From a virus: a stretch of 31,378 nt of DNA. The stretch lies in the IMG/VR virus record IMGVR_UViG_3300029448_000226, positions 1 to 31,378 of that record; one strand, written 5' to 3'. The notes under the pieces are model-generated. The model made no database searches. It had not been told where the DNA came from and saw only the letters and a list, made by a program, of their open reading frames with translations. Made by a program: the position numbers and the translations under genes. Positions 1 to 31,378 of the stretch are shown here, in pieces. Numbering within the stretch: the stretch's first letter is position 1; each line of letters opens with the position of its first letter.

Positions 1-1552
1 TCATTAAAACATCTTCTGTGAATTGTTCAGTTCCTATAACAGAACCTTGTATGTTAATAGTCATACCACCACCTTGTGGTCCATCTAAATTAGGATCTAC
101 TAAAGGTGTTACTTGAACCCTCTCAGGTCCATTACCTTCACCTACCATCATCATTTGAGGACCATCAGTAACAAAATCTGCTCCATATTGTGCTGTTGTT
201 AGGTTGTTTTTAGCAAATATTTTATCTATACTTGCTCCTGCACTTGCTGCTAACAATAGATTAAAAGGAAATCCTATTGATTTCATAATTTGATTTATTA
301 AATGTGCTTTTGACCCACTTAAAGCTGCTTCTAATTCATTTTTTGCACCTGTTACAGTTGTTTGTTCTCTTATTTTACCATAAGCCTTTTCTATTGCACC
401 TCTTTTATCTTTTGCTTCATTTACTTTTTTTTGTATTACTTCTTCTTCTTTTTCTAATTTATTAATTTCTGTTTGTAATTTTACTTGTTCAGATAAAAAA
501 TCTACTCTTATTTCTAAACCTTCTCTTTCTTCAGCATTTTTTTTCTCTAAATTAGTTAATCTTATGCCTTCTTTTGTTCTTTCAATTCTTCCTTCAATTT
601 TACCTTGTTCTGCTCTTGCTAATTCTAAATCTGCTGCTTCTTGTAAAACTACTTTATATTCTTCTAATTTAGTATTTAATTCTTTTTGTGCATCACCTGA
701 AAATTCTACATCTTCTTGTAATTTTTTTAAAGCATTTGTTTTTTCTAATTTTTTCATTGTTAGTTCATATTCAGTTGTTTCCATGCCAAGTTCTTGCATT
801 TCCCTAACAAATGTTTCTAATTTTGTTTCATTTCTTTCTTGTAAAAAATTACCTATTGCTTCTGCTGCATTTTTAGTAGCTACTGCAAATGATTTCATTA
901 ATGGTTCTAATGCTTCACCAAATTCTTCAGCAGTATCACCTACTGCATTGTTCATTTGATCTAATGCACCTATTAATGTTTGTGCTTCTTCTTCTGCTGT
1001 TCCTTTAAATTGTTCTCTTATAAAAACAATACCTTCACCTGCTTTTAATTGTTCTGCTGTTAAATTTTTAAATGCTGCTGGTAGTTTTTCACCAAGTTCA
1101 CCTTGCATACCACTTAGTGTTTTAGTTGTATTCATAACAGCACTTTCAAGTGATATTCCCATAGCTGCTGCTAAATCAACAGATGCTGCAATTATTTCTT
1201 TAGTTTGTTCTGTTGATATACCTAAAGATTTAACATATGCTTGTTGATTAATCAATGCTTCATCACCAAATCTTGTTACTTGTTGTAATGCTTGTGATTG
1301 TTTTATTAATTCCATTGTAGAAGCACCTGATGCAAATCTTAATTTTTTTTCTGCAAGTTCTTGTTTTGCAAAAGCATCTGTTGAAGATTTAATACCATTA
1401 ATTAAACCTGATGCTCCAAAATAAGCTGCTGCTGCAATACCTGCTTTTTTTGCAAGTCCACCTAAAGCACCTGATACACCTTTAACTTGTTTTTCAGATT
1501 TACCTGCACCTTTTGTTATTATTTCAATAATTTGCTGTATCTTACTTGACAT
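1..1552 (-). CDS. Tape measure protein (cut by the left edge)
   Basis: The reading frame is open from ATG 1552 to the window edge (517 complete codons, no stop). The N-terminal 40 residues are glycine/alanine-rich and hydrophobic (VSGALGGLAKKAGIAAAAYF), and a long charged helical or coiled-coil stretch lies around residues 270-390, ending in a run rich in E and K. The C-terminal part has GADFVTDGPQMMMVGEGNGP, a glycine/proline segment of the kind seen at tape measure C-termini. The gene sits directly after the tail tube and the frameshifted chaperone pair, the classic siphovirus order. The last 13 residues are found at the right edge (30921-30962); joined, the protein is 530 residues. At about 1.5 angstrom per residue that suggests a tail near 80 nm (inference). 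Its start overlaps the preceding gene by 11 bases. Confidence 0.85.
   Translation of the reverse strand, partial: MSSKIQQIIEIITKGAGKSEKQVKGVSGALGGLAKKAGIAAAAYFGASGLINGIKSSTDAFAKQELAEKKLRFASGASTMELIKQSQALQQVTRFGDEALINQQAYVKSLGISTEQTKEIIAASVDLAAAMGISLESAVMNTTKTLSGMQGELGEKLPAAFKNLTAEQLKAGEGIVFIREQFKGTAEEEAQTLIGALDQMNNAVGDTAEEFGEALEPLMKSFAVATKNAAEAIGNFLQERNETKLETFVREMQELGMETTEYELTMKKLEKTNALKKLQEDVEFSGDAQKELNTKLEEYKVVLQEAADLELARAEQGKIEGRIERTKEGIRLTNLEKKNAEEREGLEIRVDFLSEQVKLQTEINKLEKEEEVIQKKVNEAKDKRGAIEKAYGKIREQTTVTGAKNELEAALSGSKAHLINQIMKSIGFPFNLLLAASAGASIDKIFAKNNLTTAQYGADFVTDGPQMMMVGEGNGPERVQVTPLVDPNLDGPQGGGMTINIQGSVIGTEQFTEDVLM
2..417. repeat. Left copy of the contig-end repeat (pairs with 30963-31378)
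   Basis: Bases 2-417 align without gaps to 30963-31378. I count about 34 mismatches in 416 bases (about 92% identity). The first ~130 bases and the last ~75 bases are identical or nearly so; the differences cluster in the middle. Both copies encode the same tape measure C-terminal region in frame. Confidence 0.9.
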
Positions 1553-1841
1553 TAGAATCCTTTGCTTTTAACTGGTTTAATTCTTTTTCTATTAACATAA
1601 ACTCATCAATTATATTTGCTGGTGTTTGTTGTAAAGAAGGATATGGAGGACAACTAAATGATTTACAATAGGTATATTCTTTGATTCTTTTCTGAACATC
1701 TTGATCTAATAAATCACTTGTGTTGCAAAAAAAAAAATGCTCTGTATATAATGTTTCTCCTATTGAACTAATATTCTTTTGCATTATCTCATCATAACAG
1801 GCTTCAAGTTCTGTATAAACATCTTCCATATTTGTAAACAT
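1542..1841 (-). CDS. Tail assembly chaperone, downstream (gpT-like) part
   Basis: This 99-codon ORF from an internal ATG lies between the tail tube region and the tape measure gene, overlapping the tape measure start by 11 bases. It is very probably not translated on its own: its frame stays open upstream to base 1961, through a stretch coding SEEIIFLINIHISYRGLNNN, and meets the poly-A slippery site at the end of the 87-codon ORF in the -1 frame. The expected fusion is 84+139 = 223 residues, like lambda gpGT. The product is acidic and helical with cysteine-rich spots (CSFSCPPYP-like region). An 11-T run in the message (complement of 1726-1736) codes three phenylalanines and is a possible indel-prone point. 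Tail chaperones bind the tape measure during tail assembly and are absent from virions. Confidence 0.75.
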   Translation of the reverse strand: MFTNMEDVYTELEACYDEIMQKNISSIGETLYTEHFFFCNTSDLLDQDVQKRIKEYTYCKSFSCPPYPSLQQTPANIIDEFMLIEKELNQLKAKDSNVK

Positions 1842-1948
1842 CTTCTGTTTGCCTGTAACTGGACTTAATGCTTTATAAGGAAATTTAAAACCATTATCTC
1901 CATTGTTGTTTAATCCTCTATAAGAAATGTGAATATTTATTAAAAATA

Positions 1949-2212
1949 TTATTTCTTCACTTTTTTTTTATTGACAAAATTAGAAACACTTATAGCAATA
2001 GAGAAGATTTCATCATTAGAATAATTATTAATTTGTTCATCTGACATATCTGTTGCCAATCTAACTATATCAATAGCTGGACTAAACATACCATCTTTGT
2101 TGTTAAAAAACTTATATAAAAGATTATTTAATTCTATTCTTTCTGTTAAATTAAATTCCTTTATATCTAATTTAAAAGGTTTTACACCTTCACCTTTAAT
2201 TTCTATTTTCAT
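1949..2212 (-). CDS. Tail assembly chaperone, upstream (gpG-like)
   Basis: This gene codes 87 residues with a KIEIKGEGVKPFKLDIKEF beta-type start and a helical middle, ending in the lysine run NKKKVKK that contains the slippery site. It directly follows the tail tube gene, the position of gpG in lambda and of its analogues elsewhere. It has a clear Shine-Dalgarno sequence (AAAGGATAAGGGTAA before ATG 2212). The zero-frame product is gpG-like; the -1 product carries the gpT-like extension. The family is assigned from position, size and the frameshift rather than from a recognised sequence motif. Confidence 0.7.
   Translation of the reverse strand: MKIEIKGEGVKPFKLDIKEFNLTERIELNNLLYKFFNNKDGMFSPAIDIVRLATDMSDEQINNYSNDEIFSIAISVSNFVNKKKVKK
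1961..1969 (-). other. Probable -1 ribosomal frameshift site (nine A in the message)
   Basis: The mRNA reads AAU AAA AAA AAA GUG in the zero frame, so it contains a perfect A AAA AAA slippery heptamer six codons before the stop of the 87-codon ORF. A -1 slip continues as AGU GAA GAA without a stop for 139 codons to base 1542. Position (just before the tape measure) and layout match the G/GT chaperone frameshift known in siphoviruses. Transcriptional slippage on A9 would give the same product. Confidence 0.75.
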
Positions 2213-2288
2213 TTACCCTTATCCTTTTATTTATATATATATTTATATATAGTAGTTAGCTAACCCTTAACTAACCCTTACTTAACTC
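2213..2288. promoter_or_regulatory. AT-rich intergenic leader between tail tube and tail chaperone
   Basis: This 76-base gap is one of the few real gaps in the late region. On the coding strand it holds TA-rich stretches (ACTATATATAAATATATA) that could serve as a -10 region, after an 11-bp repeat cluster. No confident -35 element can be assigned. Confidence 0.35.
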
Positions 2289-2292
2289 TTAC
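2260..2292. repeat. Three tandem 11-bp repeats (CTAACCCTTAM)
   Basis: Plus-strand copies are 2260-2270 CTAACCCTTAA, 2271-2281 CTAACCCTTAC and 2282-2292 TTAACTCTTAC. The third is degenerate and overlaps the end of the tail tube gene. The 11-base period places copies on one DNA face, as in operators or iterons. A related element, TTAAGGGTTATTTAAC, occurs at 25471-25486 in the other main gap. Confidence 0.55.
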
Positions 2293-3371
2293 ATAGAACC
2301 AATAGCAGTATCACTAAATAATGATATTTTAAGTGCTTCAGTTGAACTATTTTGAACACACTCAAATGGTATTGTCCAGAATATTCCATTTTCAGAAATA
2401 TCTTGTCCTGGATCACCAGTAAACTGAACTTCTGCAAGTATATTCATTTCACTAACACTTGATACAGTTCCATCACCAAATTTAAGAGCCAATGTGCATG
2501 TATTTCCATCTAAAAAACTTTGAACTACATTGTCTGCTGCACCTAAACTAAATTCACCATCATATTTAAGTGTTATATCACCAGTTACTGTATATTCAGG
2601 AAAAGCATAGGCTTCAGCATCTCCATTAGTGTTTGAACCAACTCTATTAACACCATTAGCAATATTTAAGTTAAATGATTTTAATATCATATCTTGATTA
2701 GCACCATCAACTTCTAATTGTTTAGTGCTTAGAGAACCCATATTAAAAAATACACCTGCATCAGGTTCAACCCAAGTTCCATCAAATGTTTGTTCTAATA
2801 CTGTTCCTGTGCTTATTGGATTAGCAAAACCACTAAAATAATTTCCACTAATTCCTAAATTACCACCATTAGATCCCAAATCACCTGATAAACTTAAATC
2901 AGATACTACACACCCTGCAATTTTAATACCTTCTGCTGCCTTTGGATAGTATGCCAAATTAACTGTGTGTGGTAATCCACTTGATATTGTTCCACCAACA
3001 TGTGTATTATTATTTGAACCATCAACTTCAACTGTATAAACATCAGAACCATCTGCATTATAAGTTTGTGTTACCATAGCTAAATGCTGTAATAACAACT
3101 CAGGTGTTGCAACAAAATCAAATGGACATGTTACTGTTCCATTTTTTGCTGTAATTATTGTATCTGCTGCATTTTTAACTGTTCCTCTACCTGATAATAA
3201 TCTTGATTCCCTTGTAATATTAAATGTTGGCTTTGTTGCTTGAACAACAGGTAGTTGTCTATAAGCTGTTCCATCAGGACCTGTAACATCTATACCAGTA
3301 CCAAATGTTGCTTCACCTTTAATGCCCATTTTAACATCACTAATAGGGATTACTGTTTCACTTATAGCCAT
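2289..3371 (-). CDS. Major tail tube protein
   Basis: The product is 360 residues. It starts MAISETVIPISDVKMGIKG and contains alternating beta-strand segments with typical tail-tube features: an early PTFNITRESRLLSGRG stretch, a central LSLSGDLGSNGGNLGISGNY section, and a late ILAEVQFTGDPGQDISE section. It lies directly upstream of the chaperone pair and the tape measure, which is the standard position of the tube subunit. It would stack in hexameric rings around the tape measure. The protein is longer than minimal tube proteins (about 150-250 residues), so it may carry an added surface domain. The identification rests on position and beta-rich composition. Confidence 0.7.
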   Translation of the reverse strand: MAISETVIPISDVKMGIKGEATFGTGIDVTGPDGTAYRQLPVVQATKPTFNITRESRLLSGRGTVKNAADTIITAKNGTVTCPFDFVATPELLLQHLAMVTQTYNADGSDVYTVEVDGSNNNTHVGGTISSGLPHTVNLAYYPKAAEGIKIAGCVVSDLSLSGDLGSNGGNLGISGNYFSGFANPISTGTVLEQTFDGTWVEPDAGVFFNMGSLSTKQLEVDGANQDMILKSFNLNIANGVNRVGSNTNGDAEAYAFPEYTVTGDITLKYDGEFSLGAADNVVQSFLDGNTCTLALKFGDGTVSSVSEMNILAEVQFTGDPGQDISENGIFWTIPFECVQNSSTEALKISLFSDTAIGSM

Positions 3372-3374
3372 CTC

Positions 3375-3563
3375 TTAATCTCCTTTTTTAGCTTTTTTAT
3401 TTTTTATTTTATTAATCAAACCCATAGCCAACATCTTGTTTGCTACATCTTCTTTTAAATTAATTTCTTTGCCATCTCTTAAATCAGAAAATTCTTTTGA
3501 AGAACAAGGAACATTCATAGCATTAAAATTTTTTAATTTTCCTTCTCTACATTTTACTTTCAT
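3375..3563 (-). CDS. Small basic tail-region protein, unknown function
   Basis: The gene codes 62 residues from ATG 3563, which has a strong Shine-Dalgarno (AGGAGCAAT ATG). A longer reading from 3614 would overlap the upstream gene and lacks such a site, so the shorter start is chosen. The product begins MKVKCREGKLKNFNAMNVPC and ends in a lysine-rich tail (KNKKAKKGD). It has two cysteines in the first 20 residues. It lies between tail completion and tube genes, so it is probably a minor tail or assembly factor; no family is recognised. Confidence 0.6.
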   Translation of the reverse strand: MKVKCREGKLKNFNAMNVPCSSKEFSDLRDGKEINLKEDVANKMLAMGLINKIKNKKAKKGD

Positions 3564-3570
3564 ATTGCTC

Positions 3571-4002
3571 CTAACCTGCATTTCCAGAGTGAGTGCAAGA
3601 TAAGTCCCATTCAACTATGTGGTAATCATCATACTCCTCAACCTCTGCATCATAAGTCATAGCACCCATAGTTACATCATAAGCCAAAGAACTATCTGCT
3701 AATGTTAAAGTTATATTATCATGCACTAATGCTTCTAATATTGATATTTGATTCTGAACATAATTCTCAAATTCAGGTGTATTTCTTCTTAACATAAAAT
3801 ACTGACAAATTATATTATATTGTCTTGTTTCCAAAAAACTTGCTTTTTCTAATTGATCTGAACCAATAGGATAAAGTCTTATAAACTGATTAGATTTTAA
3901 ATCTGTATTGTCAGTTGTTACTGGACATTTCATCTCTGCCCTAATTTTGCTATTTAAAGCCACTAAAATGTTTTTCCAAGTGTTCTTATAGGTAACTGCC
4001 AT
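3571..4002 (-). CDS. Putative tail completion / tail terminator protein
   Basis: The 143-residue product has helical N-terminal MAVTYKNTWKNILVALNSKI followed by beta strands (FIRLYPIGSDQLEK, RQYNIICQYFMLRR) and a C-terminal strand region ending in EWDLSCTHSG. This alpha-beta layout and length (about 130-150 residues) fit lambda gpU/SPP1 gp17-type tail terminators. Its position between the head-tail connector and the tail tube supports that role: capping the tube and joining it to the head. The ATG overlaps the upstream stop as TAATG. The specific family is inferred from context. Confidence 0.6.
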   Translation of the reverse strand: MAVTYKNTWKNILVALNSKIRAEMKCPVTTDNTDLKSNQFIRLYPIGSDQLEKASFLETRQYNIICQYFMLRRNTPEFENYVQNQISILEALVHDNITLTLADSSLAYDVTMGAMTYDAEVEEYDDYHIVEWDLSCTHSGNAG

Positions 4003-4985
4003 TATCTAACCATTTCAATGGTAGCATTGCTTTTATTTGTTTGTTTCCTATGTCTACCAAACACTTCAATCTCCCAAATATCACCATCTGTTGCACTTGC
4101 ACCTTGAAACCTACCAAAAATACCATTGTGAATATGTTGTAAACCACCAGTTATTTTTTCAGCAGATGATACTGCTCCAAATAGTTGGTCATTAGATAAG
4201 TAATGAACTTTAAATGTTGCTGTTCCATATGCACCAGTTGCTTCAATCTCTACTTTAAGTAAATCATATAACTCACCTTGATATTCACCTGCAAGTTCTA
4301 CTAAATCCATTGTTCCTGCTACACTTCTATGTCTTATAGAGCCTTTTTTATCATTGCCATCTACTTCATGTGATAGTTTATATATACCATCATTTAATTT
4401 ATCTATTAAACCTGTTCTTTCAGGATTAGTTACTAAAGAATAATAATAATCTGCTTCTTCTGATGCACCTTCTTTTGCTCTAATAAGATTAGCAGTTGCA
4501 ATATAACATACTGCTTTAATGATAATAGGATCATATTCTTCTGCTATTGAAACACTTGCAGTATCTATATCAGTTTGTTTAATCTTTTCTAAAGGTGTTG
4601 AATACCTCATATCAAGATAGTTGTGTAGTTCTAAAGAAGCATCTACCAAAGATTGTTCTAAAAATGTTGTAAAATCTACACCTGCTTCAAATACTTGCTC
4701 ATTAATTGTAGTAGAAGAATAATTACTATTATGGTATTCTACTTGGTTTGTTGAACTATTATAAAACCATTCACCATTACTATCTACAGCACCTGATGTT
4801 GATTGTGCTGCTGCTAATTCTTCACCATTAACAAAAAGACTATCTACAAACCCTGAATCTCTAAACAAATGTAAACTTCCTGATGTTAAAGTAGGAAATA
4901 TTTGCACTTTAGAATCAAAGTCATTTACTCTGTTAAAGTATTTACTTAAATCAGATATAGTTGCATATTTAAAGTTTGTAGCCAT
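4002..4985 (-). CDS. Head-tail connector / neck protein (DUF1320- or gp6-like) with C-terminal domain
   Basis: The 327-residue product begins ATISDLSKYFNRVNDFDSKV. Around residues 110-165 it has the pattern LVDASLELHNYLDMRYSTPL followed by IIIKAVCYIATANLIRAKEG, typical of head-tail connector adaptors (Mu gp36/DUF1320, HK97 gp6 style), where a helical bundle docks on the portal. An extra C-terminal beta-rich part (residues ~230-327) is unusual for the short adaptors. It lies between virion genes and the tail completion gene. The stop of the preceding 39-codon gene overlaps this ATG by one base. Confidence 0.65.
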   Translation of the reverse strand: MATNFKYATISDLSKYFNRVNDFDSKVQIFPTLTSGSLHLFRDSGFVDSLFVNGEELAAAQSTSGAVDSNGEWFYNSSTNQVEYHNSNYSSTTINEQVFEAGVDFTTFLEQSLVDASLELHNYLDMRYSTPLEKIKQTDIDTASVSIAEEYDPIIIKAVCYIATANLIRAKEGASEEADYYYSLVTNPERTGLIDKLNDGIYKLSHEVDGNDKKGSIRHRSVAGTMDLVELAGEYQGELYDLLKVEIEATGAYGTATFKVHYLSNDQLFGAVSSAEKITGGLQHIHNGIFGRFQGASATDGDIWEIEVFGRHRKQTNKSNATIEMVR

Positions 4986-5104
4986 TAATATCTTGCTCCT
5001 CTTCTACCAGTTAAACCTCTTGATGATTTAATTTTTTTACCTGCTCTTTTTATTCTTGAAGTTCTACCTCTACCTACTTTTCTTTTTTTCATTTTATATG
5101 CCAT
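4985..5104 (-). CDS. 39-residue very basic protein
   Basis: ATG 5104 has a good Shine-Dalgarno (TAGGATAATT ATG) and the ORF ends with TAA overlapping the next ATG (TAATG), the junction style used throughout this genome. The product starts MAYKMKKRKVGRGRTSRIKR and continues AGKKIKSSRGLTGRRGARY. Seventeen of 39 residues are K or R and none is D or E. It is too short for ordinary ORF cut-offs. Such a peptide could bind DNA or RNA, or fit inside the head or neck; that is inference. No family is recognised. Confidence 0.7.
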   Translation of the reverse strand: MAYKMKKRKVGRGRTSRIKRAGKKIKSSRGLTGRRGARY

Positions 5105-5106
5105 AA

Positions 5107-6795
5107 TTATCCTAACACTATTGCTTCAATAGCTGTATCTTTTACTGAGTTAATACTTCTTGCTTTTATTTCTTGTATAGAATTGTATTGTTGAACTTTA
5201 TAAGTAACACCACCTGAGTGTGCAGAATTAGATTGTCCTCTAACTTTAAACTCTGCTTCAGGTAAACTTGCTATTGCCCATTCACAATGTCCTTTTTCAT
5301 AATCTATTTTACCAACTACTTTATCTAAGTAAAGCAAATCACCATTACCATTATCAAATATAAATGCTTTTTCATTTAACATATCTACACCTGTAATAGG
5401 GTCTGTAATTTCTTCTTGTGCTAATGTAGACTTAGGTCCATAGACAATATCATCTGTTGTTCCACCACCATGTTCAGAACCCATTAATACTGGAACACTA
5501 CTTGCTAATGCAGGAAAAGCACCTACTCCAAAAGGTGTAGTGCCTGATACATTACCAATACCTATTATTGTTGAAGAATTGTTTGACATTGATTGAACCC
5601 TAACATCACCATTGTGTAAAAATATTTTAACTTTTTTGCCATTTAATCCTGAAGATGTAGTATAAAATTGTGTATCTAATACTGCTTGTATTTTAGGTAA
5701 TACTGCATTAGAACTACCTGCAAATGTTGTATCAGAAGCATCTGTTGTAAATGCTATTGCAGTTTCAGTTGATGTGGAATCAAATCCACCATTATTAAAC
5801 TCATCACATACAAGATGAAAAGTATATTCTTGTGAAGCAACTAATCCTGTTTCTGTATTAGGTGTAATACCATTTAAACCCCAATCTAAGTATCCACCTT
5901 CTGTATAAAAAGGTCCTATTGCTACAGAGCCTGGAACAAGTCCATCTACTAAAGTATCACTTGTTCTTGCCTTAGAAAAGAAAGCACCTCTTTGTTTAAA
6001 TCTTCCTTTTTTATCTGACATACATTTACCAACATTGAATTTTAAGTATTCATTACCAAAGAAAAAGTTAATAGCAACATCATCTGCATGTGTTGCAGCA
6101 GTAGAGCCTAATAAACCCCTTTTAACAACTGCTTTACTTTTAGCCAATACAGAACCATCACCTAATGATTCTATCTCCATAATTTCTGTTTCTACTTGTA
6201 TTAAATCACCTACTTTAAAAAATTTAGAATGTCCATCTTCCATATATAAATCAACTACTGTAACATCACTACCCATATCAGAACTTGTAGCATGGTCTAA
6301 ATCAGCAGTAGAATCTGCATATTCATTAGCACTATTAATACTTAAAGGCTCAGTTGAAATAGCACCATCACTTGCTTTAGCTGCTGATTCATAAGCAGTC
6401 CCAACATCAGAAGCATAAGCTAAAACTCTATTATTAGGCAAATACATAAACTCACCAGCAGGTAGTAAGAAAGACCAACTTCTTAAATTTGTTGCAGATC
6501 CAGGTCCTAAATCAACACTATTATGAACATCAGTATCACTACTATCTTTCCATTCCATAACAGTAATCAATAGCTCTGCTGCAATATTACTATTATTTTT
6601 TAATAAGATAGCTTTAGCAGAAGCCATTGTGTTTGTTGCTTTAGATGAACCACCTGATACTAATGTAACAAAAGCATCTGCATTATCTAATTCTTGGTTA
6701 ATAGAAAAAACATCTGTGTAGTTCTTTGACAAACTACAATCATAAGTCTTTTCTGCTTGTATTGTTAAACTTGTTGTAAATTTTTTATTTGCCAT
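5107..6795 (-). CDS. Large virion structural protein, unknown
   Basis: The 562-residue product is rich in S, T, N, D and G with beta-strand segments and few long helices. Examples are KAILLKNNSNIAAELLITVM and WSFLLPAGEFMYLPNNRVL near the start, and SKFFKVGDLIQVETEIMEIE in the middle, the last resembling a small beta-barrel strand set. The central VKIFLHNGDVRVQSMSNN region also looks beta-structured. It lies in the structural operon between a fibre-like protein and the connector region. It may be a head decoration, sheath-less tail or neck-fibre protein. I recognise no named family, and there is no signal peptide. Confidence 0.6.
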   Translation of the reverse strand: MANKKFTTSLTIQAEKTYDCSLSKNYTDVFSINQELDNADAFVTLVSGGSSKATNTMASAKAILLKNNSNIAAELLITVMEWKDSSDTDVHNSVDLGPGSATNLRSWSFLLPAGEFMYLPNNRVLAYASDVGTAYESAAKASDGAISTEPLSINSANEYADSTADLDHATSSDMGSDVTVVDLYMEDGHSKFFKVGDLIQVETEIMEIESLGDGSVLAKSKAVVKRGLLGSTAATHADDVAINFFFGNEYLKFNVGKCMSDKKGRFKQRGAFFSKARTSDTLVDGLVPGSVAIGPFYTEGGYLDWGLNGITPNTETGLVASQEYTFHLVCDEFNNGGFDSTSTETAIAFTTDASDTTFAGSSNAVLPKIQAVLDTQFYTTSSGLNGKKVKIFLHNGDVRVQSMSNNSSTIIGIGNVSGTTPFGVGAFPALASSVPVLMGSEHGGGTTDDIVYGPKSTLAQEEITDPITGVDMLNEKAFIFDNGNGDLLYLDKVVGKIDYEKGHCEWAIASLPEAEFKVRGQSNSAHSGGVTYKVQQYNSIQEIKARSINSVKDTAIEAIVLG

Positions 6796-6803
6796 CTTTC
6801 TCC

Positions 6804-7586
6804 TTAACCTGTAATATGATATTTAATTGTTGCATTAATTGAAAAATCAGAACTAACTGAATCAGACCTAAATGTAAATAAAACAACTTTACCAGCACTA
6901 ACATCTGCTGATTGTATTGTCATTTGTTGATAATATGATTGTTCATAACCTGCATTTGTTATGTCTGCACCATCTGCTAATACAACTCCATTTGATAAAT
7001 CACCACCTGTGCTACCATTGTCAGAATCTACATCATAACTCATTAAATGACATCTTGTGGTATCTCCTGATGCAGCATCTGCCCCTGACCACCAAACAAC
7101 TCTGTCTATTGTAATATTATCCATAATAAACCATAAGCAACAAGTTACATCATCTGCTGTTGTAGATATTGTAAGTGAAGTATCAGGATTAGTTCCTGTT
7201 CCCATACCAGCTAAAGCCTGATTTGAATAACCATTAAAAGGTATACAATAATGATTGTTAGCTAATGCTCCTGCAAAAACAGAATCACCACTACCTATAC
7301 CAAAATGTGCATATTGTGTATTAACATGTTCACCATTTGCTTTAACATAATTGTTTGTAGTATCTACTAATAACTTGCTTGTTCCACTTGCATTTTGAAC
7401 ATCTAATGCTGTTGTATTATCTGTTGCTGATTTAACTTGTAAAGACCTATCAGAAACTTGTAAAGCTGTGTTTGAACCATTACCAGTTTTAACTTGCTTT
7501 AAAGAAGTAGTAACACCATTGTTATCATTGTCTACATAAGCAATATCTTTGTATGTTTCTGATGGTGATTTTCCTGTTAAACTCAT
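6804..7586 (-). CDS. Fibre-like virion protein
   Basis: The 260-residue product has an N-terminal repetitive S/T/N/D-rich part (NTALQVSDRSLQVKSATDNT, ALDVQNASGTSKLLVDTTNN) like the shaft or attachment regions of phage fibres. A C-terminal beta-rich head follows (VVWWSGADAASGDTT, and final SDFSINATIKYHITG). The C-terminal half resembles that of the neighbouring 207/227-residue protein in layout: a beta-strand, a C/G/T-rich loop, then a terminal strand ending in a short polar tail. Its promoter-like motif lies at 7610-7626. It is probably a receptor-binding or decoration fibre; function is inferred. Confidence 0.55.
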   Translation of the reverse strand: MSLTGKSPSETYKDIAYVDNDNNGVTTSLKQVKTGNGSNTALQVSDRSLQVKSATDNTTALDVQNASGTSKLLVDTTNNYVKANGEHVNTQYAHFGIGSGDSVFAGALANNHYCIPFNGYSNQALAGMGTGTNPDTSLTISTTADDVTCCLWFIMDNITIDRVVWWSGADAASGDTTRCHLMSYDVDSDNGSTGGDLSNGVVLADGADITNAGYEQSYYQQMTIQSADVSAGKVVLFTFRSDSVSSDFSINATIKYHITG

Positions 7587-7609
7587 AAATTTTTACCTTT
7601 ATTGATATT

Positions 7610-7626
7610 ATAATATAACATATTAA
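7610..7626 (-). promoter_or_regulatory. Conserved 17-bp promoter-like motif (copy 3)
   Basis: Plus strand ATAATATAACATATTAA matches the motif at 14951-14967 and 20780-20796 (consensus RTAATATAACWTAYTAA). The coding-strand form contains GTTATATTA, with TATATT as a likely -10 hexamer. It lies 24-40 bases before ATG 7586, in a 128-base gap partly filled by the frameshift extension of the preceding gene. Confidence 0.55.
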
Positions 7627-7653
7627 TTATTTTTTAAAACATTTAATTTAATT

Positions 7654-7737
7654 TTACAAGCCTGATGAACTATCTAAAATAAATTCTACTGTAAAGACTG
7701 TATCATTGGGGTCATTAGAAGGATTCATTGAAATGCC
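7654..7737 (-). other. Out-of-frame C-terminal extension of the 7715-8338 gene (+1 frameshift)
   Basis: If the ribosome skips one base after UUU in AAG UUU AGG C (skipped A at 7738), reading continues as GGC AUU UCA and gives 27 more residues, starting GISMNPSNDPNDTVFTVEF, with a stop at 7654-7656. The sequence looks like a natural final beta-strand, while the zero-frame end RHFNESF does not. The site UUU AGG C resembles the Ty1 +1 site CUU AGG C. A one-base sequencing or natural indel would look the same. Confidence 0.6.
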
Positions 7738-8338
7738 TAAACTTATATGGTGTGTCATCTGTTGTCATATCAACAGTTACAGTATTACTTGCTGTTTGAT
7801 TAGGTATCTCTGTTCCTGTTGCTGACCTATGTAATCCAACTACTGTTGAACCACAAGCTTCTTCACTTCTAAATACAATTTGATTTAAATACCCATCATA
7901 AGGTGGAGTAAAAGCAAGAAGTTCATTCTGACCTGTTTGTGTAATTGGTCTTTCCAAGTCCCTTGCACTTAATGGTATCCAAATTTGGTCCTCATCATAA
8001 CTCTGATTAAATCCTGCATTTATTAAAAATCTAAATGTTGTGCTTGAGCCACCTGCTGTTTGCCAAGAACAAGTGCCATCACCATCTTCTCTAAGAAATT
8101 TAGTCCCCCCTGTTTCACCAGTAGATTTAATTCCTGTTCCTTCTATATCACCTGCTACTATTTCTTTGCCTTTGTAATACACTTCATTTTCTGATAATTC
8201 TATATTAGTTGTTTTATCACCTATTTTTAAAGTCTTTAAATGATTGTCAATAGGACTATCATCAGCAAGGGAAACCAAGTTTTTTAGCTTCCCTTGAAAA
8301 ACATTCTTTAATGCTTTTTTAATTGATGATATTGACAT
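7715..8338 (-). CDS. Fibre/spike-like virion protein, probably extended by +1 frameshift
   Basis: The zero-frame product is 207 residues. It has a helical start (MSISSIKKALKNVFQGKLKN), a short shaft-like part with TGETGGTKFLREDGDGTCSW, which is a linker often seen in phage fibre proteins, and a C-terminal beta-rich domain (LLAFTPPYDGYLNQIVFRSE). The zero-frame C-terminus stops abruptly. With the +1 shift at 7736-7741 the protein becomes 227 residues and gains a plausible final strand. Its start overlaps the preceding 50-codon gene as TAATG. It lies beside the lysis cassette but looks structural: a tail or head fibre. Confidence 0.6.
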   Translation of the reverse strand: MSISSIKKALKNVFQGKLKNLVSLADDSPIDNHLKTLKIGDKTTNIELSENEVYYKGKEIVAGDIEGTGIKSTGETGGTKFLREDGDGTCSWQTAGGSSTTFRFLINAGFNQSYDEDQIWIPLSARDLERPITQTGQNELLAFTPPYDGYLNQIVFRSEEACGSTVVGLHRSATGTEIPNQTASNTVTVDMTTDDTPYKFRHFNESF

Positions 8339-8490
8339 TACATAAACTTCTTTATTATTGGTTTTAACTTTTTAACAAGTTCATCATCTTTTTTTGATTT
8401 AGTTGTCTTAGCTATAATATCTAAAATCAAAAGCAATAATTTAACTCCACCTTTTTTAGCAATCCATTTGCCTAATAGTATCTGCAACAT
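8338..8490 (-). CDS. 50-residue hydrophobic/basic small protein
   Basis: The ORF runs from ATG 8490 to a TAA overlapping the next ATG at 8338. The product begins MLQILLGKWIAKKGGVKLLL, continues LILDIIAKTT, and ends in a lysine-rich tail (KKLKPIIKKFM). A hydrophobic stretch at about residues 16-27 could span or lie on a membrane. It is translationally coupled to its neighbours on both sides (TAATG). A role in lysis, as a holin accessory, is possible from context but not shown by sequence. Confidence 0.6.
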   Translation of the reverse strand: MLQILLGKWIAKKGGVKLLLLILDIIAKTTKSKKDDELVKKLKPIIKKFM

Positions 8491-8633
8491 TACTTACCTG
8501 CTATCTTTTTTATAAACCCTCTTAATGAAGTCCATAGCATATCATCATAAGGTGTTGCTGACAATGCAACTGCTTTATCTAATACTAAAATTACTATTGT
8601 TATTATTTCCCAGTTGTTTGTTAATAATTCCAT
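8490..8633 (-). CDS. 47-residue single-span membrane protein (holin candidate)
   Basis: ATG 8633 follows a GGAG Shine-Dalgarno and overlaps the upstream stop (TAATG); the TAA at the end overlaps the next ATG. The product begins MELLTNNWEIITIVILVLDK and continues AVALSATPYDDMLWTSL. Residues 9-18 plus neighbours form a short hydrophobic span, with an amphipathic helix and a basic end (FIKKIAGK). It lies in the small-protein cluster near the lysozyme. Holin or holin-accessory function is inferred. Confidence 0.65.
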   Translation of the reverse strand: MELLTNNWEIITIVILVLDKAVALSATPYDDMLWTSLRGFIKKIAGK

Positions 8634-8848
8634 TAGTTTAGTTCTCCTTTATCTATTAGTTCTATGTTATTTATCCATGCTTCCACATATTTTAATCTTT
8701 CATCTAATTCTTTAAATTGTGATTCTTTAAACACAGGTGGGTGTGAATCTTTCTTTAGATGTGCTACCATAATTTCAAGCTGTTCTATATATCTACCTTG
8801 CTTGTTAATAGCCTTCCACATTATTTCTTTTTCTTTATCTAAAGTCAT
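8633..8848 (-). CDS. Small coiled-coil protein
   Basis: The 71-residue product is charged and almost wholly helical (MTLDKEKEIMWKAINKQGRY, then IEQLEIMVAHLKK and ELDERLKYVEAWINNIELI). It has no membrane span. A GGTGGATAC ribosome site precedes ATG 8848. It overlaps the end of the preceding 33-codon gene by 14 bases. It sits within the run of small lysis-region genes; its function is unknown. Confidence 0.65.
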   Translation of the reverse strand: MTLDKEKEIMWKAINKQGRYIEQLEIMVAHLKKDSHPPVFKESQFKELDERLKYVEAWINNIELIDKGELN

Positions 8849-8936
8849 CTTGATGTATCCACCCTTTATCTATTAATATTATACCACCAAAAAAAACAAT
8901 ACTAAATCCTATTGCAAATAAAATTACTTTAATCAT
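8835..8936 (-). CDS. 33-residue single-span membrane peptide
   Basis: ATG 8936 overlaps the stop of the upstream gene (TAATG). The product starts MIKVILFAIGFSIVFFGGII and ends LIDKGWIHQDDFR. Nearly the first 22 residues form one membrane span and the short tail is charged. Size and setting suit a small holin or antiholin-type peptide, but the sequence alone does not decide this. Confidence 0.6.
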   Translation of the reverse strand: MIKVILFAIGFSIVFFGGIILIDKGWIHQDDFR

Positions 8937-9244
8937 TAGTATTTTTTGTTATCATTTTTTTCTTGCATTCTTAAAAACTTTTCTCTTAAACCATTTCCTG
9001 ATAACTTTGCTATTACTTCTACTAATGTCTTGTAAGAATTTTCAATACCTTTTAATTCTAATTGCATCTTTTTTTGTTGATTAATTAATTGAACAACTAT
9101 ACCTTCTAATCTTGAAAATGATTCTCTTAATTCTCTTGTAAGTTCATCTTGTATAAACTTTGTTGATTTCCATATATAGAAAGCCATAGCAATAGAACCA
9201 GCTACTGCAATACCATATCTATCTAATATTTGAAACCAATCCAT
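8936..9244 (-). CDS. Holin-like protein: N-terminal membrane span plus coiled coil
   Basis: The 102-residue product starts MDWFQILDRYGIAVAGSIAM, with a membrane span at about residues 11-25, then a long charged coiled coil (ELTRELRESFSRLEGIVVQL, INQQKKMQLELKGIENSYKT). This N-terminal-span and coiled-coil plan is that of BhlA-type holins. It lies in the same cluster as the lysozyme. Its ATG overlaps the stop of the metallophosphoesterase gene (TAATG). The holin assignment is an inference from architecture. Confidence 0.55.
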   Translation of the reverse strand: MDWFQILDRYGIAVAGSIAMAFYIWKSTKFIQDELTRELRESFSRLEGIVVQLINQQKKMQLELKGIENSYKTLVEVIAKLSGNGLREKFLRMQEKNDNKKY

Positions 9245-10440
9245 TATACTATTACCTTAAATATTGTTTCACCTTTGTTAATCTTGTTTAAACTCTTTGC
9301 ATTGTATGCTTCTAATGATTCATCTATATCATACATATCATCATCATAGTTTTGCAAATCTATTTTTATACCATCTCTATTGCCATTTTTATAAAAGACA
9401 TAGCAGTTCTGTGATGCTCTGCCTGATAATCCTAAACCTTTTTCACTATAATCATTACTTCCTACCATACTACTGCTTCTACTAAAATTATCTCCTACTC
9501 TTGCACTATGAACATGTCCAAATATAACATAGTGTATTTTAGTTCCTCTTGCACTATATCTGCCCATAATCTGTGTTACACTTGTATCTAATCCTTTTTT
9601 AATTGAACCATTACCATGTAATAACAATAAATTTTGTCCTGCAACCTCTACTACCATTTCAGTAGGGTCACCTTGTATAAAGTTTACTTTACTATCTCTA
9701 AATAAATATTCTAATGTCTTAAATATAGTAAAATCATAATTATCAGATGCTAACATTTTACTCCAGCCCCAGTCTTTCTTAACTCTTGATTCATTGCCTG
9801 TAACTGCTGCAACTGATACATTAAAGTGTTTGTTTAACTCTAAAATAATCTGTTGAAATATATCTACTGCTAAGAATGTAGCCTTTGCTCTATTAGTAGC
9901 CATAGATAATAATTCATCTAATCTTCTATCACTATTTAACAAATCACCTGTCATTGCTATAAGTATGTTGCTTACATCTTGTGATTTAAAGAAAGATATT
10001 GCCCTTTTAACAAAGTATTTACATCTTTTAGACATAACCTTAAAGTCATACTTATTATGCTCTAAATCTACAAGTTCATTTGCATGTATATCAGAAAATT
10101 GTATAACACCACAAGCCTTGCTTGTTTGTTTATGTGATTTAGTTAGCTTACTTAGTTTATAGTTGTCAAAAATCTCTGCTAATTTGTTATTGTATTTAGA
10201 TATTGCATTTTCTATTCTTGCATATTCTCTAAATGACTTTCTTTCAATTCTGTTTAAATCTTGAATGGATTGTTTTTGTTTGGCTAACTTAACATTTGCC
10301 CTTAGTATATCTGCATCATCAGGTGATAATGGATATATTGTTTTGTGATTACACTTTTTGCATTTATATCTTTGTCTACCTCTGTGCCAACCTTCTTTAC
10401 CCAGTTGTAAACTAAAGCAATTAGGACAAACAAGTTCCAT
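9244..10440 (-). CDS. Metallophosphoesterase with N-terminal transposase-like zinc ribbon
   Basis: The 398-residue product has an N-terminal four-cysteine zinc ribbon (C5, C8, C27, C30; CPNCFSLQLGKEGWHRGRQR) of the InsA/IS1-like type, with the RQRYKCKKC signature. A helical linker (residues ~40-105) follows. Then comes a calcineurin-like phosphoesterase core: D117-x-H119 (FSDIHANE), G165-D166, G215-N216-E217, H275 in LLHGNG, and G308-H-V-H311. The metal-binding residues are thus present, but the usual GNH is GNE, so the catalytic histidine is missing or replaced. It could act on nucleic acid or nucleotides, directed by the zinc ribbon. It is embedded in the lysis/structural operon between two holin-like genes; its role there is unknown. 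Confidence 0.8.
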   Translation of the reverse strand: MELVCPNCFSLQLGKEGWHRGRQRYKCKKCNHKTIYPLSPDDADILRANVKLAKQKQSIQDLNRIERKSFREYARIENAISKYNNKLAEIFDNYKLSKLTKSHKQTSKACGVIQFSDIHANELVDLEHNKYDFKVMSKRCKYFVKRAISFFKSQDVSNILIAMTGDLLNSDRRLDELLSMATNRAKATFLAVDIFQQIILELNKHFNVSVAAVTGNESRVKKDWGWSKMLASDNYDFTIFKTLEYLFRDSKVNFIQGDPTEMVVEVAGQNLLLLHGNGSIKKGLDTSVTQIMGRYSARGTKIHYVIFGHVHSARVGDNFSRSSSMVGSNDYSEKGLGLSGRASQNCYVFYKNGNRDGIKIDLQNYDDDMYDIDESLEAYNAKSLNKINKGETIFKVIV

Positions 10441-10446
10441 ATATAT

Positions 10447-10644
10447 TTATTCCTTTATAAAATACCCTAAAACACTTGCAATAACAAATGTGATTCCTGA
10501 ACCTATACCTACAATTCTTGATATATTAGATTCTGCTTTATTTAATCTACCATTTACTTTTTCTAAATGTTTATAATTTGCATCAACTTTTTCTTTAATG
10601 TATTCAAGATGTGTAAGAACCACCTCTGTGTCTTTTTTATTCAT
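10447..10644 (-). CDS. XhlA-like small membrane protein (holin candidate)
   Basis: The 65-residue product has an N-terminal coiled coil (THLEYIKEKVDANYKHLEKV, then NGRLNKAESNIS) and a C-terminal membrane span (IVGIGSGITFVIASVLGYF) followed by IKE. This is the reverse of the neighbouring N-terminal-span protein and matches the XhlA/haemolysin-type holin plan. It directly follows the lysozyme gene, whose end overlaps its ATG by 4 bases (10641-10644). It is the best-placed candidate for the holin or its partner. Confidence 0.6.
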   Translation of the reverse strand: MNKKDTEVVLTHLEYIKEKVDANYKHLEKVNGRLNKAESNISRIVGIGSGITFVIASVLGYFIKE

Positions 10645-11042
10645 AGACTTCTTATAACCTCAGATAATTCTTTTGCTCTTCTTGGTGTTTGTTTTGCCCA
10701 TAAAGAATCAAGCATTTCTACTGATGCTTCTTCATATTGTTCTGTTTCTAATAAATATATTGTCTTTTTAAATTTACTAAAGCCTGATAATCCAAGCTGG
10801 TAACACATATTAATAACTACTTCTTTAGCTTCTTGTGGTGAAGTATGATACCATTCAAACTTCTTACTAATCTTAGATTCTAACTCTGCAATCTTTTGTA
10901 TTAGTATTTGTTCTGCTATATCTTCAGTTATTTCTAAATCCTTAACTGCAAAGCCATATCCTATTGTATCATAACCTTCTGTGCATTGATATACTGTGGA
11001 CCTAAATCCTTCATGCTTTTTAATTTGGTTTAATAAACTCAT
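10641..11042 (-). CDS. T4-type lysozyme (endolysin, GH24 muramidase)
   Basis: The product is 133 residues from ATG 11042, which overlaps the upstream stop as ATGA; a TTG at 11060 is a poorer start. With this start the catalytic glutamate is E11, followed by C20 and T26 (HEGFRSTVYQCTEGYDTIGY), the same numbering as T4 lysozyme E11-D20-T26. The usual Asp20 is replaced by Cys; Glu-Cys-Thr triads occur in some phage endolysins and Cys at this position supports activity in T4. The TIGYG motif is intact. It cuts the MurNAc-GlcNAc bond of peptidoglycan. No signal or SAR sequence is visible, so it needs a holin for release. It implies a Gram-negative-type host. Confidence 0.9.
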   Translation of the reverse strand: MSLLNQIKKHEGFRSTVYQCTEGYDTIGYGFAVKDLEITEDIAEQILIQKIAELESKISKKFEWYHTSPQEAKEVVINMCYQLGLSGFSKFKKTIYLLETEQYEEASVEMLDSLWAKQTPRRAKELSEVIRSL

Positions 11043-11275
11043 TCTTCTGAAGAAGTCCAAGCACTCTTAGCAAGTTCTGTTAATATCTCACTATGATTAT
11101 AAGTAGTTAATCCATCAAAACAACTTGGAGTATCACCTTCAAACTTTAATATAGCCTTACTTCCATCTAATGTTTTTCTTAGTGTAGCCATAGATGTTTG
11201 CATTGCATTTACTATCATTTCATCTGTTATATCAGATACATTTACTATAACCCATTTTCTATTAGAATAATCCAT
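11039..11275 (-). CDS. Small conserved phage protein, unknown function
   Basis: The 78-residue product begins MDYSNRKWVIVNVSDITDEM, with a central KAILKFEGDTPSCFDGLTTY and a helical C-terminus. It looks like short proteins I associate with marine phage structural operons, placed after a LamG-type protein, but I cannot name a family. It is coupled to its upstream gene by TAATG and to the lysozyme by ATGA. A virion or tail-fibre accessory role is possible. Confidence 0.6.
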   Translation of the reverse strand: MDYSNRKWVIVNVSDITDEMIVNAMQTSMATLRKTLDGSKAILKFEGDTPSCFDGLTTYNHSEILTELAKSAWTSSEE

Positions 11276-12357
11276 TATGGTGTATCTCCCTCTATATCAG
11301 TAGCAGACATATTATTCATAATACCTGCATTATCACCTACTTGTTGCACAGAAACATTGTCTATTGTTGCTTCTAAATCACCTGTTGCTCTTCTAAATAT
11401 GAACCTATTAGTAGTTGTTGCAATTAAATACACACTTTCATTTGTATATGTTCCTGCTGAATAAGTGTATTGAAAATCTGCATTTGTTCCTAATTTTACC
11501 TCACCACTTGTTACAACTAAATCAAATGTCATTTTATATACTTTTCCAACAGTTCCCACATCTTGATATATAAAAGTATCAGCATCTAAATCTAAGGTGG
11601 CTTGTCCACTTGATATAGTTGCACCTGAGCCTGATTTAACCCAATCAGAATCAGCATCAAATGTTCCATTTGTAATTAAATTATTTCCTAATGTAATATT
11701 TGTTTCATCACCTATAAGTGCATATTCATCTAAAGAACCATCACCCATTCTATACCAAGCCTTTAAATTGCCTGATGCTACACCTTCTTTGTGATTGTAA
11801 GGTTCTCTACCATTGTATATGGTTTTAACTTGATTAATGGTTAATGCTGAGTTGTATATAGCTACTTCTGATATGTTACCATTAAACTCACCTGTTCCTG
11901 CTGCACCTTTTCTATTAGCAATATAAAAATTAGAAGTAAAAGAATCTAATCCATCAGCAACAGAAGTGCCACTACCCTCTAACACTCCATTAATATATAG
12001 TTTTACTTCTAAGCTATCTATAACAACTACTGCTAAATACCATTTATTAATATCAAGTGTTGTTGTATAAAGATTGGAATCTGCATTATCAATATCAGCT
12101 ATAACTTTAAATGTAGAACTACTAAATTTAATCCCAAATCCATCACTTGTTGATTGATAAAAATTCCATACAAAAGCATTACTACTTGCTGCAAGGTCTG
12201 CTGCTTTAAACCAACAAGAAACTGTAACATCATTAGTTATTCCTTCATTACTTGCTACAAAAGATGTATCTACATAATCATTAGTGCCATCAAATGCTAA
12301 AGACTTTTCATCTCTGAATACATCACCAGTTGTTGTAATTCTGCCCTTAGCAAACAT
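11275..12357 (-). CDS. LamG/concanavalin-fold fibre protein with carbohydrate-binding-like C-terminus
   Basis: The 360-residue product starts with a LamG (Laminin_G_3-type) domain: KSLAFDGTNDYVDTSFV, VTVSCWFKAADL, KWYLAVVVIDSLEVKLYING and NISEVAIYNSALTINQVKTI are its typical strands (residues ~18-185). A second beta-sandwich follows, beginning NNLITNGTFDADSDWVKSGS and ending ATIDNVSVQQV (residues ~225-340), which has the layout of carbohydrate-binding modules (CBM_4_9). Together they suggest a virion surface protein that binds sugars: receptor binding or decoration. It lies between the capsid and lysis genes and is coupled at both ends by TAATG. Confidence 0.75.
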   Translation of the reverse strand: MFAKGRITTTGDVFRDEKSLAFDGTNDYVDTSFVASNEGITNDVTVSCWFKAADLAASSNAFVWNFYQSTSDGFGIKFSSSTFKVIADIDNADSNLYTTTLDINKWYLAVVVIDSLEVKLYINGVLEGSGTSVADGLDSFTSNFYIANRKGAAGTGEFNGNISEVAIYNSALTINQVKTIYNGREPYNHKEGVASGNLKAWYRMGDGSLDEYALIGDETNITLGNNLITNGTFDADSDWVKSGSGATISSGQATLDLDADTFIYQDVGTVGKVYKMTFDLVVTSGEVKLGTNADFQYTYSAGTYTNESVYLIATTTNRFIFRRATGDLEATIDNVSVQQVGDNAGIMNNMSATDIEGDTP

Positions 12358-12863
12358 TAATCTTTTACCACACCAAATCTAAAAACAATATCTTCACCTG
12401 AGCCAATAACAATATCACCACCACTTGCATTAACTACACCAAAATATAATTGTTTCATTGTAGAACTTGCTTGTAATACTACTCCAATATTACCTTTGGT
12501 GCAAACTTTACAACCACCAATATCTATCCAATTAGATAATTCTACAATAGTTAAGCTATTATCACCTTCTGCATCAGTAGCATTAATTGCACTACCTACT
12601 GTTCCTAAATCAGTTCCACCACCTTCACTAAATATAACATATATAGTTCCACCTGTGTCTGATGTATCTATTGCAGTTATAGATTGTAAAATACAAGTTC
12701 CACCTTTTACTGCAACTGCATTGTTGATTGTTTCTTGCTCTGCCATTAAATCACCATTTTGATAAGTTGCTTCTGCAATATCAGGTGCTTTAGTGATTAA
12801 ATCAACTTCCATCTTGTTTAACTTCTCAACTACTGCATATTTTCTTAATTGTGTTTCTGCCAT
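12357..12863 (-). CDS. Virion-associated protein, unknown
   Basis: The 168-residue product has a helical start (MAETQLRKYAVVEKLNKMEV) and a beta-rich remainder (GTCILQSITAIDTSDTGGTI, NIGVVLQASSTMKQLYFGVV). It begins at ATG 12863 with a strong Shine-Dalgarno (AAAGGAGAATCAAA). It lies two genes after the capsid and just before the LamG protein, so it may be a decoration or adaptor protein. No family is recognised. Confidence 0.55.
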   Translation of the reverse strand: MAETQLRKYAVVEKLNKMEVDLITKAPDIAEATYQNGDLMAEQETINNAVAVKGGTCILQSITAIDTSDTGGTIYVIFSEGGGTDLGTVGSAINATDAEGDNSLTIVELSNWIDIGGCKVCTKGNIGVVLQASSTMKQLYFGVVNASGGDIVIGSGEDIVFRFGVVKD

Positions 12864-12890
12864 TTTGATTCTCCTTTAAGGTTGGCTACC

Positions 12891-12905
12891 ATGAACAAGG
12901 TTCAT
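12891..12905 (-). other. Small hairpin in the leader of the 168-residue protein gene
   Basis: ATGAAC (12891-12896), loop AAG, GTTCAT (12900-12905) is a perfect 6-bp inverted repeat with a 3-base loop in the 48-base gap. No T-run follows, so it is not an intrinsic terminator. It may be chance or an mRNA stability element. Confidence 0.3.
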
Positions 12906-12911
12906 AATAAT

Positions 12912-13088
12912 TTATTTATCTTCTTTTTTATCTTTCTTAGATGCTTTCTTAGCTTCTTTCTTAGGCTTCTCTGCCTTGATTTCATTGCCTTTAGCATCAC
13001 ATTCAGTAAATCTTTCTTTTAATGAATTAATATCATGATTAGGTGTAACCTTGATAATTGTTCCATTTGCTTTTTTAAAATATTCCAT
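12912..13088 (-). CDS. Small lysine-rich protein after the capsid gene
   Basis: The product is 58 residues from ATG 13088, preceded by AGGAG; a TTG 24 bases further upstream is not preferred. It has a short beta-type N-terminus (MEYFKKANGTIIKVTPNHDI), then helix, and a C-terminal run of K, E, A (EKPKKEAKKASKKDKKEDK) likely disordered. The gene follows the capsid gene across a hairpin. It may be a head or head-tail protein; no family is recognised. Confidence 0.6.
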   Translation of the reverse strand: MEYFKKANGTIIKVTPNHDINSLKERFTECDAKGNEIKAEKPKKEAKKASKKDKKEDK

Positions 13089-13107
13089 AAATTTTTTCTC
13101 CTGTTGT

Positions 13108-13136
13108 AACAAAGGGCAGTTTTACCTGCCCTTGTT
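13108..13136 (-). terminator. Strong hairpin after the capsid gene
   Basis: AACAAAGGGCAG (13108-13119) pairs with CTGCCCTTGTT (13126-13136), giving 11 bp with one bulged A and a 6-base loop. The core 8 bp (AAGGGCAG/CTGCCCTT) are perfect. On the coding strand it is not followed by a good T-run, so it may be a weak terminator, a processing site, or a 3' stabiliser that raises capsid mRNA relative to downstream genes. Confidence 0.5.
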
Positions 13137-13150
13137 ATTATGATTATCTA

Positions 13151-14029
13151 TTAAGAAACATCAGATAAGATGTAAACACCAAATGCATCATGGATTTCTA
13201 TTTCTTTCCAAAATCCAGTAGCAACATATTCTGTTGTTCTAAATGAAGCATTTCTTTCTGTTTCTATTCTCATTAATCCTTCAGGTCCTATTGCAAGTCC
13301 TAAAGCACCTTTTGAAAATGCAAAACCAGCAGCATCACCACCAGAACCTACATCTTCATTGATTTGATCTGACCAATAAACATTAAATCCAGCTATTGTT
13401 CCAACCATACCATTTACTAATTTAGATTGAGATAGTGGATTATCTGCTTGTGTTCCTGCTGAAGGGTCTACTAACAATCCTGATAGACCTTTTGCACCCC
13501 ATACTTGCTTAGGTGATAACACTAAGTTATATGGAAATGGAGCACCTGCTGCTCTTAACTGCCTCATTGAACCAAAGATATGATCTAATGCTAAAGCAGT
13601 TCCTGCTGCACATTCTGTTTGTGAGAAAGCAGTTCCTAATGCTGTTAAATCTGCATCAAGTTTAGCTGATACTGCATTACCTAAAACATCACCAACATTA
13701 CCTGTATAATCTTCAGCACTACCCATAGCTGCTAAATCAGATACATCTGTTCTAATAACATGCTCTGATACTAAAGCAGTTTTAGCTGCTGTATCAATAG
13801 ATGTCATTGTAGTGTAATCTGCACCATCTGTTGCTGCACCAACATCACTTGAAGCAATCTTAGTATAATCAACAAATTGAACTGTTAAAGCACCTTTTGG
13901 ACATTGTCTTGAAGTTATTAGTGGTAACATCACATTAGCTTTGTTAAATGCAACTACTGCATCACCTATAATAGTTCCTACACCACCTACAACTCTTCCT
14001 GCACCTGTATCACTTACTTGATCTGCCAT
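13151..14029 (-). CDS. Major capsid protein
   Basis: The 292-residue product lies after scaffold and a small head protein. It has HK97-fold-like sections: an N-terminal arm with glycines (GAGRVVGGVGTIIGDAVVAF), a central DLTALGTAFSQTECAAGTAL then SMRQLRAAGAPFPYNLVLSP section resembling an A-domain with NLVLSP, and a C-terminal ERNASFRTTEYVATGFWKEI strand region. This is a short capsid protein with no visible protease-processed delta domain; scaffolding is supplied by the separate 188-residue protein. A strong Shine-Dalgarno precedes the ATG (AAAGGAGAGTATC). It is the most alanine-rich protein here, as expected of an abundant virion protein. Confidence 0.85.
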   Translation of the reverse strand: MADQVSDTGAGRVVGGVGTIIGDAVVAFNKANVMLPLITSRQCPKGALTVQFVDYTKIASSDVGAATDGADYTTMTSIDTAAKTALVSEHVIRTDVSDLAAMGSAEDYTGNVGDVLGNAVSAKLDADLTALGTAFSQTECAAGTALALDHIFGSMRQLRAAGAPFPYNLVLSPKQVWGAKGLSGLLVDPSAGTQADNPLSQSKLVNGMVGTIAGFNVYWSDQINEDVGSGGDAAGFAFSKGALGLAIGPEGLMRIETERNASFRTTEYVATGFWKEIEIHDAFGVYILSDVS

Positions 14030-14087
14030 GATACTCTCCTTTAATCATTATGTCTTTCAACTGCATAAAGCCTTCATTTTGACATAG

Positions 14088-14354
14088 CTATTTATTTTTT
14101 TTTGCTTGTTCATAAGGCTTTCTTAATGTTCCTTTACCAAATCCACCAAAGTAACCAAAAGACTTAGATATAGACTTACCTTCAGCTTGGTTATTTGCCC
14201 TTGTTTCCATTTCATCAATGTATTCATCATAGGACATCTTACCATTCTTATATCTAACATCTACATCACCATCTTTTTGTGGCTTTAATTCCATATCATT
14301 CTTAGGGTCTAAATCTTTACCTAATAACTTGCTATGTTTTTTATTCAAAGCCAA
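14088..14354 (-). CDS. Small head-region protein, unknown
   Basis: The 88-residue product is basic and flexible. It starts MALNKKHSKLLGKDLDPKND, has an acidic helical middle (YDEYIDEMETRANNQ), then a glycine/aromatic-rich SFGYFGGFGKGTLRKPYEQ end. It overlaps the end of the scaffold gene by 14 bases and precedes the capsid gene, so it is probably a head assembly or internal head protein. No named family is recognised. Confidence 0.6.
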   Translation of the reverse strand: MALNKKHSKLLGKDLDPKNDMELKPQKDGDVDVRYKNGKMSYDEYIDEMETRANNQAEGKSISKSFGYFGGFGKGTLRKPYEQAKKNK

Positions 14355-14907
14355 TGTTAATACCTGAGTTTATTTGTTTTTTAGATTCTTCATAACCTTT
14401 AGGGTCTTTAGATGCCCATTCAGAGTAAGAAGAATAACCTCCCATATCACCTGCTTTACCAGTAGTGGCTCTTGCTGATGAAGTAGTAGGTGCTGAAACA
14501 CTAACAACCTTACTTACATATTTCTCTAATTTATCTAAGCTCAAACCATCTGCAATAGATTTATCATCATCATCAGTTAATTTGCCCATTAATGATTCTC
14601 TTTTATCAGCTTGGTAAGTATTCCATTGCTCTGATTGCACTTTAAATTCATCTCTTTCCTTCTGAACAATATTAAGAGCTTCTTTTAGCTTTCCATCTTC
14701 TACCATTTTAGCTTCTTGTTGTTGTTTAGTAGTCTGATTCATTTTATCAATCTGTGCTTGTAACTTACCAACTTGTCCTGCAAGATCATTCTTTGCTTGA
14801 TTAACTTCTGCAAATCTATCATAAGGAACATTTTTATTATCAGCTTGTGTGCTGTTGTTATTATCCTGAGTATCTTCAGTTGTTTGAGTAACATTTTCTT
14901 CTGACAT
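14341..14907 (-). CDS. Scaffolding protein
   Basis: The 188-residue product has a disordered N-terminus rich in T, N, Q and D (residues 1-30), a long coiled-coil helix (AGQVGKLQAQIDKMNQTTKQ, then EAKMVEDGKLKEALNIVQKE) to about residue 100, and a C-terminal GYSSYSEWASKDPKGYEESK part that would bind the capsid. This plan, and the position directly before the capsid gene, fit phage scaffolding (minor structural GP20-like). It is removed from the head during maturation. A conserved promoter-like motif lies 44-60 bases upstream. Confidence 0.75.
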   Translation of the reverse strand: MSEENVTQTTEDTQDNNNSTQADNKNVPYDRFAEVNQAKNDLAGQVGKLQAQIDKMNQTTKQQQEAKMVEDGKLKEALNIVQKERDEFKVQSEQWNTYQADKRESLMGKLTDDDDKSIADGLSLDKLEKYVSKVVSVSAPTTSSARATTGKAGDMGGYSSYSEWASKDPKGYEESKKQINSGINIGFE

Positions 14908-14950
14908 TTTTTACCTCTGTTTGTTGAGTTTTAGTTGAAAATTCTTATAT

Positions 14951-14967
14951 ATAATATAACTTACTAA
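14951..14967 (-). promoter_or_regulatory. Conserved 17-bp promoter-like motif (copy 2)
   Basis: Plus strand ATAATATAACTTACTAA matches the motifs at 7610-7626 and 20780-20796. On the coding strand the core GTTATATTA gives a TATATT -10-like hexamer, 44-60 bases before the scaffold ATG, in a 76-base gap. It probably boosts scaffold and capsid transcription. Confidence 0.6.
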
Positions 14968-14983
14968 ATCTTTTATACAATTA

Positions 14984-15418
14984 TTATTTTCTGCCTATTT
15001 TGTATCTTGTAGTCTTATTAGGTCCTAATCTTTTCTTTATATATCTATTAGCTTCCTTAGATAAATAGTTAATAACACCATCAGGCATAGGTTGTGATTT
15101 AGATGTTAATACTCTACCCATCTTCTTTAACCATTCTACTCTTGCACCAAATGTAATCCAACCTATTTGAAATCCATTCCTCATTGTTTTAATTAAACTA
15201 TAATCATTAAGTAATTCTTGTGTTAATACTGGTGCTTTACTATTAGCATAATCAGATGCTTGTCTTTTAAATTTGTTTGCTCTTTTTCTTTCACCATATA
15301 ATTTACTATATGCTTTAAATGGTTTACCAAATACATCTTTAGCATCTTGGAAGATATGCTTTCTATATCTATCTCTGACATTAGGTCCTATCTTTAAAAA
15401 AAACATTTTATCAAGCAT
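14984..15418 (-). CDS. Head/neck morphogenesis protein, unknown family
   Basis: The 144-residue product is strongly basic (starting MLDKMFFLKIGPNVRDRYRK; ending RLGPNKTTRYKIGRK). It has a tryptophan-containing strand (GFQIGWITFGARVEWLKKM) and overlaps the MuF-like gene by 8 bases. Position next to the MuF protein, basic charge and size recall phage virion morphogenesis (HK97 gp10/Mu gpG-like) proteins, but the motif is not decisive. Confidence 0.5.
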   Translation of the reverse strand: MLDKMFFLKIGPNVRDRYRKHIFQDAKDVFGKPFKAYSKLYGERKRANKFKRQASDYANSKAPVLTQELLNDYSLIKTMRNGFQIGWITFGARVEWLKKMGRVLTSKSQPMPDGVINYLSKEANRYIKKRLGPNKTTRYKIGRK

Positions 15419-16142
15419 TTTCTAATCTACCTTCTGCCTTACTTTGTTCATTAAAACCTAATCCTTCTGATGAAGCTATTTCCCATTTGTGTCTGCAATT
15501 AAATCCACCACCATCTAACAATACACCATCACCAAATCTTGATTTTATTTCTTCTAATGTTAATGCACCAGCAGAAGCCATTTGTAAACATTCATCTCTT
15601 GTTTTTTCATCTACTGGTCCTATATAAACATATTTAGTTGATCCAGGTGCTATATCCATCATCTGATTAGTTACTTGCCTTGAATAAGAATTAAGACTTG
15701 TATTAACTAATGTTTGCATTTGTGAGTTAGATATACTTGCATTAGTAACATTCTCTAATATCTGTGTTGTAGATAGTCCTGCTTGTAATCCTTTAACAAC
15801 TTCAGTTCTAATGCTACCTGATATTGTTCTTATTATAGAGTTATCAAATAATTGTTCATTAAGTGCTGCAAATGTAGATAATGCTCTTGGATTTATATCT
15901 GCAAAGCCTATGGTAGATTCTAAAACACCTCTGTGTGCATTAGCATAGATAGATGTAGCCTTTTGTAGTTTATTCTTTAGTGTTCCCTCAACATCAATAG
16001 ATAATAAAGTATTAGCAAACTCTGTTATATCACCTATCTCTTCACCTATAAGATATAATGAAGCTATTAGTTCTGCTTTAGCCTTATCAACAAGACCAGC
16101 TATATTATTAGCAGATAAATCTATATCTCTTTGATTAGCCAT
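15411..16142 (-). CDS. MuF-like minor head protein
   Basis: The 243-residue product is helical for about 150 residues, then has the MuF/SPP1-gp7 signature: STKYVYIGPVDEKTRDECLQ, EEIKSRFGDG, and GGGFNCRHKWEI, with the cysteines of ECLQ and FNCRH. MuF proteins sit inside the head near the portal and are needed for head assembly or DNA ejection. The location after the portal and before scaffold/capsid is standard. It is shorter than many MuF proteins but contains the whole C-terminal domain. Its ATG overlaps the preceding stop by one base. Confidence 0.85.
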   Translation of the reverse strand: MANQRDIDLSANNIAGLVDKAKAELIASLYLIGEEIGDITEFANTLLSIDVEGTLKNKLQKATSIYANAHRGVLESTIGFADINPRALSTFAALNEQLFDNSIIRTISGSIRTEVVKGLQAGLSTTQILENVTNASISNSQMQTLVNTSLNSYSRQVTNQMMDIAPGSTKYVYIGPVDEKTRDECLQMASAGALTLEEIKSRFGDGVLLDGGGFNCRHKWEIASSEGLGFNEQSKAEGRLENA

Positions 16143-16438
16143 TATTTAAGTAAGTCAGTTACTGATTTGTTTGATTGCCAAAACTTACAAGACCAGTATC
16201 TTGCTTTTGTTTTGTCTGTTGGTTTGTTAGAATCACACTTGTGTCTTGCTCTAAATGATTTTCTTTTAGCATCACTTGCTCTTTTAATAGATAAGTTAGG
16301 ATCACCAAACATAACCTTCTTTACCTTATCACCTGACTTAACAAATACTTTAAACTTCTTTCTACCATATCCAGCTTCACCTTTTGTAATTCTTGAAGGT
16401 TTATCTAACTTAACTGACTTGCCTTGATACTCTGCCAT
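16142..16438 (-). CDS. Small conserved DUF5872-like protein
   Basis: The 98-residue basic product has KKFKVFVKSGDKVKKVMFGD, SDAKRKSFRARHKCDSNKP and KARYWSCKFW: a conserved pattern (RKSFRARHxC ... ARYWSCxxW) that I recall from proteins of marine phages and some large DNA viruses, called DUF5872. It lies between portal and MuF, so it probably acts in head assembly or packaging; in other viruses it is fused to capsid-assembly proteins. It is coupled to both neighbours by one-base overlaps. Its biochemical role is unknown. Confidence 0.65.
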   Translation of the reverse strand: MAEYQGKSVKLDKPSRITKGEAGYGRKKFKVFVKSGDKVKKVMFGDPNLSIKRASDAKRKSFRARHKCDSNKPTDKTKARYWSCKFWQSNKSVTDLLK

Positions 16439-17793
16439 TACTCTACTGGTCTTTGCAATGCTTGTAGTAATGCAGATTGAGGTTCTTCTGTTTCTTCTTC
16501 TTCAAGTTCCATCTCTGTGTCTTGCTTTTCAAATAGTATATCTAATGCTTCTTCTCTATCTAAATCAGGATTCTTTTGCATCAGTATATCTGCTTTATCT
16601 ATAAGTCCATGTGCAAGTTCCCACTCCCACTTTTCTCTTTGCTCTTTATCATTAAGAACTTCTATTGCTTCAGAAAAGTCCACATCATCTAAATCACCTG
16701 CATCTTTACCATCTTCTACTGCTATGATAATTCTTTCTAAATCAAATATCTTATGTTCTATTTCTCTCCATCTTGTAACATCAGATTTTCTATCATCTGT
16801 TAGCTCCATATTTCTCATTTTAAGTGCTACACCTGAAGCAGCAGTTGTACCTTCAACAAATGAAGTAGGTAGATGGTAGTTTTGTGCCAACATTTTATAA
16901 CTGCTTTGTATTGATTCATCAAGTGCTGGAACTGCATTAGGAGGAGAAACAATGCTTATACTACCATCAACACCTAAGTAATTAATCTTATCTTGCCCTA
17001 TCTCCATTGTGTCTTTATCTATACCTGCACCATTAACAAACAAATAACCAAATGATTGAAACATTATGTTAGCATTCTTATTAGTTTCTGCTACATTAAT
17101 AGCTAAGTTAGTTTGTATTAAATCTGTTGAAGCATTGGTATCTAAGTAATCTGTTTCAGGCTTACCATCTCTAAAACATTCTACAAATGGTAATACACCA
17201 TAAGGATTAACCATATCAGGATTATCATCATGTGTATACATCTTTCCATTCTTATCAAATATAAAGTGATTTTCAGAATCCCAGTATGCAAACTGTTCAG
17301 GAGTAGTATCCAAGACCTCTGCTTTGTCTGCAATAGGATAAACAAAAGCATAAGGATTAAGTGGATCATCATCAAATAGTGGTTCATAATCCATAATAAT
17401 ATCATATTCTATACATTCATTACCATCTGCTTTTATTCTCCAGCAAGGTTTAATTAAGACACCATCTAATAGGTTGGTCATTCTTTCTAATCTTTGCAAC
17501 TTATGGTCTTTGCCATTAAAGTAATCAACTACATCTTCATTTGAATATGTTCTTATAGGTGATTGCATATACACAAGTGATATTCTGTTTATAATTCTTT
17601 TTGTTATATTAACATTACCAATAGGCACTTTAGATAATGTAGAATCACTAAAATAATCACCTACATAATCTTTAGTAATACCCTTATAATAATCTAATGC
17701 TTTGTATCTACTATTCTTCCACTTGTTCTTTCTTTGTTGATTAATGTCCCATTTACTCATTAAGACACTTAGTTCACCTATATTTGGTATCAT
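16438..17793 (-). CDS. Portal protein
   Basis: The 451-residue product follows terminase. It has typical portal features: an N-terminal SRYKALDYYKGITKDYV, VNITKRIINRISLVYMQSPI leading into the clip/stem region, VNPYGVLPFVECF, a central SYKMLAQNYHLPTSFVEGTT with the KMRNMELTDDRKSDVTRWRE helix, and an acidic C-terminal end. It forms the dodecameric ring at the head vertex through which DNA is packaged and to which the tail binds. Its size is in the usual range. The start at ATG 17793 has a GGAGCAAGAT Shine-Dalgarno. Confidence 0.9.
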   Translation of the reverse strand: MIPNIGELSVLMSKWDINQQRKNKWKNSRYKALDYYKGITKDYVGDYFSDSTLSKVPIGNVNITKRIINRISLVYMQSPIRTYSNEDVVDYFNGKDHKLQRLERMTNLLDGVLIKPCWRIKADGNECIEYDIIMDYEPLFDDDPLNPYAFVYPIADKAEVLDTTPEQFAYWDSENHFIFDKNGKMYTHDDNPDMVNPYGVLPFVECFRDGKPETDYLDTNASTDLIQTNLAINVAETNKNANIMFQSFGYLFVNGAGIDKDTMEIGQDKINYLGVDGSISIVSPPNAVPALDESIQSSYKMLAQNYHLPTSFVEGTTAASGVALKMRNMELTDDRKSDVTRWREIEHKIFDLERIIIAVEDGKDAGDLDDVDFSEAIEVLNDKEQREKWEWELAHGLIDKADILMQKNPDLDREEALDILFEKQDTEMELEEEETEEPQSALLQALQRPVE

Positions 17794-17805
17794 ATCTTGC
17801 TCCTA

Positions 17806-19074
17806 TTATCTATCTTGTGTTCCTATTACTGGTTTAACTACTGGAAATTCCCAATCTACACCATATCCAAAAGCATCAGACATGTGTGTTAATTCTTTAT
17901 TACTTTTGTCTATATCTCTGCTACCTTCTTTGTTAGTAACCTTTTCTAAATCCCCAATTAACATCTTACAAGATTTATCAATGATAATATTATCTTTTGA
18001 TAAGTTGTTATTAACAGCATTTACTCTATTAACAACTCTTGGATTAATATGTTTTACCATTACCCTTATCCCATTCCTCCTAACTATATCTATATCTGAA
18101 TATTGTGCTGATGAATGTCTACTTTGTCCTGTTGCATCAGGATAACCATAATATACTTGACTAGGAAACAATCTTTTTACTTCATCACACATTCTTTCTG
18201 TCATTAAATCTCCTTCACCTCTATGGTATAAGGCAATTTCTTTGACCACTCTAATTTGTGGCTTTTGTTTGTATATTTGGAAGATACAACAGCATAAGGG
18301 ATCAACATTCCAGTCAAAACATACTCTAAGTGGTAATCTACTGTTATAGGATACTTCAGCTGTATGCTGTTCTCTATTGAAAGCATAATAAGTTGCTCCT
18401 CTACTTAAATTAACAAACTGACCTTCCATATATGCTTGTAGCATCTTTTCATCATAATTGCTTTCAAGCAGCTTTATGTAATTCTCAGGTAGATAAGTAT
18501 TATCTTTTGTCTTACCTTGTATTAATAATCTATCATCATTAGCATCTTCTACAAATATCTTATGGCAATAGTGATAACCTTCAGGAGTAGATACAATAAA
18601 CATCTGACAATCTTCTGCACCCCTCATTCTACCTATTGCCTTTTTAAATGCTATATCACAATTCTTATATGATTCTACATCAAACTCATCAAAACCTATA
18701 TAGTTCAATTCTGCTCCAATAATTCTCTGTGGCTTCTGTAATTGATATATTTTTATAGTGCCATAAGGTGTTATAAACTTATGTTTAGATATGTTGTATT
18801 GGTAATAAATACCTTTAGCTTCAAGTAATTCTTTAAATGGATCAACAAATAGTTCTTCTGCTAAATCATAAGTAGGATATATAATCCAACCATTAGAAAC
18901 ACCTTTATTATTTTTCTTTGTTATATGTGATATAAATACTTTCCTAATAAAAATATGTGTTTTTCCTGAACCCATTCCAGAAATAAGTCCAGTTATAGGT
19001 TTCTTTGATGTCAAAAAACTCCATTGATGTGGAAAATAATCTTTCTTATGTAAAGTTAGATTATAACTCATCAA
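17806..19074 (-). CDS. terL: Terminase large subunit
   Basis: The 422-residue product has Walker A S32-GMGSGKT-39, Walker B with D129-E130 (LNYIGFDEFD), and a coupling motif region (FIVSTPEG). A C-terminal RNase H-like nuclease follows, with acidic residues in CFDWNVDP, YGYPDATG and MSDAFGYGVDW. It powers DNA packaging and cuts the genome. It overlaps the small subunit gene by 14 bases. The start MM could use either of two adjacent ATG codons. The ATPase and nuclease motifs are complete. Confidence 0.95.
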   Translation of the reverse strand: MMSYNLTLHKKDYFPHQWSFLTSKKPITGLISGMGSGKTHIFIRKVFISHITKKNNKGVSNGWIIYPTYDLAEELFVDPFKELLEAKGIYYQYNISKHKFITPYGTIKIYQLQKPQRIIGAELNYIGFDEFDVESYKNCDIAFKKAIGRMRGAEDCQMFIVSTPEGYHYCHKIFVEDANDDRLLIQGKTKDNTYLPENYIKLLESNYDEKMLQAYMEGQFVNLSRGATYYAFNREQHTAEVSYNSRLPLRVCFDWNVDPLCCCIFQIYKQKPQIRVVKEIALYHRGEGDLMTERMCDEVKRLFPSQVYYGYPDATGQSRHSSAQYSDIDIVRRNGIRVMVKHINPRVVNRVNAVNNNLSKDNIIIDKSCKMLIGDLEKVTNKEGSRDIDKSNKELTHMSDAFGYGVDWEFPVVKPVIGTQDR

Positions 19075-19393
19075 ATAAAATATCTTCTATTGGTTTTACT
19101 AATTCAACTTCTGACTTATCAGTTTGGTTTAATATCTGTTTACCTAACCAAATTAACATAGCAGTATTACCTTTTTCTGCTGACTTCCATTGTAATTGTC
19201 TTAACCTTATTTTTCCCTTATCTCTGCCTTTTGTAAGAAATTGTGAATAAGTCTTTGTAATAAGGCTTACATCACAACCAAAGAATGAAGCTATTTCAGT
19301 ATTAGTGCAACCAAATGAAGCTAATTGTTCAACCTTCTCTTTTTGTATATTATACTTCTTTGGTCTACCTGTTTTTTTCTTTTCTTTTTTCAT
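19061..19393 (-). CDS. terS: Terminase small subunit
   Basis: The 110-residue product starts with a basic tail (MKKEKKKTGRPKKYNIQKEK), then a helix-turn-helix (VEQLASFGCTNTEIASFFGC, DVSLITKTYSQFL), the DNA-binding part of small terminases. The C-terminal part (ILNQTDKSEVELVKPIEDIL) would be the oligomerisation segment that contacts TerL. It lies directly before terL and after the Mom-like gene with a 2-base gap. Confidence 0.85.
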   Translation of the reverse strand: MKKEKKKTGRPKKYNIQKEKVEQLASFGCTNTEIASFFGCDVSLITKTYSQFLTKGRDKGKIRLRQLQWKSAEKGNTAMLIWLGKQILNQTDKSEVELVKPIEDILFDEL

Positions 19394-19395
19394 TG

Positions 19396-20184
19396 TTAAA
19401 TGGAGCCTTGAGGTAGGTTATTCTCCTCCTCCTTCATACTGGTAGCATGATGTGCTGATATTACACCATCAAGGCTTTGTTTTTTTCCTTTATACATTGA
19501 TATACCTAATTCTTTTAATTTTGTAAATGGTATTATTGGAACACTTAAATCTTTCTTTTTTTCTTTATCTATAAAATAAACATACCTTAACTGATAACCC
19601 TCTAATGGTTTATAACCTGCTTCTTTAAATATTTTCATACTTGCAGCACCTTTAAATTTATGTGCTTGATGAGAAGTCATTGATGGAACCACTATTCTAT
19701 TTGCATTAATTCCTAATCTCAAAGATATATCAGTTGCAACTTCTCCATTAGGTGCCTCCCATATTGTAGTATTTTTTTTAATATTAGTTAAATAAAATCC
19801 AGAAGCTCTGTAAATGGTACCATCACCACATTGACAGCAATCAGAAAAAGATAAAATCCATTTTATGTGAGGTGCATTTTTTTTAATTAATTTAATAGAT
19901 ATGGCAATACATCTGCTTTCTGCATTTTTAGGCAAAACATCATCAAAAGCCATTCTATTTAATTCTAACATTTCATTCCAGCCTGTGCCTTTAACTAAAC
20001 CTATTGTTCTTCTTTTATCTAATGGAGAACCATAAGACATTACACCATGCAACACATTATTATAAAATGCTCCAAAATGCAGTTTACTATTAGGAACTAC
20101 TTTACCTGAATAATGATATTTTCTAACAAATTCATTTGCTAATTTAGATGGTATTACTTTTAATCTTATATCTTTAACTTTCAT
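19396..20184 (-). CDS. Mom-like DNA modification protein (GNAT-fold)
   Basis: The product is 262 residues from ATG 20184, which overlaps the ParB-like gene end by 11 bases and is preceded by GGTGGATATG. It shows the signature of phage Mom-type proteins: VRKYHYSGKVVPNSKLHFGA, GWNEMLELNRMAFDDVLPKN, AESRCIAISIKLIKKNAPHI, and LSFSDCCQCGDGTIYRASGF. Mu Mom converts adenine in DNA to a carbamoylmethyl form that resists restriction; homologues are GNAT-like. Here the protein lies directly with a ParB-like partner and before terminase, so it may modify phage DNA late in infection before packaging. No Com-like translation activator is seen. The chemistry and base specificity are unknown. Confidence 0.75.
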   Translation of the reverse strand: MKVKDIRLKVIPSKLANEFVRKYHYSGKVVPNSKLHFGAFYNNVLHGVMSYGSPLDKRRTIGLVKGTGWNEMLELNRMAFDDVLPKNAESRCIAISIKLIKKNAPHIKWILSFSDCCQCGDGTIYRASGFYLTNIKKNTTIWEAPNGEVATDISLRLGINANRIVVPSMTSHQAHKFKGAASMKIFKEAGYKPLEGYQLRYVYFIDKEKKKDLSVPIIPFTKLKELGISMYKGKKQSLDGVISAHHATSMKEEENNLPQGSI

Positions 20185-20767
20185 AGCTATTACATATCCA
20201 CCATATTGCATTACCATTACTGTTCTCATTACCAGTATCACCAAAATCATTTTTTTTAGCTTTTTTTAATGCTGCTTGAACTATTTCATATTGTTCATCT
20301 GATAATGTAAAGGTTATTTGTCTAAATGGATCTTTATCTCCATCAGGTAAAGAAAATTCATCATCATAATCATCATCAAATAATTTTAAATCTTCTTTTG
20401 AAAAACCCCATTCTATTAATTCATCTATATCAAATAAATCTGCTAATATATCAAAATCCCATTCACCTACATTTTTATTTAATCTTATATTTAATTCTTT
20501 TTCTTTATCTATATCTAAATCTAATTCAACACATGGAACTTTGTCTATTTTTAAATCTTTAGCTACTTTTACTCTTTGATGACCACCAATTATAATATTT
20601 TTTCTATCTTTGTTTTTATTGATAATAACTGGATCAACAAATCCAAATCTTTTTAAAGAATCTTTTATATTATTATATTGTTCTTTATTCAGTTGTCTTG
20701 GATTGTATTCTGCTGAAATAAGACTATTTATGTCTTTATATATAATATTTTCTATATTTTTACCCAT
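20174..20767 (-). CDS. ParB/Srx-like protein, probable partner of Mom
   Basis: The 197-residue product has an N-terminal ParB-like nuclease/NTPase domain: SLISAEYNPRQLNKEQYNNI, VDPVIINKNKDRKNIIIGGH (the GGHQR motif) and KELNIRLNKNVGEWDFDILA. A C-terminal extension follows with TFTLSDEQYEIVQAALKKAK and TGNENSNGNAIWWICNSYES, a tail I associate with ParB-like proteins beside terminases. Such ParB-fold proteins cut or bind nucleic acid or bind nucleotides. It could guide or regulate Mom or take part in packaging; that is inference. Its ATG follows AGGAAAAT and the promoter-like motif by 12 bases. Confidence 0.75.
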   Translation of the reverse strand: MGKNIENIIYKDINSLISAEYNPRQLNKEQYNNIKDSLKRFGFVDPVIINKNKDRKNIIIGGHQRVKVAKDLKIDKVPCVELDLDIDKEKELNIRLNKNVGEWDFDILADLFDIDELIEWGFSKEDLKLFDDDYDDEFSLPDGDKDPFRQITFTLSDEQYEIVQAALKKAKKNDFGDTGNENSNGNAIWWICNSYES

Positions 20768-20779
20768 ATTTTCCTATAT

Positions 20780-20796
20780 GTAATATAACATACTAA
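20780..20796 (-). promoter_or_regulatory. Conserved 17-bp promoter-like motif (copy 1)
   Basis: Plus strand GTAATATAACATACTAA matches the motifs before the scaffold and the 260-residue fibre gene. On the coding strand it is TTAGTATGTTATATTAC, with a TATATT -10-like core, ending 12 bases before ATG 20767. If transcription starts just after it, the leader is very short. It marks the early-to-late boundary. Confidence 0.6.
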
Positions 20797-20797
20797 T

Positions 20798-20926
20798 TCA
20801 TTTAAAAAAGTTAAAATATTTGCTTTGTAATGATTTCTTATATTTAACTGCTTCTTTCTTTGTTAAGAACTTCTTTCCATTTACTATGTATATAAATCCT
20901 AATTCTTGTTTAATGTCTTTGTTCAT
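20798..20926 (-). CDS. 42-residue basic protein after the methyltransferase
   Basis: ATG 20926 overlaps the methyltransferase stop as ATGA. The product starts MNKDIKQELGFIYIVNGKKF and continues LTKKEAVKYKKSLQS, ending YFNFFK. It has one beta-beta-alpha-like layout and is strongly basic. It ends two bases before the conserved promoter-like motif. No family is recognised; a small nucleic-acid-binding protein is possible. Confidence 0.6.
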   Translation of the reverse strand: MNKDIKQELGFIYIVNGKKFLTKKEAVKYKKSLQSKYFNFFK

Positions 20927-21924
20927 TTTTCTATATAACTAAATATATGTTCTATTATTGGTAAGGTCCAACCATCTCCTAATAAACTACCAGTATCTTT
21001 TTTACTTAATATATCACACCAATCATCAGGGAATCCTTGAAGCCTACACATTTCTACTTTATTAACAGTTCTAACCAACATATTGTCTGAAACTAAAGGA
21101 GGTGTTTGATAGCCTTGTTTTACTACCTTTTTAAGATATTTATTTTGCTTATCTTTATCTTTTATAAACATTTTCCAACAACCTTCTACTAATGTTCCAG
21201 CTTTATCTTTTTTTACATAAACTAAACTCATCATTGACCTTGTTTCTCTTGCTTTTAAAAACTTTTGTGCTTTTTTACTATTTAAATCTTTATAACTTGC
21301 TGATGCTATTGTTCTTTCTGCTAAACATACTGACTTATCAACTTTAACTGCACCACCTTGCACTATATCTTTAAACATAATCTTTTTATCTTTAGGTTGT
21401 GGTATGTTTGTTTTTACATCACCAAATAGTCCATCTGCTGTTGTTCTAATATTACTCCAATAATACCTATCTCTTAATTGTGCAGTTACTAATGATGAAT
21501 TAATTCTAACTGGATATACACCTAATGCTCTTGACATTATACCCACATCTTTTTTAGGAGCAGAACCTACATTTTCTTGTAAAAACAATATATTAGGATT
21601 TAATTCTTTAATGTGATTTAATATATCTACAAACACCCAAAATAAACCACTTCTTTCACCATCTAAACCTTTTCTTTTACCAGCTATTGATAAATCTTGA
21701 CATGGGCTACCACTTAAAACCATATCTATGTTCTTCCAATCTATATCCCATTCTTTCCACTTAGTAACATCTCCTACTTGTATTGTATCAGGATAATGAT
21801 GTTGAGTTAGCTTTATTGCAGCAGGTTTTATTTCTGATGAATAATACTTATCAACCTTTATTCCTACATTGTCTAATGCAGTATGTCCAGTAGACATTCC
21901 ATTAAATAAACTTAAAACATTCAT
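20923..21924 (-). CDS. DNA (cytosine-5) methyltransferase
   Basis: The 333-residue product has the C5-methyltransferase motifs in order: I (VLSLFNGMSTGHTAL, residues 3-17), IV with catalytic Cys75 (SGSPCQDLS), VI with E117 (LQENV), VIII (Q149-L-R-D-R153), IX (RTVNKVEMCRLQGFP) and X (LLGDGWTLPIIEHIF). The NGMSTGHTAL form of motif I is common in phage and Dnmt3-like enzymes. The target recognition region (~160-270) is short and lysine-rich. It methylates cytosine at an unknown site, probably to protect phage DNA. No partner restriction enzyme is seen. It overlaps rusA by 4 bases (ATGA). Confidence 0.92.
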   Translation of the reverse strand: MNVLSLFNGMSTGHTALDNVGIKVDKYYSSEIKPAAIKLTQHHYPDTIQVGDVTKWKEWDIDWKNIDMVLSGSPCQDLSIAGKRKGLDGERSGLFWVFVDILNHIKELNPNILFLQENVGSAPKKDVGIMSRALGVYPVRINSSLVTAQLRDRYYWSNIRTTADGLFGDVKTNIPQPKDKKIMFKDIVQGGAVKVDKSVCLAERTIASASYKDLNSKKAQKFLKARETRSMMSLVYVKKDKAGTLVEGCWKMFIKDKDKQNKYLKKVVKQGYQTPPLVSDNMLVRTVNKVEMCRLQGFPDDWCDILSKKDTGSLLGDGWTLPIIEHIFSYIEK

Positions 21925-22310
21925 ATTATTATCTCTGTATAAGATTCTTTATCATCATATTCTTTTGTTGCTCTAAGTTCTATCACTTGACTATCATCTA
22001 AATAAACCAATTTATTCATACAATCCATATAGAACTTTACATAATTATCTACATCAGGTCTTTTAATATGATATACTGGTGCTGTTTTTTTTAATTCATT
22101 AGCATATTTACCTGTTCTAAAATGTGCTTTTGGTCTTTTCAAATGAAAAACAAAACTAATTTTTAAAGCATCTGTGTATGGTTCACCAGTAAACTGCTTT
22201 TTTATTTGTTGTATTGCTATCTTCTTATCTTTGCTTGATGGATCATAAACAAACCCTCTTGCAAATCTATGCCTTTTTTGTGCTATGCAGTTATTTATTC
22301 TTAGTTTCAT
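21921..22310 (-). CDS. rusA: RusA-type Holliday junction resolvase
   Basis: The 129-residue product has the RusA pattern: VFHLKRPKAHFRTGKYANE, HIKRPDVDNYVKFYMDCMNK (D86, D88, K92) and LVYLDDSQVIELRATKEY (D105/D106), equivalent to the E. coli RusA catalytic aspartates and lysine. It resolves four-way junctions during phage recombination and replication and clears branches before packaging. It lacks a clear Shine-Dalgarno: the ATG is preceded by ACCUUUAAUU, 10 bases after the structured element at 22321-22388. Confidence 0.88.
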   Translation of the reverse strand: MKLRINNCIAQKRHRFARGFVYDPSSKDKKIAIQQIKKQFTGEPYTDALKISFVFHLKRPKAHFRTGKYANELKKTAPVYHIKRPDVDNYVKFYMDCMNKLVYLDDSQVIELRATKEYDDKESYTEIII

Positions 22311-22320
22311 AATTAAAGGT

Positions 22321-22388
22321 TATGGCTGCCTATATAGTGTGAGTTGGAGAAACATATAGGGATAGTATATGCTTGATAGACAGCCATA
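22321..22388 (-). ncRNA. Structured RNA element before rusA
   Basis: In the 81-base gap, the message pairs UAUGGCUGUCUAU with AUAGGCAGCCAUA, a 13-bp stem with one G-U pair. Inside the loop CAUAUA and UAUAUG form a second 6-bp hairpin with a 7-base loop. The outer stem ends 10 bases before the rusA start, which lacks a Shine-Dalgarno. It could be a leader that controls rusA translation, or a processing element. It is not a tRNA: no T arm can be formed. Confidence 0.5.
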
Positions 22389-22391
22389 GGT

Positions 22392-23126
22392 TTATAATAA
22401 TCCCAATTCTTTTTTTCTTTCTTCATCAGATGCTGTATTATCATCTGCTTGTTTAAATCTTTTTTGCTGCTCTTGGTATTCTGCTTCTATTCTTGCTTCT
22501 CTTTTAGCAATATCTTCATCACTTGCAGATTGAAACTTTATGTTAGTATTAAACTTCTTACTATTCTTAACCCAAGTAGACATTCTTTTTCTTACATTGA
22601 ATATGCTTTGTTGTTGATACCTTAAAACATGCCCACCATCATTGTGTTCTGTCCAATATTCTATGAACTCTTTAATCATAACAGGGTCTAACTTCATATT
22701 AAGCACTTCTTTTTCTACTCTTTTTGCAAATTCTTTCTTTTTAGTATCTACATCTTTAACTTTATCTATATCTTTAACACTTAGTTCAGAGTATTCATAC
22801 TGTATATTATGTTTCTTTAACAGTTTAATAACTGACTGATGAACCCTTACTGAAGGATTTAACACTCCATATTGAAAACTAATATATTTAGATAAGAAAA
22901 ATTTATTATCACCTAATTCTACTATTTGTGAACCAAATGCTTCCATTATTTCATCTAATGTATAATCTTCACCTATTTGAAATGATAGTAAATCAATGTC
23001 ACACTCCCATATTCCAGCATGATTACATTTACTTATTAAATAAAACCATACTACTTTTAATCTAACTGGAAGTTTTCTCCAATTAGGTTTTTCCCACATA
23101 GATGTTGTTATGAACCTTTTTGCCAT
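22392..23126 (-). CDS. Replication protein with winged-helix N-terminus
   Basis: The product is 244 residues from ATG 23126, which has the ideal AGGAGAAACAGAC Shine-Dalgarno; an ATG eight codons earlier has none. The N-terminal part (MWEKPNWRKLPVRLKVVWFY, CNHAGIWECDIDLLSFQIGE, SKYISFQYGVLNPSVRVHQS) is the winged-helix domain found in phage replisome organisers and DnaD-like initiators. The C-terminal half is a charged helical region with a DnaD-like EFIEYWTEHNDGG piece. It probably melts or marks the phage origin and recruits host helicase, since no phage helicase or polymerase is present. Confidence 0.75.
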   Translation of the reverse strand: MAKRFITTSMWEKPNWRKLPVRLKVVWFYLISKCNHAGIWECDIDLLSFQIGEDYTLDEIMEAFGSQIVELGDNKFFLSKYISFQYGVLNPSVRVHQSVIKLLKKHNIQYEYSELSVKDIDKVKDVDTKKKEFAKRVEKEVLNMKLDPVMIKEFIEYWTEHNDGGHVLRYQQQSIFNVRKRMSTWVKNSKKFNTNIKFQSASDEDIAKREARIEAEYQEQQKRFKQADDNTASDEERKKELGLL

Positions 23127-23152
23127 GTCTGTTTCTCCTTTTGTTATCACTA

Positions 23153-23305
23153 CTATCCCTTGTTAGTATTATTATTAATATATAAATTTATAGCTTTATC
23201 TACAACACTTGATATTGTTTTATCATTTAATGCACAATACATTCTTAGCTTTTGATGTGTTGATCTACTAAGCTGCACACTCTTGTTTATCTCTTTATTC
23301 TTCAT
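23153..23305 (-). CDS. 50-residue ribbon-helix-helix protein
   Basis: ATG 23305 overlaps the zinc-ribbon gene end by 11 bases; the stop is TAG at 23153. The product begins MKNKEINKSVQLSRSTHQKL and continues RMYCALNDKTISSVVDKAIN, a classic Arc/CopG layout: a beta-strand (KSVQLS), helix, short turn (LNDKT) and helix. It would dimerise and bind DNA, a likely regulator of early transcription. It was found in a gap, being shorter than common ORF cut-offs. Confidence 0.7.
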   Translation of the reverse strand: MKNKEINKSVQLSRSTHQKLRMYCALNDKTISSVVDKAINLYINNNTNKG

Positions 23306-23480
23306 CACTCCAGTAACTCCTATATTGACTTTGTTTTAACAGTTTTCTTTTCTTTAAAGCATACTTCCTTGATTCTGCTGACTTGCAAGGTCTGCAAATG
23401 TTCTGATAACCACCATAAGATGAATTTCTTATTAAGTTCTTTTTCTGTATCTCTTTTTTGCAAACTCTACAAACTCTCAT
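23295..23480 (-). CDS. Small zinc-ribbon protein
   Basis: The 61-residue product has C4-x2-C7 and C29-x2-C32 (MRVCRVCKKEI, YQNICRPCKSA), then a lysine/arginine-rich tail (SRKYALKKRKLLKQ). The four cysteines form a treble-clef or zinc-ribbon. It resembles small endonuclease VII or HNH-type accessory proteins, but no catalytic HNH histidine is evident, so DNA binding is the safe call. It overlaps the nuclease upstream by 14 bases and the ribbon-helix-helix gene downstream by 11. Confidence 0.65.
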   Translation of the reverse strand: MRVCRVCKKEIQKKNLIRNSSYGGYQNICRPCKSAESRKYALKKRKLLKQSQYRSYWSDEE

Positions 23481-23949
23481 TTATATCCTTAAATGGTATA
23501 ACCCAACATTCCTTCCAGCTATCATGATGTTTATCAACTCTAAAATTACTCTTTTTAATTAAAGCATCTAATTTTTTAAATGATATTGTTATACTACCTT
23601 CTTCTCTAAATGAATATATATAAAACAATAACTGATGCAATTCATTCCATTTTCTATATTGTTCAAAGTCTACTTGTTTTAACCACAAATCAATACTACA
23701 AGACTTAACTTCTACTAACTGAAATGTATTATTATACAATATAAAAAAATCAGGTGTATTTCTAATAAATGCTGGTATATGTTTCATATTAGTTTTTTGT
23801 TCTTCAGTTGGATAAAAACTATGAATACCATACTTGTAAATAATACCACCATTGTCCATATATTGATATTTAAATTCTTTTTCAAAAAAATCTTCAGCTT
23901 TATTTTGTGCAGCCATTCTTGTTTCTATATCTTGATGTCTACTTGCCAT
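23467..23949 (-). CDS. PD-(D/E)XK nuclease
   Basis: The 160-residue product has D67 in RNTPDFFILY and E80-V-K82 in FQLVEVKSC: the PD-D/ExK core. A helix with LKQVDFEQYRKWNELHQLLF follows, giving the Q-x-Y helix of this fold. It may act in recombination or replication as a nuclease paired with the annealing protein two genes upstream, like lambda exonuclease with Beta; the family member is not certain. It overlaps the 37-codon membrane gene by 11 bases and begins with a strong AAGGAG site. Confidence 0.75.
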   Translation of the reverse strand: MASRHQDIETRMAAQNKAEDFFEKEFKYQYMDNGGIIYKYGIHSFYPTEEQKTNMKHIPAFIRNTPDFFILYNNTFQLVEVKSCSIDLWLKQVDFEQYRKWNELHQLLFYIYSFREEGSITISFKKLDALIKKSNFRVDKHHDSWKECWVIPFKDINESL

Positions 23950-24052
23950 TAGTCCACTCCTTCCAATAGATTTGGACCAAGTTAATTAATGATTCAAAGA
24001 ACATTATAAATCCAAATATTATTAAACAAAAAAGTATAAATTGTAATATCAT
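23939..24052 (-). CDS. 37-residue single-span membrane peptide
   Basis: ATG 24052 overlaps the annealing-protein stop (TAATG) and follows GGAGCAAAT. The product starts MILQFILFCLIIFGFIMFFE and continues SLINLVQIYWKEWTNGK; residues 3-20 form a membrane span. It is in the early block between recombination genes, where a membrane peptide is unexpected. Its role is unknown; membrane anchoring of replication or blocking of superinfection are possibilities only. Confidence 0.6.
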   Translation of the reverse strand: MILQFILFCLIIFGFIMFFESLINLVQIYWKEWTNGK

Positions 24053-24675
24053 TATTTGCTCCTTCTTTTAATTTCTTTAAGTGCAAGTTCTCTTTGCCAA
24101 TCTACTTTGCTGGAAGTTGCTACCCAATTAATATAATTTTCATCTAAACAATCTTTCCAAGCAACATCTCTATACTTACCAAATTTAATTATCTCATTAC
24201 CTGTCCATTCATTATTATCAGATTCATCATCACCTAATGGTATGCCACCTAATTCATTAACAACCTTATCATAATGTGGATTAGGAACTTCTTGATCCTT
24301 TAGATTTACTGGTGGTATAGTTTTAGGTTTGTCTTTTTGTTGTGTTACTGCATTTGCTACTTCATCATAACTTGCAATAGATGTATCAATTCCAATTGAA
24401 AGAAAGCCAAGTGATCTTCCCACACTTGAAGTTTCTGCATTTTCTAAAGCTGATGTTTTATTAATAAATGTAGAATCTTCTTTTTCATAAGCAAGTCCAG
24501 TAAATTTTCTATCAGGAAATTTAACATCAGGAATAACAGTAGTTTTAGTAATAAACCTATCTGTCATTTCAATTAACTCAGTTGTTATAGAACCATTTGG
24601 ATAATCTATATGAAATTGCTTTACTCTTTCATTAACTTCAATATAATCTTTACCCTTTATTTGTATCTTCTTCAT
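24052..24675 (-). CDS. Putative ssDNA-binding/annealing protein with exonuclease X-like C-terminus
   Basis: The 207-residue product has a conserved phage block: DYIEVNERVKQFHIDYPNGS, GLAYEKEDSTFINKTSALEN and AETSSVGRSLGFLSIGID. I associate this with Erf-like or ssDNA-binding recombination proteins; the exact Pfam class is not certain. The C-terminal ~45 residues (IIKFGKYRDVAWKDCLDENY, INWVATSS) match the short FGKYK...YLxW module found at the end of exonuclease X-like proteins (DUF3820). A linker rich in D/E/N separates them. It probably works with the PD-D/ExK nuclease and RusA in phage recombination. Confidence 0.6.
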   Translation of the reverse strand: MKKIQIKGKDYIEVNERVKQFHIDYPNGSITTELIEMTDRFITKTTVIPDVKFPDRKFTGLAYEKEDSTFINKTSALENAETSSVGRSLGFLSIGIDTSIASYDEVANAVTQQKDKPKTIPPVNLKDQEVPNPHYDKVVNELGGIPLGDDESDNNEWTGNEIIKFGKYRDVAWKDCLDENYINWVATSSKVDWQRELALKEIKRRSK

Positions 24676-24869
24676 TACTTATCCTCCTGTATTTTAATTA
24701 ATTGATATTCAATATATTCTTTTTGATACTTATGTGGAGACATAACTATATCTATTATGCTCTCAGTAGTATCAAATTCTTCCAAATGCTCATTACCATA
24801 TACTTCCTTATACCATTGTAAAAAAAATGGAAAGTCCTCATTATTTAAATCTATTTCTTTATTTGTCAT
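24675..24869 (-). CDS. Small acidic protein, unknown
   Basis: The 64-residue product is acidic and helical (MTNKEIDLNNEDFPFFLQWY, then GNEHLEEFDTTESIIDIVM) with a strong GGAGG Shine-Dalgarno. It overlaps the LPD29-like gene end by 11 bases. It lies second in the early block. Small acidic early proteins often inhibit host enzymes, but nothing in the sequence identifies a target. Confidence 0.65.
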   Translation of the reverse strand: MTNKEIDLNNEDFPFFLQWYKEVYGNEHLEEFDTTESIIDIVMSPHKYQKEYIEYQLIKIQEDK

Positions 24870-25329
24870 TTAAACCTCCATAATATTCTTTATATTGTTT
24901 AGTTCCATATTTAAAATCATGATTTACAAATACATATTTAGCAGTAAAATCAACTTTATCTTTTATTAATTCATCATTATGTATAATAACTATTTCATTA
25001 TATATATGTTCAGAATTACTATATTCATAACTATCTATCATTCCATTAAATTTACCATATGAAAATAAAGCATCTATATCACCTTTTATTATTTTATATT
25101 TTTCTGGTGTTATTAATAGTGGATCAATATAAACTCTTAATGAATTACCTCCTGAATATGATTCAGTTGCTACTTGAACATTAATATTATATTTTTGTTT
25201 TATATATTGTTTACATACTTTTGAAACCCCACCCATTTTTGAAAAATATGATAAACCATCATTATATGTAACTAATGGTATGTTTTTAAAATTATAACCT
25301 TGCCATTTAAAATTTGTATTAGTTTTCAT
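24859..25329 (-). CDS. LPD29-like early protein
   Basis: The product is 156 residues from ATG 25329, which has a GGAGAAACAA Shine-Dalgarno; an ATG four codons earlier lacks one. The region CKQYIKQKYNINVQVATESY, SGGNSLRVYIDP, and DALFSYGKFNGMIDSYEYSN follows the pattern of the large polyvalent protein-associated domain LPD29 (K-x-x-FPGvkFSVRs-SGGsSidV ... FdGMtDsyey). LPD29 proteins occur in phages and mobile elements with no settled function. This is the first gene of the early operon, so it may be made at once on entry. Confidence 0.6.
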   Translation of the reverse strand: MKTNTNFKWQGYNFKNIPLVTYNDGLSYFSKMGGVSKVCKQYIKQKYNINVQVATESYSGGNSLRVYIDPLLITPEKYKIIKGDIDALFSYGKFNGMIDSYEYSNSEHIYNEIVIIHNDELIKDKVDFTAKYVFVNHDFKYGTKQYKEYYGGLNDK

Positions 25330-25341
25330 TTGTTTCTCCAT

Positions 25342-25504
25342 AGTTATTTTTAAATAATTAATTAACTCACTTAATTAATATTTATAAGTTAACAATAATA
25401 TTTGATATATAAAACAATTATTTTATAATTTTATATATATTTATTTTGATTCTTAACCTTGTATTTGTCTTTAAGGGTTATTTAACTGTTACATAACTGT
25501 TTAT
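25342..25504. promoter_or_regulatory. Early promoter/regulatory region
   Basis: This ~160-base gap, extremely AT-rich, lies between the tail operon terminator and the early operon. It contains two TTAATTAA palindromes 13 bases apart (25358-25365 and 25371-25378), 11-bp spaced AACTGTT repeats (25484-25490 and 25495-25501), and TTAAGGGTTATTTAAC (25471-25486), which recalls the 2260-2292 repeats. It must hold the early promoter and probably operators, but I cannot assign -35 and -10 elements with confidence in such AT-rich sequence. Confidence 0.5.
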
Positions 25505-25536
25505 TTTAAAAGAAAAACCCTCAGTTAAGAGGGTTT
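25505..25536 (-). terminator. Intrinsic terminator of the tail operon
   Basis: AAACCCTC (25515-25522), loop AGTTAA, GAGGGTTT (25529-25536) is a perfect 8-bp stem. On the coding strand it is followed by TTCTTTT. It lies 42 bases after the last tail gene, separating late from early transcription. It is the clearest terminator in the window. Confidence 0.9.
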
Positions 25537-25577
25537 CACTTACTCTGTATGATGAGGATAAGGGTATTTACCAGAGA

Positions 25578-26552
25578 TTAAACTTGTTCTTCTAATGTTA
25601 ATTTATAATTAATAAATTTAGGATTTGCTTGTGTTACTTGGTAATCAGATATTCTAACTATTGCCCATTGATCAGAATTTGCAGAATCAGATATATTAAC
25701 CACTAATGGAAGGTGACCTCCCATAGTTTGTTTTATTACTGATGTATAGAAATCTGTGCTATTATTAGTATCAGATGCACTTGGAACATCTGAACCAGTC
25801 AAATATTCACCTTGTGTATCTTGTGTCCAATTATTGCTATTTAACATGTTGTTCTGTGCCATCATCTTGCTATCTTGTAAGAAGCTAAAATTAACATTCC
25901 AAGTTCTAATACCATTTCTTGAATTTGTAGGCATATTTCTTGTATCTGCTAACTGATCATCTAATTCCCAAGCATCTAACAACCATTTACCAGTTTTAGA
26001 ATAATTAAGAGTAGATATAGTTTTACCTGATACAGATTTTTTAGATTTATAACCATAGCTAACAGAATGTGTTTGGCTAACATCTACATTCTGTGGTGCA
26101 ACAAACTTTCTACCCCATAAAAAGCTACCAACCATATTTTCTGCTTGATTGTTAAATTGCATAATCATAGACTTACTATCTACATTGGCTAAATTAACTA
26201 AACTCCAGCCATTATATTCACAATCTGTATCTATATTAGAATTTACTATTTGTGTAGCATCTAAAACACCATCATCACCTTCTAATGTTAAATTTTGTTG
26301 ATCTGCAAAGTTATGTCCTAAAGTCATAAAGAAATCAGGCTTAATGTTATGATTTATATAAAAACCTATATTATCTAATGCTTCTGTATTAAAAGAAGAT
26401 ATTTTAGATGGATTTAAATTAATTAAGTTAAATAGTTGTTCTTGTGTTAAGTCAGTATTTGATTCTGCTAACTCCAACATTCCACTTGCATAAGCATAAA
26501 GTGGATAGCTTGTGTAAAATGTTAGTTTATCTGCTAATTGAAAATTTCCCAT
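25578..26552 (-). CDS. Tail-tip / distal tail structural protein
   Basis: The 324-residue product is the last gene of the late operon. It starts MGNFQLADKLTFYTSYPLYA and is rich in N, S, T and D with beta segments (NVDVSQTHSVSYGYKSKKSV, GIRTWNVNFSFLQDSKMMAQ, LPLVVNISDSANSDQWAIVR). Position after the tape measure and the large tail protein, and a beta-rich composition, fit a distal tail, baseplate or receptor-binding component. I recognise no named family. It is coupled to the 198-codon gene by TAATG. Confidence 0.6.
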   Translation of the reverse strand: MGNFQLADKLTFYTSYPLYAYASGMLELAESNTDLTQEQLFNLINLNPSKISSFNTEALDNIGFYINHNIKPDFFMTLGHNFADQQNLTLEGDDGVLDATQIVNSNIDTDCEYNGWSLVNLANVDSKSMIMQFNNQAENMVGSFLWGRKFVAPQNVDVSQTHSVSYGYKSKKSVSGKTISTLNYSKTGKWLLDAWELDDQLADTRNMPTNSRNGIRTWNVNFSFLQDSKMMAQNNMLNSNNWTQDTQGEYLTGSDVPSASDTNNSTDFYTSVIKQTMGGHLPLVVNISDSANSDQWAIVRISDYQVTQANPKFINYKLTLEEQV

Positions 26553-27148
26553 TAATAACCTCTTTTAATTTGTTGCCCTTTTTTAAGGCTTTTTTTAGTT
26601 TTGTTAGTATTTGTATTCAAATCTTGTAATCTTGTTAAACCAGTATCTTTTTTGCCTAAATAAGATAACTTCCTGCTTGTTTCTTTAGTTGTAGTTATAG
26701 TATTTGTTTCATTATCTATCTTTGATACTTGTTTTAATGATTTAACATAGCTGTTGTTACCATTAAATGATAAGTCATCATAAGTAGTTGTTAATGATTC
26801 CCATACATATTTAGTTGTAGTATTATCATCTAATCTTTTAGTTCCTAATGCACCCCATGTTTGTAGTGCTGGTTTTTTAGTAATCAGATCATATTCATTT
26901 AAATCTTTATCTACCATCTTTGCATAATAAATATTACAATTACCATTATATTCAAACAATTCTTCTATTATTTCATCATTAGTGCTAAATCTTATTATTA
27001 TAATCTTGTTATTACCTTTTTGAATTATAAAATCATTAGGCAGCTTATTGTTTATATACAATTCACCCTTGTATCTAATTTCAATGCCTTGATACACTAT
27101 ATCTGTGTTAATCTCTACTGACTTTTCTTTTATTAGTAATTTATTCAT
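26552..27148 (-). CDS. Tail-tip protein, unknown
   Basis: The 198-residue product has a beta-rich N-terminal half (VEINTDIVYQGIEIRYKGEL, NKIIIIRFSTNDEIIEELFE) and a charged, T/K-rich C-terminus (TKKSLKKGQQIKRGY). It lies between the very large tail protein and the last tail gene and shares one-base TAATG overlaps with both. It is probably a tail-tip or assembly component. Confidence 0.55.
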   Translation of the reverse strand: MNKLLIKEKSVEINTDIVYQGIEIRYKGELYINNKLPNDFIIQKGNNKIIIIRFSTNDEIIEELFEYNGNCNIYYAKMVDKDLNEYDLITKKPALQTWGALGTKRLDDNTTTKYVWESLTTTYDDLSFNGNNSYVKSLKQVSKIDNETNTITTTKETSRKLSYLGKKDTGLTRLQDLNTNTNKTKKSLKKGQQIKRGY

Positions 27149-30100
27149 TATTCTATTATTGTATTTACAAGTGCTACTATATCTACTACTTCTAAACTTA
27201 GACTACTATCTGTGTCTGCTATGTCAGAGTATTGATTGTTTAAAATCATATTTACAAGTCCTATAATATCTGTTATATCTATTATGCCATCTTGATTTAA
27301 ATCACCATAAGGTATTTCTTGACCTTGTATATAAGTTACATTAGGATTTAATTCTGCTGGTGGTAAATAATTATAGTTTCTAAGATTAGGATATGTAGTA
27401 TTGAATTGTCTTAGATTAGCTACTACATCATAATTTTCACCAAAACCATGTAAACCATCTGTGCCTAAATAATGTAATTGATATGCAGACACTCTTATTT
27501 TATCTAAGCTATAATCTGTTGCAGTAACAATCCATAAAGGATATATAGGTTGTCCATTTAACATTTCTACTTTGCTATAATCTATTCCAAATGCTTTTGT
27601 GTCATTTAATAATGGTATATGCAATATATCACCACATTTAACTGTGTAACTAAGTGGTAAGTCTATATTTATTAATAAGTGTTGATTACAATTATTTAAT
27701 AAATCAAATGTTTGAAATTTCTCAACAGTTGCAGTATCTGTGTGATACCTTAACTCTTTTTCACTAAATGCAGTATCTTCATTTATATTGTAATATTGTT
27801 CACCAGTATAGCTTTCTAATAAATCTGTAATCCTTACTTCACCTCTATCAAAAGTATATTTATCTAAACCATTATCATATCTGTAAAAACATTTATTTTT
27901 AACAATAACATTTTCTCTTTTTGTTCTACTAATGCTATAATTTAAAACATCAGATTCATCTACAATATAATCTATATCATCTTCTGTGTAATTATTTTTA
28001 ATTGTTATTAATCCAAAGTTGCCTTCAGGTGTAAAAGAAAAGAATGATTGTGTTTCCTTAGATATGTCTTGCAATAAATTCTTAGCTTCTACATTATCAT
28101 CTATGCAAAATCCCATTTTCCAGCTATCATATACTGCTCTTGATTCTTCTATAAGATTATGATCATAAAAGTCTGTATCTAAAACATTATCACCTAAACC
28201 ATAATTAAGTTCTCTTGATAACAAGTTAATAAATATATCTGTTGGTTTTTCTACTATTCCATTTGTTTGAAACTGCACATTAGGATTAGTAAAACATTCT
28301 GTTTTTATAGAATCATAGTTTATATATTTCCATAAATGTATTAAATGTGGTTGTGATATTCCATATTCATTTGGATTCTCATTCCATAAATATAATTCAG
28401 ACCTTGTACCAATTTCACTTGGTTGCCATGAAAACTCATTACCCTCCATACCACTACCTATATGTGATTCAACATCTAATATATCTTTATTAATAACATT
28501 AATTAGTTCATCTAAATATGGTGTTAGATTATCAATCCATATATCTATGCTTTCATTTGTATTTAAATCTATACCTAAATCCCAATCAGGTAATTGCAAT
28601 CCTAAAGTATCTACTTCTATATCTTGTTGATATAAATATTTAAATATTGATGTTATTAATAATCTCTTATAATTTGAATATTGTTTAACTATTTGCATAA
28701 ATGAATTTAAATATTCATCATCTACATCATCATAACCATCAGATAATTCAGTTAGCCATTTGCCAAATGAAAGATAATTCCATTGACCAATTTGCATATT
28801 ATATACATATGCTGGTGCAATACCACCAAAAACATTACCTGCTATATAATTATTAACAGGCAATTCTTCAAACATAACTTTATCATAAATATTCATATAT
28901 AGTTTTTTTATTAATCCATGAATTACAAATCTTACAAATTGTGGTGAATTTACTAATTTAGAATCATCAGAATTTGTATTTAATTTTATGTCTAAGAAAT
29001 TAAAAGGATATTCTTGATTTTCATATAATGATTTTTTAAAAAATGAAGGATTTTCAAAAGTATTATATTCTGTATATTTTTGTTCAAAATAATTATCCCA
29101 TTCATCTACAAGTTCATTAAAATCAGGCAATGTATTATCTAATCCAAGTGCTGATTCATTTGGAGTAACATTAATTTCTTCCTGTAATTCTGTTAAACTT
29201 CTAATATCTTCTGTTGATGTATAATCTTTTCTTCCCTCAATAGAAGCATAAAATGTATTTGATTCATAATCTGATTTTTCTGTTAAATACATAAATGAAA
29301 AGTTAGACAATTCATATCCAAGTGTTTTTTCATCATCTTTAATATCTTCATATAATAAAACTTTATCTAAATCTTTAGTTTCATCAAAACTTTCTTTTGC
29401 TTCTTCATGTGAAAAATTATTATTATCAGTATATTGTTTAAAATAACCAACTCTTGATATTCTTTCATTTTCAGTTGTTTCTAATCTTGTAGATGCACTA
29501 ATACCAACATCTTCTAATTCATCAGTATTTGAACCTGTTGTATTATTTGATATATTTTCAAACCAATTTTCAGGTGGTATATTGTTTTCAATAAGTTCTT
29601 TTAATAAATCTGTGTTTAATGGTTTTACTATAAGTGTTTGTCTTTCTGTGTTATTATTTTGTGTTGCTAATCCATTTTCATCAACATTAGCAAATAATCT
29701 TGCATAACAATCATATCTAAATAATTTTTTTGTTTTATCTAATTTTAATAAAATCCATCTATTTTTATTTGTTCCAGCTGAAAAAGTTTTAGATTCTACT
29801 TTAAAAACATCACTTGCATTATATTCATCTTCAGGTTCATCATCATCTCTAAACCAAATTTTATCATAACCCCAATTTGTAGACATAACATCTGTGTTTG
29901 GATTTATATTTTCATCACTTATTACATCATTTAAAGAATCTAATAAATTATCACCTGATATATCTACTATAACATCAGTTGCAAAAGCATATCCCATACA
30001 CAAAATTGGTGTTGATTGTGTGTTTTCTAATTCAGGTAAAATATTATTAGTATTTATGAGCCATGTTTGTGGATTTACAAAATAAGATTTTGCTCTTATT

Positions 30101-30921
30101 GTATCAAAAAATACTTCATAAGGAAATATAACATAGTCATCATCTTCTGCTAAATATAAATAATGATTGTAATTTGTAGTTGAAAGTATTTTATTAGTAG
30201 TAAAACTATTAGATATTGTTTTGCTGTCATGTATAATACCTAATGATTTAAAACCATTATTATTGCTTAAATTAGTTTGATATACAATACTTGGTGCTTT
30301 ATCTACTTTACCATAAACCATAGGAACAGGCTTAGTTTCATCTAAATCAGATATACCATCTTTAATATTTTCATCAAGGTCTGCTAACTTTGTAGCTGGT
30401 AGCTTTTTATCTTTTATATAATCTTGTGTAAAATCTTCTGCTTGTATAGAAATCTTATCACCTGATTGTGATATTCTATTTACAATACCATAAAACATAA
30501 TACTGCAATCATCATTAGATAACTCTTGTATATTCTTATTTAGGTTTATTTTGCTGCATGTAGGTGTTTTATAGTATAAGATAACATATTTACCTATTAA
30601 GGAATTTAAATCATTAAATGATACTGAATTTGTTAATTTAGTAACTACATCATAATAGTTATATAAACTAAATCTAAATGTATTTACTTTTATATTTTTT
30701 TGTTCATAATCAATAGAATTTTTAACACTTGATATGTTTTGCAGTATTTCTTTTGTTTCTATTGTATTGTTATCTTGATCTTGTAGAATTAAATTAGAAG
30801 TAGAAAAAGAATCTAACAGATTGTATTTATCATCTTCTAACTCTGCAACTATAACTACTGGTATTACAGATAGATTATTTCCTTGTGTGTCATTCTTAAA
30901 ATTTTGACTAATTAATGCCAT
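27148..30921 (-). CDS. Large tail-tip protein with C-terminal dockerin-like module
   Basis: The 1257-residue product begins MALISQNFKNDTQGNNLSVI and directly follows the tape measure, the place of the tail-tip hub/central fibre protein. It has many beta segments, e.g. IGKYVILYYKTPTCSKINLN and SLSYTVKCGDILHIPLL, and a late piece (RTKRENVIVKNKCFYRYDNG) recalling baseplate-hub proteins. The C-terminal ~50 residues hold two dockerin-type repeats: D-L-N-Q-D-G-I-I-D-I-T-D then IIGLVNMIL, and D-T-D-S-S-L-S-L-E-V-V-D then IVALVNTII. Both keep acidic or polar residues at loop positions 1, 3, 5 and 12. No cohesin is encoded. It probably contacts the host and ejects DNA. Confidence 0.75.
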   Translation of the reverse strand: MALISQNFKNDTQGNNLSVIPVVIVAELEDDKYNLLDSFSTSNLILQDQDNNTIETKEILQNISSVKNSIDYEQKNIKVNTFRFSLYNYYDVVTKLTNSVSFNDLNSLIGKYVILYYKTPTCSKINLNKNIQELSNDDCSIMFYGIVNRISQSGDKISIQAEDFTQDYIKDKKLPATKLADLDENIKDGISDLDETKPVPMVYGKVDKAPSIVYQTNLSNNNGFKSLGIIHDSKTISNSFTTNKILSTTNYNHYLYLAEDDDYVIFPYEVFFDTIRAKSYFVNPQTWLINTNNILPELENTQSTPILCMGYAFATDVIVDISGDNLLDSLNDVISDENINPNTDVMSTNWGYDKIWFRDDDEPEDEYNASDVFKVESKTFSAGTNKNRWILLKLDKTKKLFRYDCYARLFANVDENGLATQNNNTERQTLIVKPLNTDLLKELIENNIPPENWFENISNNTTGSNTDELEDVGISASTRLETTENERISRVGYFKQYTDNNNFSHEEAKESFDETKDLDKVLLYEDIKDDEKTLGYELSNFSFMYLTEKSDYESNTFYASIEGRKDYTSTEDIRSLTELQEEINVTPNESALGLDNTLPDFNELVDEWDNYFEQKYTEYNTFENPSFFKKSLYENQEYPFNFLDIKLNTNSDDSKLVNSPQFVRFVIHGLIKKLYMNIYDKVMFEELPVNNYIAGNVFGGIAPAYVYNMQIGQWNYLSFGKWLTELSDGYDDVDDEYLNSFMQIVKQYSNYKRLLITSIFKYLYQQDIEVDTLGLQLPDWDLGIDLNTNESIDIWIDNLTPYLDELINVINKDILDVESHIGSGMEGNEFSWQPSEIGTRSELYLWNENPNEYGISQPHLIHLWKYINYDSIKTECFTNPNVQFQTNGIVEKPTDIFINLLSRELNYGLGDNVLDTDFYDHNLIEESRAVYDSWKMGFCIDDNVEAKNLLQDISKETQSFFSFTPEGNFGLITIKNNYTEDDIDYIVDESDVLNYSISRTKRENVIVKNKCFYRYDNGLDKYTFDRGEVRITDLLESYTGEQYYNINEDTAFSEKELRYHTDTATVEKFQTFDLLNNCNQHLLINIDLPLSYTVKCGDILHIPLLNDTKAFGIDYSKVEMLNGQPIYPLWIVTATDYSLDKIRVSAYQLHYLGTDGLHGFGENYDVVANLRQFNTTYPNLRNYNYLPPAELNPNVTYIQGQEIPYGDLNQDGIIDITDIIGLVNMILNNQYSDIADTDSSLSLEVVDIVALVNTIIE

Positions 30922-31378
30922 TAAATTCTATTTCCAAGCCTTAAACCTTCTTCTATCTGTGGCATTAAAACATCTTCTGTGAATTGTTCAGTTCCTATAA
31001 CAGAACCTTGTATGTTAATAGTCATACCACCACCTTGTGGTCCATCTAAATTAGGATCTACTAAAGGTGTTACTTGAACCCTCTCAGGTCCACTACCTTC
31101 ACCTACCATCATCATTTGAGGTCCATCAGTAACAAAATCTGCTCCATATTGTGCTGCTGTTATATTGTTTTTTGCAAACAATTTATCTATACTTGCACCT
31201 GCTCCTGCTGCTGCTAAAATGTTAAATGGAAATGCAATATGTTTCATTATTTGCTTTATTAAATGTGCTTTAGATGAATTTAGTGCTGCTTCAAATTCAT
31301 TTTTTGCACCTGTTGCAGTTGTTTGTTCTCTTATTTTACCATAAGCCTTTTCTATTGCACCTCTTTTATCTTTTGCTT
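30921..31378 (-). CDS. Tape measure protein, C-terminal end (cut by the right edge)
   Basis: The frame is open from the right edge to the TAA at 30921-30923. The translation matches the end of the left-edge tape measure for 138 residues, with about 17 differences, then adds the true C-terminus MPQIEEGLRLGNRI. Shared parts include TDGPQMMMVGEGxGPERVQV and GGGMTINIQGSVIGTEQFTE. An internal ATG (31247) is not the real start. The stop overlaps the next ATG (TAATG). It is the same gene as 1-1552 on the circular map, or a close allele. Confidence 0.85.
   Translation of the reverse strand, partial: AKDKRGAIEKAYGKIREQTTATGAKNEFEAALNSSKAHLIKQIMKHIAFPFNILAAAGAGASIDKLFAKNNITAAQYGADFVTDGPQMMMVGEGSGPERVQVTPLVDPNLDGPQGGGMTINIQGSVIGTEQFTEDVLMPQIEEGLRLGNRI
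30963..31378. repeat. Right copy of the contig-end repeat (pairs with 2-417)
   Basis: The 416 bases align without gaps to 2-417 at about 92% identity. Substitutions are mostly in the part coding the hydrophobic segment (SIGFPFNLLLAASAGASIDK versus HIAFPFNILAAAGAGASIDK). The frame is intact in both copies, so both look like functional alleles. Confidence 0.9.

Follow-up and report, generated by a model that had tools for sequence, protein, structure and literature searches.

Joints of cohesin and dockerin are known chiefly from cellulosomes, and a small number occur in other proteins of bacteria and archaea. In cellulosomes, the F-hand helices of the dockerin form the contact with the cohesin when calcium is present, and the type I dockerins of these systems, such as those of C. 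thermocellum CelS (2mte) and Xyn10Y (1ohz), consist of two F-hand loops that are each followed by a helix. In tailed phages, gpJ-type proteins carry receptor-binding parts at the tail-tip end, and the C-terminal end of lambda gpJ is a fibre and receptor-binding part. A dockerin on a phage tail hub is not described in the open-access literature that we searched, a scope that does not support a claim of priority. Dockerins have been mentioned for Gp02 of the E. coli phage HSE2, where modelling matched a carbohydrate-binding module as template (PMC5967307), and for gene 40 of the Vibrio phage VvAW1, as a gene with a BLAST note (PMC3558961). Neither of the two is a tail-hub dockerin and neither is accompanied by a partner.

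Here we analyzed a stretch of viral DNA of 31,378 nucleotides (IMG/VR record IMGVR_UViG_3300029448_000226, positions 1 to 31,378, hereafter the window), for which a dockerin had been predicted at the tip of the tail. All features described below with their positions in the window are encoded on the minus strand unless they are mentioned only as side observations. Both ends of the window (1-1552 and 30921-31376) encode the C-terminal portion of a tape measure protein, and these two copies are very similar but not identical. As the examined relatives have one tape measure gene, the contig probably either closes, across strain variation, into a circular map of about 31 kb or contains two variants of this gene. 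Elsewhere in the window, a DNA methyltransferase gene (20923-21924) adjoins a gene for a RusA-like resolvase (21921-22310).

The tail-tip hub and its C-terminal dockerin

The carrier of the dockerin is a protein of 1257 aa (27148..30921) that is encoded immediately downstream of the tape measure gene, the position typical of gpJ-type hubs; the 3' end of the tape measure gene, assigned from the gene family at the position preceding the hub, lies at 30921..31376. A conserved hub domain spanning about aa 885-1152 (27466..28269) was recognized by blastp, alignment, Foldseek and PF13550. It matched hubs of many phages in blastp searches with E-values from 1e-12 to 1e-34 and is common to many viral proteins at about 25-33% identity, while PF13550 (Phage-tail_3) was matched in 11 of 35 relatives. 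An AlphaFold model of aa 860-1257, calculated from a 35-row alignment (mean pLDDT 77), retrieved the Chi tail tip (8vjh, E 1.4e-11) in Foldseek as well as T1, lambda gpJ, JBD30 and T5, all with a probability of 1.00. This fold search with the predicted structure confirmed the protein as a gpJ-type tail-tip hub, and the original prediction of a tail-tip protein was therefore correct. In domain fold and in its place after the tape measure gene the window hub is like those of Chi (8vjh), lambda (8xcg) and T5 (7zhj); in contrast, a linker and a dockerin form its end, the place that the fibre and receptor-binding part occupy in lambda gpJ. In 17 loci among the matches listed, including L020, L046, L056, L062, L105 and L160, the hub is divided over two genes, with the N-terminal half encoded by the preceding gene (family 9) and the hub domain located in the C-terminal half.

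Residues 1206-1257 (27151..27306), which belong to the C-terminal sequence YGDLNQDGIIDITDIIGLVNMILNNQYSDIADTDSSLSLEVVDIVALVNTIIE, were confirmed by profiles, relatives and AlphaFold as a dockerin of two F-hand repeats on a disordered linker. Calcium loop 1 (D1207-D1218, DLNQDGIIDITD, 27268..27303) is canonical by its sequence and by the family conservation of positions 1, 3, 5, 9 and 12, while calcium loop 2 (D1236-D1247, DTDSSLSLEVVD, 27181..27216) is degenerate at positions 5-6, where it has Ser-Leu and most relatives have Asp-Gly, which agrees with the earlier description of a classic first and a weaker second repeat. Loop 2 nevertheless retains acidic or polar residues at positions 1, 3, 5, 9 and 12, so that both F-hand loops have such residues at all five positions and are each followed by a helix. 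Measured by Pfam, the expectation of a dockerin was borne out only in part for the window copy itself: PF00404 matched the last 77 aa of the hub with an E-value of 0.0039 and 17.8 bits, mainly through the first repeat, which is below the curated cut-off of 22.9 bits, whereas Pfam Dockerin_1 was matched in 31 of 35 aligned relatives (best 6e-18). The window tail scored 42 bits with an HMM built from other phage dockerins, with the window's own clade left out, compared to a maximum of 14.8 bits for 1740 shuffled tails. A family profile of seven sequences searched against the PDB found only dockerin-bearing chains among its best matches, including CelS (2mte, E 3.4e-4), 1daq (E 3.6e-4) and 1ohz, the last across both repeats.

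In line with the prediction, the AlphaFold model contains two loop-helix units (helices at aa 1216-1227 and 1245-1256). They follow a linker of about aa 1153-1205 (27307..27465), in which nearly all model residues 298-344 (about aa 1157-1203) have a pLDDT below 50. Since this linker is predicted to be disordered, the dockerin would be tethered outside the hub core. The module is retained in independent contigs of the same clade and is thus not an assembly fragment. Within this clade, L010 and L016 also retain loop 1, but have a degenerate second repeat with an insertion.

The phage module is like the type I dockerins of cellulosomes in its loop pattern D-x-N-x-D-G-x-h-[ND]-x-x-D, in its size of about 50-60 aa and in its C-terminal place on a larger protein. 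It differs from them at loop positions 10-11, which are mostly V/I-L instead of the S-T pair of C. thermocellum dockerins, and the window copy differs further in being part of a phage tail hub and in its degenerate second loop.

Spread and conservation of the dockerin among relatives

A first scan of viral contigs with a dockerin motif recovered 46 contigs, and most of the proteins found were the same hub. Because a scan with the dockerin motif is biased towards this result, a second scan was carried out with a signature of the hub only (Y-I-R-D-x3-A-x12-N-Q-H), ignoring the C-terminus. Among the matches listed, 78 of 87 non-redundant complete hubs had a dockerin at their C-terminal end; more phages with a dockerin hub exist beyond these matches. 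PF00404 was above its cut-off in 18 of 30 phage records. The exceptions followed several patterns. Hubs L116 and L092 have a single degenerate loop only, and L089, L141 and L091 exhibit a weak F-hand match further inside the hub. No dockerin was detectable in L105 and L160, both of which possess the gene that otherwise follows the dockerin-bearing hub (fam0, see below). In L082, L109 and L113 the hub lacks the dockerin, which instead forms the C-terminus of a 217-aa protein, preceded by about 160 other residues, that is encoded between the hub gene and fam0; the dockerin thus remains beside fam0 even after leaving the hub. At the hub C-terminus of L105 a different module (RWNLISGLHYPIDVADIVD...) replaces the dockerin. 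Dockerin repeats were also observed in other viral proteins (L023, L025, L040, L045, L052, L057 and L059), some of them in the middle of the protein or in one whose N-terminus is membrane-like.

The calcium positions 1, 3, 5, 9 and 12 are nearly fixed in both repeats, positions 1 and 12 being fixed through the selection made for the count itself, and the calcium ligands belong to the small set of columns that are invariant or nearly so in the 35-sequence alignment of about 400 residues. Loop positions 10-11 are likewise uniform across the relatives. With hub identities down to 26-33%, this argues that the module was selected or regained and not merely inherited from a recent ancestor. Passive hitch-hiking of the dockerin was ruled out, as the calcium ligands stay fixed while other parts of the hub diverge. 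The pN/pS of the dockerin was not lower than that of the rest of the hub within the window's clade, a noisy comparison based on too few sites.

The conservation pattern bears on two explanations for the dockerin that differ in whether a partner is involved and where it would be found. The dockerin might be a host-adhesion module that reaches out from the tail tip and attaches to a host-surface protein, cohesin-like or otherwise. Its place on the tail-tip hub, where the receptor-binding parts of gpJ-type proteins sit, and its tethering by a flexible linker are consistent with this role. Receptor-binding parts usually vary, however, while the dockerin is near-constant over very divergent hubs down to its uniform loop positions 10-11, and a cohesin-like candidate partner is encoded next door by fam0. 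We consider host adhesion distinctly unlikely. The near-constant dockerin on divergent hubs together with the adjacency of fam0 favors a partner within the virion over a host cohesin, the latter being one of the options that the original prediction had named. Alternatively, the module could be a calcium-dependent C-terminal cap that helps the hub to fold or stabilizes its trimer without binding any partner. F-hand pairs can fold alone with calcium, and both the conserved calcium ligands and the two phages that manage without a dockerin (L105 and L160) fit this explanation. Against it, the disordered linker separates the dockerin from the hub core, and in the three phages with the 217-aa protein the dockerin cannot cap the hub directly, being located on a separate small protein. 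Such a cap therefore appears rather unlikely.

Tblastn with the hub gave no match in 50,697 phage records at the sensitivity of the search. The dockerin matches in phage records were all weak, being limited to fecal phage fragments without annotation, with E-values of 7e-4 at best, and a single match at chance level. The earlier remark that a dockerin is unusual on a virion accordingly applies to cultured phages, as represented by these records, but not to this uncultured family, in which it is the rule. Since the hub pattern had only three chance matches in 84,980 bacterial and archaeal genomes (one per species), no prophage or host was found. The terminase is only about 32% identical to cyanophage and Salmonella phage terminases, which is too distant to name a host.

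The adjoining gene fam0 and its cohesin-like predicted fold

The gene next to the hub, fam0, encodes a candidate dockerin partner of 198 aa (26552..27148) directly after the dockerin, and its start shares one base with the hub stop codon in the window. It was present in 128 of 143 loci and was the next gene after the hub in 125 of these 128 among the matches listed. A reciprocal scan with the fam0 signature alone recovered 42 contigs, 41 of them with a readable upstream gene, and in all 41 assessable contigs the gene directly upstream of fam0 ended in a dockerin. Of these 41, 34 had been part of the first sample, and one subfamily of fam0 was over-represented, so that the independent part of this result is 7 of 7. 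Adjacency of the dockerin and fam0 is also expected of any conserved tail operon, and several loci speak against an obligate pair, namely the already mentioned L105 and L160, with fam0 and no dockerin, and L122, a dockerin hub without adjacent fam0.

The fold of fam0 was predicted because its gene adjoins the hub. In the AlphaFold model, based on 67 sequences, aa 1-90 are all beta with a pLDDT of 94-97 and the remainder is disordered. Foldseek, AlphaFold and VIA together delimit a putative cohesin-like beta-sandwich domain at aa 1-99 (26852..27148). The top match of Foldseek in the PDB was the cohesin 2vo8 (E 5.7e-4, probability 1.00), and six of the top eight were cohesins, among them 2vo8, 2xdh, 6kgc and 6kgf, and, in seventh and eighth place, 2vn6 and 8ajy. 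In VIA, cohesins accounted for about 40 of the best 50 rows, with a top Z of 8.8 over 98 residues at an rmsd of 3.8, and near-ties were observed with unrelated beta-sandwiches (a GH20 domain with Z 8.7 and YcnI with Z 8.5). The predicted all-beta sandwich hence aligns with the cohesins of C. perfringens (2vo8), A. fulgidus (2xdh) and C. acetobutylicum (6kgc) over about 98 residues at an rmsd of about 3-4, even though the domain is about 40 residues shorter than a cohesin.

The sequence comparisons were less favorable. PF00963 had no match at E 10 in the window record, none in 50 phage records, and was not listed among the matches of the 67 fam0 family members. In hhalign against 46 bacterial cohesins, fam0 reached a P of 0.005 and a probability of 7%, the best of the families tried, and a cohesin HMM (HMMER) searched against all neighbour proteins gave no separation from reversed controls. 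With no PF00963 match and a weak profile-profile score, fam0 was not filed as a cohesin and is regarded as cohesin-like in fold only; its N-terminal domain resembles cohesins in predicted structure and not in detectable sequence. Fam0 differs from cohesins in having no Pfam sequence homology to them, in being a separate small protein and in its disordered C-terminal half. The original statement that the phage has no cohesin holds for PF00963, but finds no support if extended to partners of cohesin-like fold, as cohesins are the best fold matches of the domain encoded by the very next gene.

Among the matches listed, no fam0 domain was fused to a hub. A viral protein of 1389 aa in BFVD (A0A516LNX3) has a fam0-like fold over 95 columns at an rmsd of 2.0 and is perhaps a fusion of fam0 with a hub. 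Additionally, a single viral protein in L048 (near 10178-10234 of a 108-kb contig) and in L227 contains a cohesin-looking stretch (VAGFQFTLT...GFSFDGSVIPAGSGTLTIINF) followed by a dockerin; PF00963 did not match this protein even at E 10.

The next conserved tail gene, fam1 (324 aa, 25578..26552), was observed in 113 loci among the matches listed, mostly as the second gene after the hub. It had no Pfam or PHROG match and is possibly a receptor-binding or tail-tip protein. The dockerin could conceivably bind fam1, or the C-terminal part of fam0, in place of the cohesin-like domain, given that fam1 is almost as constant as fam0 and that the co-evolution of distance matrices beyond that of the hub was not significant for either, with a partial correlation of 0.10 between the dockerin and fam1 and of 0.07 (p 0.15) between the dockerin and fam0. 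Because fam0 is the immediate neighbour and has the predicted fold of dockerin receptors, binding to another tail protein or to another part of fam0 strikes us as very improbable.

A putative docking pair within the tail tip

A tethered dockerin and a protein with a predicted cohesin fold that is encoded by an overlapping gene are most simply read as a docking pair inside the virion. We judge the chances to be evenly balanced that the hub dockerin and fam0 form a calcium-dependent joint similar to that of cohesins and dockerins. In such a joint each chain of the hub, presumably a trimer by analogy, would end in a type I-like dockerin tethered by about 50 flexible linker residues, and the F-hand loops of the dockerin would fold in the calcium of seawater. 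The dockerin would then dock onto the N-terminal, cohesin-like beta-sandwich of the fam0 product (26552-27148), thereby fixing fam0, and probably also its neighbour fam1 (25578-26552), to the tail tip. The joint would work as in cellulosomes, as a modular plug and socket that depends on calcium and serves to assemble the end of the tail that contacts the host. The dockerin, the hub, their conservation, the gene order and the predicted folds are what the analysis shows, whereas the binding of calcium, the contact between dockerin and fam0, read from the adjacency of their genes, the trimer and a role in attaching host-recognition parts are inferred.

The near-universal presence of a hub dockerin beside a protein of predicted cohesin fold provides an easily tested hypothesis for tail assembly and for a possible calcium requirement, as both the hub dockerin and the fam0 domain are small and can be produced and combined. 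The dockerin hub is also a marker for a tail module that was not found among the 50,697 phage records at the sensitivity of the search, and phage dockerins and fam0 proteins could be a source of new orthogonal docking pairs in protein engineering. The phages themselves are probably marine, judging from the IMG sample series and from their low G+C content. It is conceivable, if somewhat less than evenly balanced in our estimate, that tail-tip assembly in a large group of uncultured tailed phages, probably marine, relies on a cohesin-dockerin pair that is virus-encoded and calcium-gated and by which host-recognition parts are plugged onto a conserved hub. If true, the joint of the cellulosome would have been put to use in the assembly of virions.
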